This document shows positions 1-64,000 of a stretch of DNA of 64,000 bases, in pieces. The translations under genes were made by a program, and so were the position numbers. The stretch is from an uncultured Clostridia bacterium (lineage in GTDB: Bacteria > Bacillota > Clostridia > Lachnospirales > Anaerotignaceae): contig CALWEX010000055.1 in the NCBI GenBank assembly GCA_944377425.1, forward strand, positions 1 through 64,000, given 5' to 3'. The stretch's first letter is position 1. Each line of letters opens with the position of its first letter. The notes beneath the pieces are model-generated. The model was not told the DNA's origin. It saw only the letters and a program-made list of their open reading frames with translations, and searched no databases.

Positions 1-368
1 AATATTCCGCTGTCCATGTTGCAGTCCTTAAGTATAATTGTCTGTCGGCCTACTGCGCTGGTTTCGTCCTCGTTAGTTATCTGGATATCAAAATAAATAT
101 CCTCTCCGGTATCTTTGTATCTGCAAAGAAGCTCTCTGAATATTGATGTGTTGTAGTGGAATGTAGCACTGCCTGTACCTTTCCAGCCGGAAGCCTTATT
201 GCCTGTACCTGTTTTTCCCAAAATAGGCACCTCAGTTTTTGTTTTTTCCATTGTGGCCTCAAGGTTAATGGCCTGCATAAAATTATATCTGTTGCCTTCT
301 ATTGTAACAAAACACTCAGCAAGCTTTGCCGAAACGGCATCCTTGCCTTTCATAATAACATTAGACAT
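1..368 (-). CDS. phage tail tube protein, XkdM-like (partial, 3' end outside window)
   Basis: About 122 N-terminal residues are visible of a protein family (PBSX XkdM, DUF2001) that is usually near 145 residues. The product forms the inner tube of a contractile tail. The start is the ATG at 368, preceded by a strong AGGAGG about 8 nt upstream. The early region contains the family-typical phrase GKTGTGNKASGWKGTGSAT, and it follows the sheath gene by 22 nt, the usual sheath-then-tube order. The C-terminus is cut off by the window edge. Confidence 0.86.
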   Translation of the reverse strand, partial: MSNVIMKGKDAVSAKLAECFVTIEGNRYNFMQAINLEATMEKTKTEVPILGKTGTGNKASGWKGTGSATFHYNTSIFRELLCRYKDTGEDIYFDIQITNEDETSAVGRQTIILKDCNMDSGI

Positions 369-390
369 ATATATTCTCCTCCTTTTAAAT

Positions 391-1707
391 TTAAGCTATT
401 TCAACTGTCATATAAAGCTGTGCCATAGCATTTACAACTGTTACTTTGTCACTTACAACAACAGCTTTTTTGCTATCGCCCTGCATAACTGTTACGTCGT
501 CCGGCGCAAAGTTTTCAATGGCACGTATCTCCGCAAGCTGCTGATGATGTTTTACAATATCATTCCAAAGGCTTATTCTGCCTGAGTTGTCATTTGGCAC
601 AACACCCAAATAGCGTGTATTGAATATATCAGCTATATCGTTGGCAATCTGGTCAATAACCCTTATTGTCTGGTTTTCTTTAAAAATATCACCTTTTGTA
701 TCAAATGTAGTTACAAGGCTATTAATGTCTGAAAGCACTCTTACATCAGTGCCTACGTTGTGGAATGTAAACTTACCACCTTCAATAACCTTTTCAAGCT
801 GGCTCTGTGTGTAATCTGTCTTTACTGTAAATTCGCCGTCATACTTTTTATTAAGAAGTGATGCATTTACAGCACAGCTTGCTTCTGCTCCAGTTACCCA
901 GTAAACAAGTGAAGAAACTGGGAATGCTCCTTCTTCCTCAACTTCGTTATTTACATTTATAATGCCTTCATAATCAGCTTCTTTGCTATGTACTACAAGC
1001 TGGAATTTAGCGCCTACCTCATCTCTTAAGTGTTTTGTATAAGAAACATAAAGAGATTTAATTTCATCCTCAGTTGAAACACAGCCTAAAACATTAAAGC
1101 TGTATGCTTCTATTTTGTCTAAGAATGTCTGGTGTGCAGCACCATTTACAGTTCCATTTGTGCCTGAAGCTAAAGGCTCTCCAGCTGTTTCAGCAAGAGG
1201 AGCTTCGTCTTTCCACACAACATAATCATTGTCGTTAAGCTCTGCCGCAGTTGCAACAGCTGACTGTTTGTCCAAAAGAGTTGTATCGTCTATATAAAGT
1301 GAAACGTCAAACTTTTCTTCTTCGTCAGCGTTTGCTTCAATTACAACTTTTAATGCATTACCTCTTGTGCCGCAGTATTTAGCTGTTGCATAAGTATTTT
1401 CCGCTTTAGCTCCGCCGCTTGTAAGTCTGTAGCAGTAAAGAGTTTTTAAGTTTAAAAACATATCTCTTAAGCCTTTTAACTGTTCTGCTGTATAATCATA
1501 GCCGAAAAGTTTAAGGCTGTCTTTCTGGAAATCACCGTTTGTAACTTCGAAAACTTCTCCTTCTGGGCCCCAGTCAAGCTCAAGAGCCATAGCTCCATAA
1601 CCTCTTTCAGAAAGAGTTGCTGATGCTTTGGCCGCTGATATAAAATTGATATAAGAGCCTGGTAAAACCTTATTTTGTGTTAAAAATGTACCTCCACCTA
1701 ATGCCAT
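391..1707 (-). CDS. phage tail sheath protein, XkdK-like
   Basis: This 438-residue protein matches the PBSX/skin-element tail sheath family (XkdK), the contractile outer layer of myovirus tails and R-type bacteriocins. The N-terminus (MALGGGTFLTQNKVLPGSYI) is typical, as is the C-terminal region with a NTRYLGVVPNDNSGRISLWNDI-like phrase followed by a beta-rich end. Length is normal for the family. It lies 1 nt after the small gene upstream and just before the tube gene, so the tail genes are one transcription unit. Confidence 0.92.
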   Translation of the reverse strand: MALGGGTFLTQNKVLPGSYINFISAAKASATLSERGYGAMALELDWGPEGEVFEVTNGDFQKDSLKLFGYDYTAEQLKGLRDMFLNLKTLYCYRLTSGGAKAENTYATAKYCGTRGNALKVVIEANADEEEKFDVSLYIDDTTLLDKQSAVATAAELNDNDYVVWKDEAPLAETAGEPLASGTNGTVNGAAHQTFLDKIEAYSFNVLGCVSTEDEIKSLYVSYTKHLRDEVGAKFQLVVHSKEADYEGIINVNNEVEEEGAFPVSSLVYWVTGAEASCAVNASLLNKKYDGEFTVKTDYTQSQLEKVIEGGKFTFHNVGTDVRVLSDINSLVTTFDTKGDIFKENQTIRVIDQIANDIADIFNTRYLGVVPNDNSGRISLWNDIVKHHQQLAEIRAIENFAPDDVTVMQGDSKKAVVVSDKVTVVNAMAQLYMTVEIA

Positions 1708-1708
1708 A

Positions 1709-1897
1709 TTATTTCACTCTCCTTTTTAAAAATGTTTCAATTCTTTTCTTAGCTTCATCTTTACTTATTTTTTCGTTATCCTGAATAATAACTGTTAATA
1801 AATCCCTATACTGAGCAAATGAATTACTCTTTATAAGCTGTTCTTTAGAAAAAACAGCCTTTTTATTTGCTGTACTTTTTGTTTCTTTTTCTGTCAT
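1709..1897 (-). CDS. small conserved tail-cluster protein
   Basis: A 62-residue, highly charged, lysine-rich protein without a membrane segment. It sits tightly between the tail terminator-like gene and the sheath gene (1-nt gaps on both sides), where clostridial PBSX-like clusters often carry a short protein of this kind. No catalytic motif is visible and I do not know its role; an assembly or regulatory function is only a guess from position. Confidence 0.7.
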   Translation of the reverse strand: MTEKETKSTANKKAVFSKEQLIKSNSFAQYRDLLTVIIQDNEKISKDEAKKRIETFLKRRVK

Positions 1898-1898
1898 A

Positions 1899-2312
1899 TT
1901 AAACCTCCGTTTTTTGTTTCATATTTTCCATAACTTCCTCTGTCTGTTTATTTTTGAAGAAGTAGAAACCATAGCTTACATTAAATATTAAAATTCCATC
2001 GCTAATACTGTATGACATACTTGTTCCCCTTATTAAATCACCGGAAACTGTAATAAGTTCAAGACAGTCAAAAAGTCTTGAACCAATATCATTAATAAAA
2101 TCATTATTGTTTTTTGATAAAAACTGCACCGAAACAGGACTATTTAAAAAATACCTGTTGCCAAGCACCTGTTTTATTTCTGGTTTTAAAACAGAAATAA
2201 AAAAACAAGGTTCATTTAAACCTTGTTCAGCGGTATTTGTATATATGCCGTATTCATCTCCAAACTCATTCTTAACAGCTTCAGCGACGCCTTTTAAAAT
2301 ATCATTAATCAT
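1899..2312 (-). CDS. tail terminator-like protein (XkdJ/DUF6838 type)
   Basis: A 137-residue protein with the layout of the phage tail terminator family found just upstream of the sheath gene in PBSX-like elements (DUF6838). It starts MINDILKGVAEAVKNEFGD and ends in beta-strand-rich sequence. In complete phages this protein caps the tail and joins it to the head. Here it is the first structural gene after the regulators, so the cluster begins at the tail. Family assignment rests on length, position and overall look rather than on a signature motif. Confidence 0.7.
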   Translation of the reverse strand: MINDILKGVAEAVKNEFGDEYGIYTNTAEQGLNEPCFFISVLKPEIKQVLGNRYFLNSPVSVQFLSKNNNDFINDIGSRLFDCLELITVSGDLIRGTSMSYSISDGILIFNVSYGFYFFKNKQTEEVMENMKQKTEV

Positions 2313-2662
2313 TTAAAATACTCACCTAATTTCTTAGCAGCTGCTTTTTAATATCCTCGGTATACTTACATTAGCTTATATTTAATAGATGTAGAGTATT
2401 TTTAATACTTAGAGTTTTATATAAGTTTTAGAATACCGATTTGAACGTTCTTCCTCCTTCTTTTTTAAATATACAAAAGACTTTTTTAATGTCTACGTCA
2501 AAAGACAAATACTAAATTTTCTTTTTGTTCCAACAGTTGTTGGTTTTTAAATTATAAATAATGCTTTTTTAATACTCACTCCCCTCAATGAGCAAACAAA
2601 AAAGAAGCTGAATAATCAACTTCTTTTATTAATGCCTCATCAACTAATTTTTTACAATACCA
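2313..2662. other. AT-rich gap between regulator and tail genes
   Basis: About 350 nt without a convincing gene. A short inverted repeat (CCAAC/GTTGG around 2531-2545) and several TTTTTTAA tracts are present. The late promoter of the tail genes is expected here, since the sigma-like regulator gene ends at its right edge, but no clear sigma-A type promoter on the minus strand could be read. This is the place where head genes would lie in a complete phage. Confidence 0.5.
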
Positions 2663-3094
2663 TTATATAACATCTTTATATGAAATTAAATGCAAGCTTT
2701 CAAAAGATTTTAAAGCTTTGGTATGTAAGTAATGTATGTTCCTGCACGAATAGCTCATTTTATCGGCTATTTCTTCCCAGCTCAAGAAACAAAGATACCT
2801 ATAAGTTAATAAAAGACGTTCAGTTTCATCTGGAATACAGTCGATTTTACCTCGTATTTCAGTTTTTAAATCCACAAGCACATCGATTTTATTATTAATT
2901 AAATTTTCCATATCAATTAACTTAACAATGGTATTTTCAATTCTGTTTTCAGGCGATTTTTGAATTTTATCCCGGCTGTAATCAATACTGCTTATAATTC
3001 GGCTTTGGCGCTTTATATTAGATAGTTCCACTAAGCAGGCATCTATAAACTTATCAAGGTTATACGCTTTTGTTAAATAATCTTTTGCATTCAT
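2663..3094 (-). CDS. phage late transcription regulator, sigma-70 region 4-like (ArpU/RinA/DUF1492 type)
   Basis: A 143-residue protein. The N-terminal two thirds are helical and charged; the C-terminal part (about residues 90-135) reads LLLTYRYLCFLSWEEIADKM then a recognition helix, as in region 4 of sigma factors and in phage late regulators. Start ATG at 3094 with GGAG upstream. Divergent from the repressor and upstream of the tail genes, it is the likely activator of the tail operon. The family is inferred from fold-like sequence and position. Confidence 0.72.
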   Translation of the reverse strand: MNAKDYLTKAYNLDKFIDACLVELSNIKRQSRIISSIDYSRDKIQKSPENRIENTIVKLIDMENLINNKIDVLVDLKTEIRGKIDCIPDETERLLLTYRYLCFLSWEEIADKMSYSCRNIHYLHTKALKSFESLHLISYKDVI

Positions 3095-3217
3095 AATTGT
3101 GTTTCTCCTTTCAAAATTCAGTTGTAGTATTTAATAAAACGTGATATATAGTATTTTAAAAGAAATAAGTTAAAGCAATTTTTTAAAGAGCTAATTAATA
3201 GTATTAAGCTTAATTAA

Positions 3218-3234
3218 TTTCGCAATAATGCGAT
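3218..3234. promoter_or_regulatory. third operator-like site in the leader
   Basis: TTTCGCAATAATGCGA resembles the two 14-mers further right (TTTCGCATTAATGC), and an overlapping palindrome with arms CAATAAT/ATTATTG continues to 3239. It lies within the predicted leader, about 125 nt before the regulator start codon. Confidence 0.5.
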
Positions 3235-3430
3235 TATTGAAGCAAAAAAATATTGCAAGCTTATTCTCTTATTAAACTAAGTATTTCACATATAAAAAAT
3301 TAAGATATTATTTTTTCTAACTATTAAAAAAACAGCAACATTATTTAATTATAAAGCTGCATTACAGCCACAAATTTCTTTTTTTAATGTTGTTTCCTTT
3401 AATAGGTACATAATTGCATTTATATAGTTA

Positions 3431-3506
3431 TTTCGCATTAATGCTAATCATGTAATAATAATACAATTACTTAATTATATTGTCAATACTCATTTCGCAT
3501 TAATGC
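3431..3506. promoter_or_regulatory. paired repressor operators flanking the promoter
   Basis: The same 14-mer, TTTCGCATTAATGC, occurs at 3431-3444 and 3493-3506 in the same orientation, 62 nt apart centre to centre. The core GCATTAATGC is a perfect palindrome. One copy lies just downstream of the -10 and the other just upstream of the -35 of the leftward promoter, an arrangement suited to repression by a dimeric repressor, possibly with looping. Confidence 0.72.
3458..3486 (-). promoter_or_regulatory. strong sigma-A promoter for the leftward tail regulon
   Basis: On the minus strand TTGACA (3486-3481), a 17-nt spacer and TATTAT (3463-3458). It lies between two copies of the palindrome GCATTAATGC, so it is probably silenced by the neighbouring S24 repressor. 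Confidence 0.78.
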
Positions 3507-3734
3507 TATTAAAATATTTCCGTTTCGAAAACATATATTGCAAATTTGCAAACAGCAAATTATAATAATTATAAAATATTAGTACTAGCCAAAATCCTTT
3601 TATTTTCTAAATAAAACATGGATTTAATACTGTATTTTTCTGCCAGCTTAAGAGTTAATTTTAAAATTCTTTGTAAATTTATATGAATTATATCGTTTAC
3701 TGCAAATTAAATATCATTGTTCGAGGTGATTAAA

Positions 3735-4361
3735 TTGACTACAGGACAAAGAATGAAAAACAGAAGAATAGAGTTAGGTATAACTGTTCAGGATATTGCT
3801 AAATCTTTAAATATTTCCGTTGCAACTGTTTACAGATATGAAAAAGGTGATATTGAAAAAGTGCCTGGTAAAATATTAGAGCCTCTTGCAAAAATTTTGC
3901 AAACAACGCCAGCTTATTTAATGGGTTGGGAAGATGACCCTTCTTTAATACCTAAAAGCGCAATTCCTGTTGGTGAAATGGTTAACCTGCCTGTTTTAGG
4001 GCGTGTATGTGCCGGATATGGCTGTCTTGCTCAGCAGGAAATTTTGTATTATGAACCGGCAGATGCCAGATATGCTACAGGAGAATACTTTTATCTTTTA
4101 GTAAACGGCGACAGTATGGCACCTGAAATTAAAGAAAATGACCTAGTGCTTGTTAAAAGCCAGACCTCTGTAGATAGTGGTGACCTAGCTGTAGTTATAG
4201 TTGACGGCACAGACGGCGTAATTAAAAAAGTTGTTTATGATAAAACACATATACACCTTATATCATTTAATCCTTATTATCCTGAAAGAGTATTTGAAAA
4301 TTCTGAAGTTCTGCGAATCAGAATTGTAGGAAAAGTAATAAAAAGTGAACGAAGATGGTAA
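3735..4361 (+). CDS. self-cleaving phage-type repressor, HTH_XRE plus peptidase S24 (LexA/CI-like)
   Basis: A 208-residue repressor read from TTG at 3735, chosen because GAGGTGA lies 6 nt upstream; a longer reading from 3717 lacks a site. Residues about 5-60 form an XRE-type helix-turn-helix. The second half is a LexA-like peptidase: the scissile-type Ala93-Gly94 in the GRVCAGYG segment, Ser127 in NGDSM and a Lys at 164/165 in GVIKKV. Such repressors cleave themselves when RecA filaments form, which would release the leftward tail genes after DNA damage. Three operator-like sites lie upstream. Confidence 0.88.
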   Translation: MTTGQRMKNRRIELGITVQDIAKSLNISVATVYRYEKGDIEKVPGKILEPLAKILQTTPAYLMGWEDDPSLIPKSAIPVGEMVNLPVLGRVCAGYGCLAQQEILYYEPADARYATGEYFYLLVNGDSMAPEIKENDLVLVKSQTSVDSGDLAVVIVDGTDGVIKKVVYDKTHIHLISFNPYYPERVFENSEVLRIRIVGKVIKSERRW

Positions 4362-4365
4362 AAAA

Positions 4366-4392
4366 TAAAACCCCTTGATTTTCAAGGGGTTT
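4366..4392. terminator. bidirectional terminator between repressor and tRNA-Leu
   Basis: Arms AAACCCCTTGA (4368-4378) and TCAAGGGGTTT (4382-4392) with a 3-nt loop. An A-run on the left gives T residues for leftward transcripts from the tRNA gene; the rightward U-tract is short. Confidence 0.75.
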
Positions 4393-4396
4393 ACAC

Positions 4397-4480
4397 TGCG
4401 GAAGATGGGACTTGAACCCACACCGCCACTGAAGGGACAGGAATCTGAATCCTGCGCGTCTGCCATTCCGCCACTTCCGC
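4397..4480 (-). tRNA. tRNA-Leu (anticodon CAG)
   Basis: 84 nt, with a seven-pair acceptor stem (GCGGAAG with CTTCCGC), a long variable arm typical of class II tRNAs, GGTTCAAGTCC in the T arm and the anticodon loop TTCAGAT. Discriminator base A. The CCA end is not encoded. The tail element ends beside it, but no att-like duplication of the tRNA end was seen. Confidence 0.96.
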
Positions 4481-4514
4481 ATATTAAATTAAGCTTTAAA
4501 AAGCCTGCCAAAAT

Positions 4515-4543
4515 ATTATACAACATACTAATTCCGCCGTCAA
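4515..4543 (-). promoter_or_regulatory. promoter of tRNA-Leu
   Basis: On the minus strand TTGACG (4543-4538), 17 nt, TATAAT (4520-4515), placing the start about 28 nt before the tRNA. The -35 lies inside the loop of an inverted repeat with arms CTAATTCCGC (4528-4537) and GCGGAATTAG (4562-4571). Confidence 0.8.
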
Positions 4544-4579
4544 TGAATAATTTACTAAACAGCGGAATTAGTTTTTTTA

Positions 4580-5773
4580 TTAAAATTTCTTCCATTTTAA
4601 GCTTACTAAGTCATGGCCGCTTACAGCCTTAACCAGTCTGTCACCAAAATCATCACTTAGTATATCGCTTTTATCCAATAATTCAACACCAAACTCAACA
4701 GCTCTTTTGTATGAACCACTTTCAAGGACTTTTTCATCGCTGAAAGCTACAATAATAGCTTTAGAGAACCAGCCGCCTAATCTTTTTCTTTCAAGTACCA
4801 ATTCGTTAATAGCCGCTGTAGTAACATCAGTTAACTTACAGCTTACAAAAACAGGCAAAGAGTTATCAGTAAATATAACATCTATTTCATTTCCTGGCAC
4901 AGATTTATCATCGTATATGTCCCAATCTACCATTGCACCAAGCATAACATCGGTAAATATGCCTGTTTTAACTGCATGTATGTATACAAATAATTCAAGC
5001 CAAACTCCATAATTAATTAAGTATGACTTTTCAAGTGGCGAAGCAAAAGTAAATACTATATGGTTTTTGGAAATATATAAATCTTTAATAAACCCAAGTT
5101 CTTCAAACTTTTTAAGCATTGTGCTGTCAGGATAAACCTCATTTCCGCCTTTAGAGCGAAAAACAGAAACAGCCCTAAGCTCAATATCGTCTTTGCTTGT
5201 GTTGGCCATTGCTTGCTGGATATAAGAACACGTTCTGCGCCACTGCTTTATGTTTTTAAATATGTAGTCGCACATACTAAGTATATCTTCAAATCGGCTC
5301 TCATCAGGCTCACTGTGTGAATTGCCTACAAAGTGCGCCCCTCTTGCAGCTACATAATCGTTAAGTCTCAGAGTTGCAGTAGGTATAAAGTCATTTTTAT
5401 CAAGTATGTTTTCAAGCCTGCCATTTATTATATCAGTATAGAACATTTTAATGTTTGTTTCTATACCGGCTTTAACTCCAGCTACAGTCATAAGCTCGCT
5501 TCCGCCGGTAATATCCATAACACAGTTACCATACTTATTAATTAACATTTTAGTTTTGTTAAATATATCCAGTACGTCACTTATATCAACTGGTTCAGTT
5601 TCAAATATAATATCAGGCAGATGATTTTTAAAACAGTTTTCCAAACTAACAAACCTATTCATGTCAGCAATTTGATTGTCATATAAAAATACTATTCTGT
5701 CTGGTTTAATGGAAAGACACGCCAATATATTTTTTATAGTATCCTTGTCGTAAAACTCAATTTGCGTAAGCAT
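4580..5773 (-). CDS. Card1-like CARF-domain nuclease (DUF1887 family)
   Basis: A 397-residue protein with an N-terminal Rossmann-like CARF domain carrying the ligand-loop signature DITGGSELM (residues 87-95), a middle alpha/beta region, and a C-terminal PD-(D/E)XK nuclease fold: Glu260 in GVWLELF, Asp298 in GNEIDVIF and Lys313 in VSCKLTD. Characterised relatives (Card1/Can2) are switched on by cyclic tetra-adenylate from type III CRISPR complexes and cut DNA or RNA. No cas gene or CRISPR array occurs in the window. It follows ytfJ by 33 nt with its own GGGGAG site, so it is probably co-transcribed with a sporulation gene. Family is clear; in vivo activator and role are unknown. Confidence 0.85.
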   Translation of the reverse strand: MLTQIEFYDKDTIKNILACLSIKPDRIVFLYDNQIADMNRFVSLENCFKNHLPDIIFETEPVDISDVLDIFNKTKMLINKYGNCVMDITGGSELMTVAGVKAGIETNIKMFYTDIINGRLENILDKNDFIPTATLRLNDYVAARGAHFVGNSHSEPDESRFEDILSMCDYIFKNIKQWRRTCSYIQQAMANTSKDDIELRAVSVFRSKGGNEVYPDSTMLKKFEELGFIKDLYISKNHIVFTFASPLEKSYLINYGVWLELFVYIHAVKTGIFTDVMLGAMVDWDIYDDKSVPGNEIDVIFTDNSLPVFVSCKLTDVTTAAINELVLERKRLGGWFSKAIIVAFSDEKVLESGSYKRAVEFGVELLDKSDILSDDFGDRLVKAVSGHDLVSLKWKKF

Positions 5774-5806
5774 ACTGTCTCCCCTTTCGGTTTAGGTTAG
5801 GCTTAT

Positions 5807-6199
5807 TTACTCCTGCTCAAAATCATCGTCTTTACTAAATTCAGCTTCTTTTTTGGCCTTATTAAAAGCCGCGCTGAAATTAAGCTTACTAGCTATAGAA
5901 GGCGCAAGGTCTATAATTTTATTTAACGCATCCTGATTTTTAATATTAATAAGCTGAACATTACCGTTTACAATGGCAATAACAGCATTTGGCGCAACCT
6001 TAGCACCCATCCCGCCGGCACATCCGTCTTTTCCGCCTTTTTCGTTGCCGCCAGCACCCATACCAAAAGTAACTTCTATAAGCGGAATAAGTGTAATTTC
6101 TCCCACTGTTACAGCTTCTCCAACTACTGTTTTAGATGTAATAAATTCTCCTAATTTCTGACAAAGAGCGTTAATGCTTTCATTTACATTTGCACCCAT
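5807..6199 (-). CDS. ytfJ: sporulation protein YtfJ/GerW
   Basis: A 130-residue protein of the spore YtfJ (GerW) family, needed in Bacillus for germination with some nutrients. Visible marks are the central GEITLIPLIEVTFGMGAGG stretch, a Gly/Cys-rich loop (GGKDGCAGGMG) and the VAPNAVIAIVNGNVQLI strand region. The C-terminus is acidic. It follows ytfI by 11 nt, the usual ytfI-ytfJ pairing, and precedes the CARF nuclease gene. Confidence 0.93.
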   Translation of the reverse strand: MGANVNESINALCQKLGEFITSKTVVGEAVTVGEITLIPLIEVTFGMGAGGNEKGGKDGCAGGMGAKVAPNAVIAIVNGNVQLINIKNQDALNKIIDLAPSIASKLNFSAAFNKAKKEAEFSKDDDFEQE

Positions 6200-6210
6200 T
6201 AATAAACACC

Positions 6211-7293
6211 TCAGTTCTTAATAAATAATATAACAGTTCTTCTTACAGGCTTTAATATAATAAAACAAACTGCCGAATACAGTAAATATCCCAGCGTAAA
6301 CCTGCCAGAAAATTCAGCATTTCCTAAAAACATAACATTATCAAAATCTCCTGATACATTAAGGCCTTCTATAAAAAGACCTTTAAATATGCCGCAAAGC
6401 GCCAGCATTAAGCCTGTTCCTGCCGGGTCGCCTACACCAGCTTTAGCATTAATTAAAACCGTTTTAGGCAGTACTGTTTTGCAAAATCGCTTTAAAAACT
6501 TATACAAACCGCCTAAAATTATTTTTTTATCATCCATAGGCAGGTTTAAAAAATATTTAATATTAACTTTATTTTCTGTATCTTCGTTTTGTTCTTCTTT
6601 TTGTTCTTCCTCTTTTAAAACACGCTTATTCTCTGTTTCAGAGTTTTTTTCATTATCTGCATTAAAATTACTTTTATTAAACTGCTCTTTATTTTCTAAT
6701 TCATTTATTTTAACCCGTCTTACAGTAAAATCTTCACTGCTGTGGTCATATTTTATGTTTGAGTATTTGTCCTGCCAAGAAATCTTTTTCTCTGAAACAG
6801 TGTTATTCTCAATCTGCGAAATTGGTTTATTTTCTTTTTTAAATTCAAATTCTTCTGATTTTTTTAAATCAATGTTTTGAGTGCTCTCTTTTGGCTTTTC
6901 TTCAAATATCTCAGATGCTTCTTTTTTATTTTCAAATATATATTTTTCCACATTTTCGGCATCTGTTTCTTTAATATCTTTATATTGCTCAGAAGCCTTT
7001 TTACTGCTTTTATTACCTTCTTTTAAATCCGGCTCACTGCTTAATAATCTTTTGCCAAATATTTTTAAACCATATTGCAGCTCATCATCTTTATAATAAA
7101 CTTTGGCTTTTATTATTCCTAATAAATACGATACATTACCTTTAAAATATGTACCATTGTCATTGCCGCATTTAATATTATACTTAATTTTAGTAAAAAG
7201 CGCCAATAAAGCAAGCAATACCACCAAAGCTATAATACACAGCAGCGCAACTCCTATTATTTTAAGTATAAATAACAATACATTCAATACCAT
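6211..7293 (-). CDS. ytfI: DUF2953 membrane-associated sporulation protein YtfI
   Basis: A 360-residue protein with a long N-terminal hydrophobic segment (about residues 3-33), then a highly charged Lys/Glu/Asn-rich low-complexity middle (about 90-250) and a conserved C-terminal DUF2953 part with GVGDPAGTGLMLALCG and a final hydrophobic stretch. The charged linker is longer than in Bacillus YtfI. Its stop-start junction with the DUF1461 gene upstream is immediate, and ytfJ follows, so these form one operon likely used in sporulation. Confidence 0.88.
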   Translation of the reverse strand: MVLNVLLFILKIIGVALLCIIALVVLLALLALFTKIKYNIKCGNDNGTYFKGNVSYLLGIIKAKVYYKDDELQYGLKIFGKRLLSSEPDLKEGNKSSKKASEQYKDIKETDAENVEKYIFENKKEASEIFEEKPKESTQNIDLKKSEEFEFKKENKPISQIENNTVSEKKISWQDKYSNIKYDHSSEDFTVRRVKINELENKEQFNKSNFNADNEKNSETENKRVLKEEEQKEEQNEDTENKVNIKYFLNLPMDDKKIILGGLYKFLKRFCKTVLPKTVLINAKAGVGDPAGTGLMLALCGIFKGLFIEGLNVSGDFDNVMFLGNAEFSGRFTLGYLLYSAVCFIILKPVRRTVILFIKN

Positions 7294-7971
7294 TTAATCA
7301 CCTGCGCCGTCATGGCGTAATCTCTTAATCAAGTGTATGCTTACAAAAAATATAACTGCCCAAAGTACACTGAAAGTTAAACAAACCCTAACAAAAGTAT
7401 CAACAAAAAAGCTTTCTGGCAGCATATTAATCATTAAACTCTCTCTCGGGTCAAGGAGCCACAAGTCATTATTAAAAAGTACTTCGTGAAATATAATAAA
7501 TGCCTTGTTAAAATTCAAAACAGAAACTCCGGCAAGTATATAAAACAATATGCCTATTAAACCAAAAGAGAAAGTAAAAAACTTTATAAACACAAATTTA
7601 TTCAGCCTGAAAATAATTACAGCACCTAAAGATACTGCAATTAACACCATGCACACTCGTCTTATATTTAATGCAGACTGTACTATATCTTTTACGTCTT
7701 TCATGTGCAGCTTTTCTCTTTCATTAAAAAAAGTGCTGTTTTGAAATTCTTCCTCGGCTTCATCTAAAAGCATATAGTCCAAAAGCAACTGCGCCTCATT
7801 TTCAAGCTTTTCTATACTGTAACCAGTAACTTTATCTATTGAATTTTTTTCAAACTCATAACCAAAATAGTCAATATCGTAAAACGCAGCCATACCAAAA
7901 GATGAAATAAGCAAAAAAATCAATAAAGCCAGACCACATATAAAAGATAAAAAAGCGCTTGTTACTTTCAA
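7294..7971 (-). CDS. integral membrane protein, DUF1461/TIGR01906
   Basis: A 225-residue protein with about five hydrophobic segments: one at the N-terminus (residues 5-30) and four in the second half. The soluble loop contains FNEREKLHMKDVKDIV, the recognisable signature of this family in Firmicutes and Actinobacteria. The biochemical role is not known. It lies between a 100-residue protein (2 nt away) and ytfI. Confidence 0.82.
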   Translation of the reverse strand: MKVTSAFLSFICGLALLIFLLISSFGMAAFYDIDYFGYEFEKNSIDKVTGYSIEKLENEAQLLLDYMLLDEAEEEFQNSTFFNEREKLHMKDVKDIVQSALNIRRVCMVLIAVSLGAVIIFRLNKFVFIKFFTFSFGLIGILFYILAGVSVLNFNKAFIIFHEVLFNNDLWLLDPRESLMINMLPESFFVDTFVRVCLTFSVLWAVIFFVSIHLIKRLRHDGAGD

Positions 7972-7973
7972 AA

Positions 7974-8276
7974 TTATTTCTCCCCTATAAGGTTTTTGCC
8001 TAAGTCAGATAAATTCCATTTTTTGCCTAATGCGTATTTTATAATTTCGCTGTATGTCCTATAAGCGTTGTATTTACCGGAACAAATTCCGACAGCATAC
8101 ATATTTTTATATTCATTGTTTTTAAAATACTCAAAGCTTGAAACTATAATGCTTTTGCTATTTTCGTCAATAAGTATAATATAAACATTAATAACAGGAA
8201 TGTTTCTTTTTAAGCTGTAAACAACCGTATTAATATCATCAATACCGCTTACAAATACATTTTCAATAAAATTCAT
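7974..8276 (-). CDS. hypothetical protein, first gene of the ytfI operon
   Basis: A 100-residue soluble protein that I do not recognise. It alternates hydrophobic and charged residues in a pattern suggesting an alpha/beta fold (VINVYIILIDENSKSIIVSS) and ends with a lysine-rich tail. It precedes the DUF1461 gene by 2 nt and is separated from the transporter genes by about 100 nt, so it is likely co-transcribed with ytfI-ytfJ. Confidence 0.6.
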   Translation of the reverse strand: MNFIENVFVSGIDDINTVVYSLKRNIPVINVYIILIDENSKSIIVSSFEYFKNNEYKNMYAVGICSGKYNAYRTYSEIIKYALGKKWNLSDLGKNLIGEK

Positions 8277-8376
8277 ATCAAACCACCGGCAAATAAAAAC
8301 CTTAAAATATTAAACACATAAAATCTATATTAATTTAGTATATCATAAACATTACTTTATTGCCACTAAGTAGCAT

Positions 8377-8733
8377 TTATTTGCCATTATCTTTTTTTAA
8401 TAATTCCTTTATACCTATTATAAAAAGAAACACAGCAAAAAGCTTTCTAAGTAAATCTCCGCTTATAAACATAGCTATAAAAGCACCGGTAGCTGAAAAA
8501 ATAACGGCCGCTATAATCATTGGTGTTAAACCTTTTTTCTCAATATTGCCTTTTTTAGAGTGAATAATAACGGCTGCAAGTGCCGAAGGAATAAAATATA
8601 TTAGGTTTATGCCCTGTATCTGCTGCTGAGTTAAATCAGTAAAAAACGAAAGTGTTGGTATAAGCACTGTTCCTCCGCCTATTCCCATACCGCCTAATAT
8701 GCCGGAAAATAAGCCAGATAAAAATAATATCAT
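8377..8733 (-). CDS. half-size TSUP (TauE/SafE) transporter subunit
   Basis: A 118-residue, four-segment membrane protein. The N-terminal LFSGILGGMGIGGGTVLIP is the Gly-rich signature of the TauE/SafE sulfite exporter superfamily. Full-length members are about 250 residues made of two such repeats; this is one repeat. Its ATG overlaps the stop of the other half-size gene in an ATGA junction, so the two products probably pair to form one transporter of an organic or inorganic anion. Confidence 0.85.
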   Translation of the reverse strand: MILFLSGLFSGILGGMGIGGGTVLIPTLSFFTDLTQQQIQGINLIYFIPSALAAVIIHSKKGNIEKKGLTPMIIAAVIFSATGAFIAMFISGDLLRKLFAVFLFIIGIKELLKKDNGK

Positions 8734-9083
8734 AACATAATCATCCTTATAGCAGAAATTATCATAAAAATACCGAAAGTTTTATGGATTATATTGTTGG
8801 ATACCTTCCCCAGCAAAAAGGCACCTGTTATGCCGCCTATTACACCTCCGGCAGATGTAATAAGCACACTTTTAATCATAATATCAGCTTTAAAAAGGTA
8901 AATAACAGCTGAAACAACAGAAATAGGCAGTATAAGAGCCACCGCCGTAGCATGACTTTTTCGGGCAGTAAGAGAGGCATATTTTTCCAAAAAGTAAACA
9001 GCGGCAACTCCTCCGCCTGAACCAAAAATACCGTTTATAAACCCAGTTACAGCACCAAAAACACAAACCTTAAACCTATTCAT
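8730..9083 (-). CDS. half-size TSUP (TauE/SafE) transporter subunit
   Basis: A 117-residue membrane protein with GAVTGFINGIFGSGGGVAAV near the N-terminus, the other TauE/SafE-type repeat, and three or four further hydrophobic segments. Translationally coupled to the second half (4-nt overlap). The genes lie divergent to the radical SAM gene. Substrate cannot be told from sequence. Confidence 0.85.
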   Translation of the reverse strand: MNRFKVCVFGAVTGFINGIFGSGGGVAAVYFLEKYASLTARKSHATAVALILPISVVSAVIYLFKADIMIKSVLITSAGGVIGGITGAFLLGKVSNNIIHKTFGIFMIISAIRMIML

Positions 9084-9216
9084 ATATTTTTTACCGCCTT
9101 TTGCTGTTTTTACATATTCTATCCTGAAATATAAAATATATTCTTTGGTGTCTTTTTTTAATAGTTATGTTTGTGTTATACTGTTTGTTGAAATTTATAA
9201 TTAATTGGTGATAAAT

Positions 9217-10965
9217 ATGAAAATACTTCTTGTGGCGCTTAATGCCAAATTTATACATTCCTCGTTGGCACTTAGAACGCTTAAAGCTTATAGCACCTCT
9301 ATTGCCGAAAATATAGAAACATGTGAATTTACAATAAACAACGAAAAAGAGTTTATATTAAGCGAAATATATAATAAAAAACCTGACGCCGTAGGCTTTT
9401 CCTGCTATATTTGGAATATAGAAATGACACTTCATATAGCCGAAATGCTGAAAAAAGTCCTTCCTAACGTGTTTATATTTTTAGGCGGACCTGAAGTAAG
9501 CTTTGAAAGTGATTTGCTTCTTAAAGAAAATAGATTTATAGACCTTGTAATGCGTGGCGAAGGTGAAAAAATATTTTATAACACAGCAAAAAGCTTAATA
9601 AACGGCAGCTTTGATTTTTCTTCCATAAACGGCGTAACTTACCGAAAAGGAGAAGAAATATTTGTAAATCCACCGGAAAAAGAGCTTAGCCTTAACGATA
9701 TACCTTTTTCCTGCAGCAATTTAAAAGATACTGAAAACAAAATTATTTATTACGAATCCCAAAGAGGCTGTCCTTATAACTGCCAGTTCTGCCTTTCGTC
9801 AATAGACGGACGAGTTAGGTTTTTATCAGATGAAAGAGTAAAATCTGACTTGGATTTTTTCTTACAAAATAACGTGCGACAAGTTAAATTTGTAGACAGA
9901 ACATTTAACTGCAACAAAGACCATGCTCATTTTATATGGAGTTATTTAATGGCACACGACAATGGCAAAACTAATTTTCACATGGAAATTGAGGCACATA
10001 TACTGGATGATAACGAAATTGAGTTTTTAAAAAATGCCAGAAAAGGTCTTTTTCAGTTTGAAATAGGCGTTCAATCTACAAACAACAAAACACTTGAAGC
10101 CGTAAGCCGAAGCAATGATTTTCAAACTTTGCGACACAAGGTTGAAAAAATAAAAGAAGGCAAAAACATACACGTTCACCTTGACCTTATAGCTGGCCTT
10201 CCATACGAAGGATATGAGTCTTTTAAAAAATCATTTAACGATGTGTACTCCCTTCACCCAGAGCAGCTCCAACTTGGATTTTTAAAGCTTTTAAAGGGCT
10301 CGGGTTTAAGGCGTGACGCTGAAAAGTATGGCATTGTTTACGACAGCAAAGCACCTTATGAAGTGTTATACACCAGAGATATTGACTTTGACCACATGCT
10401 TATGCTTAAAAATATAGAGGAAATGGTGGAAACATATTATAACTCATTTAAAATACCAACTACAGAAAAATATGTCTGCAATCTTTTTGAGTCGCCTTTT
10501 GATTTTTACGAAAGCTTAGCCAATTATTGGGTAAATAATGGACTTCATAGGGTAAACCACAGCAAACAAGAACTTTATGTTATATTCTATAATTTTTCCA
10601 TAAACAGTAGCTTTTCAAAAACAGATATTGAAATTATAAAGGACCTTTTAAAATTTGATATGCTGCTTTCAGACAACTTAAAATCAATGCCTAATTTTAT
10701 TGATGAAAGTATAACAGAAGAATATAAGGCAGCAAAAAGAAAGTTCTTTAACACCCAAAGCGAAACTGAAAAATATATGCCTACTCTTACAAGTTTTTCA
10801 CCGCAGCAGCTTTCCAGAATGTGCCGTATAGAACATTTTAAATACAACATTTTGGAATATCTAAATTACAATGAAATTAAGGCAGAAGAAAACGACATTC
10901 TTTTTAACTACTACAACAGAGATATAATTACAAACCACGCTGAAATTACACAAGTTTTTATATAA
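9217..10965 (+). CDS. B12-binding radical SAM protein (DUF4080 family)
   Basis: About 582 residues. The N-terminal part is a cobalamin-binding-like Rossmann domain (KKPDAVGFSCYIWNIEMTLH, FLGGPEVSF). The radical SAM cluster motif CPYNCQFC follows near residue 188, and the TIM-barrel region has MEIEAHILDD and HLDLIAGLPYEG. The C-terminal 200 residues form the DUF4080 extension. I chose ATG at 9217 over the TTG at 9205 because GGTGA sits just upstream. The substrate is unknown. nth follows 18 nt later and is probably co-transcribed. Confidence 0.85.
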   Translation: MKILLVALNAKFIHSSLALRTLKAYSTSIAENIETCEFTINNEKEFILSEIYNKKPDAVGFSCYIWNIEMTLHIAEMLKKVLPNVFIFLGGPEVSFESDLLLKENRFIDLVMRGEGEKIFYNTAKSLINGSFDFSSINGVTYRKGEEIFVNPPEKELSLNDIPFSCSNLKDTENKIIYYESQRGCPYNCQFCLSSIDGRVRFLSDERVKSDLDFFLQNNVRQVKFVDRTFNCNKDHAHFIWSYLMAHDNGKTNFHMEIEAHILDDNEIEFLKNARKGLFQFEIGVQSTNNKTLEAVSRSNDFQTLRHKVEKIKEGKNIHVHLDLIAGLPYEGYESFKKSFNDVYSLHPEQLQLGFLKLLKGSGLRRDAEKYGIVYDSKAPYEVLYTRDIDFDHMLMLKNIEEMVETYYNSFKIPTTEKYVCNLFESPFDFYESLANYWVNNGLHRVNHSKQELYVIFYNFSINSSFSKTDIEIIKDLLKFDMLLSDNLKSMPNFIDESITEEYKAAKRKFFNTQSETEKYMPTLTSFSPQQLSRMCRIEHFKYNILEYLNYNEIKAEENDILFNYYNRDIITNHAEITQVFI

Positions 10966-10983
10966 CTAATTACGGAGGAAAAA

Positions 10984-11625
10984 ATGGAACAAAAAGAAAG
11001 AGTCTCTAAAATACTTGAATTATTAGACTATCATTACGGCCCGGCAAAGTGCTATTTAAACCATAAAAACGCTTGGCAGCTTTTAATAGCCACAATACTA
11101 AGCGCCCAGTGTACCGATGACAGGGTTAATATGGTTACTGAAAACCTCTTTAAAAAATACACTTCTGTAAAAGATTTTGCCGAAGCAGATTTATCAGAGC
11201 TTGAAAACGATATACGCTCAACAGGTTTTTACCATAATAAAGCCAAAAATATAATTTCATGCTGTCAGTCACTTTTAAGAGAGTATAACGGCGAAGTACC
11301 GCAGGAGATTGAAAAGCTTACAGCTTTAGCCGGTGTAGGCAGAAAAACCGCAAATGTAATACGCGGCAATATTTACGGCATACCAAGCATTGTTGTAGAC
11401 ACACATGTAAAGCGCATAACAAATCTTTTAGGACTTACAACAAGCCAGGACCCAGTTAAAATAGAGTTTGAATTAATGGAAATACTGCCTAAAGACCACT
11501 GGATAAGCTACAACACACAGGTAATTGCCCATGGCCGAAAGGTGTGCATTGCTCGCCGTCCAAAATGTTCTGACTGTTTTCTTTCTCACCTTTGCCCACA
11601 TTTTACACCGGGAATAGATGAATAA
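10984..11625 (+). CDS. nth: endonuclease III (base-excision repair glycosylase)
   Basis: A 213-residue DNA glycosylase/AP lyase that removes oxidised pyrimidines. It has the helix-hairpin-helix LAGVGRKTANVI with catalytic Lys121, the catalytic Asp139 in VVDTHV, and a C-terminal 4Fe-4S cluster with Cys188, 195, 198 and 204 in C-X6-C-X2-C-X5-C spacing. Length is normal. GGAGG lies upstream of the ATG. Confidence 0.96.
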   Translation: MEQKERVSKILELLDYHYGPAKCYLNHKNAWQLLIATILSAQCTDDRVNMVTENLFKKYTSVKDFAEADLSELENDIRSTGFYHNKAKNIISCCQSLLREYNGEVPQEIEKLTALAGVGRKTANVIRGNIYGIPSIVVDTHVKRITNLLGLTTSQDPVKIEFELMEILPKDHWISYNTQVIAHGRKVCIARRPKCSDCFLSHLCPHFTPGIDE

Positions 11626-11640
11626 ATAATACATAACAAA

Positions 11641-11682
11641 ACAGCGCCTAATAAATTCAATAAATATTAAGCGCTGTTTTTT
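11641..11682. terminator. terminator after nth
   Basis: Arms ACAGCGC (11641-11647) and GCGCTGT (11671-11677), extended inside by TAATA/TATTA, followed by a T-run. It separates the convergent nth and zinc-ribbon genes. Confidence 0.85.
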
Positions 11683-11690
11683 GTATTTTA

Positions 11691-11984
11691 TTAGTTATCT
11701 TCTGTTTTGTCAAAATACTCGTTTTCGTTTAAGTCCATAACCATTTTGCCGCAGTCTTTGCAGTAATGGGCATACATCATAGTTCCTCCGGCTATGTCTT
11801 TTAAAAACCCGTCTTTAACATCCTGACCGACTTCCAAATCACCGCCTAAGTCAATAATGCTGTATACAATATTTTTCTTTATTCCCGGACGATTCCCGTT
11901 ATCTAAGAACCAGTTAAATTTAAAACTTCTTGCTGAATAAAAATACCCTTTTTTCATTTCATTACCACAGTACGGACATTTCAT
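11691..11984 (-). CDS. small zinc-ribbon protein (DUF6487-like)
   Basis: A 97-residue protein read from ATG at 11984, which has AGGAGGGCGG 7 nt upstream. It opens MKCPYCGNEMKKGYF and carries a second HYCKDCGK pair near residue 75, so two Cys-X2-Cys knuckles probably bind one zinc ion. The middle resembles the DUF6487 family of Firmicutes. Role unknown. It follows the 174-residue gene closely and is probably co-transcribed with it. Confidence 0.72.
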   Translation of the reverse strand: MKCPYCGNEMKKGYFYSARSFKFNWFLDNGNRPGIKKNIVYSIIDLGGDLEVGQDVKDGFLKDIAGGTMMYAHYCKDCGKMVMDLNENEYFDKTEDN

Positions 11985-12001
11985 AAAACCGCCCTCCTGC
12001 C

Positions 12002-12526
12002 TCAATACCTTTGGTTTACATATCCGTCTATTAAAGAAATTCTTGTACCTTCGGAAAAAACGCCTTCCTGCCGCAAATCATTAAGAAGCTTTTCATTTGT
12101 AGAATGAAGAATCATTCCGTAGCAGTCACTGCATACAATCTCAAAAAGCTTTCCTTTAAGTGCTTTACTCTTTACCTTAACAAAATAAGCCTCAACGCCT
12201 TTGTAATCAAGCATTTTAAGGACTTTCATAGTTGCCCTGTCTTTCTTTGAGTAATAGTAATCAGCCTGACTTTGGTAATCCCTTTTAGCGTCATAATCAA
12301 TGCCGTAAGATGTGCTTACAGACTTCATTTCTTTTGCCAAAGCATTATAGTATTGGTAGTTATAAAGCCCCTTTTCTACAGTATCAATGTATCTAAAAGG
12401 CCCTATGTCATTATGAACAACAGCATTGTAATTCATTTGCAGATACTCACGCTTTGTCATATCACCTTTAAGGTACTGGTCTATAAGTGACTGTCTGTAC
12501 CTAAAATATTTTTGAATTTTATTCAT
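12002..12526 (-). CDS. conserved hypothetical protein (possibly DUF6648)
   Basis: A 174-residue soluble protein beginning MNKIQKYFRYRQSLIDQYLKG, rich in Tyr, Lys and Asp, with no signal peptide or catalytic motif that I can see. The N-terminus reminds me of a clostridial family named DUF6648, but I am not certain of this. Its gene is followed by the small zinc-ribbon gene, which may hint at a joint function. Confidence 0.6.
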   Translation of the reverse strand: MNKIQKYFRYRQSLIDQYLKGDMTKREYLQMNYNAVVHNDIGPFRYIDTVEKGLYNYQYYNALAKEMKSVSTSYGIDYDAKRDYQSQADYYYSKKDRATMKVLKMLDYKGVEAYFVKVKSKALKGKLFEIVCSDCYGMILHSTNEKLLNDLRQEGVFSEGTRISLIDGYVNQRY

Positions 12527-12568
12527 TATTTACACAACCTGACTATTTAAAGTTCATGTTGAAAAAAA

Positions 12569-13120
12569 TTATTTTTTGTAAACTATGCTGTCTAATACTT
12601 CAGCAGCTGTTTTTTCGTCCAAAAGATATGTTATTATCTCTGAAGCAAAATCTATGGCAGTTCCAACACCGCGGGATGTAATTATATTTCCGTCATAGCT
12701 TACATTATTGTACTCAACTTGGGCGCCTGTAAGGTATTTTTCAAAGCCAGGATAAGAACAAGCTTTTTTGCCCTTTAATATTCCCATACCACCAAAAAGA
12801 GAAGGCGCAGCACAAATAGCCGCAATTAATTTTCCGCTGTTGTTAAATTCTGTAATAAGCTCTTTAAGCTCATCACATGCAGCCAAATTGCTTGTTCCTG
12901 GCATTCCGCCTGGAAGAATAATAGCATCAGCGTCTTTTAATTTGTTTTTATCAATAGACATATCACACTTTATTGTTACACCATGTGTTCCTTTAACAAA
13001 CTCATCATGTGTAATTGAAACCATAACAACATCTATACCAGCACGCTTAAGCAAATCAACTTGTGTAAGCGCTTCCACTTCTTCAAATCCTTCACCGAAA
13101 AAAACTGCCGCTTTTTTCAT
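12569..13120 (-). CDS. DJ-1/PfpI family protein
   Basis: A 183-residue DJ-1 type protein (YajL/ThiJ-like). ATG at 13120 was chosen for its AAGGAGG site; a longer reading to 13162 has none. Marks include FFGEGFEEVEALT at the N-terminus with the conserved Glu, and the nucleophile elbow AAICAAPSLF with the reactive Cys. Family members act in glyoxal or glycation defence or as oxidative-stress chaperones; which applies here cannot be said. Confidence 0.9.
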   Translation of the reverse strand: MKKAAVFFGEGFEEVEALTQVDLLKRAGIDVVMVSITHDEFVKGTHGVTIKCDMSIDKNKLKDADAIILPGGMPGTSNLAACDELKELITEFNNSGKLIAAICAAPSLFGGMGILKGKKACSYPGFEKYLTGAQVEYNNVSYDGNIITSRGVGTAIDFASEIITYLLDEKTAAEVLDSIVYKK

Positions 13121-13151
13121 TTTCACTCCTCCTTTTGTATTTACTAATATT

Positions 13152-13180
13152 ATTATATACAAAAAAACAATCTAAAACAA
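13152..13180 (-). promoter_or_regulatory. promoter of the DJ-1 gene
   Basis: Minus strand TTGTTT (13180-13175), 17 nt, TATAAT (13157-13152), about 32 nt before the start codon. On the other strand an extended -10 (TGCTATAAT, 13204-13212) probably serves the CYTH gene. Confidence 0.6.
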
Positions 13181-13240
13181 TGCCAACAGATATTTAATAT
13201 TTGTGCTATAATATTTCAAAATAAAAACTGGAGGCACAAT

Positions 13241-13696
13241 ATGGAGATAGAAAAAAAATATTTAACAGCAAATATTCCTTTTGACTTAAATAAATTTTCC
13301 AAAACAGAAATTCAGCAGTCCTATATATCAACTGACCCTGTAATACGCATTAGAAAAAGTGACGAAAATTATTTTCTTACTTTTAAAGGCTCAGGTGAAA
13401 TAAGCCGAGAGGAATTTGAAACATTAATCACTAAAAATCAGTACGAAAACCTTTTAAAAAAAGCCGAAACTAAAGTTATATCCAAAACAAGATACTTTAT
13501 TCCTCTTAATGACGGACTTACTGCTGAAACAGATATATATTATGGAGAGTTAAAAGGACTTATAACAACAGAAGTTGAATTTAAAACCCAAACTGAATGC
13601 GACTCATTTATTGCTCCTTCTTGGTTTGGAAAAGACATATCCTCTGACAACAGGTATAAAAACTCATCTCTTTCGCGTTTTGGTCTGCCTAAATAA
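13241..13696 (+). CDS. CYTH-domain phosphatase (triphosphate tunnel metalloenzyme)
   Basis: A 151-residue single-domain CYTH protein. It starts with the EXEXK metal-binding motif (MEIEKKYL) and has alternating basic and acidic strands forming the tunnel (VIRIRKSDENYFLTFKG, LTAETDIYYGEL, TEVEF). Small bacterial relatives hydrolyse tripolyphosphate or other inorganic or organic triphosphates. Length fits the bacterial stand-alone type without a CHAD domain. Monocistronic, with GGAGG at the start and a terminator after it. Confidence 0.86.
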   Translation: MEIEKKYLTANIPFDLNKFSKTEIQQSYISTDPVIRIRKSDENYFLTFKGSGEISREEFETLITKNQYENLLKKAETKVISKTRYFIPLNDGLTAETDIYYGELKGLITTEVEFKTQTECDSFIAPSWFGKDISSDNRYKNSSLSRFGLPK

Positions 13697-13712
13697 ATTA
13701 CACAATCTAATA

Positions 13713-13747
13713 AACCGCGCATTTTATTTGTGCGGTTATTTTTTTTG
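13713..13747 (+). terminator. terminator after the CYTH gene
   Basis: Arms AACCGC and GCGGTT (13713-13718 and 13732-13737) with a long loop, followed by a run of T broken by one A. Confidence 0.8.
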
Positions 13748-13930
13748 ACAAAAAACAGCTTATTATTCCAAATTTATGAAAGAATATATGTTAAATTCAT
13801 TGATTTTTTTATCGCCAAAAAAGCTTATAACTTTTATTTTTACAACTTATGTTTTATTTTTGCGCCAATTAACAACGGCACAATCTGACATATGAGTCAG
13901 TTTTTTCTATTTTTTGTGGAAAAGAAATTG

Positions 13931-13959
13931 TTGAAAAAGCAGATAGCTCCTTTTATAAT
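13931..13959 (+). promoter_or_regulatory. promoter of spo0A
   Basis: TTGAAA (13931-13936), 17 nt, TATAAT (13954-13959), about 80 nt before the TTG start. No convincing 0A box or sigma-H promoter was found in the rest of the 345-nt gap after the CYTH gene, so control at sporulation onset may lie elsewhere. Confidence 0.7.
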
Positions 13960-14042
13960 CTCCAATATACGGAATTATTTACCAAATAATTAGTATAAAT
14001 AGTATATAACAACTAAAAATATATTTAAACGGAGGGGTTATT

Positions 14043-14849
14043 TTGAGCCAAAACAAAGTAAAAATTTCTATTGCGGATGATAACAAAGATTTTTGTGATA
14101 TACTTAAGAATTTTCTCAATTCAAAAGAAGATATGGAAGTAGTTTCTGTTTCTTACGATGGAGTAGATGCTTATGAAATGATATGCGAAAAACAGCCTGA
14201 TGTAGCAATAATAGATGGAATCATGCCGCGTCTTGATGGGCTTGGGGTTTTGGACAAAATAAATCAAAATCCTACAGAAAAGCGCCCTGTATGCATTATA
14301 CTTTCAGCCCTCAGTCAAGAGAAAATATCACAAAGAGCTTTTGAACTTGGCGCAGACTACTATATAGTAAAACCTTTTGATATGGAATCCCTTGCTAACA
14401 GAATACGCCAGTTTAGAAGCACATCTGCACCAAGAACAATAAATGCGGCTTTTAATCCAAACGCAGGCGAAAAACATCTTTTTGACAACTCAGCTTATGA
14501 CCTTGAAACAAAAGTAACTAATATACTGCACGAAATTGGTGTTCCAGCCCACATAAGAGGTTATCACTATATGCGTGAAGCCATTATTATGAGTGTAAAC
14601 GACATGGATGTACTTAACTATATAACAAAAGAGCTTTACCCTTCCATTGCCAAAAAGTGCAACACTACTCCTTCACGGGTTGAAAGAGCTATTCGCCACG
14701 CTATAGAGGTAGCATGGAACAGAGGCAAAATTGAGGCTATAGACAGTCTTTTCGGCTATACAATAAACAATCATAAAGGCAAACCTACAAACAGCGAGTT
14801 TATTGCCCTTATTGCAGACAGACTTCGTCTTGAGCAAAAAGCAAGCTAA
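14043..14849 (+). CDS. spo0A: stage 0 sporulation response regulator Spo0A
   Basis: A 268-residue master regulator of sporulation. The receiver domain (1-125) has acidic Asp12/Asp13, the phosphorylated Asp58 in VAIIDGIMP and the Lys of YIVKPFD. The C-terminal DNA-binding domain contains the diagnostic stretch [18 protein letters not shown] with its recognition helix. Translation starts at TTG with GGAGGGG upstream. In Bacillus and many clostridia spo0A follows spoIVB; here the gene before it encodes a CYTH protein, so that linkage is broken. Confidence 0.97.
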
Positions 14850-14962
14850 AGCCTTTATTTTAAATATTTTTTATACATCACAGACCAACCTATTTTTAAA
14901 TAATCCTATTTAATAAGCCTTTTTAATAAAGTCCAAACCAATTAACTCTTAAACTCCTAACC

Positions 14963-15018
14963 AAATAACCTCCTGATTAGTTGGGTACAGTATGCACCTA
15001 TCTAATAGGAGGTTATTT
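14963..15018. terminator. long hairpin between spo0A and GNAT genes
   Basis: Arms AAATAACCTCCT and AGGAGGTTATTT, extended by ATTAG/CTAAT past one bulged G (17 pairs in all), with a 21-nt loop. It lies about 115 nt after spo0A and probably ends convergent transcripts, although the U-tract is short. Confidence 0.6.
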
Positions 15019-15071
15019 AATTATATTCTTTATAATATGTAATTAACTTTAAAAATTCATCAATATCATTT

Positions 15072-15560
15072 TCACTTCAAATTCTTTTCATACAAGCGGA
15101 ATATACCTTTTCTGTACTCAACTTCACCTACATCAATATAGCCAAAATTTTTATACATCTCTATAGCTCTTTTGTTGCCGGGCAGCACATCCATTCTAAC
15201 AGAGTCGAACTTCATTTTCTTAATTTCATCTTCCAAACACTGAAGCATTTTCTTGCCAATACCCATAGACTGAAAATCTACATTAACACACAGTCTATGA
15301 ATTACCCTGTAATTATCGCCAAATTTCCAGTTACCGCCTTCATAGCCTTCGTCTTCTTTATTTATAACACCGCAGGCAGCAATATGCCCATTAAGGGGCA
15401 TAATATACATCTCACCGCGTTCAATATCATTCTTAATTGTTTCAAAGTCAGGATATATTTCATCCCACTGGTCTATGCCCAAGCTTTTAAGCTTTTCAAT
15501 GGCTTTTAAATAAATATCAAACACATTTTTTAAATCATTTATCACAGCTTTTCTAATCAT
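15072..15560 (-). CDS. GNAT family N-acetyltransferase
   Basis: A 162-residue acetyl-CoA dependent acetyltransferase. Start ATG at 15560 with a GGGTGG site; a longer reading would run into the tRNA genes. The acetyl-CoA loop is seen as VNVDFQSMGIGKKML (Q/R-x-x-G-x-G/A), followed by DVLPGNKRAIEMYKNFGY, typical of the C-terminal half. The acceptor (amine, peptide or small molecule) cannot be predicted. It stands next to the tRNA pair but after their terminator. Confidence 0.86.
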   Translation of the reverse strand: MIRKAVINDLKNVFDIYLKAIEKLKSLGIDQWDEIYPDFETIKNDIERGEMYIMPLNGHIAACGVINKEDEGYEGGNWKFGDNYRVIHRLCVNVDFQSMGIGKKMLQCLEDEIKKMKFDSVRMDVLPGNKRAIEMYKNFGYIDVGEVEYRKGIFRLYEKNLK

Positions 15561-15600
15561 ACAAAACCACCCACGTTCTATTAAGCACACAATATAATTT

Positions 15601-15638
15601 AAAAAGCAAAAAAGCCTTTGAACTAAATCAAAGGCTTT
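15601..15638 (-). terminator. terminator of the tRNA-Asp/tRNA-Val unit
   Basis: Arms AAAGCCTTTGA (15611-15621) and TCAAAGGCTTT (15628-15638); leftward transcripts then run into TTTGCTTTTT. Confidence 0.85.
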
Positions 15639-15640
15639 AA

Positions 15641-15713
15641 TGGGAATTACAGGGCTCGAACCTGTGACATCTTGCTTGTAAGGCAAGCGCTCTCCCAGCT
15701 GAGCTAAACTCCC
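15641..15713 (-). tRNA. tRNA-Val (anticodon TAC)
   Basis: 73 nt without CCA. Acceptor pairs GGGAGTT with AATTCCC (one G-T), anticodon stem CTTGC/GCAAG around CTTACAA, T arm CAGGTTCGAGCCCTG, discriminator A. It follows tRNA-Asp by 8 nt. Confidence 0.96.
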
Positions 15714-15721
15714 AAACTAAA

Positions 15722-15795
<74 letters not shown>

Positions 15796-15861
15796 ATATT
15801 GTCGTTTATCTGAGATAAGTTTTTTATCTCTTATTTACTGCTTGTCTTACCGACGAATGAT

Positions 15862-15890
15862 ATCTTACCATAATGTTAAAACCATGTCAA
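15862..15890 (-). promoter_or_regulatory. promoter of the tRNA-Asp/tRNA-Val unit
   Basis: Minus strand TTGACA (15890-15885), 17 nt, TAAGAT (15867-15862). Directly upstream of the -35 are three phased A-tract units that may act as an UP element. Confidence 0.85.
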
Positions 15891-15891
15891 C

Positions 15892-15924
15892 ACTTTTTTA
15901 TAACTTTTTTATAACTTTTTTATA
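15892..15924. repeat. three perfect 11-bp A-tract repeats upstream of the tRNA promoter
   Basis: ACTTTTTTATA occurs three times head to tail (15892, 15903, 15914), followed by another T-tract. The period is one helical turn, so the A-tracts bend DNA in the same direction just above the -35 box. Confidence 0.9.
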
Positions 15925-15993
15925 TTTTTTTGAAATAATGAAAAAAAGTTAACAGGAGCGGCTTAAAATTCCGCTCCAATCAAACACAACATA

Positions 15994-16260
15994 TTATAAT
16001 TCCGGCTCAAAGCAGTCATCATCGCTGAAATACTCATCTGTTTCATTATCAAGCATTTTACCAGCTATTTTTGAAATTGCTGGTATTGATGTTATTATAA
16101 ACACAAAAACAGCAGCAACAGAAACAGCCTTTTTACTTCTTTCTGGAATATTAAGACCCAAAAGAATACTTAATGCGCCTATGCAGCCCATAAGCAATGT
16201 AACATCTGTACCATTAACGGAATTAATGCCTTTTAATATTTTTCTGAAAAGTTTTTCCAT
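15994..16260 (-). CDS. small membrane protein of unknown function
   Basis: An 88-residue protein from ATG at 16260 (AGGAGG upstream). A short basic N-terminus is followed by two hydrophobic segments (about 18-37 and 43-65) and a strongly acidic C-terminal tail (DNETDEYFSDDDCFEPEL). Not recognised. It stands alone between the tRNA promoter and the LarA-like operon. Confidence 0.6.
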   Translation of the reverse strand: MEKLFRKILKGINSVNGTDVTLLMGCIGALSILLGLNIPERSKKAVSVAAVFVFIITSIPAISKIAGKMLDNETDEYFSDDDCFEPEL

Positions 16261-16341
16261 AATACCTGCCTCCTCTCGAATAAATATATTATACAACATA
16301 ACCCAACAGAATTAAAGCATAAAAGCATTGAGCCAAATTAA

Positions 16342-16387
16342 AAAACAGGCGATAGACATATTTCATAATATGCATACCGCCTGTTTT
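16342..16387. terminator. terminator of the LarA-like operon
   Basis: Arms AAAACAGGCG (16342-16351) and CGCCTGTTTT (16378-16387), with a partly paired AT-rich middle; leftward transcripts end in TTTTTT. Confidence 0.85.
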
Positions 16388-16405
16388 AGTTATACAAAAA
16401 ACGTA

Positions 16406-17659
16406 TTAATTTTTAAGCACACCGTTTTCATCAAACTCTATGCTTACATTCTCGTCTAAAAGCTCTACTTTATCCTTAATTTCGCTGTAAATGCTCTCAG
16501 AAACAAGCATAGTGCCTATGTTAAGTGTATTATCAATAATCATTACCCTTGCATTTTCATGCTCTACAGCGCCTATTGTGGCAAAAGCTACATCTATTGA
16601 TTCCTTTTCAGTATTAAAATGAACAGGAACTCTGCCTCTTTCAAGGAATGTTGTTGTTACAAGGTTAGAATACATAGCCTCATAATCAATGGAATCAACA
16701 AGTTTTTTAACTGTTAAATCAGCAAGTCCAATGCCAAGGGCATTGCCATAAGACGCGTTTGAAAGCCTTAAAGCCACTAATTTTTTAACAGACGGATAAT
16801 CTGGCTCCACTTCTCCAAATATCTTCATTCGGCCTATTACCTTTGTGTCCATGCCTGTACCGCTGTACTGCTTGCCCATTTCCTTAACTATAAGTATGTC
16901 TATATCTCTGCAAGGAAGTGATGGTACAAGAGAATTGGAGAGCTCAAGCATTTTAGCGTCTTCTTCAATAAAGTTTTCTCTTTTAACGGCTTTAAGCACT
17001 GATGTTTCCTCATGTGCGTTTTCAACTATGCATAAGCCACCCAAAATAGGCGCTTTTTCTAATATAACCTCGGCTGTTTCAGGTATAGTTTTGCCAAGGC
17101 CGTTTGTATGCATGGCGCTTGCGCCCTTTTGCTTGCCTAAGCCTACAGAAAGCATTTTAACAATACCGCTTTCGTTTTTAGCTGTAAAGTCAGTATGTCT
17201 TTTAACACGGTTTACAACTATAACACCGTCAGACTCATAAGCATTTTTATCAAAATGCACTTCAACGCCGCTTTTTGTTTTGCCAAGCACAACTGTTTCC
17301 ATAGAAGAACGTATAGGACATCCCATTGCTTCTTCGCTTACGCCAAACTTTTCGCATACATGTTTCTGTCCTTCAGCTGTAGCGCCGCCATGGCTGCCCA
17401 TTGCTGGTATAATAAATGGTTTGCCGCCATTATCTTTTACATAATCAACAGCAGCCTTAATAATTTTGTCTATATTATTTATTCCCCTGCTTCCGCATGT
17501 AATGCCTATCTGCGCTTCTGGCTTAATTTTATCTTTAAGTCCTATTAAATCAAACTGTTTGTAAACCTCGCTTTTTATATCTGCAACCTTGTCGTTAGCA
17601 AAATGCTGTTTAATGCGGTACATTTTAGGATAAACCGCATTTTCTTTAACAAAACTCAT
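16406..17659 (-). CDS. LarA-like nickel-pincer cofactor-dependent isomerase homologue (DUF2088)
   Basis: A 417-residue relative of lactate racemase LarA. ATG at 17659 fits the AAAGGA site better than the one at 17668. Family marks are PAMGSHGGATAEGQ, PIRSSMETVVLG, NRVKRHTDF and MLSVGLGKQKGASAMH, with His residues in HTDF and AMHTNG as possible cofactor or catalytic positions. LarA homologues racemise or epimerise 2-hydroxyacids using a nickel-pincer nucleotide built by LarB, LarC and LarE, none of which is in the window. The substrate is unknown; the two genes upstream probably belong to the same pathway. Confidence 0.78.
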   Translation of the reverse strand: MSFVKENAVYPKMYRIKQHFANDKVADIKSEVYKQFDLIGLKDKIKPEAQIGITCGSRGINNIDKIIKAAVDYVKDNGGKPFIIPAMGSHGGATAEGQKHVCEKFGVSEEAMGCPIRSSMETVVLGKTKSGVEVHFDKNAYESDGVIVVNRVKRHTDFTAKNESGIVKMLSVGLGKQKGASAMHTNGLGKTIPETAEVILEKAPILGGLCIVENAHEETSVLKAVKRENFIEEDAKMLELSNSLVPSLPCRDIDILIVKEMGKQYSGTGMDTKVIGRMKIFGEVEPDYPSVKKLVALRLSNASYGNALGIGLADLTVKKLVDSIDYEAMYSNLVTTTFLERGRVPVHFNTEKESIDVAFATIGAVEHENARVMIIDNTLNIGTMLVSESIYSEIKDKVELLDENVSIEFDENGVLKN

Positions 17660-17708
17660 TACAACCATTCCTTTTCAATGTAAGTAATAAAATTCCCCAT
17701 ATAAACAA

Positions 17709-17833
17709 GCATGGGCCTTTAAGCTATTATTTCGCATTCTTAAAGCCCCATGCAATTATTTAACCGCCAAAATTATCTATTAAACACCGTAACCATACCA
17801 CACACACTAAACATAAGAGTAATGTTGGCGGTT
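17709..17833 (-). other. two inverted repeats between operon genes
   Basis: The 186-nt gap holds GCATGGGCCTTTAAG/CTTAAAGCCCCATGC (17709-17723/17739-17753; one mismatch) and AACCGCCAA/TTGGCGGTT (17762-17770/17825-17833; 54-nt loop). Neither is followed by a clean U-tract on the minus strand, so they may be an RNA processing, stability or attenuation structure between the second and third genes of the unit. Confidence 0.6.
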
Positions 17834-17845
17834 TTTTAACTAAAA

Positions 17846-18868
17846 TCAAATTTCTATTGTTGTTTCTTTAATAAGGTCAGGAACATTGTATTTTGTTCCG
17901 TCAACAACACCAGGGATAATCTCGTCAGCTTTAGCAATTATTTCTTCTGGAGTAAGTATATCAACTTTTTCTTTCATCCATTCTTTTGTAAAGCCAACAC
18001 TTGCAAGCTCCTCAAAAGCTCTATCTGTAATGTTGTCCATATCAATTTCAACACCCATGCTTCTTGCTACTGAAAGAACTGCTGGTGAAGCACCTACTGT
18101 TCTACCAGGTATGCATCCTGCTTCAAGACATTTAATAATGTTTTCAGCAAGAACAGCTTTGTCTGCAACAATGCAAGGAATGTGAGCCTTAAGAGTCTGA
18201 GCATAAGGACCGCTGCCATGAGCTGTTTCGCCTGCTGGGAACTGTCTTGTAGGGAATACACGACCGAATTTTTCTGGCATAATCATACCTATACCTACAG
18301 ATATAATGCCGCCTGTCATACCAAGTACAACTTTGCCGTTTCTAATAATCTGCTGCTGGCCAAGTATAGGAAGAAGTATTTCCTCCATAGTAACAATATT
18401 CATCATTTCTGTAGCTGAGTTATTGTTGCTGGCTCTACCTGAAATACATACATTATGAACAGGTATAATCTTTGTAGCAGGGTCTGGACCTCTGAAAAGT
18501 CTTTTTCCTGGATAATTTTTCTTCCACTGAATAAGGTGTGGTTCTTCTTTAATAAGCTCCTCAGAATATGGCATTTCAGCCATTTCGAGGTAACCAAAAT
18601 CATGGTTCATTTTACCTTTGTCAGCAGCTGCCATAAATCTAACAGTACCTTCAACCATAACGCCATCGCTTGTTGTAGTAACAACATCAGGGTCAAATAT
18701 ATTCATACCAACAGGTCCGTCAACAGTTTTTGCAACAGCCTCAAAAGCCTGTCTTGGTGTAATGCCTGCGGCTTTAACTTCTCTGTAATCTATAAATGCA
18801 ATATTAAGTGGGACATACTTTCCTTCAAGCATTCCCTCAGGTATCATTTTATATGTTAATTTAGCCAT
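17846..18868 (-). CDS. unrecognised conserved protein, partner of the LarA-like enzyme
   Basis: A 340-residue soluble protein starting MAKLTYKMIPEGMLEGKYVP, with GGGAGG before the ATG. It contains a Gly-rich segment (VLGMTGGIISVGIGMIMPE), a motif-like FPTRQFPAGETAHGSGPYAQ and LEAGCIPGRTVGASPAVLS, which look like active-site or cofactor loops of an enzyme. No family comes to mind. It sits between a 126-residue protein and the LarA homologue in one unit, so a role in the same hydroxyacid or related metabolism is inferred only from context. Confidence 0.65.
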   Translation of the reverse strand: MAKLTYKMIPEGMLEGKYVPLNIAFIDYREVKAAGITPRQAFEAVAKTVDGPVGMNIFDPDVVTTTSDGVMVEGTVRFMAAADKGKMNHDFGYLEMAEMPYSEELIKEEPHLIQWKKNYPGKRLFRGPDPATKIIPVHNVCISGRASNNNSATEMMNIVTMEEILLPILGQQQIIRNGKVVLGMTGGIISVGIGMIMPEKFGRVFPTRQFPAGETAHGSGPYAQTLKAHIPCIVADKAVLAENIIKCLEAGCIPGRTVGASPAVLSVARSMGVEIDMDNITDRAFEELASVGFTKEWMKEKVDILTPEEIIAKADEIIPGVVDGTKYNVPDLIKETTIEI

Positions 18869-18887
18869 TTTAAGTACCTCCCTTAAA

Positions 18888-19268
18888 TCAGTGTCTGCCA
18901 ATGCCAGGTCTTCTGTCTTCTATATCATCACAGTCAAGAAGATAAGCTTCTTCTGTAGGATGAAGTATATTAAGCACTTCAAGAATAGCGCTTTTTGTTT
19001 TGCCGTCTTTATCAATGCCTTTAATAATAACTGTATGCATAGTTTCAGGCACACGAGGTATAACTTGGAATTCTATTCTTTCAACGCCGTCTTTCATAGT
19101 CATTTCCCTAACGGCGTGCTCAATACGACCAGTTCTTAATGACTGCATTTTAGCTGATGTAAGGTTTTCAAGTCCTCTAATTTTAATCTGCTTAGGGTTT
19201 GGGCTTTCTTCTGAAGCAACCCTCATTTTTTCAAGGAACTCAGGTAATTTTGTGTGCATTAATTTCAT
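18888..19268 (-). CDS. unrecognised 126-residue protein, first gene of the LarA-like unit
   Basis: Starts MKLMHTKLPEFLEKMRVASE (ATG at 19268, AAAGGGTG upstream). The middle is a set of amphipathic strands (RIEFQVIPRVPETMHTVIIKG) and the C-terminus is acidic, ending DDIEDRRPGIGRH. No membrane segment. Its stop is 19 nt before the next start, so the two are co-translated neighbours and may be subunits of one enzyme. Function unknown. Confidence 0.65.
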   Translation of the reverse strand: MKLMHTKLPEFLEKMRVASEESPNPKQIKIRGLENLTSAKMQSLRTGRIEHAVREMTMKDGVERIEFQVIPRVPETMHTVIIKGIDKDGKTKSAILEVLNILHPTEEAYLLDCDDIEDRRPGIGRH

Positions 19269-19323
19269 ATTAAACACCCTTTCTGCTGTCCACAGCGATA
19301 TTACAATAAAAAGCAAAACGTAA

Positions 19324-19337
19324 TTCGTATATACGAA
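19324..19337. promoter_or_regulatory. perfect 14-bp palindrome, candidate operator
   Basis: TTCGTATATACGAA lies in the leader about 20-35 nt downstream of the predicted start of transcription and 56 nt before the first gene. Such a site suits a dimeric repressor blocking transcription, perhaps one sensing the substrate of the LarA-like unit. Confidence 0.6.
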
Positions 19338-19364
19338 CAATACATATCCTTAAATACATTGTAA

Positions 19365-19393
19365 ATAATAACAGACCATTTTAAATAAGTCAA
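19365..19393 (-). promoter_or_regulatory. promoter of the LarA-like unit
   Basis: Minus strand TTGACT (19393-19388), 17 nt, TATTAT (19370-19365). Confidence 0.78.
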
Positions 19394-19703
19394 TGAATTT
19401 TTTTATATTTTTTGCGAAAAAGCTTTAATATTCAAGGTTTATTGACATATACAAAATAAACAAAAGTTTTATATAAAAATACCTGATTTTATTGTCTTAA
19501 AATCACCAGTCTGACCGCTTTACCACCATTCCAGAAATTTTATGTTCAATTTTTGTACTTAAAAGCATACAATAATTGTATATTTTAAGTTTTTATTTTT
19601 AATTTTTAAACAGTATTTGCCTTTAAAAATAAAGAATTTCAAATTAATTTTCTAATATTTTAAATTTATAAAATAGATATTTTTAAAATCAATTAAGTTT
19701 GGC
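19394..19703. other. intergenic AT-rich region
   Basis: About 310 nt between the promoter of the LarA-like unit and the terminator of the metallopeptidase genes. No gene, repeat or RNA structure could be recognised. Confidence 0.5.
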
Positions 19704-19764
19704 AAAAAAATACGGAGTTATAAAAAGAAATATATTTATATATCTTCCCAATAACTCCGTTTTA
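19704..19764. terminator. terminator of the metallopeptidase pair
   Basis: Arms ACGGAGTTAT (19712-19721) and ATAACTCCGT (19751-19760); leftward transcripts run into TATTTTTTTG. Confidence 0.8.
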
Positions 19765-19786
19765 ATTCTAATGAAATTTATCTTTA

Positions 19787-20503
19787 TTAAATACCGTCTT
19801 TGTAACGTGTATCCATTGCTTTTTTTAATTCTTTCCAGTTAGGCACATATTTTTCAAGTAACCTGTAAAAATCCTTTCCGTGGTTTTTAACTTTAAAATG
19901 CACTAGCTCATGGGCTGCTACCTGCCTTATGCAATCAATATCAGTTTTAATAAGCTGTAAATTAAGTGTAATAACAGATGTTTTTATATTGCACGTTCCC
20001 CAGCGAGTTTTCATGTTTCTTATATTAAGCTTTGGTTCAGGTATGCCTTCGCATTTTATTTTTTGGTACATTTCGTTTAAAACCGATGAGAATATATCAT
20101 AAGCTTTTTCTTTTAAAAACTGTAAATAATAGCTTTTTAAAACATCACTTTCAGAACTGCTTGAGTGTATAACAACATTTTCGCCTTCAATATCAACACT
20201 GTTTTCATTACTGTTTACTACCTTAACAACATACTGATTGCCTAATATAAAAACATTTTTTCCGTCGTAAATCTTGTCATCAGGCTTTGTAAGGTTATAT
20301 CTTTCTATTTCGGCCATGTTCCGCAGTATCCAGTCAGCCTTTGACTCAACAAAGTCTGTAACACACTTAATAGGTGTTTTTTCAGATGCCGAAACGGTTA
20401 TTAAACACTTCTCATTAATATGAATGTTTATATTCTTAACTTTTTTTCTTATAAGGTTATACTCTACAGGTATACCCATGTAATTAAAAGAGTGAATACT
20501 CAC
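19787..20503 (-). CDS. YgjP/SprT-like zinc metallopeptidase (DUF45)
   Basis: A 238-residue soluble protein with the zinc-binding HELVHFKVKNHGKDFYRLL motif (HEXXH plus downstream His) near residue 200, and the preceding MKTRWGTCN segment characteristic of the YgjP/WLM group. Translation starts at GTG inside the end of the M16 peptidase gene (GTGA overlap), so the two are coupled. Natural substrate unknown. Confidence 0.88.
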   Translation of the reverse strand: MSIHSFNYMGIPVEYNLIRKKVKNINIHINEKCLITVSASEKTPIKCVTDFVESKADWILRNMAEIERYNLTKPDDKIYDGKNVFILGNQYVVKVVNSNENSVDIEGENVVIHSSSSESDVLKSYYLQFLKEKAYDIFSSVLNEMYQKIKCEGIPEPKLNIRNMKTRWGTCNIKTSVITLNLQLIKTDIDCIRQVAAHELVHFKVKNHGKDFYRLLEKYVPNWKELKKAMDTRYKDGI

Positions 20504-23397
20504 AATATCTCACCTGCTATTAAATTCCTAATACTATCATAGTAGCTGCCGCTGTTTTCAATAATGCTTTTGCTTCCTATAGTTACACTTGCGGCATTGT
20601 TCATAGCCTCGTCAAAAATATCAGCACACAATAAAATGTCTTTGCTTCCGGCTGACAAAATCTCATCTCTTGATTTCTGAACCATATCCTGACTTATTTT
20701 CTGCATATACCTTAAAGCCGCTGTTTCTATTTTATCAGAACAGCTCTTAGGCCTGTCAATATCATTTATGGCTCCTAATATAAATTTATCAATATCTATA
20801 TTGCCGCATGCTTGTCTTAAAAAATTACCAGTCATGTTGTAAGCTTCAAAAGTTTTAACAGTGTTAGGGTCTCTGTATGAATAGGCGTAAATACTGCCGT
20901 TTCTGAGCATAGCGCACCCTGCACCATATGCGCCGTTTTTAACACGGACTTGGTTCCATAAATACTCGGTATTAATTATATTTCTTACTACATTCATTGC
21001 CCCACTGTAGCTATGTCCCAGCAAAGCAAAGTCCGCGCCTTTAGCGTTATAAACTATTTTAGAACTATTTGTAACGGCTTCTTTAAATATTTTTGAAGCA
21101 AAATCAAATTTAAACCTGTCCTTTTTACCTTCAGGAAGAATTTTATTAAGTTTTGAATACAAGTCAATGCTTTTTTCATTGTTCTTTTTGTCCCACAAAG
21201 TACATAATACAAAGTTATCTTTGGTTATTACAGCCTTATATGTTTCTAAAAGCTTTTGTGCCGTATACTCAATATTTTTTTCGGCCTTAATAACAAAATC
21301 ATTAAATGCTATGCCCTTAACCATTTCTTTATATGCCGAAGCTGGACGGATATAAGAAAGCGCCCTCAATACAGAATATGAATGACCATTTTCGCTTATA
21401 ACAGTTTCATTGCGCATTATAAGCTCACGAATTATCTTTTTAAGACTTTCAACTTTGGTAAAATCACTGTTTACCATAATTTCCTCAAAAAGCTCAAAAA
21501 GTTTTTGCCTGTTTCTTTCCAAAGCCTTGCCGTTAATGGCTAAAACCGGCCTTAAACCTTCCGGTGACTCATATATATCCACAGTTGAATATATTCCGCC
21601 TGTATTCATGTCCATTTCAGACGGAAGAGCCTCATAGCTGTATTTTTTAGTATCTATCTTGCATAACACTTTTGCCAATAAGCCGGCATAAGGTATCATG
21701 TCCTGCGGCAGGCAGTTTAAATCAAACATTATTTTTATATACTCAATAGAATTAGTGTCATCAAATACACTTATTCCATTTTCATATTCAACACTGTTTA
21801 ATGGCTCTGATTTTTTTTCAACCTCGTTTACGGATATAAAAGGTATTTTATTTAAGTTTTCTTCGCTTTCTTCTGAGTCCTGATATTCTTTTAATTCTTC
21901 TGTGTCTTTAATAAGCTTTTCAATTTGCTCATGGCTTAAACTCTCTTTAAATTTTTTAAGCTCTTCTTCTGTACGCCTGTCTATTTCCGCCTGAAGCCCC
22001 TCTTGCGCCTTAATTACTGTATATGAAAAGTGGCTGTTATTAATAAGGTACTCCTTGATTAAATTTTCAAAGAACCCATTATCGACATTATTTCTTATTT
22101 CATCAAAATACTTCCACATTTTAATGCTTTCAACAGGGTCTTTTCCATGAAGGTAACCGTACATCATACGCATACCATAAGCCAAACCTTTAGGCTTGTA
22201 GCCAAAATCTGCTTCTCTTAATAAAAACTCAATGTAATTAATGGCAGAAACAGCAAGATTTTTGTCTATACCATTTTGAGCCAATTCTTTGAGCTTTTCT
22301 GTTATTAAATCCTTAAATTTAAACCTGTCCTCATAACGGCACTTTTTTCCTACTATATTAAGTGTCATCTGGTAAGTTGAATTATCAAACCAGCCTTCCA
22401 AATCCCCGCATAAACTACTTTCAACAGCGGCTTTTTTAACCGGTGAGCCGTTGGTTTCAAAAAGAATATAGCTTAATATCTCCATACCAAACTGAAGAAG
22501 AATGTCCGTTGACTTACCAGTGCAGTAATTAAGCGAAAAATAGCTATCTTTTAAATCCTTAACTCTTTCAATAACGGAATATAAAGCTTCATCGTATTCC
22601 TTGTATGGTTTATTTACTTCATTAATAATAATTTCCTGTTCTGATTTTTTATAATTACACAGATATTCCTCATCTAAGAATTTCAGATATTTTTCAATAT
22701 CCATATCTCCGTATAAATAAATGTAGCTGTTTGACGGATAGTAATATTTATTATAAAAATCTTTAAAACCCTGATATGTTAAATCAGTAATTTTATCTGG
22801 GTCTCCCCCTGACTCATAACCATAAGGCGTAAAACCAAAAAGACTTCTTGATGCGCAGTTTTCCAAAACTCTCTCCGGCTGAGAAAGAGCACCTTTCATC
22901 TCGTTAAACACAACACCGTTATATTTAATTTCGCCTTGAGCACTTTCCAGCTCGTAATGCCAACCTTCCTGTTTAAATATTTTTTCTTCTTTTAATACAT
23001 TAGGCTTAAAAACTGCATCAGCATAAACCCTTACTAAATTATCAAAATCCTTATCATTTACACTGGCAACAGGATACATTGTTTTATCTGAATAAGTAAG
23101 GGCATTAAGATAAGTGTTAAGAGAGCCTTTTTCAAGCTCATTAAATGGGTCTTTTAAAGGATACTTTTCTGAGCCGCATAAAACGGAATGTTCCATAATA
23201 TGGGCAGTTCCGCAGTCATTTTCCGGCGGAGTTTTAAAGGAAATAAAAAACACCTTGTTTTTATCATCATTTTGGGCGTAAAATAATCTGGCGCCGCTTT
23301 TTTCATGCATAAAAACATGGCATAAAGAATTTATATCATCAACATTTTCTGTTTTTATAAGTTTAAATCCAAAATAAATTTCATCTTTTTTAAACAC
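20500..23397 (-). CDS. M16C insulinase-family peptidase (PreP-like)
   Basis: A 965-residue peptidase of the presequence-protease type, which degrades short peptides inside a closed chamber made of two halves. The inverted zinc motif HIMEH is at residues 66-70, followed by SVLCGSEKYPLKDPF and, about 75 residues further, the third ligand in VVFNEMKGALSQPE. The middle contains a coiled, Glu-rich hinge (about 440-510). Length is normal for the group. GGAGG precedes the ATG. Confidence 0.93.
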   Translation of the reverse strand: MFKKDEIYFGFKLIKTENVDDINSLCHVFMHEKSGARLFYAQNDDKNKVFFISFKTPPENDCGTAHIMEHSVLCGSEKYPLKDPFNELEKGSLNTYLNALTYSDKTMYPVASVNDKDFDNLVRVYADAVFKPNVLKEEKIFKQEGWHYELESAQGEIKYNGVVFNEMKGALSQPERVLENCASRSLFGFTPYGYESGGDPDKITDLTYQGFKDFYNKYYYPSNSYIYLYGDMDIEKYLKFLDEEYLCNYKKSEQEIIINEVNKPYKEYDEALYSVIERVKDLKDSYFSLNYCTGKSTDILLQFGMEILSYILFETNGSPVKKAAVESSLCGDLEGWFDNSTYQMTLNIVGKKCRYEDRFKFKDLITEKLKELAQNGIDKNLAVSAINYIEFLLREADFGYKPKGLAYGMRMMYGYLHGKDPVESIKMWKYFDEIRNNVDNGFFENLIKEYLINNSHFSYTVIKAQEGLQAEIDRRTEEELKKFKESLSHEQIEKLIKDTEELKEYQDSEESEENLNKIPFISVNEVEKKSEPLNSVEYENGISVFDDTNSIEYIKIMFDLNCLPQDMIPYAGLLAKVLCKIDTKKYSYEALPSEMDMNTGGIYSTVDIYESPEGLRPVLAINGKALERNRQKLFELFEEIMVNSDFTKVESLKKIIRELIMRNETVISENGHSYSVLRALSYIRPASAYKEMVKGIAFNDFVIKAEKNIEYTAQKLLETYKAVITKDNFVLCTLWDKKNNEKSIDLYSKLNKILPEGKKDRFKFDFASKIFKEAVTNSSKIVYNAKGADFALLGHSYSGAMNVVRNIINTEYLWNQVRVKNGAYGAGCAMLRNGSIYAYSYRDPNTVKTFEAYNMTGNFLRQACGNIDIDKFILGAINDIDRPKSCSDKIETAALRYMQKISQDMVQKSRDEILSAGSKDILLCADIFDEAMNNAASVTIGSKSIIENSGSYYDSIRNLIAGEIL

Positions 23398-23601
23398 CAG
23401 TTAAGTTCCTCCTTTAATTGCTGTTTACATTATTATATACCAAAGCACCTGTAAAATAAAGAATACTGTAAAAATTAAGATTTAAGGTTAAATAAAAATT
23501 TAACAATATATGTCTTGAAAAAATAATTTTTATGTACTACATTAAATTATGTACTTATGTTTTTCTATTAAAACAAAATATAAAAATATTGAATAAAAGT
23601 A

Positions 23602-23638
23602 TTGACATATAGGGTCATAATAAGTATAATAATTATCA
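23602..23638 (+). promoter_or_regulatory. consensus promoter with PerR-type operator
   Basis: TTGACA (23602-23607), 17 nt, TATAAT (23625-23630) is a perfect consensus. The 15-mer GTATAATAATTATCA (23624-23638) overlaps the -10 and matches the Bacillus PerR box TTATAATNATTATAA except at two positions, pointing to peroxide-responsive repression of the rubrerythrin gene. Confidence 0.75.
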
Positions 23639-23691
23639 GTTAATAATTATTGTCACTTAATCAAGTACATATATTCAAGGAGGATTATAAA

Positions 23692-24234
23692 ATGAAAAAA
23701 TTTGTTTGTTCAGTTTGCGGTTATGTTCATGAAGGTACAGAGGCTCCAGATTTCTGTCCAGTTTGCAAAGCTCCAAAGGAGAAATTCACAGAGCAGGTTG
23801 GCGAGCTTACATGGGCTGCTGAGCACGTTGTAGGTGTAGCACAGGGTTCAAGCGAAGACATCATGGCTGACCTTAGAGCAAACTTTGAAGGCGAGTGCAC
23901 AGAAGTTGGTATGTACCTTGCAATGGCAAGAGTAGCTCATAGAGAAGGTTATCCAGAAGTTGGTATGTATTATGAGAAAGCTGCTTACGAAGAGGCAGAG
24001 CATGCTGCTAAATTTGCAGAACTTCTTGGCGAAGTAGTAACAAATTCTACAAAGAAAAACCTTGAGCTTCGTATCGCTGCTGAAAACGGCGCTACAGCTG
24101 GTAAAACAGACCTTGCTAAGAGAGCAAAAGCTGCTAACCTTGACGCTATTCATGATACAGTACACGAAATGGCTCGTGACGAAGCTAGACATGGTAAAGC
24201 ATTCGAAGGTCTTTACAACAGATACTTCAAATAA
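23692..24234 (+). CDS. reverse rubrerythrin (peroxide/oxygen detoxification)
   Basis: A 180-residue protein with a rubredoxin domain at the N-terminus ([10 protein letters not shown] and FCPVCKAP giving two Cys pairs) and a four-helix diiron ferritin-like domain behind it ([42 protein letters not shown]). This order is the reverse of classical rubrerythrin and is typical of clostridial reverse rubrerythrins, which reduce hydrogen peroxide and oxygen with NADH via a reductase. AAGGAGG decides the ATG at 23692. Codon use is that of a highly expressed gene. Confidence 0.95.
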
Positions 24235-24253
24235 TTTAAAAGTCATAAAAATC

Positions 24254-24279
24254 GGGGTGCTTATGCACCCCTTATTTTT
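24254..24279 (+). terminator. terminator after rubrerythrin
   Basis: GGGGTGC (24254-24260), TTAT loop, GCACCCC (24265-24271), then TTATTTTTTT. Confidence 0.92.
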
Positions 24280-24337
24280 TTGAATTGAACTAAAATCCCA
24301 AATTATACACAAAGCCTATATCAATTTTATAAAACAC

Positions 24338-24376
24338 AAAAGGTATGAGAAAAATAAAAATTTACTCATACCTTTT
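24338..24376 (-). terminator. terminator of the leftward XRE gene
   Basis: Arms AAAAGGTATGAG (24338-24349) and CTCATACCTTTT (24365-24376); the right arm overlaps the stop codon of the regulator gene. Confidence 0.75.
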
Positions 24377-24699
24377 TATTTATTATCATTCAAACGATAA
24401 TCAACCAGCATTTCTATCATTTTATAATCCGACTCTGTTAAAAGCGAAATCTTGCTGGCTAAATTACCAAAATCATTATTTGTACGTTTACCAGTCAATA
24501 TATAGTCCGTACTTGTTTTGAGTATATCGCAAAGCTTTAAAAGATTTTCAATTTTTATAGCCTTGTTCCCTCTTTCTATGTTAGAAATCATTTGGATAGA
24601 TACGTTCATACGCTCGGCTATCTGCTCTTGGGTTAATTTCAATTCTTTTCGTCGTTCAACAATGCGGACACCAATTTTTTTCAAATCCTCTGTGTTCAT
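24376..24699 (-). CDS. XRE-family transcriptional regulator
   Basis: A 107-residue protein from ATG at 24699 (GGTGATGAG upstream). Residues about 8-65 are a canonical helix-turn-helix (LTQEQIAERMNVSIQMISNIERG). The C-terminal 35 residues form one helix, perhaps for dimerisation. It is divergent from a Cys-rich small protein, with a candidate operator between them, so it probably controls itself and that gene. Confidence 0.85.
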   Translation of the reverse strand: MNTEDLKKIGVRIVERRKELKLTQEQIAERMNVSIQMISNIERGNKAIKIENLLKLCDILKTSTDYILTGKRTNNDFGNLASKISLLTESDYKMIEMLVDYRLNDNK

Positions 24700-24737
24700 A
24701 TACTCATCACCCATCCTGTAGTTTTAGTATATGGTTT

Positions 24738-24763
24738 TTTAGGTTAATTTATAATCACCTAAA
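24738..24763. promoter_or_regulatory. candidate XRE operator in a divergent promoter region
   Basis: Arms TTTAGGT (24738-24744) and ACCTAAA (24757-24763) separated by 12 AT-rich bases. A second palindrome, ATCTATAGAT, lies at 24778-24787 just before a TATAAT (24789-24794) that could be the -10 for the rightward gene. Confidence 0.55.
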
Positions 24764-24826
24764 GATTTATATTATTAATCTATAGATGTATAATAATATA
24801 AATTATACTTAAAAGAGGTTTTGGTT

Positions 24827-25033
24827 ATGAGATATTATAATTTAATAAATTTTTTAAGTGATTTAATTGAAAGGCTGTTTGCTGGTAAAGAAAAACTGGA
24901 ATATCTGAATAATGTTCCCATGTATTGCAGACAATGCGAATTGTTAGCAATTTGCAGAGACAAAAGCAATTTATGGAAATGCTATAATGGATGCCTGTTA
25001 TTAAACTCTAAACAGAATATATCTAAAAAATAA
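24827..25033 (+). CDS. Cys-rich small protein of unknown function
   Basis: A 68-residue protein; ATG at 24827 has AGAGG at good distance, unlike the TTG at 24821. The C-terminal half carries five cysteines in C-X2-C-X5-C, then C and C (MYCRQCELLAIC, KCYNGC), suggesting metal or iron-sulfur binding. The N-terminal part is hydrophobic and helical. Not recognised. Divergent from an XRE regulator that may control it. Confidence 0.55.
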   Translation: MRYYNLINFLSDLIERLFAGKEKLEYLNNVPMYCRQCELLAICRDKSNLWKCYNGCLLLNSKQNISKK

Positions 25034-25055
25034 AATATTCTTTATTAGCTTAAAA

Positions 25056-25535
25056 TCAGAAACAGTTAATAATAGTCAGCCCTTCTTTTATTGCATACCG
25101 CAAAGTATATACAGTTCCACCTGTTGCTTTATACATATAGCAAATACAAACAGAAGAAAAATCTACAAGGTGACGGTTTCTTTTATAATAGCAGCCTGCA
25201 CTGTATGCTTTTTGCGTATAGACTATTTTAGAAGCTTGCTTTTTAATATTTTTATGTTTATATATTTCTTCTTTGCTCCACCCTTTTTCTTTTTCATACT
25301 GGTTAATAAAAGGCAAAACGAGTATTAAATGAATATTTTGGTATTTCTTTTTAAGCTTTAAAACTACTTCCGAAGCCAGAATATCAAAACCCCTTGCTCC
25401 ACCTGAGCCAAAATATAAATAACCGTTTTTTATAAGATTTTCAACAACAGAATATACCTTTAAAAATAAAATGTTATAGTTTTCTTTTATTTCTCTGTGC
25501 CCAGTAAAACAGACTGTTTTTTCCCTGCAAACCAT
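25056..25535 (-). CDS. SLOG-family protein (DUF1273/YpsA-like)
   Basis: A 159-residue single-domain Rossmann-like protein. It begins with VCFTGHREI, the family signature, and has GSGGARGFDILASEVVLKLK, the glycine-rich loop expected to bind a nucleotide or nucleotide-like ligand. SLOG proteins occur alone or as sensors in defence systems; here there is no associated effector gene, only regulators around. The C-terminal TGGTVYTLRYA completes the fold. Role unknown. Confidence 0.85.
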   Translation of the reverse strand: MVCREKTVCFTGHREIKENYNILFLKVYSVVENLIKNGYLYFGSGGARGFDILASEVVLKLKKKYQNIHLILVLPFINQYEKEKGWSKEEIYKHKNIKKQASKIVYTQKAYSAGCYYKRNRHLVDFSSVCICYMYKATGGTVYTLRYAIKEGLTIINCF

Positions 25536-25602
25536 TCTATAGCACCTTTTACATTCTATTTATACATAGTTATATACTTATAACATGTAAACTAAAGTAG
25601 AA

Positions 25603-25634
25603 AAAGACCTTGCTTCGGTCAAAGCAAGGTCTTT
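25603..25634 (-). terminator. terminator of the 76-residue XRE gene
   Basis: Arms AAAGACCTTGCTT (25603-25615) and AAGCAAGGTCTTT (25622-25634) with a 6-nt loop; the right arm overlaps the stop codon of the gene. Confidence 0.9.
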
Positions 25635-25863
25635 AAAAATCCAACAAATCTTTTGGTGAAACATCAAGTGCTTTAGCTATTTTAAAAAGCATTTTAAGTG
25701 AAATAGGTTTATACATACGGCTTTCTATTGTGCCGATATTTGATGTACTGGTACCAACAATTTCAGCAAGCTGTTCCTGTGTATATGGCGGATTATGTGC
25801 TTTGCGGTAGTATGCAATTTTTAAACCTATCATTCTAAATTCATACTCAAATGAGTCGTCCAC
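25633..25863 (-). CDS. small XRE-family regulator
   Basis: A 76-residue protein that is almost entirely a helix-turn-helix domain (YTQEQLAEIVGTSTSNIGTIESR). No effector domain. Its promoter region contains an inverted repeat likely used for autoregulation. Second of three XRE genes within about 2 kb. Confidence 0.82.
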   Translation of the reverse strand: MDDSFEYEFRMIGLKIAYYRKAHNPPYTQEQLAEIVGTSTSNIGTIESRMYKPISLKMLFKIAKALDVSPKDLLDF

Positions 25864-25925
25864 AATATCACCTCATCTCTGGTAATATTGTAACCGTTTA
25901 CTGGCTCATTTATTATTTTCTAAAA

Positions 25926-25941
25926 ATAGGTAAATACCTAT
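25926..25941. promoter_or_regulatory. candidate XRE operator
   Basis: ATAGGTA-AA-TACCTAT, 63 nt upstream of the 76-residue regulator. It shares AGGT/ACCT half-sites with the site at 24738-24763. Confidence 0.5.
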
Positions 25942-26028
25942 AAATAGAATATAATAATACTTTATCAGTAGTTAAAAACAAGATAATCCCAATTTTTAAT
26001 TAATGTCAAAACCATGCCTATTATCAGT

Positions 26029-26060
26029 ATTACATGTAATTAGTATATATGTAATACATA
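26029..26060. promoter_or_regulatory. paired palindromes upstream of the third XRE gene
   Basis: ATTACATGTAAT (26029-26040) is a perfect palindrome, and TATGTAATACATA (26048-26060) is a second one with the same TACAT/ATGTA half-sites. Together they look like a two-site operator about 60 nt before the regulator gene. Confidence 0.5.
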
Positions 26061-26119
26061 GTTTTGTCAATTAACACCTACAATTAAAATGTAAGCAATA
26101 AATAAAAGGAGGCTTTATT

Positions 26120-26473
26120 TTGGGAGCAAAAGAGAAAAAAGAAATTAACATAATTGTAGGTAACAACATCCGATTTTACAGAGAAAAATACAATTTCACA
26201 AGAGAAAGACTCTCAGAATTAATAGATGTTAGCCCTCACTTTTTATATGACGTTGAATGCGGAACAGTTGGAGTTTCAATTTCAACATTCAAAAAAATAT
26301 GTGATGTTTTAGGTATTTCTGCCGACAGCCTTCTTTGGAGTGATAAAAAAGCAGATGTTTCTTCTATTTCTAAACGTTTAGAACATGTTGACGAAAAATA
26401 TGTTGATATAATAGACAAATTAATTCAAACTCAGTTGGAAATTATTGCAATTTCTAAAAAAGAAGATAACTAA
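26120..26473 (+). CDS. XRE-family transcriptional regulator
   Basis: A 117-residue protein from TTG at 26120 with AAAGGAGG upstream. Residues about 10-68 hold a helix-turn-helix (FTRERLSELIDVSPHFLYDVECG); the remainder is helical and lysine-rich. Likely autoregulated through the palindromes just upstream. The acetyltransferase gene follows after about 80 nt and has its own ribosome site. Confidence 0.83.
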   Translation: MGAKEKKEINIIVGNNIRFYREKYNFTRERLSELIDVSPHFLYDVECGTVGVSISTFKKICDVLGISADSLLWSDKKADVSSISKRLEHVDEKYVDIIDKLIQTQLEIIAISKKEDN

Positions 26474-26553
26474 AACATATTTCACTTTATTGTAAAATCT
26501 ACCCCTCTGTGCTAAAATTTTATTTATAAATTATTATTTCGGAGGTGGAGTTA

Positions 26554-27210
26554 ATGACAGAAGAAGAAAAAATATTCGCCGGCAAAATGTTCGACCCTCG
26601 CAAACAGGAGCTTAAGGATATAAAGCATAAGGCTCACAGTGCCTGCCTGCGTTATAATTCTTTAGACGAATATGACCCAAACAGACTTCCCATAATTAAA
26701 GAATTTATAGGAAGCATAGGCAAAGTATATTATTTTCAGGGGCCAATACAGTTTAATTACGGAAGTCATACATTTATAGGTGAAAACTTTTTTGCCAACT
26801 TTAATTTAACTGTTATGGATGATGCACGTATTTATATTGGGAACAATGTGTGTTTTGGCCCTAATGTGTCACTTATGGCCACCTCTCACCCTTTAATAGC
26901 TCAGGAAAGAATGGGCCTTGATGAAAACGGCAAAACAACAATGGCAGAGTATGCCGACGAAATACATATAGGTGATAATGTTTGGCTGGCATGTAATGTT
27001 GTTGTTACAGGCGGAGTGCATATAGGCAATAATGTTGTAATTGGTGCCGGAAGTGTTGTAACAAAGGACATACCGGATAACTACATAGCCTACGGCAATC
27101 CTTGCCGACCTATACGGCCTATTACTGAAAAAGACAGCAAAAAACATCTTATACTTGAAGAAGATTTAAAACATTTTGAATACAACTTAAATAATTATAA
27201 TAAATTTTAA
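26554..27210 (+). CDS. sugar O-acetyltransferase (maltose/galactoside acetyltransferase family)
   Basis: A 218-residue left-handed beta-helix enzyme transferring acetyl from acetyl-CoA to a sugar hydroxyl. Hexapeptide repeats run from about residue 65 to 185 (FIGENFFANFN, IYIGNNVCFGPNV, IHIGDNVWLACNVVV, VHIGNNVVIGAGSVV), and the catalytic His lies in MATSHPL. The N-terminal Mac domain is FDPRKQELKDIKHKAHSACL. ATG at 26554 fits GGAGGTGG better than GTG at 26545. Confidence 0.92.
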   Translation: MTEEEKIFAGKMFDPRKQELKDIKHKAHSACLRYNSLDEYDPNRLPIIKEFIGSIGKVYYFQGPIQFNYGSHTFIGENFFANFNLTVMDDARIYIGNNVCFGPNVSLMATSHPLIAQERMGLDENGKTTMAEYADEIHIGDNVWLACNVVVTGGVHIGNNVVIGAGSVVTKDIPDNYIAYGNPCRPIRPITEKDSKKHLILEEDLKHFEYNLNNYNKF

Positions 27211-27214
27211 ACTT

Positions 27215-27249
27215 AAAAAGCGCTTTCCTGCTGGAAAACGCTTTTTTCT
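27215..27249 (+). terminator. terminator after the acetyltransferase
   Basis: AAAAAGCG (27215-27222) pairs with CGCTTTTT (27239-27246) with further inner pairs (TTTCC/GGAAA) and a TGCT loop. Confidence 0.85.
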
Positions 27250-27271
27250 AACTCTTTCTAACTCTTTTATA

Positions 27272-28498
27272 TTATAAAAAGTTATTAATACTTAAATAAA
27301 CCGGAAGTCCATTCTTATGCGGAATATTTACTTCACCCATTACAAGTGGTCTTAAATATTTAAGGCCTTCTTCTGAAATATTGTTCTTGCTTTCGTTTAT
27401 GTATTCTTCTGGGACTTTCTTTTCTTTATTTGCTATTAAGCTAATATCACTTGCGGATAACTCAATTCCGTACACATCGCCTGGTTTTCTTTCACTTGTA
27501 ATCATAACACCGCTTAAACCTTCAACAGCTGTTTGAAGTGCTTTTTCACCAATGGCAAAGCTCTCGTTAATATCAGTAAGTGAAAGACAGTGCGCAGCGC
27601 ATCTTTGAAGAACATTAATTTCAACTGCTCTTACTTTTACGCCTAAAACACCTTTTATATACTCAGCTACATGGTTTGCGGCACCACCTAATTGGCCATG
27701 GCCAAAAACATCTTTTTTATCAGACTCTGAAATAAGCTTTCCATCTGAAAAACGTATGCCTTCTGAAATAGCAATAACTATCTGTCTTTTTGTTTCCTGT
27801 ACTTTTTTAATATCTTCAATAAGCTTTTCTACATCAAAAGGAATTTCTGGTATGTAAATAAGGTCTGCCAGTTTGTTTCCGGCACAGTCCTCAGCAAGGC
27901 CAGCTGAAAGAGTAAGCCAACCGGCATTTCTGCCCATAATTTCCGCAACTACAATACTGTCCATGTCGTAAACAGCAGTATCAAATGCTATTTCCTTAAT
28001 TGTAGTTGCAATATATTTTGCGGCACTGGCAAATCCTGGTGTATGGTCTACACACATAAGGTCATTATCTATTGTTTTAGGCACGCCAATAAGGTTTACA
28101 CCCTGTGGATGCTCCTCTTGATACTCCTTAAGCTTAAGTATTGTATCCATGGAATCATTGCCGCCAATATAAAAGAAATACTTAATATTGTACTGTTTAA
28201 ATACATCAAATATTTTTTTATAATCATCTGCATTTTCAGCACAGCTTTTAAGCTTATATCTGCATGAACCTAAAAAAGAGGACGGTGTGGTTTTAAGCAG
28301 ACCCAAATTTCCGTACTCACCTAAAATAGGCTTAAGGTCAACAATTTTTCCTTTAATTATGCCTTCAATACCATTTAAACCGCCATAAATTTTATTAACG
28401 GCACTGTTTTTATCAGCCGCGCTGTATATTCCGGCTAATGTAGCATTTATGGCAGATGTAGGCCCCCCTGACTGCGCAATAAGACAGTTATATTCCAT
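27272..28498 (-). CDS. 6-phosphofructokinase, pyrophosphate-dependent type
   Basis: A 408-residue phosphofructokinase of the long PPi group. ATG at 28498 is placed well after AAAGGAG. The N-terminal LIAQSGGPTSAINATLAG is the phosphate loop. GGNDSMD carries Asp where ATP enzymes have Gly, and PKTIDND carries Lys where they have Gly; both mark pyrophosphate use. MGRNAGW binds fructose 6-phosphate. The enzyme saves ATP in glycolysis and works in both directions. Confidence 0.9.
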   Translation of the reverse strand: MEYNCLIAQSGGPTSAINATLAGIYSAADKNSAVNKIYGGLNGIEGIIKGKIVDLKPILGEYGNLGLLKTTPSSFLGSCRYKLKSCAENADDYKKIFDVFKQYNIKYFFYIGGNDSMDTILKLKEYQEEHPQGVNLIGVPKTIDNDLMCVDHTPGFASAAKYIATTIKEIAFDTAVYDMDSIVVAEIMGRNAGWLTLSAGLAEDCAGNKLADLIYIPEIPFDVEKLIEDIKKVQETKRQIVIAISEGIRFSDGKLISESDKKDVFGHGQLGGAANHVAEYIKGVLGVKVRAVEINVLQRCAAHCLSLTDINESFAIGEKALQTAVEGLSGVMITSERKPGDVYGIELSASDISLIANKEKKVPEEYINESKNNISEEGLKYLRPLVMGEVNIPHKNGLPVYLSINNFL

Positions 28499-28549
28499 TA
28501 AAAGCACTCCTTTAATTTCTAATATTAACTTAAATACTTAATTAAATAA

Positions 28550-28578
28550 ATGATACCATATACTATAGTACAATGCAA
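28550..28578 (-). promoter_or_regulatory. promoter of the phosphofructokinase gene
   Basis: Minus strand TTGCAT (28578-28573), 17 nt, TATCAT (28555-28550), about 50 nt before the start codon. Confidence 0.65.
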
Positions 28579-28660
28579 AGTTTTACGCAAAAAATATAAT
28601 AAAACCAAAATCAATACATGTTGTGCAAAAAATTTATTTTTTAATAACCTTAAAACACAA

Positions 28661-28698
28661 AAAGAGCAGAAAATTTTATTAGCTTTATTTTCCGCTCT
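28661..28698 (-). terminator. terminator downstream of rbgA
   Basis: Arms AGAGCAGAAAA (28663-28673) and TTTTCCGCTCT (28688-28698; one mismatch); leftward transcripts then read TTTTGTGTTTT. Confidence 0.75.
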
Positions 28699-28738
28699 CT
28701 GCTTTAAATTAACTATAGTGCACTACCGCATTAAAATA

Positions 28739-29701
28739 TCAGTTATTTTTAAACTTTTTCTTTCTCTCTGCATCAGATATCTTTTTAGCTTCAGCCTCTT
28801 TTTTTGCCTGCTCAATCATCCGCTCTATATCTTCCGGCAATTCCAGTGTTATTTTTCCAAGCTTTCCGCCTCTGAATTCATCAAGTATAATTTTAGCTGT
28901 TCTGCCGTAATCTGTAGCACCGCCTTTTAATACAAAGCCTCTTGCCACACCTATCTTGCCAAGTATAGTATGCGGTGTGTCAATGTCTTCAATAACAACT
29001 CCATATCTTTTAGGCACAACGGACGGTGCTTTTTCGCTTAATAAGTCAATAAGGCCTGCCGCCAAAGATTCCAAATCAATAATATCATCATTAATAGAGC
29101 CTATAAACGCCAGTTTAAGGCCTACTTCTCTATCCTCAAACTTAGGCCACAAAATACCTGGAGTATCCAAAAGCTCCATATCTTTTTTAATCCTTATCCA
29201 CTGTTTGCCACGCGTTACGCCGGGTTTATCACCTGTTTTAGCTGTTGTTTTACCTACATACTTGTTAATAAAAGTGGATTTTCCAACATTAGGTATACCA
29301 GCTATCATAGCGCGTATAGGAACAAAAAGACGGCCTCTTTCTTTCTGCTTTTGTATTTTATCAGCCATAAGCTCTTTAGCCGCCGCCGTAACAGCATTTA
29401 TACCGCTTCCGTTAATTGAATTAGTTGTAATAACTTTAAATCCCTTTTCTTCGTAGTATTTCTTCCATTTTTCAGTAGATTTTTCATCAGCCAAGTCGGA
29501 TTTATTAAGCACTACTATTCTGAATTTATTTTTAGCCAGCTCGTCAATATCTGGGTTTTTACTGCTGTATGGTATTCTTGCATCTAATAGTTCAATAACC
29601 ACATCAACCAAAGAAAGATTTTCAACCATCATTCTTTTTGTTTTGGTCATGTGTCCCGGATACCACTGGATAGCCTGTCCCATATAATTTTTAGCGTCCA
29701 T
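28739..29701 (-). CDS. rbgA: ribosome biogenesis GTPase RbgA (YlqF)
   Basis: A 320-residue circularly permuted GTPase that acts late in 50S subunit assembly. It starts MDAKNYMGQAIQWYPGHM, with the family hallmark WYPGHM. The G4 motif NKSD comes before the G1 motif GIPNVGKSTF and G3 DTPG, as expected after permutation. ATG at 29701 sits 6 nt behind GGAGA, whereas ATG at 29707 overlaps it. Downstream of yhbY, another ribosome assembly factor. Confidence 0.95.
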   Translation of the reverse strand: MDAKNYMGQAIQWYPGHMTKTKRMMVENLSLVDVVIELLDARIPYSSKNPDIDELAKNKFRIVVLNKSDLADEKSTEKWKKYYEEKGFKVITTNSINGSGINAVTAAAKELMADKIQKQKERGRLFVPIRAMIAGIPNVGKSTFINKYVGKTTAKTGDKPGVTRGKQWIRIKKDMELLDTPGILWPKFEDREVGLKLAFIGSINDDIIDLESLAAGLIDLLSEKAPSVVPKRYGVVIEDIDTPHTILGKIGVARGFVLKGGATDYGRTAKIILDEFRGGKLGKITLELPEDIERMIEQAKKEAEAKKISDAERKKKFKNN

Positions 29702-29773
29702 ATTCATTCTCCATTTAAAAAACTAAAAGCCCGCATGTTAAAATGCAGGCCAATCTGCTAACAGAACAGATAA

Positions 29774-30064
29774 TTATTTTGGCAATTCTATAATAGCCTT
29801 TTTAGATTTTCTGTATAAAACAAATCTGTTGCCTATAACCTGAACAACCTCAGAATGTGTTCTTGCGGCTATTGTCTGCGCTACTTCTCTTGCGCCTAAA
29901 AGATTGTTGTCAAGCACATTTGCCTTTACAATCTCACGAGCCTCAAGGGCAAGATTAAAAGACTCTGTCAGCTCCGGTGTAACACCGCTTTTGCCCACAT
30001 GGAATATTGTGTCTATACCGTTAGCCATGCTTCTTAAATACGCTCTTTGTTTACTTGTTAACAT
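29774..30064 (-). CDS. yhbY: YhbY/CRM-domain RNA-binding protein
   Basis: A 96-residue single CRM domain, thought to bind 23S rRNA precursors during 50S assembly. Visible are MLTSKQRAYLRSMAN, the KSGVTPEL segment with the FHVGK loop (a GxxG-like RNA-binding loop), and VVQVIGNRFVLYRKS at the end. It is linked in many Firmicutes to obg and nearby assembly GTPases, which are both in this stretch. Confidence 0.94.
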   Translation of the reverse strand: MLTSKQRAYLRSMANGIDTIFHVGKSGVTPELTESFNLALEAREIVKANVLDNNLLGAREVAQTIAARTHSEVVQVIGNRFVLYRKSKKAIIELPK

Positions 30065-30153
30065 ATAATGCTCCTTACCGTAAAACTAATACACAAATAC
30101 ACAAAATTATTTGTAGTATATCAAATATATAAAATGTTGTAAACAGTAAAATA

Positions 30154-30798
30154 TTATTTTGTTATTGCTTTAATATTGGCATGAGTTCCCATTACCATTA
30201 AAGTTTCGTCTTTTGAAAACACATGGTCAGGCGAAGGCAGAGGGAATATTTCACCGTTCATTTTAATTGCCAAAATGCTTATATTATACTTTGCCCTTAT
30301 GGATTTTTCTATAATACTTTTGCCGCACCACGACGAAGGAACAGCAATTTCATAAATTCCAACTTCCGGCGTAAGCTCAATATAATCAAATATATTTTTT
30401 GCTCCAAATTTAACAGCCAGTCTTTCAGCCATTTCCCTTTCAGCGTACACTACATGGTCTGCTCCATTTCTTAAAAGCAGTTTCCTATGTACGTCACGGC
30501 TGGCTCTTGCAATAACAAACTTAGCACCCATATCTTTTAAAAGAACAGTTATTTCAAGTGAATGCTGGAAATCATCACCTATTGCCACAACACAAATATC
30601 AAAGTTATTAATACCTATTGACTCAATAAACCTTTCGTCAGTAGCATCGCCAATTTGAATATTTCTAATAAAGTCTGTGGCGTTGTTAGCCCTTTCCTCG
30701 TCTCTTTCAATGGCAAGAACATCGTTGCCCTCTTCTATAAATTTTTTTGCCATATGCCTTCCAAATCTGCCAAGGCCTATAATAAGTATGGTTTTCAT
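30154..30798 (-). CDS. ktrA: potassium uptake regulatory subunit (TrkA/KtrA)
   Basis: A 214-residue cytoplasmic RCK protein: an N-terminal Rossmann domain with GLGRFGRHMAKKF (GXGXXG, NAD/ATP-binding) and a C-terminal TrkA-C domain from about 135. It gates the TrkH/KtrB channel whose gene lies 17 nt upstream. The short, single-RCK form is the KtrA type typical of Firmicutes. Confidence 0.93.
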   Translation of the reverse strand: MKTILIIGLGRFGRHMAKKFIEEGNDVLAIERDEERANNATDFIRNIQIGDATDERFIESIGINNFDICVVAIGDDFQHSLEITVLLKDMGAKFVIARASRDVHRKLLLRNGADHVVYAEREMAERLAVKFGAKNIFDYIELTPEVGIYEIAVPSSWCGKSIIEKSIRAKYNISILAIKMNGEIFPLPSPDHVFSKDETLMVMGTHANIKAITK

Positions 30799-30815
30799 TT
30801 TATCCTCCTTAAATA

Positions 30816-32165
30816 TTAACCTACCTGAATTTTCTCAACAGGCAGTTTTGAATTAACCTTAGCTTTAGGCGAAGCAACAGCCATAAGCACAGTTAAAGAA
30901 CCTACACGCCCAATAATCATAAGGCAAGCTACAATAATTTTAGATATAAACCCAAGCTCTGGCGTAACACCCATAGTTAAGCCAACAGTTGCCATAGCTG
31001 AAACACATTCAAAAACAGCATCTATCATAGGTATGCCCTCCAAATGCGAAACTGTAACGGCCGCAATGCTTGAAATGGCTGTATACATAATAAATATACT
31101 TAAAACCGAAGGCAGTACATCACTTTCTATTCTTCTGCCAAAAACTTGGCAGTCTTTTCTGCCTCTTGCCGAAGCAAAAACGCTTAAAAGTATAACAGCA
31201 AAAGTTGTTGTTTTCATACCGCCTGCTGTTGAGCCAGGAGAGCCGCCTACAATCATAAGGCATATCATTACAAATATTCCGCCTTCTGTCATTTTTGTAA
31301 AATCCAGAGTATTAAAGCCTGCCGTTCTTGATGTAACAGACTGGAAAAGAGAAGTTATTATTTTATCCCAAATGCTAAACCCCTCAAAAGCCGCACTGCC
31401 AAATTCCAATACAAAAATACATACAGCACCAATTATTATAAGTGCCAAGCTTGAAGAAATAACAATCTTGCTGTGCAGTTTAAGGTTTTTAAATCTTAAT
31501 TTATTTACTAAAGAATCTTTCCATACAAAAAATCCTAAACCGCCTATTACTATAAGCAGCATTATAATTATATTTACATACCAGTTTGAGTAAAGGCTTG
31601 TAAGTGAAGAATACTGTCCCTCAAAACCCATAAGGTCAAAACCGGCATTGCAAAATGCAGAAATACTATGGAAAACACCATACCAAATACCTTTTATAAA
31701 GCCTATTTTAGGGCAAAAATACAGTGAGAGCAAAACTGCACCTGTACCTTCTACAATAAGTGTACCCAATACAACAAACTTTGTCATTTTTACAATACCG
31801 CCTATCTGCGGAGCTGATATGGAGTTCTGCATCAAAATTCTTGACGATAAGCCTATTTTTCTGTTAGAGGCAGTCATAAATGCTATTGCCATAGTCATAA
31901 AACCTATACCGCCTATTTGAATAAGGCATAATATTACTATTTGACCAAATAAACTCCAATGGGTATATGTGTCAAACCTTACAAGGCCTGTAACACATGT
32001 TGCTGAAGCTGCTGTAAAAAATGCGTCTGAAAAAGAGGTAAATCCTTCTTTTGTAGCGAAAGGCATAAACAGCAGAACAGCTCCCAAAAGTATAATAACT
32101 ATATATCCAAAAAATATAATTTTCATAGGTGAAATATCAGATATAAACTTAGATATTTTTTCCAT
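30816..32165 (-). CDS. ktrB: potassium uptake channel (TrkH/KtrB)
   Basis: A 449-residue membrane protein with about eight to ten hydrophobic segments arranged as four M1-P-M2 repeats. Selectivity-filter-like loops with ATCVTGL, ISAFCNAGFD and SRTAGFNTLD can be seen, and VGGSPGSTAGGMKTTTF lies in the hinge before the last part. Co-transcribed with the regulatory subunit gene. A large AT-rich leader full of AGTTAT repeats precedes it. Confidence 0.93.
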   Translation of the reverse strand: MEKISKFISDISPMKIIFFGYIVIILLGAVLLFMPFATKEGFTSFSDAFFTAASATCVTGLVRFDTYTHWSLFGQIVILCLIQIGGIGFMTMAIAFMTASNRKIGLSSRILMQNSISAPQIGGIVKMTKFVVLGTLIVEGTGAVLLSLYFCPKIGFIKGIWYGVFHSISAFCNAGFDLMGFEGQYSSLTSLYSNWYVNIIIMLLIVIGGLGFFVWKDSLVNKLRFKNLKLHSKIVISSSLALIIIGAVCIFVLEFGSAAFEGFSIWDKIITSLFQSVTSRTAGFNTLDFTKMTEGGIFVMICLMIVGGSPGSTAGGMKTTTFAVILLSVFASARGRKDCQVFGRRIESDVLPSVLSIFIMYTAISSIAAVTVSHLEGIPMIDAVFECVSAMATVGLTMGVTPELGFISKIIVACLMIIGRVGSLTVLMAVASPKAKVNSKLPVEKIQVG

Positions 32166-32194
32166 TTTGAGCCTCCAGCTATACTTTCAAATTT

Positions 32195-32275
32195 ATATAT
32201 AACTTTTTTTATAGTTTACCTATAACTTATTTACAACTCATAAATAACTTATTCATTATTTATAACTAAAACAGC
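32195..32275. repeat. degenerate AAGTTAT-type repeats upstream of ktrB
   Basis: TATAACTT or close variants recur five to six times (minus strand AAGTTATA) immediately upstream of the gene. Spacing is irregular. Similar words lie upstream of ftsK (46386-46460). Confidence 0.6.
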
Positions 32276-32401
32276 TTAAGGCTTATTATACCACTTTAAT
32301 TAAAAAAGTCTATTTTCTTATAAATAATTAATCTTATTTTTATAATGTTCTTTTTATCCTTCTTTATAACATTCTTTAAACCTTATTTTCACAACAAACT
32401 T

Positions 32402-32435
32402 AAAAACGTGCTGTTTTAAACTCAGCACGCTTTTT
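32402..32435 (-). terminator. terminator of obg
   Basis: CGTGCTG (32407-32413) pairs with CAGCACG (32423-32429), flanked by AAAA/TTTTT. Confidence 0.88.
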
Positions 32436-32441
32436 ATTATA

Positions 32442-33722
<1,281 letters not shown>

Positions 33723-33811
33723 TTATCACCTCGTATAAATCACTATATATATTCTAACCAAATTAAAACGTGAATATCGTTTGCAAGCAGTTATAGAAAA
33801 TAGAAAAATAA

Positions 33812-33872
33812 GTTAGAAAAAAGTTAGAAAAAAGTTAGAAAAAAGTTAGAAAAAAGTTAGAAAAAAGGTTAG
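33812..33872. repeat. five-unit 11-bp tandem repeat between rpmA and obg
   Basis: GTTAGAAAAAA starts at 33812, 33823, 33834, 33845 and 33856, with a sixth, shifted unit at 33868. The period equals about one helical turn, so the A-tracts are in phase. Confidence 0.93.
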
Positions 33873-33944
33873 AAGAAAGCTAATTACATTTTAATTTACT
33901 TTTCTATTTTCTACAATACCGCTTTAAACTTAATATTATATTAT

Positions 33945-33982
33945 AAAAAATAAGGTTCCAAATGAGCGCCATTTGAAACCTT
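33945..33982 (-). terminator. terminator after rpmA
   Basis: Arms AAGGTTCCAAATG (33952-33964) and CATTTGAAACCTT (33970-33982; one mismatch); leftward transcripts then read TTTTTTATAA. Confidence 0.85.
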
Positions 33983-33997
33983 AATTAATTCTCAAAA

Positions 33998-34291
33998 TTA
34001 TTCTGCTGCCTCAGCTAAAGGATAAACAGAAACCTGTTTCTTATCTCTGCCTAATCTCTCATATCTAACTGTACCGTCGATAAGAGCAAAGAGTGAATCG
34101 TTTCCGCCCTTGCCTACGTTAAGGCCTGGATGGATTTTTGTTCCTCTCTGTGTGTAGAGAATATTTCCAGCTAAAACAAACTGTCCGTCAGCGCGCTTTG
34201 CACCAAGTCTTTTAGACTTAGAATCACGTCCGTTCTTTGTGGAACCAACACCTTTTTTATGAGCAAAAAACTGAAGGTCTAATCTCAACAT
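33998..34291 (-). CDS. rpmA: 50S ribosomal protein L27
   Basis: A 97-residue protein whose first residues, [14 protein letters not shown], form the N-terminal extension removed by the Prp protease in Firmicutes (cleavage after the second Phe of LQFF). The mature part starts [15 protein letters not shown], which reaches the peptidyl-transferase centre. Its ATG overlaps the prp stop by one base (TAATG). Confidence 0.98.
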
Positions 34292-34638
34292 TAAACTCCG
34301 CCTCCTTCGTCAATTATTTTTATATATTGACTGTACTCGTTTTCAACATTTTTCAGTCCGTAGAGCATGCTTTCAAGCAAAAGCTCCACATCGTGATTAA
34401 CGGCACCCTTTTTAATATCCGGTAAATAAAAATCTATATACCCACCGTTATCATTATCGGCTGAGTAATTAAATTTTTCTTCTGTAAACTCCTCAATACA
34501 ATTAATAGTATTAATAACAAGCATACTTACAGCTGAGCATACAATGTCGCTGCCTTCTTCTGCAAAGCCTGCGTGTCCTGAGAGTTTAAAGCCGCAAATC
34601 ACATAATTATCATTCCTGAAAATCTCCGCTTTAATCAT
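34291..34638 (-). CDS. prp: ribosomal-processing cysteine protease Prp
   Basis: A 115-residue protease that trims L27. The catalytic His is in [16 protein letters not shown] and the Cys at the end of that segment, in [10 protein letters not shown]. It sits between rplU and rpmA, the standard order in Firmicutes, and rpmA encodes the matching extension. Confidence 0.95.
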
Positions 34639-34643
34639 AAAAA

Positions 34644-34955
34644 TTAAAGAGTGATTTTGCTAATCTGAAGTTTAGTAAATGGCTGTCTGTGACCGTTCTT
34701 TTTGTGGAAACCTTTTTTAGGTTTGTATTTGTAAACGATAACTTTCTTGCCTTTGCCTTCGCAAACAACAGAAGCAGCTACTTTAGCACCCTCAACATAA
34801 GGGAAACCAATCTTAGTATCGTTGTCGTCAGATACAACTAATACCTTATCAAATACATACTCGCTTCCTGCCTCTACGCCTAACTTCTCAACACTTATTA
34901 CATCGCCTTCAGCAACTTTATACTGTTTGCCGCCAGTTTCAATAATTGCGTACAC
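34644..34955 (-). CDS. rplU: 50S ribosomal protein L21
   Basis: A 103-residue protein starting at GTG (34955) behind GAGGAGG. It opens [20 protein letters not shown] and ends [14 protein letters not shown], as is standard for L21. First gene of rplU-prp-rpmA. Confidence 0.98.
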
Positions 34956-34959
34956 AAGT

Positions 34960-35054
34960 ACACCTCCTCGTAACTTTACTCGCCAAATTCGGTATTACGC
35001 CCATTGCGTAATTTCTAACCTCTTTGTGCGGCTTATACGCATTTAAACGCACTA
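34960..35054 (-). ncRNA. probable L21 leader RNA
   Basis: The 5' leader between the promoter and rplU has nested complementary parts on the minus strand (for example AAATTACGC with GCGTAAT around GCAATGG, and TGCGTTTAAATGCG near the start). Firmicute rplU messages usually carry such an L21 leader for feedback control. Assigned from position and hairpin content, not from a model match. Confidence 0.6.
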
Positions 35055-35058
35055 TGAC

Positions 35059-35087
35059 ATTCTATCAAATAAAACTCTTACTGTCAA
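35059..35087 (-). promoter_or_regulatory. promoter of rplU-prp-rpmA
   Basis: Minus strand TTGACA (35087-35082), 17 nt, TAGAAT (35064-35059). Confidence 0.85.
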
Positions 35088-35096
35088 TACAAGGCA

Positions 35097-37802
35097 TTAC
35101 ATTTTTTGTATTTTTTCGTAAAGCTTTTTAAGCCTTAAATCATATTTTTCGTTTCTGAACCTACTGTATATGTTTTTCTCCACAACAGACATAAGACTTT
35201 GCAGACTGTCTGCCGCCTGAACCGCCTTTCCGGCTTTAACACAGAATAAAAGCTGGTCGTAAAGCGCCATAGCGTATTCGTCACTGTCGGCACCGTATAA
35301 ATTTTTATATATATCAGCAGCTTTTTTGAAGAAGTTTTCTGCTGCCTCATTTTTGCCTAAGTCTACATAAAGCTTTGCTAATTTTGTAATAAGCTTTGCG
35401 TACTCAGCTTTTTCACCTTTAAGCTTTAAAAGCAGCACAGCAGCCTCATTATATGCCGAAGCAGCCTCGGCCTTATTGGAATTACGCTTCATTATGTTTC
35501 CTAAACGTATTAAATCGTTAAGGTATTTAACAGAATTATCTTTAAGCAGGCGCCTTGTGCACACGCTTACGTTATACATTCTTTCAGCTTCGGCACTATT
35601 CTTTTCTTTTTCATTAATAGCACCTAAAGTCCATGAAATATCTGCATATAGCTTATTTTCAAACTTACCGCTTTTTTCCATAACATTCTTGGCTTTAAGA
35701 AGTATCTCTTTTGCCTTTTGGCTCTCGCCGTTTTCAGTATAAAAAGCACTTATACCAAAAGCCGCTTTTGGAAACATTTCACTTTCTGTGTTCTGCAATA
35801 CTTTTTCGTAATAAGAAAATGCTTTTTTTGTTTCACCTTTTTGTCCAAAAGCATCTCCAAGTATAACTGATATTTCGTCCGCTGATGATTTTTCTTTATC
35901 TTTAAGCACATATTCTGTTTCAAGGCATTTTACAAGCGTTTTTTCCGCCTCTTCAATATCGCCTTTACCAACAAGAAATTTGCCTTTTTCTTTAAGATAA
36001 TCAGCATATTCTTTTGAATACTCACCTTTTTCGGCTAAAGCATACTGCCTGTATTCCTCAAGCATATCTTCGGCTTTTTTATCATTTCCCACAGATGCAA
36101 AAAGCGGCGCAAAACGAATATTATTTTGATTTTTATCAACCATGCCTTCTTTAAGAGCCTGAGCATAAACGCTTTCGTAGCATTCCAAAGCTTTTGCGCT
36201 GTCACCTGAATAAAAATAAAAAGCGCTTAAATCAAAACAACTTTTAAAAAATACTTTTCTTGTGTCTTTATAATCGCTGCTTTCTTCACCTAAATACTCT
36301 CTTTGGTACTTCATAGCTTCTGTAAGGTTCTCGCAGGCTTCCTTGTATTTTCCGGCAGCATTTTGAATAAGGCCTAAGTAATAAAGTCCCCTAAAGTATC
36401 TAGGGTGCAGTTTTCCGTACACCAAACGCCTTATATCAACTGATTTTTGAGCAAAGCTTAAAGCATCGCTGTTTTTGCCCATTTTAATCATTAAATCGGC
36501 TAATTCATATAAATTAACACTTACGCCTATATTTTCCGGCGATGATGAGTCTTTTCTAAGTCTTAAAGCATTGTAATACTGCTCAGCAGCCTTGGAATAA
36601 AGCCCTTGTTTTTTATAAAGCCCTGCCAGCTTCATAACAGAAGAAATATAAAGAGGGTCATTTTCGCCAAGAGCCTGCTTTCTTATCATTGCAGAAAGCT
36701 GATACTTTTCCTCAGCAGCTTTGAAATTTCCCATTTCTTTATAAATATCCCCTGCTGTTTCAGCTATAAGTGCAAAACCAGGTGTAGATGTTCCGGAAAC
36801 CTGCTTTTTAAACTCAGCCGCTTTTTCGTTGTACTCAATAGCTTTTTCATAGTCTTTTTCCTGCATATAATCAATAGCTATGCTGTTAAGACCATCAGCA
36901 TAAAACGGGTGCTCACTGCCTATAAGCCTTTTGATAAGTGATATAACTTCTTTATGAAGTTCTACGGCTCTTTTGTGATTACCCATTTTATTATACACTA
37001 ACGCCAAAGAGCTTAAATTTGTTATATAATCCAAATGAGCTTTATCAAGTAAGTTTTTCCTTACATCAACGGCCATTTGATAAAAATACGCCGCTTTTGC
37101 ATATATTCTGCTTTTTTCGCAAACAGCAGCTGCATCTGTAAGTGTTGTAAGATAAAAGAAATTCTTCTCTTTAGATACATCATTTAAAACGCTTATAGCC
37201 TTGCTGTACAGCTCAATAGACTTTTTATATCGCCCTTTCAAAGCGTAAACTCTTGCGCAGCCAATAACAATATCTGCATAATCTTCTTTAGGATAATCCA
37301 TTCTGCTCTCTGCCCTTTTAAGCGCTGATTCATAATATTGAAGCGCTCTGTCATTTTTTTCAAGGTCTTCACAAGCACTGCCTAAGTTATAAAGGCTCAT
37401 TATACAGTCGCTGTCATTTTCGTCAAGCTGTGACTCACGTATTTTAAGAGCCTTTCTGTGGTAAGAAAAAGCCTCTGTATGCTTATCGTCAAGGCTTAAA
37501 GCAACTGCCATATTGCTTAATGTATCGGCATAAGATAAAGAGTTTTCGCCTTCTATTTTGCCTCTTATTTCAGCCGCCTGCCTATAAAGCTCAACAGCTT
37601 TTTGATGGTTCATAACATTATCATAAGTAATAGCCAAATTATTCAAATCGTTGGCATATTCAAGGCTTTCACAATCGTTATTTTCTTTATAAAGCTTTAT
37701 TATATCTTTGCCAAGCTTAATAGCCTCCGCAAAATCGGCTTTGTCGGAAGCTTCAAAAAACTTGTTTCTAAGCTTAATTATCTCTCCTATATAGTAACCC
37801 AT
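35097..37802 (-). CDS. large tetratricopeptide-repeat protein
   Basis: A 901-residue soluble protein made almost wholly of TPR units of the kinesin-light-chain style (about 42-residue spacing, phrases such as YADTLSNMAVALSLDDKHTEA and FALIAETAGDIYKEMGNFKAA). ATG at 37802 fits GGAGGTG. No signal peptide, membrane segment, HTH or enzymatic domain was found at either end, so it is probably a scaffold. It lies between recX and the rplU promoter. Partner and function unknown. Confidence 0.85.
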   Translation of the reverse strand: MGYYIGEIIKLRNKFFEASDKADFAEAIKLGKDIIKLYKENNDCESLEYANDLNNLAITYDNVMNHQKAVELYRQAAEIRGKIEGENSLSYADTLSNMAVALSLDDKHTEAFSYHRKALKIRESQLDENDSDCIMSLYNLGSACEDLEKNDRALQYYESALKRAESRMDYPKEDYADIVIGCARVYALKGRYKKSIELYSKAISVLNDVSKEKNFFYLTTLTDAAAVCEKSRIYAKAAYFYQMAVDVRKNLLDKAHLDYITNLSSLALVYNKMGNHKRAVELHKEVISLIKRLIGSEHPFYADGLNSIAIDYMQEKDYEKAIEYNEKAAEFKKQVSGTSTPGFALIAETAGDIYKEMGNFKAAEEKYQLSAMIRKQALGENDPLYISSVMKLAGLYKKQGLYSKAAEQYYNALRLRKDSSSPENIGVSVNLYELADLMIKMGKNSDALSFAQKSVDIRRLVYGKLHPRYFRGLYYLGLIQNAAGKYKEACENLTEAMKYQREYLGEESSDYKDTRKVFFKSCFDLSAFYFYSGDSAKALECYESVYAQALKEGMVDKNQNNIRFAPLFASVGNDKKAEDMLEEYRQYALAEKGEYSKEYADYLKEKGKFLVGKGDIEEAEKTLVKCLETEYVLKDKEKSSADEISVILGDAFGQKGETKKAFSYYEKVLQNTESEMFPKAAFGISAFYTENGESQKAKEILLKAKNVMEKSGKFENKLYADISWTLGAINEKEKNSAEAERMYNVSVCTRRLLKDNSVKYLNDLIRLGNIMKRNSNKAEAASAYNEAAVLLLKLKGEKAEYAKLITKLAKLYVDLGKNEAAENFFKKAADIYKNLYGADSDEYAMALYDQLLFCVKAGKAVQAADSLQSLMSVVEKNIYSRFRNEKYDLRLKKLYEKIQKM

Positions 37803-37817
37803 TGGCACCTCCAAATA

Positions 37818-38447
37818 TTATATCTGCCTGGCGTTTAATTTGTATTCATCTATAACAGGCTTTATTATATCATAACTAAAGCCCCTTCTTAACAGAAAAT
37901 CCTGTAATTTTTTTAAATCTGCGTCTGAATTGAATGTTTTTCCTGAAGTTTTTTTATCAATCAGCTTTTTAGCGTACAGATATTCGTCTATTTCACTGTC
38001 GGTAATAGCTTTTTCCGCTGTAGTGCTTTTAACGCCGTAAGACCTTAATTTCTGGCATATTCCATAAGAACCAAGAGGGTTTATTTTTAAACACTGCCTA
38101 ATAAAAGCCATGGAATACTCATAGTCATTTACATAGTTATATTTCAATAAAAATTCCATAACTTTCTCTATTACATCACAGCTAAAATCACTTTGTTCAA
38201 GCTTTTTCCTTACTTCTTTTTCAGTACGCATTTTATATCCTAAATACTTAAGAGCGGTATCCTGCGCTTTAATATATACAACTGTTTCTACAATATAATC
38301 ATACACACTTTGACTTATTTCGTTTCCGGTTTTAATTTTAAAGTACTCTATATCCTGTGCAATAAGCGAAAAAGCATACTGTCCATCTATATAAACACTG
38401 TATTTTCCATTATCCTTTTTTTGCTTTTTAATATCAGTAACTGTCAT
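37818..38447 (-). CDS. recX: RecX, regulator of RecA
   Basis: A 209-residue helical protein that modulates RecA filaments. Three RecX-type helical repeats can be followed, starting at KYLGYKMRTEKEVRKKLEQ, YEYSMAFIRQCLKINPLGSYGICQKL and DLKKLQDFLLRRGFSYDIIKPVI. It lies directly after recA, the usual neighbour. Confidence 0.92.
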   Translation of the reverse strand: MTVTDIKKQKKDNGKYSVYIDGQYAFSLIAQDIEYFKIKTGNEISQSVYDYIVETVVYIKAQDTALKYLGYKMRTEKEVRKKLEQSDFSCDVIEKVMEFLLKYNYVNDYEYSMAFIRQCLKINPLGSYGICQKLRSYGVKSTTAEKAITDSEIDEYLYAKKLIDKKTSGKTFNSDADLKKLQDFLLRRGFSYDIIKPVIDEYKLNARQI

Positions 38448-38464
38448 AAAATCTCCTCAACAGA

Positions 38465-38510
38465 CAAAAGGCGGTTTTTCACGCATAAACTGCAGAAAAA
38501 CCGCTTTTTA
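38465..38510 (-). terminator. hairpin between recA and recX
   Basis: GCGGTTTTTC (38471-38480) pairs with GAAAAACCGC (38495-38504). As recX follows, it may reduce rather than end transcription. Confidence 0.75.
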
Positions 38511-38513
38511 TAA

Positions 38514-39671
38514 TTAAAGTGTAAGCTGATCTTCGTTATCAGCCATATCATCAACAGGCTCCTCAAGAATAGGGTCTTTTTCTTCTTCCTCTTCTTTAAC
38601 CATTGTTGACTCAACTGTCATTGAACCATCTGGCACAACAGCCGGAAGGCCATAAGCCTTTCTTACTTCGTTTTCAACCTCAAAGCAAACATCAGGGTTG
38701 CTTGCTAAATAAGCCTTGGCATTTTCACGGCCTTGGCCGATTCTTGTTTCTTTGTAAGAATACCACGCACCGCTTTTGTTTATTATATCAAGGTCAGCGG
38801 CTAAATCAAGTATGTCGCCTTCTTTTGATACACCTTTTCCGTAAAGTATATCAAATTCCGCAACCTTAAACGGCGGCGCAACTTTATTTTTAACAATCTT
38901 AGCTTTAGTACGGTTTCCTATAATTTCTGTTCCCTGCTTAATAGCATCAGCTTTTCTAATTTCTACTCTAATGGATGCGTAGAACTTAAGCGCACGTCCA
39001 CCTGTTGTTGTTTCAGGATTGCCATAAACAACGCCTATTTTTTCTCTAAGCTGGTTAATAAATATAACAGAGCATTTTGTTTTTCCTATACAGCCTGTAA
39101 GCTTTCTTAAAGCTTGGCTCATAAGCCTTGCCTGAAGGCCAACATGGCTATCGCCCATTTCACCTTCAATTTCTGCCTTAGGTACAAGGGCTGCAACAGA
39201 GTCTACAACTATAATGTCAATAGCACCGCTTCTAACCATTGTTTCGGCTATTTCAAGGGCCTCCTCACCGTCGTTAGGCTGGGATATATAAAGATTATTT
39301 ACATCAACACCAAGATTTTTGGCATAAACAGGGTCAAGAGCATGCTCTGCATCTATAAAGCCTGCTATACCGCCTCTTTTCTGCACTTCGGCAACCATAT
39401 GCAGAGCAATAGTTGTTTTACCTGAAGACTCTGGGCCATAAACTTCTATAATTCTGCCTTTTGGTATTCCGCCTACACCCAAAGCCACATCAAGGCTTAA
39501 AGAGCCTGTAGGTGTAACCTCTACAGTATACTTAACATTGTTGTCCCCAAGCTTCATTATAGAGCCTTCACCGAATTTTTTTTCTATCTGTCCAATAGCG
39601 GCTTCAAGGGCTTTTTCCTTATCGGAAAAAGCTTCAGCCTCTGCATTTTTAGCACTTTTTTTATCAGCCAT
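38514..39671 (-). CDS. recA: recombinase RecA
   Basis: A 385-residue recombinase. It has the Walker [30 protein letters not shown] with Walker B, the L2 loop region [21 protein letters not shown] and the acidic C-terminal tail. Slightly longer than average because of a Glu/Asp-rich C-terminus. It also stimulates self-cleavage of LexA and of S24 phage repressors such as the one at 3735-4361. Confidence 0.98.
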
Positions 39672-39701
39672 CAGTCAATCTCCTTTACATACAGCATATA
39701 A

Positions 39702-39745
39702 CAAACTTATGTTCTTATTTTATCATTTAAACTCGAACATGTCAA
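39702..39745 (-). promoter_or_regulatory. recA promoter with LexA-type SOS box
   Basis: Minus strand TTGACA (39745-39740), 17 nt, TAAAAT (39722-39717); the -35 overlaps the end of cinA. Just downstream, AGAACATAAGTTTG (39715-39702) fits the Gram-positive LexA box CGAACATATGTTCG except at three positions. Confidence 0.7.
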
Positions 39746-40989
39746 CTGTTTTGTTCCCTTTCGTCAAGTTCTCGTCTTAAAGCGTCAAAAACAGCATCTA
39801 CAGTACGTGTACGTATTCTTTCCCTATTGCCTGTAAAATGTAGCTCTTTAGTAATAGTTTTGCCATACACACAAAGACCAATGTAAACAAGGCCAACTGG
39901 TTTTTCTTCAGTTCCGCCGCCTGGGCCTGCTATGCCTGTTGTGGAAAGACCTATATCGGTGCCTGCGCTTTTAGCTATTCCTTCTGCCATTTCTGCTGCT
40001 GTTTGAGCACTTACAGCACCGTATTTATCAAGAGTTTCTTTTTTAACGCCAAGTCGGCGCATTTTAGCCTCATTGCTGTATGTAACAGCACCTTCCATAA
40101 ATATTTCAGAAATTCCCGGAACATCTGTAAAAGCAGCTGAAAGCATACCTCCTGTGCAGGACTCACTTACAGCAACTGTTATTTTATCTTTTAAAAGTCT
40201 TTGACACATAACTTCCGGAAGAGTTGTTTCTCCTTCACCATAAACATTGTTGCCAAGACGTTTGTAAATTTCATCAGCTACCGGAGAAATAAGGGCATTA
40301 GCTTCTTCCTCACTTTTGGCTTTTGCTGTAATGCGAACAATAACCTCTATATTTTTAACATAAGTTGCTATAGTTGGGTTAGTCTGTTTTTCTATTAAAT
40401 CACGGAGAACATACTCTGTTTTGCTCTCTCCTACTTTGGCAATACGCAGAACACGCGATACAAACATATATTCCTGTTTAGAAGCCAAATATGGTCTAAC
40501 ATATTTTTCAAACATAGGAATAAGCTCTTTAGGCGGTCCTGGAAGCATAACAAGTATTTTGCCGCTTTCGTCTATCATAATTCCAGGCGCTGTTCCGTTT
40601 TCGTTGTAAAGCACAATACCGCCTTCTGGAACAAGAGCCTGTTTATAGTTATTTTCTGTCATTTCACGGTTAAGCTTGTTAAAAAAGTCCTTAAGCATTT
40701 CAAGGGCTTTTGCGTCCTCAACAAGCTTTTTGCCAAAAATTTTACATCCTGTTTCTTTAGTTAAATCATCGCCTGTAGGTCCCAATCCGCCGGATGTAAT
40801 AACAAGGTCACTTCTTGAAAAAGCCTCATTTAAAACCTCCTCAAGCCTTTTAGCGTTATCACCTACAACTGCCTGATGATACATCTCTATGCCAAGAGAT
40901 GAAAGCTGTTTTGAAAGATACTGTGCATCGGAATTAAGTATATCTCCCAAAAGGAGTTCAGTTCCCACAGCTATAATCTCTGCTTTCAT
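39742..40989 (-). CDS. cinA: CinA, nicotinamide-nucleotide amidohydrolase / MoCF-domain protein
   Basis: A 415-residue two-domain protein. The N-terminal molybdopterin-binding-like domain begins MKAEIIAVGTELLLGDILNSDAQ and has SGGLGPTGDDLTKE; the C-terminal domain (about 255-415) has SESCTGGMLSAAFTDVPG, the NMN deamidase/pyridine-nucleotide salvage part. Located upstream of recA as in many Firmicutes. The ATG overlaps the stop of the 60-residue gene (ATGA). Confidence 0.96.
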   Translation of the reverse strand: MKAEIIAVGTELLLGDILNSDAQYLSKQLSSLGIEMYHQAVVGDNAKRLEEVLNEAFSRSDLVITSGGLGPTGDDLTKETGCKIFGKKLVEDAKALEMLKDFFNKLNREMTENNYKQALVPEGGIVLYNENGTAPGIMIDESGKILVMLPGPPKELIPMFEKYVRPYLASKQEYMFVSRVLRIAKVGESKTEYVLRDLIEKQTNPTIATYVKNIEVIVRITAKAKSEEEANALISPVADEIYKRLGNNVYGEGETTLPEVMCQRLLKDKITVAVSESCTGGMLSAAFTDVPGISEIFMEGAVTYSNEAKMRRLGVKKETLDKYGAVSAQTAAEMAEGIAKSAGTDIGLSTTGIAGPGGGTEEKPVGLVYIGLCVYGKTITKELHFTGNRERIRTRTVDAVFDALRRELDEREQNS

Positions 40990-41168
40990 TTTAAAGCCTC
41001 CTGCTTATCGTCTTTTTTACCTATAAATTTGGCCGCCATGCAGTAAAGGTTTGCCACAGCAACAATAATCATTAACACAATAGAAACCGTTGCAGTTGCT
41101 CCTGCGGTATCAAGTATAGCCGCATAATCGCCTATTTCAGTTTTTCTCTTAAATTCCAATATCTGCAT
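40986..41168 (-). CDS. small single-span membrane protein
   Basis: A 60-residue protein with one hydrophobic segment (about 24-48) and a lysine-rich C-terminus (FIGKKDDKQEALK), so the tail is probably cytoplasmic. Overlaps cinA by 4 nt. Not recognised. Follows another micro-protein gene in the pgsA-cinA gap. Confidence 0.65.
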   Translation of the reverse strand: MQILEFKRKTEIGDYAAILDTAGATATVSIVLMIIVAVANLYCMAAKFIGKKDDKQEALK

Positions 41169-41174
41169 AACAAC

Positions 41175-41315
41175 CTATAAATTGCATAATGTAAAGCTTA
41201 CTGTAAAAAATATAACCTGCTTTCCCAAAGAGCTTTTCTTAAAAAGTTTAAGTCCTATAAAAGGAATAACTATTGCCAGTACACCAAGTATAACACTTAC
41301 CAGATTATAATTCAT
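41175..41315 (-). CDS. 46-residue membrane micro-protein
   Basis: From ATG at 41315 with AGAAGGGGTG upstream to the TAG at 41175. It starts MNYNLVSVILGVLAIVIPFI and has a second hydrophobic stretch (VIFFTVSFTLCNL) after a basic turn (KLFKKSSLGK): a helical hairpin in the membrane. It precedes the 60-residue gene by 6 nt. Unknown function. Confidence 0.6.
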   Translation of the reverse strand: MNYNLVSVILGVLAIVIPFIGLKLFKKSSLGKQVIFFTVSFTLCNL

Positions 41316-41335
41316 ATAAACACCCCTTCTAAAAA

Positions 41336-41881
41336 TTATCCCCGAAGCACGTTTATATTTTTAACTATATAGTCCACACCTGATACAACTGTAAAAAATG
41401 CCGCAACATATATAAGTATTTCTCCTAAAGCATGGCCGGCAACTCCACCAACACCTGAAAGCACAACTATAATCATAAGCATCTGGCTTACTGTTTTTAT
41501 CTTACCCCACCAGCTGGCGGCAATAACAATTCCGTTTTCAACAGCAATAAGCCTTAAACCTGTAATTATAAACTCACGGCTTATTATAACTATAACAACC
41601 CATGCCGGTATATCTCTTAATGACACCATGGAAATCATAGCGGCTGAAACCAAAAGCTTATCAGCTAAAGGGTCCATAAATTTGCCAAAATTAGTAACAA
41701 GGTTATACTTTCTTGCTAAGTGTCCGTCTAAATAATCTGTAAAAGACGCTACCATAAATATTAACGTTGCAATATACCTGTTTAAAGGCTCAGGCACAAG
41801 CCCGCTTAAAAGCACTACAACAAAAATAGGTATCATTATAACCCTAGATATTGTAAGCTTGTTAGGCAAGTTCATCTGCAT
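41336..41881 (-). CDS. pgsA: CDP-diacylglycerol-glycerol-3-phosphate 3-phosphatidyltransferase
   Basis: A 181-residue membrane enzyme making phosphatidylglycerol phosphate. The catalytic CDP-alcohol phosphotransferase motif appears as TDYLDGHLARKYNLVTNFGKFMDPLADK (DGXXAR then GXXXDXXXD). Four to six hydrophobic segments. AAAGGA precedes the ATG. Follows rimO, a common order. Confidence 0.95.
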   Translation of the reverse strand: MQMNLPNKLTISRVIMIPIFVVVLLSGLVPEPLNRYIATLIFMVASFTDYLDGHLARKYNLVTNFGKFMDPLADKLLVSAAMISMVSLRDIPAWVVIVIISREFIITGLRLIAVENGIVIAASWWGKIKTVSQMLMIIVVLSGVGGVAGHALGEILIYVAAFFTVVSGVDYIVKNINVLRG

Positions 41882-41901
41882 TTAAAACTCAATCCTTTCA
41901 A

Positions 41902-43251
41902 TTATAAGCCTCTCTCTTTAACATCACCGTAAAGGTCATAGTCGCTTGAGGCTGTAATAAGAACATTTACAAAATCGCCTGTAAGAAGTTCTTCTTCGCT
42001 TTTAACAAACACAAGGCCGTCAATTTCAGGAGCATCTCTGTAGCTTCTTGCGCAGTAAATGTTATCGTCAGGAAGTTTGCCCTCAATAATAACTTTAAGT
42101 TCTTTTCCTTCAAAAGAACGGCATTTTTCCGCCGATATGTTCCTTTGTATATCCATTATTATGTCTTTGCGTTCCTGCTTTAATTCCTCGCTTATCTGTC
42201 CATCCATTTTAGCTGCCGGAGTGCCTTCTTCTCTTGAATATGTAAACACACCAAGCCTATCAAAGCCTATATCCTGTATAAATTCAGCAAGAGCACCAAA
42301 CTCCTCGCCGTTTTCCTGAGGAAAACCTGTTATAATACTTGTTCTTATGGCAATATCAGGCATAGCCTTTCTTAATTTTTCAACTTTTTCTTTAATAAGC
42401 TTTGCTGTAGAACGTCTGCCCATTCTTTTAAGCACACTGTCGCTTCCGTGCTGAACAGGCATATCAAGGTAGTGAAGTATTTTCTTTTCACTTGCCATTA
42501 CTTCTATTGTTTCATCAGTAATGTTTTCAGGATAGCAGTAAAGAAGTCTTACCCACTCAATACCATCTACTTTGCAAATATTTTTAAGGAGCTCATCAAG
42601 AACACTTTTGCCGTAAATGTCTTTTCCATATACAGCCGTATCCTGTGCCACAAGTATAAGCTCTTTTACGCCCTGCTCTGCAAGAGTTTTTGTTTCCTCA
42701 ATAAGGCTTTCCATGCTTCTGCTTCTGTATTTGCCTCTTAAGGAAGGTATAACGCAGTATGTGCAGTGGCCGTCACAGCCTTCAGCTATTTTTAAATAAG
42801 CATAGTGTCCTGCTGTTGTAACAACTCTGTTTATACTGTTGTTTTCATCTTTCATTACTTTATCAAAATCACCTAAAGTTTTAATTTTCTTCCCCTCCAG
42901 TACAGCTTTAACAGCTTCAACAATGCTTTCGTACTCGGTTGTGCCAAGTATGGCATCAACCTCAGGAAGCTCGTCAAAAATTTCTTTTTCATACCTCTGC
43001 CCAAGACAGCCGGCAACAATAATAGCTTTGCAGTTTCCTGTTTCTTTCAGCTTTCCTGCCTGCAAAATAGTATCTATGCTCTCCTCAAGGGCATCATTAA
43101 TAAAACAGCATGTGTTAATTACTATTACATCTGCTTTTTCTTCTTCCTGAATAATGTTTATACCCTCTTTGCGGCATAAACCCAGCATCACCTCACTGTC
43201 AACAAGGTTTTTATCACAGCCCAGCGATATAAAGGCTAAATTAGCGTTCAA
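41902..43251 (-). CDS. rimO: ribosomal protein S12 methylthiotransferase RimO
   Basis: A 449-residue radical SAM enzyme that methylthiolates the aspartate of S12. Three domains: N-terminal UPF0004 (LGCDKNLVDSEVMLG, NTCCFINDALEES, VAGCLGQRY with three Cys), radical SAM core (AEGCDGHCTYCVIPSLRGKY) and C-terminal TRAM (DGLVFVKSEEELLTGDFVNVLI). RimO rather than MiaB is indicated by the N-terminal LGCDKN and AEGCD motifs. Confidence 0.95.
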   Translation of the reverse strand: MNANLAFISLGCDKNLVDSEVMLGLCRKEGINIIQEEEKADVIVINTCCFINDALEESIDTILQAGKLKETGNCKAIIVAGCLGQRYEKEIFDELPEVDAILGTTEYESIVEAVKAVLEGKKIKTLGDFDKVMKDENNSINRVVTTAGHYAYLKIAEGCDGHCTYCVIPSLRGKYRSRSMESLIEETKTLAEQGVKELILVAQDTAVYGKDIYGKSVLDELLKNICKVDGIEWVRLLYCYPENITDETIEVMASEKKILHYLDMPVQHGSDSVLKRMGRRSTAKLIKEKVEKLRKAMPDIAIRTSIITGFPQENGEEFGALAEFIQDIGFDRLGVFTYSREEGTPAAKMDGQISEELKQERKDIIMDIQRNISAEKCRSFEGKELKVIIEGKLPDDNIYCARSYRDAPEIDGLVFVKSEEELLTGDFVNVLITASSDYDLYGDVKERGL

Positions 43252-43401
43252 ATGAATATACCTCCAAATTATTATTTTAATTTTATTTCAAACTATAAAC
43301 GGCATGAGAGGCACTGCCCACATACCGTTTAATAAATGCCTATTTAGTTATTTTATCATTTTTATGTGCCGAAAACAATATAAAGCCCTTTAAAACATAC
43401 A

Positions 43402-46377
43402 TTACTCACTTTGCTGGTTTCTGTTTTTGTATTCCTCAAAAGATGAATACAAAACTTTTCTCGGCTTGCTTCCTTCTTCTGGGCCAACAATGCCCATTTT
43501 TTCCATTTGCTCCACAATTCTAGAGGCTCTGTTGTAGCCTATTCTGAACTGTCTTTGAAGCATTGAAACAGAAGCTTTTTCTTTGCTTATAACAAGCTGA
43601 ACAGCTTCGTCAAAGTGCTCGTCTTTTTCTTCTCCATCGTCATTGTTTCCGCTCGGTACGGCCGATGTAATTTTATCTATAACATCACTGTCGTAACTTG
43701 CTTCACCGCCGTCTTTAATAAAGTCAACTATGTTTTCAACTTCTTTATCTGTTACAAAAGCACCCTGTATTCTAACCGGCTTAACCTTACCCATTGGATA
43801 AAAGAGCATATCGCCTTTTCCCAAAAGCTTTTCAGCGCCTACACAGTCAAGTATTGTTCTTGAGTCAATACCCGAAGAAACAGCAAAAGCTATTCTTGAT
43901 GGTATATTGGCTTTAATAACACCTGTAATAACATCAACCGACGGTCTTTGAGTAGCTATAATAAGGTGCATTCCTGCTGCTCTTGCCAGCTGAGCAAGTC
44001 TGCAAATAGAGTCTTCAACTTCGTTAGGTGCCGCCATCATAAGGTCAGCCAACTCGTCTATAATTATAACTATCTGAGGCATAAAGTCTGTTTCGCCTTT
44101 TTCCTTTTTCATGGCGTTATAGCCTTTTATGTCCCTTACATGACATTCTGCAAATGTATTGTATCTTAAAAGCATTTCCTTAACAGCCCAGTTTAAAGCA
44201 CCTGCCGCCTTTTTAGGGTCTGTAACAACAGGTATAAGAAGGTGTGGTATGCCGTTATACACACTAAGCTCAACAACTTTAGGGTCAACCAAAAGCAGCT
44301 TAACTTCTTCTGGTTTAGCCTTATAAATAATGCTTGTTATAATTGTGTTTATGCACACACTCTTTCCTGAGCCTGTAGCACCGGCAATAAGAAGATGCGG
44401 CATTTTAGCAATATCAGTTACCACACAGTTACCGGCAATATCTTTGCCCAAAACAAATGTCAATTTAGATTCGGCATTTTTAAATGCATCACTTTCCAAC
44501 ACTGTTCTTAAATATACCGACTGCACTTCTTTATTAGGCACCTCAATACCAACTGCCGCTTTGCCCGGTATAGGGGCTTCAATTCTTATTCCTGTTGCCG
44601 CAAGGTTAAGTGCAATATCGTCTGAAAGATTTACAATTTTGCTTACCTTAACGCCCTGACTTGGTGTAAGCTCATAGCGTGTAACAGTTGGGCCTTTATT
44701 TACCTGTATAACCTTGGCCGAAACACCAAAGCTTTGGAGAGTATCCTCTAATTTTTTGGCGTTTTCTATCATATCAGCCTTTGTTTCACCACCAGTATAA
44801 ATTGGTTCTTTGCCTAATAAGTCAATAGGCGGAAAAACATATTCTTTTTTTGGTTTTTCAACTTCTTTAATTTCGGCTTCTTTTGATATCTCGCTTTCAG
44901 CTTCTTTCAAAACTTCTTTTTCATTTTCTTTGTTCAGCTCAGAATTATTTTTTAATTCATTTTCTGTTTCATTTAAAGCTTCATTTATTTCTTCAGCAGA
45001 AGTTTCATCAAGCATATTTTCGTCACCGCTGAACTCATAGCCTTCTTCATTGTCATTTTCTTCTATTTGCGCTACCGGCAACTCATTTTCTGCTACTTCT
45101 TCCGCTTCTTTATTTTCTTCTTGAGCTTCTTCAGCTTCCTTCTGGCTTTCAACTATTTCAGTTTGACCAAAAGGTACAGAAATTAAATTGTCATTAGAGC
45201 CTTCGGCAATATTTTCATTATTATTTTCTTCAATTATATTATTCTCGTTCAATTCCGGCTCTTTTTCCATTACCTCAGGTAAATCATCAAACACGCCGAA
45301 TATCGCCGGAGCACTTTCTTCCTGCTCATTTTCGTCTTCTTCTGTATTTATGGCGCCTATAACCTCTATAAGTTTTTCATTGGCATGAAGGCCGTTTTCT
45401 TCGTCATCTTCCGGCACTTCACGGCAGAAATCATATATATCCTCTTTCTTTTCTTCTTTCTTAGGTTCTTCTTTTTTTTCGAAAACAACAGCATTTAAAG
45501 CTGGTAAATCGCTGTCTAGGCCTTCATCGCCGTTTATTGTAATATTAAAATTGCCTTTTTTGTATTTATGTACTTTATTTTCAAACTTTGCATTTTCTAT
45601 TTCACGCTTTTGAGCGCGTTTTTCTTCTTTAATGCGTATATTTTCAGCTTTTGCCTTAATACGTGCTTCTTTAACTCTTTTTCTTTCACCAAAATAATCA
45701 GCGATATTCAAAACACCTGTAACTGCTGATTTTCCTGTTGAAAGCATAACAGAAATAACCATAATAGCCAAAAGCACAATATAGCTTCCCCAGCCTAAAA
45801 ATTTATCTAAATAATAGGCCGTAATTCCGCCAAAAACTCCGCCGTTTACCCCTGTTGCATCGGTATAAAAATCCGATATTCTTTTAAAAAAGCCAACATC
45901 AGCAAATGAACCGCTTTTTTCAGTTATAAGATGGAAAAAAGCTGCAAATGATATTAAAAACAAAATAATGCCTGTAATTTTAGCACCTGTAAAATGTCTT
46001 TCTTTTGCAAAAAGGTACCAAATAGCAAAAGCTGTTACAAATATAGGCAGTAAAAAAGCGCTTATACCCAGCAAACCTTTAAATATGCTGTTTATAAATT
46101 CGCCGAATATACCCATTACAGACGTACAAAGGCTCAGCAGAACTATTACTGAAAGTATTATAAGAATAATCATTATTATTTCTTCTTTAAGAGTGTCTTT
46201 TTCCGGCTGAGATTTAGTAGAAGTACGTGAATTTTTAGTTGATTTGGAAGCATTACTTTTGCCGCTTTGTTTTGTTCCGGTTTTTGATGTGCTTTTAACG
46301 CCGGATTTACCGGAATTTTTAGCTGCTGATTTTACAGCCTTTTGCGAAGAAGAAGTCTTTACCTTCTGTTGAGCCAT
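43402..46377 (-). CDS. FtsK/SpoIIIE DNA translocase
   Basis: A 991-residue DNA pump for chromosome segregation at division or sporulation. The N-terminal 45 residues are basic; four hydrophobic segments follow (about 68-210); then a very acidic Glu/Asn-rich linker of nearly 250 residues, longer than in Bacillus SpoIIIE. The motor domain has [16 protein letters not shown] (Walker A), [10 protein letters not shown] (Walker B) and [12 protein letters not shown]; the C-terminal gamma winged helix ends near [20 protein letters not shown]. Whether it is the only FtsK of the genome cannot be seen. Confidence 0.95.
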
Positions 46378-46385
46378 TTACTTAC

Positions 46386-46465
46386 ACCTCATTTATAACT
46401 TTTATAACTTATCTCAAAATTTTTATAACTTTTTCTAGCTATTTTATAACTGATTATAACTTAAT
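46386..46465. repeat. degenerate AGTTATAAA repeats upstream of ftsK
   Basis: TTTATAACTT-like words occur six times between 46390 and 46461. On the coding strand of ftsK these are AAGTTATAAAA units at irregular 11-25 nt spacing, resembling those upstream of ktrB. Confidence 0.6.
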
Positions 46466-46600
46466 TTGAAAATTACCCATTAAATTAGTATACCATTATT
46501 TTTACATATTTGCATAGATGTTTTAAAGTAATGCCTTTTTACCTAATACACCAAAAAGTATTTTAAAACCAAAAAGACAGCCTAAATTAGACATACAATA

Positions 46601-46629
46601 TTGTTATAATAAAACTACTATGCTATACT
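46601..46629 (+). promoter_or_regulatory. promoter of the acyltransferase-purK pair
   Basis: TTGTTA (46601-46606), 17 nt, TATACT (46624-46629), about 45 nt before the start codon. Confidence 0.6.
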
Positions 46630-46675
46630 TTTGAAATGATTAATCAAACCATTTAAGGTAGAAAGGAATTAGAAA

Positions 46676-47710
46676 ATGCCAGTAAAGACAAGAAAAACAG
46701 AAATTTCAATGCTTAACATACTGCTTTGCCTTATGGTAATTTTTATACATGTATCCAGTGCGCCTGTTTCACAGCTTAATAAAGAAAGCTTTCAATATAT
46801 AACTGTAATGGTACCTTGGCGGTTAAGCGCATTTGTTGTTCAGGGCTTTATATTTTTAAGCGGACTTAAGTTTTTTATAAAAGGAACCGAAAACTTTAAT
46901 TATGCCGATTTTATTAAAAAACGTATTAAAACAATTATTATACCGTACCTTATTTGGGTAATGGTGTACTATGTTTATTTCTGCGCTATAGGCTATTTCC
47001 CTTTTAGTATAAAGGATTATATTATTTATGCAATTAACGGCTCAATAGTAAGTCCATTTTATTTTATTGTGGCAATAGTGCAGTTTTATGTCCTTATGCC
47101 TGTTTGGATAAAACTTTTTAATATTATAGACAGTAAAATTTTATTACTGATTTCATTTGCTATAATGATTGCAGCAAAAAAATACCTTCCTATTCTAATA
47201 GGAAATGAGTTTTTATATTACGATAGGATTTTTACCACATATTTATTTTATTGGATTTTAGGCTGTGCTGCAGGACTTAATTATAATAGTTTTAAGAACT
47301 TTGTTTCTAAAACACTTCCATTTTCGGCGGCAGCATTTGCAATAATTGCGTCAGCCAATATATATTTCAGCTTGCAGTCATTTGCTTATGGCAGGTTTGT
47401 ACCATTTTTAGAAAATCTGCATGTTTTATACTGTATATCGGCTATACTTTTTATATTTGGCTTTTTTACAATACTGTCAAATAAAGGCTTGGAGCTAGGC
47501 GGCTTTTTAAAAAATATTGATGCTGCCAGCTTTTATATATACCTTTCCCATTGCTTTATTATGAACATTATAAATCACATAATAGAGCTTTGCGGCGTAT
47601 ACAGCATAGGTGAGGCATATTTAATACGCTTTGTAACCGTTTATTTTATTACAATAACGCTTTGCGTTTGCTATATTAAATTAAAGAAAAGAATACTTTT
47701 ACGGAGGTAA
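46676..47710 (+). CDS. acyltransferase 3 family membrane protein
   Basis: A 344-residue integral membrane protein with about ten hydrophobic segments, beginning with ISMLNILLCLMVIFIHVSSA, where the conserved His of the family (FIHVSS) is the likely catalytic residue. Relatives O-acetylate exopolysaccharides, peptidoglycan or antibiotics. A GAAAGGA site precedes the ATG. purK follows after 4 nt, so they share a transcript, an unexpected pairing. Confidence 0.87.
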   Translation: MPVKTRKTEISMLNILLCLMVIFIHVSSAPVSQLNKESFQYITVMVPWRLSAFVVQGFIFLSGLKFFIKGTENFNYADFIKKRIKTIIIPYLIWVMVYYVYFCAIGYFPFSIKDYIIYAINGSIVSPFYFIVAIVQFYVLMPVWIKLFNIIDSKILLLISFAIMIAAKKYLPILIGNEFLYYDRIFTTYLFYWILGCAAGLNYNSFKNFVSKTLPFSAAAFAIIASANIYFSLQSFAYGRFVPFLENLHVLYCISAILFIFGFFTILSNKGLELGGFLKNIDAASFYIYLSHCFIMNIINHIIELCGVYSIGEAYLIRFVTVYFITITLCVCYIKLKKRILLRR

Positions 47711-47714
47711 CAAA

Positions 47715-48866
47715 ATGCAGAACATACATAAAAAAATAGGCATTATAGGCGGCGGACAGTTAGGACAAATGATGATACTTGAAGCAAAAAAAATGGGATT
47801 TTATATAACTGTTCTTGACCCAACACTTCACTGCCCTGCTCATACAATAGTTGATGAACATATTGTAGCTGATTTTGAAGATGCAGAGGCTATAAGGCTT
47901 TTAGCTTCAAAGTCCGATGTAATAACATACGAGTTTGAGCACATAAACGCCAAAGTTCTTGAAGAATTGGAAAACGAAGGTAAAAAAGTATATCCAACAG
48001 CCAAAAGCCTTGAAATAATTCAAAATAAGTTCTCACAAAAAACACTTATGCAAAAAGATAATATACCTGTTCCAGAATTTATGGCTGTAAGTTCACCAGA
48101 GGACATATTAAACGCTGGCAGAAAATATGGCTTTCCTATGATGCTTAAAGCCTGCACAGGCGGATATGACGGAAAAGGAAACTATGTTGTAAAAGACGAA
48201 AACGACTGTGAAAACGGATATAATGCATTAGGCGGCGGAAGCCTTCCTCTTATGGCTGAAAAGTTCTTCCCATTTGTAATGGAAATCTCTGTTTTAGCAT
48301 GCCGCTCAATTAACGGCGACATAAAGGTATACCCTGTTGCCGAAAACATACATAAAGACAGCATATTGGATAAAACACGTGTGCCTGCCGCTATAAGCGA
48401 AAAGACCACCGAAAATGCTATGAACCTTGCCAAAAGGGTTATGGAAGTATTTGAAGGCGTGGGCATGTTCTGTGTTGAGATGTTTGTATCTAAAGAAGGA
48501 GAAGTTGCCATAAACGAAGTAGCCCCAAGACCACATAACTCTGGCCACTATACAATAGAAGCCTGCGTAACAAGCCAGTTTGAACAGCATATTCGTGCCG
48601 TAAGCGGCCTGCCTCTTGGTGACCCTTCACTTATACGCCCTGTTGTAATGCGCAATATATTAGGCGAAGAAGGCTCAGAAGGCTATTCTGTTGTAGACGG
48701 TGCTGATGAGTGCCTTGCAATACCTGGCGTTACACTGCACATTTATGGCAAAGAGAAAAGCAAGCCTAAACGTAAAATGGGTCATTTAACAGCAACAGCC
48801 AAAACCCTTGAGGAAGCTGAAAAAAATGCCGATTTAGCTAAGTCTTTAGTAAAAATACATGGCTGA
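47715..48866 (+). CDS. purK: 5-(carboxyamino)imidazole ribonucleotide synthase
   Basis: A 383-residue ATP-grasp enzyme that carboxylates aminoimidazole ribonucleotide with bicarbonate. It opens KIGIIGGGQLGQMMILEA, has LKACTGGYDGKGNYVV in the ATP-binding domain and EVAPRPHNSGHYTIEAC near the active site. The partner mutase gene purE usually lies beside it but is not in the window. GGAGG overlaps the end of the preceding gene. Confidence 0.95.
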   Translation: MQNIHKKIGIIGGGQLGQMMILEAKKMGFYITVLDPTLHCPAHTIVDEHIVADFEDAEAIRLLASKSDVITYEFEHINAKVLEELENEGKKVYPTAKSLEIIQNKFSQKTLMQKDNIPVPEFMAVSSPEDILNAGRKYGFPMMLKACTGGYDGKGNYVVKDENDCENGYNALGGGSLPLMAEKFFPFVMEISVLACRSINGDIKVYPVAENIHKDSILDKTRVPAAISEKTTENAMNLAKRVMEVFEGVGMFCVEMFVSKEGEVAINEVAPRPHNSGHYTIEACVTSQFEQHIRAVSGLPLGDPSLIRPVVMRNILGEEGSEGYSVVDGADECLAIPGVTLHIYGKEKSKPKRKMGHLTATAKTLEEAEKNADLAKSLVKIHG

Positions 48867-48897
48867 AATAAAACTCTGTATTTTAAATAGTATTAAC

Positions 48898-48947
48898 TCA
48901 AAAGCTGTAAAACGGTATATGCCGCTTTATGGCTTTTTTGTTTTGTA
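48898..48947 (+). terminator. terminator after purK
   Basis: AAAAGCTGTAAAACGG pairs imperfectly with CCGCTTTATGGCTTTT, followed by TTTTGTTTTG. Confidence 0.75.
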
Positions 48948-49301
48948 TATATTTCTTTACAAACATGAACAATATATCACATTTTAAAAATATACTATAT
49001 TACACAATTTTATACAAAATTCCTTTCGACAAAAATATACATTCAAATCATTATTACCAGCAATAGCCAAGCAACGAAATATTTGTTAAAACAGACAATT
49101 ATTTTTATATATTTCGCCGTTTTAGAATACACTTTAAATAAACAATTATATAAAAATATAAATTTCAATATATTAAATATTCATAAATAAATATATAATA
49201 CTAAACTTATTGTGTAATTGTACGATATATAAATATACAGAAAACTTTGCTTTCTTACATAAAAAGTGTATTTTCCTGAATCGAAGGGGAGTGATTAGGT
49301 T
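48948..49301. other. AT-rich upstream region of fapA
   Basis: About 350 nt with very low GC content. TATAAT at 49194-49199 could be a -10 but has a weak -35. No RNA structure or gene was found. Confidence 0.45.
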
Positions 49302-50984
49302 ATGGACTTATGTAATAAAGTAATATCTCGTTTTTTTGTTTCATCCAATAAAGAACAGCCTTTAAATGAATCTTTAGAGGAAACTATTTGTAACAGCATA
49401 GATACTAACTCCGGGTTTGAAATTATATTTTCTCCTGAAAATGATATTTGCAGGCTAAGAGATATTTATTATGATAAAAGTCAATCTGACACTTCTCTTT
49501 GTTTAAACCCTCTTCCGCAAAATAGCGATTGTTTTCCGTTTAATATTGAAAACATCCAATGCGAGCTTTCACTGCTTAAATTAGCTATTTCGGTAGAAGC
49601 AAATAAACGCTTGCGTAATATGCTTATAAATAGTGATAAATATGCAGATTTGGATGAGGAAGTGTTTGTGCATCGTACCTGCAATAATATGGTGGCATGG
49701 ATAATGTTTTTTCCGCCTTCTGGCAATGGCAAAAGCATTACTCTTTCTCAAATAAACAATGCCTTAGAAGATAAAAAAATAGTTTATGGCATAAATACTG
49801 AGCTATTAAATTCACTGCCAGAAAACCACGACAGGTATTTTAAATTATATGTTGTAGCCTTGGGCACACCTGCCGTAAACGGCAAAGATGGCTATGTTGT
49901 AGACCATTATCCTCGTGAAATTAAAAATGATATTGATGTTGACGAGCTTGCACAAGCCGATTATATTACATTAAATCTTGTGCTTAATATTAAATGTGGC
50001 GATGTTATTTGTGATATTGTACCGCCTACAAAAGGTATTAACGGCTGCACAATTACAGGTAAAACAATCCCTGCACTAAACGGAAGCGACCCTGAAATTC
50101 CAAAAGGCCGTAATACAGAAATATCACAAGACGGCCTGCATCTTATATCAACACATATTGGTCATGTTGAGTTTTCTGGTAACGAATTTCAGGTCAACCC
50201 AATACTTGATATTGAAGGAAATGTCAATCCATTAATTGGCAATATTAATTTCCTTGGCGATATACACATTCATGGCGATGTATGCTGTGGCGTTTCAATA
50301 CGTGCTACAGGAAATATTCAGGTAGATGGTGTTATTGAGGCTTGTATAATAGAAGCAGGCAAAAACATAGTTGTTTCAAGCGGTATTCAAGGTCAAAACT
50401 CTGCTATAATAAAGGCACACAAATGTGTATACGCAAAATACCTTGAAAACTGTAAGGTTTATGCCAAAGAAGATGTATATGCAGACTGCATAATCGGCTG
50501 TAATATATATAGCAATGGCAGTATAAAAGCAACTACCGGCAGAGGCGCCATAATAGGCGGTACTATATGTTCTTCAAAAGAAGTATTAGCTAACTCTATT
50601 GGTTCTAAAACTGAAAAAATAACATCTGTACTTTTAGGCGGTCTTCCATGTGATGATTGTGAACGCCAAGAAATTATAGAAGAGCTTAAGGAATTAAATT
50701 TAGAAATTCAGAAGCTTGAAACAGCACCTGATACAGTGCAAACCAGAACTGAAATTTCAAAGCTTAAGCTTAAAACATACGTTGCTAGAATGAAACTTGA
50801 AATAATTGATAAAGACTTAAGAAATGCGCTAAATGAACAAACAATAAAAGATAAGCGCTGCCTTATATGCGATTCTGCATATCCTGGCACAGTTGTATCA
50901 ATAGATTTTAAAGAGTTTCACATAAATCGCATAGAACAGAACTGCAGAATAGGTATGCTTAACGGCTGTGTAGGACGACTATAA
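49302..50984 (+). CDS. FapA-like DUF342 protein
   Basis: A 560-residue protein of the DUF342/FapA family, named for a polymer-forming beta-helix protein near flagellar or polar-assembly genes. The N-terminal 180 residues are variable; then GKDGYVVDHYPREIKNDID and DIVPPTKGINGCTITGK introduce a long right-handed beta-helix (about 280-450, repeats such as INFLGDIHIHGDV, IRATGNIQVDGVIEACII). A coiled-coil hairpin follows (about 450-530). GAAGGGGAG lies before the ATG. cheX and cheY follow, without flagellar genes. Confidence 0.88.
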   Translation: MDLCNKVISRFFVSSNKEQPLNESLEETICNSIDTNSGFEIIFSPENDICRLRDIYYDKSQSDTSLCLNPLPQNSDCFPFNIENIQCELSLLKLAISVEANKRLRNMLINSDKYADLDEEVFVHRTCNNMVAWIMFFPPSGNGKSITLSQINNALEDKKIVYGINTELLNSLPENHDRYFKLYVVALGTPAVNGKDGYVVDHYPREIKNDIDVDELAQADYITLNLVLNIKCGDVICDIVPPTKGINGCTITGKTIPALNGSDPEIPKGRNTEISQDGLHLISTHIGHVEFSGNEFQVNPILDIEGNVNPLIGNINFLGDIHIHGDVCCGVSIRATGNIQVDGVIEACIIEAGKNIVVSSGIQGQNSAIIKAHKCVYAKYLENCKVYAKEDVYADCIIGCNIYSNGSIKATTGRGAIIGGTICSSKEVLANSIGSKTEKITSVLLGGLPCDDCERQEIIEELKELNLEIQKLETAPDTVQTRTEISKLKLKTYVARMKLEIIDKDLRNALNEQTIKDKRCLICDSAYPGTVVSIDFKEFHINRIEQNCRIGMLNGCVGRL

Positions 50985-51034
50985 GTTTAGTTTATATAAC
51001 CTAAAAAAGCTTATTTTGCAATGTTTATTTTATT

Positions 51035-51063
51035 TTGACATGCTACCGATTTTGACATATTAT
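51035..51063 (+). promoter_or_regulatory. promoter of cheX-cheY
   Basis: TTGACA (51035-51040), 17 nt, TATTAT (51058-51063). The leader of about 170 nt is AT-rich with no recognised structure. Confidence 0.75.
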
Positions 51064-51241
51064 AAAAACAACCAATCCTTTAGAGTTCAAATTTTATTAT
51101 GCATCAATTTAAGTAAGCCTAATATTTTTGAACCGCAAATATTGAAATTGTCAAAGTCTAAAGATTTGTTAACTGCTTACAAGCACCATATTTAAAGTTT
51201 AACAAATTAAAGCAAAACATAAATCAATAGGGGGTTGTACT

Positions 51242-51715
51242 TTGGGCTTTCTTACAGATTCACAAATACAGGAACTTTGGGATAAAGTTATACAAGATAT
51301 AACAGAGCATATATCAAGTGTTCAGCTTTATAAACAGGAAAATGCTCTTTTAGGTGAAACCTATACCCTTCAGACTACATTTGAAGGCGGATATAACGCC
51401 ACTCTTTTCCTTTGCGCAGATACAGCACTATTTACTCGTTTGGCGCAATGTGTGCTTCAGTCTGAAACAGTTAGCCAACAAGATGTTGAAGATTTTGCCA
51501 AAGAGTATTTTAATATAATATGCGGTCAAATAGTAGCTAAAATATTTCAGACCGCTCATGTTTCATCAAGATTCAGCATACCGGATGTATGCACAGGCCG
51601 CAATATACCGCATGATGATGGTAAAATACGGTTCGTGCTAAATTATACAAGCAGCTGTAACGATGGTATACAACTGATTCATCAAAATTCATCTTTAGAA
51701 AAAAGCATTGTATAA
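51242..51715 (+). CDS. CheX-like CheY-P phosphatase
   Basis: A 157-residue protein from TTG at 51242 (GGGGG upstream). CheX-type phosphatases have an alpha/beta fold with a catalytic E-X2-N pair; here EYFNIICGQIVAKIF (about residue 87) has that layout (Glu then Asn three residues on, then Gly). The rest fits the family only loosely. The gene overlaps the reading start region of cheY and would remove phosphate from that regulator. Confidence 0.7.
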   Translation: MGFLTDSQIQELWDKVIQDITEHISSVQLYKQENALLGETYTLQTTFEGGYNATLFLCADTALFTRLAQCVLQSETVSQQDVEDFAKEYFNIICGQIVAKIFQTAHVSSRFSIPDVCTGRNIPHDDGKIRFVLNYTSSCNDGIQLIHQNSSLEKSIV

Positions 51716-51743
51716 TGATTTTCAAGAAAAGGAGAAAATGAAT

Positions 51744-52112
51744 ATGGCTAAAAAAATTATGGTAGTTGACGATTCAAGAATCGTGCAGTTACAATTACAA
51801 AATATCCTGTCAGATACTGATTACCAAGTTATAGCATGCTGCCAAAATGGCGAGGACGCGCTTAAAATGTATGAAGAAGTAAAACCAGACTTAGTAACAA
51901 TGGACATACTTATGCCAGGAATGGACGGCTTGCAAACAGCCCGTCTGCTTCTTGAAGCTCATCCAAAAGCACGCGTTTTAATGGTATCATCACTTGCTTA
52001 TGACGACACTATAAATGAAGCAAATGAAATTGGAGCTAAAGGTTTTGTTTATAAACCATTTGATAAAGAACAAATAATAAGCTCTATGGACAAAGCTTTC
52101 AGTGAAGCGTAA
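51744..52112 (+). CDS. stand-alone CheY-type receiver
   Basis: A 122-residue single receiver domain. ATG at 51744 has AAAGGAG at good distance. It has VVDDSR (acidic pair), the phosphorylated Asp in LVTMDILMPG, Ser in MVSSLAYD and Lys in VYKPFD. No output domain, so it signals by binding a partner, perhaps FapA-like protein or pilus machinery; cheX directly upstream would switch it off. No kinase gene is in the window. Confidence 0.92.
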   Translation: MAKKIMVVDDSRIVQLQLQNILSDTDYQVIACCQNGEDALKMYEEVKPDLVTMDILMPGMDGLQTARLLLEAHPKARVLMVSSLAYDDTINEANEIGAKGFVYKPFDKEQIISSMDKAFSEA

Positions 52113-52152
52113 TTTTTTATATAATAAAAATTAAATTTATTTGCAATTAACT

Positions 52153-52185
52153 AAAATGAGTCTTTTTATAAGGCTCATTTTTATA
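52153..52185 (+). terminator. terminator after cheY
   Basis: AAAATGAGTCT pairs with AGGCTCATTTT (one G-T pair), then TTATATTT. Confidence 0.82.
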
Positions 52186-52387
52186 TTTAAACTATTGCTA
52201 AATTACATAAGCAATATGGCAATTAAATTATGCTCAGACTTCACAGAATACTTTAAATATATATTTTTATAATAACAAGCCATTTTTACAATAATAATTA
52301 TAAAAATATTCCCTACCTGAATTTTTTACATTGTTTTATATATTGTAAAAATTTTATGACATATAAAATATTCTACATAATGAATAA

Positions 52388-52416
52388 TTGATTTATATTC
52401 ATTTGATGTATATAAT
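52388..52416 (+). promoter_or_regulatory. promoter of sdaAB-sdaAA
   Basis: TTGATT (52388-52393), 17 nt, TATAAT (52411-52416). The 200 nt upstream back to the cheY terminator hold nothing recognised. Confidence 0.75.
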
Positions 52417-52488
52417 CAGATTAAAGACAATTTTAATTTTTGTATTCTGTGTAAAGACAAATCTATTAATTTTTATGGAGGTACCTAC

Positions 52489-53151
52489 ATGAATATAAGC
52501 ATATTTGATGTTACTGGTCCTGTTATGATAGGCCCTTCAAGTTCACATACTGCCGGAGCTGCAAAGCTTGGCAGAATAGCAAGGCTTATTGCCGAAAAGC
52601 CTTTTAAAAAAGTATCTTTCGGTCTGCATGGCTCTTTTGCAGATACCTATAAAGGTCACGGCACAGATATTGCACTTGTAGCTGGTGCACTTGGAATGTA
52701 TGAGTACGACGAAAGACTGTCACAGGCTTTTGAAATAGCCAAAAAAGAAGGCATTGAATACGAGTTTTATAAAACAGAACTTGACGACATGCACGAAAAC
52801 TCTGTAAAAATAACATTTACTTTTGACGACGGAACACAATGCAACGTTTGGGGCTCATCTATAGGTGGCGGACAAATAAAAATAGTTAGAATAAACGAGT
52901 TTGATACAGAATTTAATGCTACAGCCCCTACTCTTATAGTAAACCAATACGATAAAAAAGGCGTTATAAGCAATATTTCAAAAGTACTTTTCGACTGCAA
53001 CATTAATATAGCTGTCATGAAGCTCAGCAGAACAGCAAGAGGCAAAAACGCCTGCACTGTAATAGAAACTGACGGCAAAATACCAGAAAACGTAGTAAAT
53101 ACACTAAGAGGAATAGAAAATATAATTAGCGTTCAGGCAATAAACGTGTGA
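52489..53151 (+). CDS. sdaAB: L-serine dehydratase, beta subunit
   Basis: A 220-residue subunit of the iron-sulfur serine dehydratase, which turns L-serine into pyruvate and ammonia. It opens ISIFDVTGPVMIGPSSSHTAGA and ends in an ACT domain (about 148-220: KKGVISNISKVLFDCNINIAVMKL). Separate alpha and beta genes are the Gram-positive form. The alpha gene follows by 15 nt. Confidence 0.97.
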   Translation: MNISIFDVTGPVMIGPSSSHTAGAAKLGRIARLIAEKPFKKVSFGLHGSFADTYKGHGTDIALVAGALGMYEYDERLSQAFEIAKKEGIEYEFYKTELDDMHENSVKITFTFDDGTQCNVWGSSIGGGQIKIVRINEFDTEFNATAPTLIVNQYDKKGVISNISKVLFDCNINIAVMKLSRTARGKNACTVIETDGKIPENVVNTLRGIENIISVQAINV

Positions 53152-53166
53152 TTTAGGAGGTCATAT

Positions 53167-54042
53167 ATGAGTTACAACAGTATACAAGAGCTTTTTAATT
53201 TAGCTGAAGAAAGAGATGTGCCTCTTTCACAGATAGTGCTTGAAACAGAATCAGTTTTAACAGAACGCTCTAATGAAGATATATATAATGAGATGGAGCG
53301 CAGATACGAAGTAATGAAAAGCTCAGCTAAAAACGCCCTTTTTGAGTCTAGAAAAACAGCTGGCGGACTTATTGAAGGCATAACCAAAACACATTACAGC
53401 TATACGCTTAAAGGCGATACTTTAAGCGGTGACTTTATTAATAAAGTAATGTCAAGAGCTCTTTCATGCAGTGAGGTAAATGCGTCAATGGGTAAAATAT
53501 GCGCTGCGCCTACAGCAGGTTCATGCGGAATAATACCAGCAGTTGTAATTTCTCTTGAAGAAGCATTAAACCTTCCTAAAAAAGATGTACTTGATGCCCT
53601 TCTCAGTGCTTCCGGAATAGGTGCTGTAATAACCAAAAATGCTACTGTTGCCGGAGCTGAAGGCGGATGTCAGGCCGAGTGCGGAGTAGCCGCAGCCATG
53701 GCAGCCTGTGCGGCAGTACAGATGAAAGGCGGCACAAGACGCCAGTGCATTAATGCCGTATCAATAGCTTTAATGAATGTTATGGGCCTTGTTTGTGACC
53801 CTGTAGCCGGACTTGTTCAGGTGCCATGTGCCCAAAGAAACGCATCTCAGGCTGTAAACGCAATAATAAGCGCAGATATGGCTTTAGCTGGCATGGAAAG
53901 CATTATTCCAGTTGACCAAATAATTGATGCCATGTATAAAGTAGGCAAAATGCTGCCTATGGAGCTTAAAGAAACAGCAAAAGGCGGTATTGCTCATACA
54001 CCAGCAGGCAAGGAAATATTCAATAAAATATTTGGAAAATAA
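53167..54042 (+). CDS. sdaAA: L-serine dehydratase, alpha subunit
   Basis: A 291-residue catalytic subunit carrying the oxygen-labile 4Fe-4S cluster. CAAPTAGSCGIIPA, GGCQAECGVAAAMAA and VCDPVAGLVQVPCAQRN hold the conserved Cys. AGGAGG precedes the ATG. With sdaAB it forms a serine-fermenting enzyme suited to an anaerobe. Confidence 0.97.
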   Translation: MSYNSIQELFNLAEERDVPLSQIVLETESVLTERSNEDIYNEMERRYEVMKSSAKNALFESRKTAGGLIEGITKTHYSYTLKGDTLSGDFINKVMSRALSCSEVNASMGKICAAPTAGSCGIIPAVVISLEEALNLPKKDVLDALLSASGIGAVITKNATVAGAEGGCQAECGVAAAMAACAAVQMKGGTRRQCINAVSIALMNVMGLVCDPVAGLVQVPCAQRNASQAVNAIISADMALAGMESIIPVDQIIDAMYKVGKMLPMELKETAKGGIAHTPAGKEIFNKIFGK

Positions 54043-54056
54043 AATATATAAAAATT

Positions 54057-54083
54057 AAAGGCCGTAAATTCGGCCTTTTTTTA
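54057..54083 (+). terminator. terminator after sdaAA
   Basis: AAAGGCCG (54057-54064) and CGGCCTTT (54071-54078) with a 6-nt loop, then TTTT. Confidence 0.92.
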
Positions 54084-54163
54084 TTTAAACTCGTTATCAG
54101 GTTATTATAATTATTTTTTGTTAGTCTGTTTTAAAAACCAACACCGAACATCGTATAGCCTTA

Positions 54164-54658
54164 TTATTCCTTAACTAATTCAGGTGCTTTAACAGCATTC
54201 CTTTCAAAAACTAATCTAAAAAGAAGTCTTACAAAAGGCCCTGCAAAAAATATCTGCCAGAAAAAAGCCATAGGAAAATTCATTGCTATTGTTTGAAACC
54301 AAGTACCAACAAATCCACTTTCAGCAATATTTTTAAATAAAAAAGTTGCTATAAGGCTCATTGAAGGACACATAATACATACTATCATTGAAGAAATAGC
54401 AAGTATTATAAAAATAGGCTTATCTACCCCTGGTGTTACAATACGCATAGCCAGCATATGAGCAAGTTTGTCTACCACTAAAAGCTCCAGTACAAATGCT
54501 ACAGGCCACATAATTTTTAATTCACCAAAAGCCATAATAAATACTTGGTTCGTCATACCGCCAATATTAAGAGAAATGTTATAACAAATCATGGCGTAAA
54601 CCATTACAAAGGCCATAACGGCTGTAAAAACGATATTTTGAAATCTTGTTTTAGGCAT
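54164..54658 (-). CDS. DUF2798 membrane protein
   Basis: A 164-residue protein with four hydrophobic segments arranged as two similar halves, each starting with an F-T/P-x-M-A type segment (FTAVMAFVMVYAMICYN; MNFPMAFFWQIFFAGP), as in the DUF2798 family. AAAGGAG lies before the ATG. The function of the family is unknown. Leftward, and not linked to neighbours. Confidence 0.8.
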   Translation of the reverse strand: MPKTRFQNIVFTAVMAFVMVYAMICYNISLNIGGMTNQVFIMAFGELKIMWPVAFVLELLVVDKLAHMLAMRIVTPGVDKPIFIILAISSMIVCIMCPSMSLIATFLFKNIAESGFVGTWFQTIAMNFPMAFFWQIFFAGPFVRLLFRLVFERNAVKAPELVKE

Positions 54659-54935
54659 AATAGAATCTCCTTTACATTAATAACTGAGCAAAATCATTAT
54701 GTGTTGTTCGTCATTATAATAAATGTTCGTTTCCAATTAATACCAAAGATTCCGCAATATTTAATTTACTATAAAATTTTACCAGAATAAAATGATTTAT
54801 GTAATAGTTACAAATTCCGTTTTTTTATATAAAACACCAAATAAAAATAATCATTTTTAAGTATATATTGTATTTTTTAATTTGTTTTATAGTATAAAAT
54901 AACCAAATAAGCTTATTAAATGAATCAAAACCACC
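54659..54935. other. intergenic AT-rich region
   Basis: About 275 nt between the DUF2798 gene and the IS remnant, with no gene or structure recognised. A promoter for the leftward gene is expected here but none is clear. Confidence 0.4.
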
Positions 54936-55440
54936 TGTTGAACGAGTGATTTGAACATCCACTACAAGTGGCTATCTCATGTGTTGGCACTCTTAAGAGT
55001 GCTAACACAGCCTTACAATCACACTATTATCTCTGCGACCCCCTAATCGTGTGGGCTATTTTATTTGCACTTTTTCTTCGGCATAACCGTAAACGAGTAA
55101 ATGTATTCTTTCAGACTGATTTGTTCATTCATTATATCTTCTTGTAATTGATTATTGATATACTCTCTAATTGCAGTTTCATATTTTCCTACTGTATCTA
55201 TATAGTATCCTCTGAACCAGAAATGTCTATTTCTATACTTATATTTCAAATTGGCATATCTTTCAATATCATAAGACTGCTTTTAATTTTCCATATATTT
55301 CTTGTCTGCGGTATTTAGGTGAAAAAACTATATGATATTTGCATCTCCATTTTAAATGTAATAAACTTTTAATGTCTTTCATGACAGAAAACTCCTATGC
55401 TTGTATTTGTGGTTTAGCATAGGAGGTTTTTCTATTTACT
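54936..55440 (-). mobile_element. decayed IS200/IS605-type element
   Basis: Contains a broken Y1 transposase gene between structured ends: a hairpin with a perfect 16-bp palindrome (GCACTCTTAAGAGTGC, 54987-55002) and CCACT/AGTGG (54959-54971) on the left, and AAAACTCCTATGC/GCATAGGAGTTTT-like arms (55388-55400/55417-55430) on the right. IS200 elements have subterminal hairpins instead of terminal inverted repeats. Exact ends are uncertain. Confidence 0.75.
55061..55382 (-). pseudogene. tnpA: IS200-type TnpA transposase, internally deleted
   Basis: Reading from ATG at 55382 gives MKDIKSLLHLKWRCKYHIVF and then SPKYRRQEIYGKLKAVL, the normal IS200 TnpA start, then a stop. The C-terminal part resumes in another frame at about 55255 as KYKYRNRHFWFRGYYIDTVG to the end, with the catalytic Tyr region. 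About 60 residues that should hold the HUH motif are missing, so the enzyme is dead. The ribosome site is inside the right-end hairpin, as in IS200. Confidence 0.88.
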
Positions 55441-55511
55441 AAAGTTATTTTTTATCCTCCAGTTTAACTTTTTTTGGGGGGATGTATTATGCCTATTCAG
55501 CGGCCAAGCTA

Positions 55512-55558
55512 AAAACACACCGTATGGCTTTTAAAAATCTGTACGGTGTGTTTTTTTA
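55512..55558. terminator. terminator of the SLH protein gene
   Basis: AAACACACCGTA and TACGGTGTGTTT arms with a 17-nt loop; T-tracts on both strands make it usable in both directions. A seven-codon frame (MPIQRPS) with a GGGGGG site at 55490-55513 lies just left of it. Confidence 0.88.
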
Positions 55559-55580
55559 TGTTCTTACATATACTTAAATA

Positions 55581-58500
55581 TCATTTTATATTTTTCACAA
55601 AGTTCATAAGCATGGTTGCAACTTGCGCTCTTGTAGAATCTTCAAAAGCATCCAATGTATTTTCACTTGTTCCGTTAATAATTTCCATACCAGCTGCCCA
55701 GCGCATAGCCTCAAGTGCATAATCACTTATTTTGTTGGAATCCACAAACTTACCTAAGTTACCTTTTGCAGAAGTATCATATCCCTTTTCCTTTGCATAA
55801 CGGTAAAGCATAGATGCCATTTGTTCTCTAGTAAGAGGATCATTTCCGCCAAAAACAGCATTTCCATATCCATATACAATATTTTTTGAAACTGCCCAGT
55901 CTGCTGCTTTTTCATACCAAACACCTGGTTTTACATCGGAAAATCCTGAACTAAAGTCAACTTCTGGGCTGCCCTCCAAATTCCAAAGCATGGTAACCAT
56001 CATGGCACGTGTTAAAGTGTCATCAGGTGCAAAAATATTTTCATCTATACCATACATAATGCCATTTTCAATACAAAAATGAATTCCGTCATGATACCAT
56101 TTTTCCTTATCCAAATCTAAATACGGATCCATAACACATGTTTCATCACGAGGACATTCATCTGAAACCGTTTCTTCTTCTGCTGCTGTTTCATCTTCTT
56201 CCGCATCTTCTTCTTTTATAAAGTCAACGGATATAGTTACACTTCCATTTGGCTGTTCAAAAGTATATGTACCGTCTTTATTATCTGTCAAATCAATTTT
56301 GTTGCCGTTACGGTCTGTAACTGTAATGTTTCCAACTACATATCCATCATCTGCATTTGGAGTTATAGTTACTTTGCTTCCTACTTCTGGATAATTTGTA
56401 TTTATTGAAACACTGCCATGCTCGTTTTCTTCTATAAATGGATAATATGTTTCACTTTCACTTCCGCCACCAGAAGAACCTCCCGAAGGCTTGTCAGGCT
56501 GCGTATCATACCCTATAGCATAAGTAGAAAACTTCATGGCATAGATATGAATAAGATTATTTGCTTTATCTAAATAAAATGTGCCATCTTCAAATGCATT
56601 TAACGGTTTTAATGTTAATTCTTTAAAAGCTTCCGCACCATCATGGTAACGGTAAACAGTTATATTATATTTATCCGTAAAATCAAAAGGAACAATTATT
56701 TCCAATACTTTTGTATTGTTAGTACCAAAATTTTCTTCTGGTACATCATCTACAACTTTTATCAGCTGTAAATCAATATATTCCAAAGTTTTTCCTTCTG
56801 CTTGATTTTTAATTGCTGTCTGCTCCTGCTTAAGCGCAACATCTGCATCAGTACTATTTGTGACATCTTCTTTTTCTTCTACTTTCAAAATAACAACAAC
56901 TTTTTCTGTTTCGTCTCCATCTTGTGCTATTTCATCTAAACCGCCAACTGTTGCTGGAAAACTGCCTGCTGTAGTATTATCTACCACAGAATTCTTTTCC
57001 CCCTTTGGCATAGTAATATTTTGTTCTGTTAAGTCATCACCATCTACTTCAATTAAAATTGTAACTGTCTGCTCCCCAATGTTCACAACCAGATTATATA
57101 CACCATCTGGTACTCCAACAAAAGAATAACTGCCTGTACCATTAGAAACTGTAATTTCTTGTGATATTTTCACTTTTCCATTTTGATAGATAGAAATCGT
57201 TCCAGTCCCATCTTCACCTTTTATAACTCCTGAAACAGAATACTCCTCCTGCTGAATAACAGAAACAGCTTCTCGCCAGTAAATAAGCGTACCAATTGTA
57301 TCTCCATTTTCTACATAAGGTTCAAAAATTGCATCTTTACTGAATTTTCTGCTTCCCCCCAATAAAGCATTTACAGCTGACTTTGCATCTTCCTCTGTAG
57401 ATACAGATGATACATAGTAAATACCTTTATTATTGCTTGTTTCAGAACCTGTTTCTTCAATACCAATAAATGTACCTCCGTTTAGTATTATATCAGTCTG
57501 CTGTGGCATATATAACTGCAAAAATCCAAAAGTACCGTTTTCAATCGTAAGTCCACCGCTTTGATAACTTATAGTTCCATTTAAAGTTCCATTTCCGGTA
57601 ATAGTAAGTTTTCCTATTGAATCATCAGCCTTAGATGAAATGGTAAGATTTCCATTTACTTTATGACCGTTTAAATCCAATGTAATATCTTTTGTACTGT
57701 CATCAAACACACCTGTTTGTTGCAAATCGGTATAATCCTCCAGTACTTTAATTATACTTCCAGAAGGTGCCTGTTCAAATGCCATTTGCAAAGTTGGGTA
57801 ATATGTTACTGTTCCATTAGGCGCTGTTGATTCTAGTACATTCTTTGCCCAATAAGCATACAGTGTTATGTCTTTATCAAACCATACTTCATCACCAGGC
57901 AGATATGAATCAGTTTCAGTCTGCCACTTAATGAAAGTATATCCTTCTTTTTTCATGCCTTCCGCAGAAGCAATGGTAAAATATTTTCCTGTTGTGTCAG
58001 TTTCTGTTTGTGCTTCCGGCACACCAGTTACTCCGTCTCCATTTCCGTTATATGTAACTGTAATGGAGTTTGTTGTAGAAAAATCCAGCTCTGCAATATC
58101 AGCTCCTTCAGCATCTTCCTTGACCTGCAAAGTATACTGTGTATTTATTGCTAAATCGCTAATAGTAAATGTTCCATTTTCATCTACTAAGGCTTTATTC
58201 CAAGTATAACCATTGTCAATGCTGTAAACTAAGTTATCTGTATTTTCTGCTTTGACTGCCACATTTACAGAAGTTACATTGGCCTCAATAATTTCAATTT
58301 CAGGAGCAGGAATTGCTTTTATAATTTTTATATAGTCATAATTGCAATATCCCCAATCAAATGGTTCATACTCAACTTCTTGCTGCGTATATGCGTTTCT
58401 TGCAATAATTTTGCAATTATTATAGTTACTTGTATCCGGCGCCGTTGTAGAGGCATATTTTTTATCTGGGGAAGTTAATTTTGAGCCGCCTTCTAAAATT

Positions 58501-59201
58501 ACTGTTCCGCCATTAACCTTAAAATAACGAGGGGGCAATCCCTGTTCAGAATTATAAGATGTATCTATGTATACACCATACCCCTTAGTAGTGCCCTCTC
58601 CGTTTAGATAAACTGTTCCGCTGTTTACTACAAGCCCTGCGTCACCTTCTGTAAAGTTTGTTGCAAATCCACAGCCATAGGCATCTCCGCCTAACAAAGA
58701 TACCCCTACTGAATAAACATCCAGACTGCCGGAACCTTCTATTGTAACTACACCAGTTGCAAAAATGCCGTCACTATAGATAATATTAGAATCAACATAA
58801 TAATTATCAAACTTAATTGTGTTTTCTCCTACCAAATTGATGTTTAAATCACCGGTAGAAAAAATTACAGCACTGTGATATAAATCTGTATAGCCTGTGG
58901 TTAAATATGCATTATTTAACGTCAAAGTGTTGCTTTGTACATCATAGCTAACACCTTTTACTGCCGTTTCAGCATTTTCCGGTGTAATTTCTTCGCCATT
59001 TACCCACAAATCTATATTCATAGTTGCTGGTGTTGTGAAATTTAAATCTTTGCTTTTTTGTGTTAACTCTATACTATTTTGGGATACTGTGCTTACTGAC
59101 TCAGTATATTTCTCATTCAGCGTTTCAGCCACCACCTGCAGCGGAAACATAGTTGCGCACATAACAAGAGATAGTATTATGCTGATTACCCTGCTTTTCA
59201 T
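55581..59201 (-). CDS. S-layer-homology (SLH) surface protein with repeat domains
   Basis: A 1206-residue exported protein. Signal peptide 1-26 (basic start, hydrophobic core, ending VVAET). Residues about 45-310 look like a beta-helix with repeated NLVGENTIKF-type strands; about 310-385 a fibronectin-like region; 385-460 an InlB B-repeat (GYTFIKWQTETDSYLPGDEV); 470-640 a second beta-helix; 660-740 a carboxypeptidase-regulatory-like fold; a further repeat near 920-1000. An acidic linker leads to three SLH domains (about 1025-1206; LTRAMMVTMLWNL, LTREQMASMLYRY, STRAQVATMLMNF), which bind the pyruvylated cell-wall polymer. Probably an adhesin or wall scaffold. Confidence 0.9.
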   Translation of the reverse strand: MKSRVISIILSLVMCATMFPLQVVAETLNEKYTESVSTVSQNSIELTQKSKDLNFTTPATMNIDLWVNGEEITPENAETAVKGVSYDVQSNTLTLNNAYLTTGYTDLYHSAVIFSTGDLNINLVGENTIKFDNYYVDSNIIYSDGIFATGVVTIEGSGSLDVYSVGVSLLGGDAYGCGFATNFTEGDAGLVVNSGTVYLNGEGTTKGYGVYIDTSYNSEQGLPPRYFKVNGGTVILEGGSKLTSPDKKYASTTAPDTSNYNNCKIIARNAYTQQEVEYEPFDWGYCNYDYIKIIKAIPAPEIEIIEANVTSVNVAVKAENTDNLVYSIDNGYTWNKALVDENGTFTISDLAINTQYTLQVKEDAEGADIAELDFSTTNSITVTYNGNGDGVTGVPEAQTETDTTGKYFTIASAEGMKKEGYTFIKWQTETDSYLPGDEVWFDKDITLYAYWAKNVLESTAPNGTVTYYPTLQMAFEQAPSGSIIKVLEDYTDLQQTGVFDDSTKDITLDLNGHKVNGNLTISSKADDSIGKLTITGNGTLNGTISYQSGGLTIENGTFGFLQLYMPQQTDIILNGGTFIGIEETGSETSNNKGIYYVSSVSTEEDAKSAVNALLGGSRKFSKDAIFEPYVENGDTIGTLIYWREAVSVIQQEEYSVSGVIKGEDGTGTISIYQNGKVKISQEITVSNGTGSYSFVGVPDGVYNLVVNIGEQTVTILIEVDGDDLTEQNITMPKGEKNSVVDNTTAGSFPATVGGLDEIAQDGDETEKVVVILKVEEKEDVTNSTDADVALKQEQTAIKNQAEGKTLEYIDLQLIKVVDDVPEENFGTNNTKVLEIIVPFDFTDKYNITVYRYHDGAEAFKELTLKPLNAFEDGTFYLDKANNLIHIYAMKFSTYAIGYDTQPDKPSGGSSGGGSESETYYPFIEENEHGSVSINTNYPEVGSKVTITPNADDGYVVGNITVTDRNGNKIDLTDNKDGTYTFEQPNGSVTISVDFIKEEDAEEDETAAEEETVSDECPRDETCVMDPYLDLDKEKWYHDGIHFCIENGIMYGIDENIFAPDDTLTRAMMVTMLWNLEGSPEVDFSSGFSDVKPGVWYEKAADWAVSKNIVYGYGNAVFGGNDPLTREQMASMLYRYAKEKGYDTSAKGNLGKFVDSNKISDYALEAMRWAAGMEIINGTSENTLDAFEDSTRAQVATMLMNFVKNIK

Positions 59202-59916
59202 TCAAGTCTACTCCCTTCTTAATTATAATATAATTACATAACCTAATTAAAAAATCCCCCCTCCACAATTTAGCATTTTTTTATAATTCAATAAAATATT
59301 ATAACATTATAAAGAATTGAGTAATTAAACTTCTCGAAATACTCATTTTATCTTTCGAAATTGACAAACCACATTATTATCAGTATTTTAATTAAACACA
59401 GTATGTAAAAAGTTATTAAAAGCAGGTTGAAATATAAATTTATAGCAGATAACAAAAATACTACACTTAAATCTTAAAAATAGTATTAAACCATTAACTT
59501 TTACTGTAAATTGTGGCATATTGCAATTAGAATTTGCTTTTTCTTAGATTAGAAACAGAAAATACCAAACAAATTTTCATTATAGGCAGAATGTATAAAA
59601 TGCCCATTTTATCAATATTGTTAATATACTGGTACAATGGGCATTTTATAAGTTCTCCGCCTAATTCAAATTTGAACTGCAAATATTTTTATATAAAACA
59701 ATAAATTTTACATTTTGAATTTTAAGTATGCATCAGTTTTTAATGCGTTAGAACTTTTATGGGTATTCCAAAAATTTCCAATAATAATCCAAATCAAAAA
59801 CTCTACTAAGCATTAATATTCACTAAAATCTATCAAATTGAATTTTGTTTAAATTGTATAGGCATAAAAAATATCAGATTACTGAAATGTTAGTTCTATG
59901 CTTATCATGTTTATCA
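59202..59916. other. 715-nt gene-free region with a perfect inverted repeat
   Basis: No coding frame supported by a ribosome site. The only marked structure is TATAAAATGCCCATT (59594-59608) with its exact complement AATGGGCATTTTATA (59636-59650) around a 27-nt loop. Otherwise AT-rich. The promoter of the leftward SLH gene should be at the left edge; a TATAAT at 59227-59222 (minus strand) has a poor -35. Confidence 0.6.
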
Positions 59917-60630
59917 TTAAACTCGTTCTTTACAAAAGAAACGATAGTATTCATCTGCAATAGCCTTACGCTGCCTTATACGGATAGGTACTATTGTACC
60001 ATCTTTTAATATAAAATCTTCCTCAACATCTGCAATATATCTCATATTTACTAAAAAACTTTGGTGGCACCTTAAAAAACGCTGATCAAGCATATTTTCT
60101 AAATTACTAAGTTTTTCTCTGCTTGTAAGCACATCTCCGTCAGAAAGATGGATATATACATTATGATTTTGGCTTTCAATATACACAATTTCATCTAAAA
60201 ACAAATATCTCTTTCTGCGCTCACACTGAATACAAACTCTTGGTCTGACATAATGTTTTAAAAGACGATATAAAACATCTTTAAGCTTATCTTTCTTTAC
60301 AGGTTTAAGCAAATAGCCAAAAGCATTTACATCATAGCTTTCAAGAGCAAAGTCAGGAGATGCTGTTAAAAATACTATTGGTGTATTTATATCATTTTCC
60401 CTTATCTTTCGTGCTGTTTCCATTCCATTTATTCCATCCATGTAAATGTCAAGAATAACCAAATCAAATTCAGACAAGTTTTCTTCCATATCCATAAGGA
60501 GAGCTTCTCCTTCTTCATATTGGGTAATATTAAATTCCCATTTTTGTTCTTCATTTTGAATAGAAGTTAACAAAGACTGTATCATATTTCGCTCATTATA
60601 TAAATCATCACAAATGGCAATACGAATCAC
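59917..60630 (-). CDS. LytTR-family response regulator
   Basis: A 237-residue regulator read from GTG at 60630 behind GGAGGG. Receiver domain 1-120 (RIAICDDLYNE, phosphorylated Asp in LVILDIYMDG, Thr in VFLTASPD, Lys in LLKPVKKD) and a C-terminal LytTR DNA-binding domain (about 140-235, with DEIVYIESQNHNVYIHL and FLRCHQSFLVNMRYI). AgrA-like regulators control surface proteins, bacteriocins or quorum responses. No sensor kinase gene is beside it, so it is an orphan here. Confidence 0.92.
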   Translation of the reverse strand: MIRIAICDDLYNERNMIQSLLTSIQNEEQKWEFNITQYEEGEALLMDMEENLSEFDLVILDIYMDGINGMETARKIRENDINTPIVFLTASPDFALESYDVNAFGYLLKPVKKDKLKDVLYRLLKHYVRPRVCIQCERRKRYLFLDEIVYIESQNHNVYIHLSDGDVLTSREKLSNLENMLDQRFLRCHQSFLVNMRYIADVEEDFILKDGTIVPIRIRQRKAIADEYYRFFCKERV

Positions 60631-61008
60631 TGCTATCCCTCCATCATAATTACTGTGGAAAATACTTAGCTTTATCATATGCTATTAATTAAAAATACAT
60701 AGTTTTACCACTATAATTATGAAATTTATATTTTACATACTTATTTTTTATATGATAATATCTAAAATTGTTCAGTTTAAAATAAATAACAACACTTTTA
60801 ATAAATATTATTTACAAACAAATACATAAACATAATAATTATATCATATTTATTAAATTATATACAACATTTCACACGACGCATATAATTACCATTACTA
60901 AGTATAAAATTAAAACATTTGATTATCCAAAATACAAATCAAACAATTCCTACCCAGAATATAATATCTTTTTAAAACAAAACCTAAATTATTATAAAAA
61001 TTCATTGA
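60631..61008. other. AT-rich intergenic region
   Basis: About 380 nt between the LytTR regulator and the HD-GYP pseudogene, with GC content very low and no recognised gene or structure. Confidence 0.4.
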
Positions 61009-61944
61009 TTAACATATCCAAAAGTAGATATAATAAAAACGACATATTTTAACACAGCTAGGGAGCACTTTACGGAAAAACCACTTATTGATTTGCCTAA
61101 AATTGTTATTGATGTACTTGGTAGAATGGGCAAAAGCTAATTGGCCATTGTGAAAGGATAACTTATATGACCATGCTTTATGCCCAGCGCTGCGGTAAAT
61201 TTACAAACGAAGAAATCTGTAAATTAACTTGGACTGCGTTGTTTCACGATATCGGTCTGCTGCATAATATAGAGCATACTCCTTGGGATGATTCAGAATC
61301 AGAAAACAAATTTTCCCATTCAGAATACGGGTACTTATTTTTAAAGAAATTCATTCCATATCTGGAATATGCAGTCATTGTACGTTATCACCATGCGCCA
61401 CGGCATGTTATAGACGAAACTGACGAGCTTTCTTCTGATTTAAAACAAATAGTTCGTGTAATAAAAACAATCGACCAAATAGACCTTTCCTTTAAGTATT
61501 TTAGAATCCCAAGGCAAACTTGATAACAATGATTGGCAAATCATGAAATCCCACGTAACCATTACAGAAGAAATATTAAAAAACAGAGTAAACAAAGATA
61601 TTTTGGAAATTGCCATTAGACATCACGAAACATTAGACGGCACAGGTTATCCAAAACAGTTGACTGGTGAATTTATAACAAAAACCCAAAGAATTACTAC
61701 AATCACTGTTATCATAAGCGCTTTATCCGAAGAACGCAGTTACAAACAGCCTTTTTCCAACGAAAAAATACTTAGTATATTAAAAGAAATGGGCAAAAAC
61801 AATAAAATCTGCAGTGACATTTTAAATACAGTGGAACAAAACTATGATGTCATTATTCAAACAGCAAAATCAGTCAACAGAGAAGCAGTAGAGATATACG
61901 ACAAAATTATGCATGATTATAAACTGGCCTGTAAACTAATCTGA
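61009..61944 (+). pseudogene. HD-GYP-type phosphohydrolase gene, broken by frameshifts and lacking its start
   Basis: Three pieces in different frames join into one HD-GYP-like protein. Piece 1 (61009-61138) ends EHFTEKPLIDLPKIVIDVL then GRMGKS and a stop. Piece 2 resumes in a new frame as LIGHCERITYMTMLYAQRCG, has the HD pair LFHDIGLL and ends at 61523. Piece 3, again shifted, reads ESQGKLDNNDWQIMKSHVTI, then IRHHETLDGTGYPKQL (H and GYP-type motif) to 61944. No start codon or ribosome site precedes piece 1. Two short reading frames (61167-61523, 61543-61944) would look like separate genes but are parts of this one. Confidence 0.82.
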
Positions 61945-62162
61945 TTTTATTTTCTTCATTTATTTTATTATAATTGAAAAATAAATTCATATTATAATCC
62001 AAAAGCAAAAACTATTCTTATGGAAAATCTGCTTTGATATGCAGTATTATTTTCATGCCTTTAAATGAATAGCTATGTGTATTTATAAAAAAGCATAATT
62101 TAATTTTAAAAAACACAAAAAATGAGTCCCTTGGGTTTTATATTACAATAATTTATTTTATC

Positions 62163-62199
62163 ACATAAAAAACCAGACATTACAATCAGTCTGGCTTTT
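62163..62199 (-). terminator. terminator of the pilus operon segment
   Basis: CCAGAC (62173-62178) and GTCTGG (62189-62194) with AAAA/TTTT flanks; leftward transcripts end in TTTTTTATG. Confidence 0.85.
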
Positions 62200-62202
62200 T
62201 GT

Positions 62203-62754
62203 TCATTGAGTTTCTGTTTCTGTTTGTTCTTTGTTATATTCAAAATAAATTACGCTTATTTCAGCTTCCACATTGCCTTCTTTGCCTTCGCGGATATTAA
62301 CTGAATCAATAAAGCAAGGTATATGTCCTGTATTTATTTGTTCTAAAACTTCTTTAACATCTTCATAACTGCTGCATGAAAAAGGTATCCCTGCCCTACG
62401 CTCCACAATGCCGTTTTCGTTTTCCTTGGTGCTAAAATTAACTGCATATTGGTTTGTCTTAGATAGAATATGATTTAACTGAAAAATGACATTTTGGATA
62501 TTATCATAGTATGGCATAGCCTTTCGGCCGCTATCCTCATTTTGCAGCAAAACCAGTTCTTTTTGCATATCCTGCTGTTTATCAACCATTTCCTGAAGCT
62601 GTAAAATTGTTTCGTTTTTTTGAACAATTTCATCCTGCAAGTTTTTTACCTTTAATTGGGTTGGTTGATAAAAAAGAAGCACATAACTGCTAATGGCTGC
62701 TAAAATCAGCAAAACAACCAGCAAAACACGTTCTCTTATAGTCAGTTTTCTCAT
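62203..62754 (-). CDS. pilO: PilO-like type IV pilus assembly protein
   Basis: A 183-residue bitopic protein. ATG at 62754 follows GGGGGTG; a longer reading overlaps pilN more. It has a short basic start (MRKLTIRERVLL), one membrane helix (about 8-30), a coiled-coil (about 33-75, KNLQDEIVQKNETILQLQEM) and a ferredoxin-like periplasm-side domain. It pairs with PilN to align the inner-membrane platform. Terminal gene of the visible operon. Confidence 0.82.
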   Translation of the reverse strand: MRKLTIRERVLLVVLLILAAISSYVLLFYQPTQLKVKNLQDEIVQKNETILQLQEMVDKQQDMQKELVLLQNEDSGRKAMPYYDNIQNVIFQLNHILSKTNQYAVNFSTKENENGIVERRAGIPFSCSSYEDVKEVLEQINTGHIPCFIDSVNIREGKEGNVEAEISVIYFEYNKEQTETETQ

Positions 62755-62755
62755 G

Positions 62756-63343
62756 TCACTGTGCACCCCCTTTAGATACATCAATAAGAATACTCACATC
62801 AACCACATTTTTGTTGTCTTGCAATGAGTAAGCCGTATCTACACTTGTTTTTTTCACAATGGGAGATTGCTCTAAAGATGCCACAATTTGTGCTGTTTCA
62901 TCTAAAGTAACATTAGTAAATGACACTAAAACTTGATTTCCCTCAATTGAAATTTCTGAGATTTTAGAAGCTGAACGTATTTTTTCATCAATCAAATCCA
63001 AAATTTCAAGCCGGTTCACAAGCTCCAACTCTTGCTTTGTCGGCGAATATCTCGTATAAGCTTCCAAAGTTGCTGTATATTCTGTTAAATAGGCCGTATC
63101 TTCAACTATTTGATTATCCAGATTTTGAGATACTTCCATAAGATTATTTACATACATTATTTTATCGTATATAAGCACTTTGGATATACCTAAAAGTAAA
63201 ACAACAACAAACAAAATATAAAGAATAGCCGTAACAGGTGCAGTAGTTTTATCCACCTTATAATATAAGTTCATTTCCTTTTTGGTTGGATACAGTACTT
63301 TTTTCTTTTTGAAAAGCTGGCTGATATCGGTATTTAAGTTCAT
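62756..63343 (-). CDS. pilN: PilN-like type IV pilus assembly protein
   Basis: A 195-residue protein. The N-terminal cytoplasmic tail (MNLNTDISQLFKKKKVLYPT) contains the conserved PilM-binding region, then a helix (about 38-60), a coiled-coil segment and an alpha/beta domain. GGGAGG lies before the ATG. Its end abuts pilO, which lies in a different frame one base further on. Confidence 0.82.
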   Translation of the reverse strand: MNLNTDISQLFKKKKVLYPTKKEMNLYYKVDKTTAPVTAILYILFVVVLLLGISKVLIYDKIMYVNNLMEVSQNLDNQIVEDTAYLTEYTATLEAYTRYSPTKQELELVNRLEILDLIDEKIRSASKISEISIEGNQVLVSFTNVTLDETAQIVASLEQSPIVKKTSVDTAYSLQDNKNVVDVSILIDVSKGGAQ

Positions 63344-63357
63344 GTTTTTAACCTCCC

Positions 63358-64000
63358 TTATTTAGAAAAAGTTATGGCTGCCGCCCGTAAACAAACATTA
63401 TACAGATTTTGATACCCGTCTGTATGTGGCAGCAACTCCGAAACAGGGAGAACAGGCAGTCCAACTACTTCTTCCATAACCTTTATCAGCTGTGGAATTT
63501 CTCCTCCGCCACCTGTAATATAAATACCTGTCAACTGATTTTGACGATATGTAAAGTGATAAAAGTTTATTAATTTTAATATTTCAACAGCAATCCGTTC
63601 ATAAACTTCTATACATCTTGGATGTTCCAGTACTTCCATATAATTATTTCGTTTATAAGAATTAGCAAGAAAAGGGTCAATGTTAAGCAAATCTCCAATA
63701 ATAAAATCCAAATCTCTCATCCCTGTATGAACCTGACGAGTAGCATGTATTTTGTCATTATTTACAATAAACACTCTGCTGGAAAGCTGTCCTAAATCAA
63801 TAAAACAGTACTCTTTTTGAGTATTTTCATTTTTAATGTTGCGCTGAGTAAGTTGTATATATGCCATTTCCTGCGGCAGTATATTTTTAAGAGAAAAACC
63901 AGCAGATGCAAAAATTTTGATATATTCCTGTATTTTTTGTTTTTCTGCCACAGCCGCCATCATAGTAAGCTCCTTGTTTTCCAATTCAGCGTCTGTTGCT
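63358..64000 (-). CDS. pilM: PilM-like type IV pilus assembly ATPase (partial, 5' end outside window)
   Basis: About 214 C-terminal residues of an actin-like cytoplasmic protein. It shows YCFIDLGQLSSRVFIVNNDK (phosphate-loop-like), ILKLINFYHFTYRQNQLTGIYITGGGGEIPQL and the C-terminal AAAITFSK. PilM binds the N-terminus of PilN; both are encoded here in the usual M-N-O order. The open frame continues past the right edge, so no start is assigned. Confidence 0.86.
   Translation of the reverse strand, partial: ATDAELENKELTMMAAVAEKQKIQEYIKIFASAGFSLKNILPQEMAYIQLTQRNIKNENTQKEYCFIDLGQLSSRVFIVNNDKIHATRQVHTGMRDLDFIIGDLLNIDPFLANSYKRNNYMEVLEHPRCIEVYERIAVEILKLINFYHFTYRQNQLTGIYITGGGGEIPQLIKVMEEVVGLPVLPVSELLPHTDGYQNLYNVCLRAAAITFSK

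Follow-up and report, generated by a model that had tools for sequence, protein, structure and literature searches.

CARF domains serve as sensors of the cyclic oligoadenylates of CRISPR systems. Can2 and Card1 (DUF1887; PDB 7BDV, 6XL1), in which such a domain is joined to a PD-(D/E)xK nuclease, act as ancillary nucleases of type III loci on activation by cA4, and the residues through which Can2 contacts cA4 in common with Can1 are Ser19, Thr42, Lys99 and Tyr118 (PMC7969007, Zhu et al.). The counterparts of these residues in VC1899 of Vibrio cholerae (PDB 1XMX) are Asp9, Asp34, Arg96 and Val115; this orphan has an acidic CARF pocket, retains its nuclease residues, lacks an accompanying type III CRISPR system, is insensitive to cA4, displays only weak, cA4-independent RNase activity, and has been considered possibly degenerate (PMC7969007). 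A further point of reference is the PADLOC profile PDLC01895 (CARF4--CARF_PDDEXK), a defence-related description to which neither a system nor a function is attached.

Here we characterize a card1-like gene in a window of 64,000 nucleotides (the whole stretch of DNA analysed) from an uncultured member of the clostridial family Anaerotignaceae, order Lachnospirales. In the ancestor of this family a gene of the Card1/Can2 type was added behind the last gene of an existing Lit-DUF2953-ytfJ operon, and it is a single-copy core gene, independent of type III CRISPR. We interpret its product, with a probability of roughly 0.7, as a domesticated, stand-alone CARF nuclease that acts independently of CRISPR and is gated by a ligand other than cA4, perhaps for use in the spore or under envelope stress. 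The gene and the elements that define it are as follows.

4580..5773, minus strand: card1-like gene encoding CARF plus PD-(D/E)xK nuclease, 397 aa
5399..5773, minus strand: CARF domain, residues 1-125, to which CARF structures align
4673..5011, minus strand: Card1-type endonuclease domain (PF09002), residues 255-367
4994..4996, minus strand: catalytic Glu260, invariant in 51/51 relatives
4880..4882, minus strand: catalytic Asp298 of the NEID motif, invariant in 51/51 relatives
4835..4837, minus strand: catalytic Lys313 of the SCK motif, invariant in 51/51 relatives

The ORF begins with ATG behind a good ribosome site (GGGGAG) and occurs once in its assembly (G000, 2.4 Mb, 97.7% complete). As in Can2 and Card1, an N-terminal CARF and a C-terminal PD-(D/E)xK domain are combined in a single chain: the Pfam profile Card1_endonuc scored 28.2 bits, above its cut-off, CARF_Card1 scored 22.6 bits, slightly below its own, and PDLC01895 matched the protein over its full length with 493 bits. 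The DITGG signature (residues 87-91) and the three catalytic residues, all of which an earlier note on this DNA had read from the letters, are present, and a search of the alignment for loss of Glu260, Asp298 or Lys313 found none. An AlphaFold model built from 38 family members (mean pLDDT 92) yielded full-length fold matches to VC1899 (Z 31.6, rmsd 3.2 over 359 residues), Can2 (28.8 and 28.3), Cdn1 (27.8) and Card1 (26.8); VIA-align thus placed VC1899 first, and Foldseek and a profile search placed Can2 first.

What distinguishes the protein from Can2 is the predicted ligand pocket, where two profile alignments put Asp9, Asp32, Glu93 and Tyr112 at the Can2 contact positions. The first three are acids, encoded as listed here, with the Can2 contacts taken from PMC7969007.

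5747..5749, minus strand: Asp9, aligned with Can2 Ser19, which contacts a cA4 phosphate; invariant in 52/52 sequences
5678..5680, minus strand: Asp32, aligned with Can2 Thr42, which contacts a cA4 adenine; invariant in 52/52 sequences
5495..5497, minus strand: Glu93, aligned with Can2 Lys99, which contacts a cA4 phosphate; invariant in 52/52 sequences

Lys10, Asp11, Lys14 and Asn15 are likewise invariant in all 52, and position 112, the place of Can2 Tyr118, is Tyr in 26 family sequences and His in 26. Card1, like Can2, has Lys where the family has Glu93. Judged from these residues, four negative charges per subunit (Asp9, Asp11, Asp32, Glu93) should disfavour cA4, itself a tetra-anion; the Asp and Glu side chains could still bind cA4 through cations. 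Since the pocket is both acidic and invariant, the trigger is probably not cA4. Because acids occupy three of the four cA4-contact positions and linkage to type III loci is lacking, the protein should not be filed as a cA4-activated type III effector, in contrast to Can2 and Card1, whose domain arrangement, full-length structure and catalytic residues it shares. In character it most resembles the VC1899-like orphans, of which it has the separation from type III, the acidic CARF pocket and the intact nuclease residues. It differs from VC1899 itself in sequence (about 14% identity), in having Glu93 where VC1899 has Arg96, and in that its pocket is invariant across a family and its gene belongs to a conserved operon.

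That operon and its surroundings comprise the following features.

5807..6199, minus strand: ytfJ/gerW (Spore_YtfJ, 68 bits), adjoining the 5' side of the card1-like gene in 52/52 family loci
6211..7293, minus strand: DUF2953-like (YtfI-like) protein, operon mate
7294..7971, minus strand: TIGR01906/Lit-like membrane protein, operon mate
7974..8276, minus strand: gene for a 100-aa protein, probably the first of the operon
8337..8366, minus strand: candidate extended -10 sigma-A-like promoter, GTGGCA-18-TATACT with TG, by consensus match only
4396..4481, minus strand: tRNA-Leu(CAG), downstream of the card1-like gene
4515-4543: candidate promoter of tRNA-Leu(CAG)
4368-4392: terminator of tRNA-Leu(CAG)

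The gap of 33 nt that the earlier note gave between ytfJ and the card1-like gene is correct (5774-5806), and the linkage to a sporulation operon that it proposed extends well beyond this genome: at every one of the 52 family loci fetched, ytfJ lies directly 5' of the card1-like gene on the same strand. This pertains to relatives lacking type III as well, clear Cas10 being found in only 6/58 genomes. Spacing between the two genes is 28-140 nt at all loci but one, a single species (L055) in which a gap of about 580 nt (582) with no obvious gene inside is the sole break in this tight arrangement. DUF2953 precedes ytfJ in the family loci, usually with the Lit and 100-aa genes also ahead of it, and the gene 3' of the card1-like gene varies (TetR regulator, RimM/TrmD, YchF and others). 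By eye, the sigma-A-like promoter candidate is kept in near relatives. An Rfam search returned tRNAs as its sole matches. To the left of the card1-like gene, at 3-3094 (minus strand) and 3717-4361 (plus strand), lie phage-tail-like genes and an S24/HTH repressor by the tRNA-Leu; the element is incomplete, because base 1 of the window is also the first base of the contig. The adjoining tailocin of the earlier note is, on these phage-tail-like genes, a putative one, and its association with the card1-like gene is local to this genome. In near relatives the junction between the card1-like gene and tRNA-Leu is identical, and the sequences diverge beyond it.

The distribution of the gene was determined in 58 genomes assigned to Anaerotignaceae by GTDB, 37 of them of good quality. 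It was detected in 55 of the 58 and in all 37 good ones, in single copy throughout, with one record representing a split frame. Other Lachnospirales possess the Lit-DUF2953-ytfJ block without the card1-like gene; in several of them YchF follows the block in convergent orientation. Some Anaerotignaceae show the order ytfJ-card1-YchF. The occurrence of the operon without this gene elsewhere in the order points to a single insertion at its 3' end in the family ancestor, followed by vertical descent, which is the simplest history. A protein tree of the card1-like genes, with an uncertain root and two long branches of uncertain placement, recovers the genera with 15 label changes, the minimum possible being 15. 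Estimates of dN/dS from a simple Nei-Gojobori script, comparing the window gene with its two nearest relatives and with dS high in some pairs, were 0.027 and 0.055, alongside 0.045 and 0.065 for ytfJ and 0.018 and 0.043 for nth, and higher values for the operon mates DUF2953 (0.25-0.37) and Lit (0.18-0.21). The card1-like gene is under strong purifying selection.

Outside the family the association with ytfJ was looked for and not found, the homologues occupying other stable sites. Among 393 genomes of the order, seven outside the family matched at E 1e-20, the nearest (L125, 42% identity) not adjoining ytfJ. In a set of 393 genomes of the class, a homologue was detected at E 1e-8 in 49 and Cas10 in 45; both occur in two genomes, on different contigs, where 5.6 would be expected (P about 0.06-0.1). 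We do not claim avoidance of Cas10 across Clostridia from these counts, only an absence of linkage. Many of these solitary clostridial homologues have flanks that are constant within a genus, and most keep Asp at position 9. Lineage-stable sites away from cas genes (L196-L199, L201, L202; L169-L171; L129-L130) include positions beside rplI-dnaB or beside a phosphatidylserine-decarboxylase-like gene, and CRISPR-free CARF-PDDEXK members may be common in Clostridia. In Cas10-bearing Clostridia a CARF nuclease lies within about 3 kb of Cas10 in only two genomes (L216, L217); these are of a different sequence type, longer (460 and 440 aa) and with a TGGQR motif, and are true type III-linked members.

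Two rival explanations are judged improbable. The earlier note had offered, as one alternative, that the protein works in trans with a distant type III locus, and the cA4 that it answers might come from such a locus or from one gained and lost by transfer; the shared fold and catalytic residues of cA4-activated Can2 and Card1 are as this would predict, and six Anaerotignaceae genomes do have type III loci. However, the note's remark that no CRISPR was in sight holds, as far as Cas10, RAMP and Cas1 are concerned, for the whole assembly: the Cas10 search that it proposed gave one weak Pfam match of 23.5 bits, below the family cut-off, which may be a GGDEF-type protein, and RAMP and Cas1 gave no match anywhere. 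The gene is universal in the family, against clear Cas10 (>120 bits) in only six of 58 genomes, a figure that reflects Pfam searches of MAG-grade assemblies. Five of the six type III loci have, within the stretch fetched, a CARF-like gene of their own (start VLFS.VGGHDPI or similar), which was Csm6 in all three tested, and the equivalents of Can2 Ser19, Thr42 and Lys99 are invariant acids. Having searched for Cas10, RAMP and Cas1 in the genome itself and for Cas10 in the 58 genomes of the family and in 393 of the class, we rejected action in trans as very improbable. The protein might instead be a relic "cast adrift" in the manner proposed for VC1899, its fold retained and its regulation lost, as the departure of the pocket from that of Can2 and the feeble activity of VC1899, with its similar acidic pocket (PMC7969007), might indicate; relics decay, however, and here catalytic and pocket residues are invariant over 52 diverse sequences under strong purifying selection, so that we regard this explanation as the least credible of all. 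The CRISPR-independent role in response to another signal, which the earlier note had also put forward, is supported by the gene's place in the family core, by the purifying selection on it and by the acidic pocket of its product.

Within such a role, three uses can be weighed, and our confidences in them overlap: the defence and housekeeping explanations are themselves CRISPR-independent and compete with the preferred reading only at its sporulation step. CARF nucleases are otherwise defence proteins, and solitary homologues are found at many chromosomal sites in other Clostridia, a circumstance that also means that such genes do not generally lie in the spore operon. The protein might thus be a nuclease for abortive infection that is passed on vertically, needs no CRISPR and responds to a nucleotide induced by phage or to some alteration that the phage makes in the cell, although we consider this less likely than not: defence genes usually come and go, whereas this one is fixed at one site throughout the family with dN/dS of 0.03-0.06. 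The SMODS (CD-NTase) cyclase was found in none of the 58 family genomes, which weighs against such a defence role and led us to reject a role as CBASS effector. A housekeeping nuclease in RNA turnover or DNA repair, unrelated to sporulation and merely expressed from a vegetative operon promoter, is a similarly tentative proposition. It accords with the sigma-A-like promoter candidate and with a search by simple patterns in which matches to sporulation-sigma consensus sequences ahead of the operon genes did not exceed chance; it accords less well with a ytfJ linkage that persists in 52/52 loci while the downstream genes vary, and with the presence of SpoIVA in 35 of the 37 good genomes, most of which can therefore probably sporulate. 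Genus g9 is of interest here, as SpoIVA was detected in neither of two genomes (G036 and G037, one of them 68% and the other 92% complete) and G037 keeps ytfJ-card1 (L022), which hints weakly that the role is not one in sporulation alone and offers a possible natural test of a non-sporulation one. The sporulation role raised in the earlier note is suggested only by the operon linkage and is not matched by a sporulation-sigma promoter or by the g9 case. The developing spore of Bacillus subtilis expresses gerW/ytfJ, and germination is unaffected when the gene is lost (PMC4366231), so that ytfJ as a neighbour gives little functional guidance. That a CARF domain has been co-opted outright for development, in a core nuclease that serves the formation or survival of spores and answers an endogenous ligand other than a cyclic oligoadenylate, made by a pathway unconnected with CRISPR or CBASS, is likewise conceivable but doubtful.

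For the domesticated, CRISPR-independent nuclease that we favour, a mechanism may be outlined. The protein would form a homodimer as in Can2, its paired CARF domains creating a ligand pocket that would gate the PD-(D/E)xK domains, and these would cut or nick DNA, RNA or both. The acidic pocket suggests an endogenous, cell-made ligand in place of cA4, which might be a cation or be bound through a metal. The weakest step of this scheme is the use to which the nuclease is put: being co-expressed with YtfJ, it may act while the spore develops or under envelope-linked stress.

The sequence family is already known, as a PADLOC profile for it exists, and close relatives of this protein were very probably in the building set of PDLC01895. 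Its core status, its operon and its pocket do not figure in that profile, and the family-wide core status, the fixed position in a sporulation operon and the invariant acidic pocket are apparently unreported in the openly accessible literature. A gene that is core to a whole family, retained in one operon and encoding a rebuilt yet invariant pocket speaks for an active job of orphan CARF nucleases outside CRISPR, where the best-studied of them, VC1899, had been regarded as possibly degenerate. The search for the missing ligand of these orphan CARF nucleases can now start from a named host group and from individual residues.
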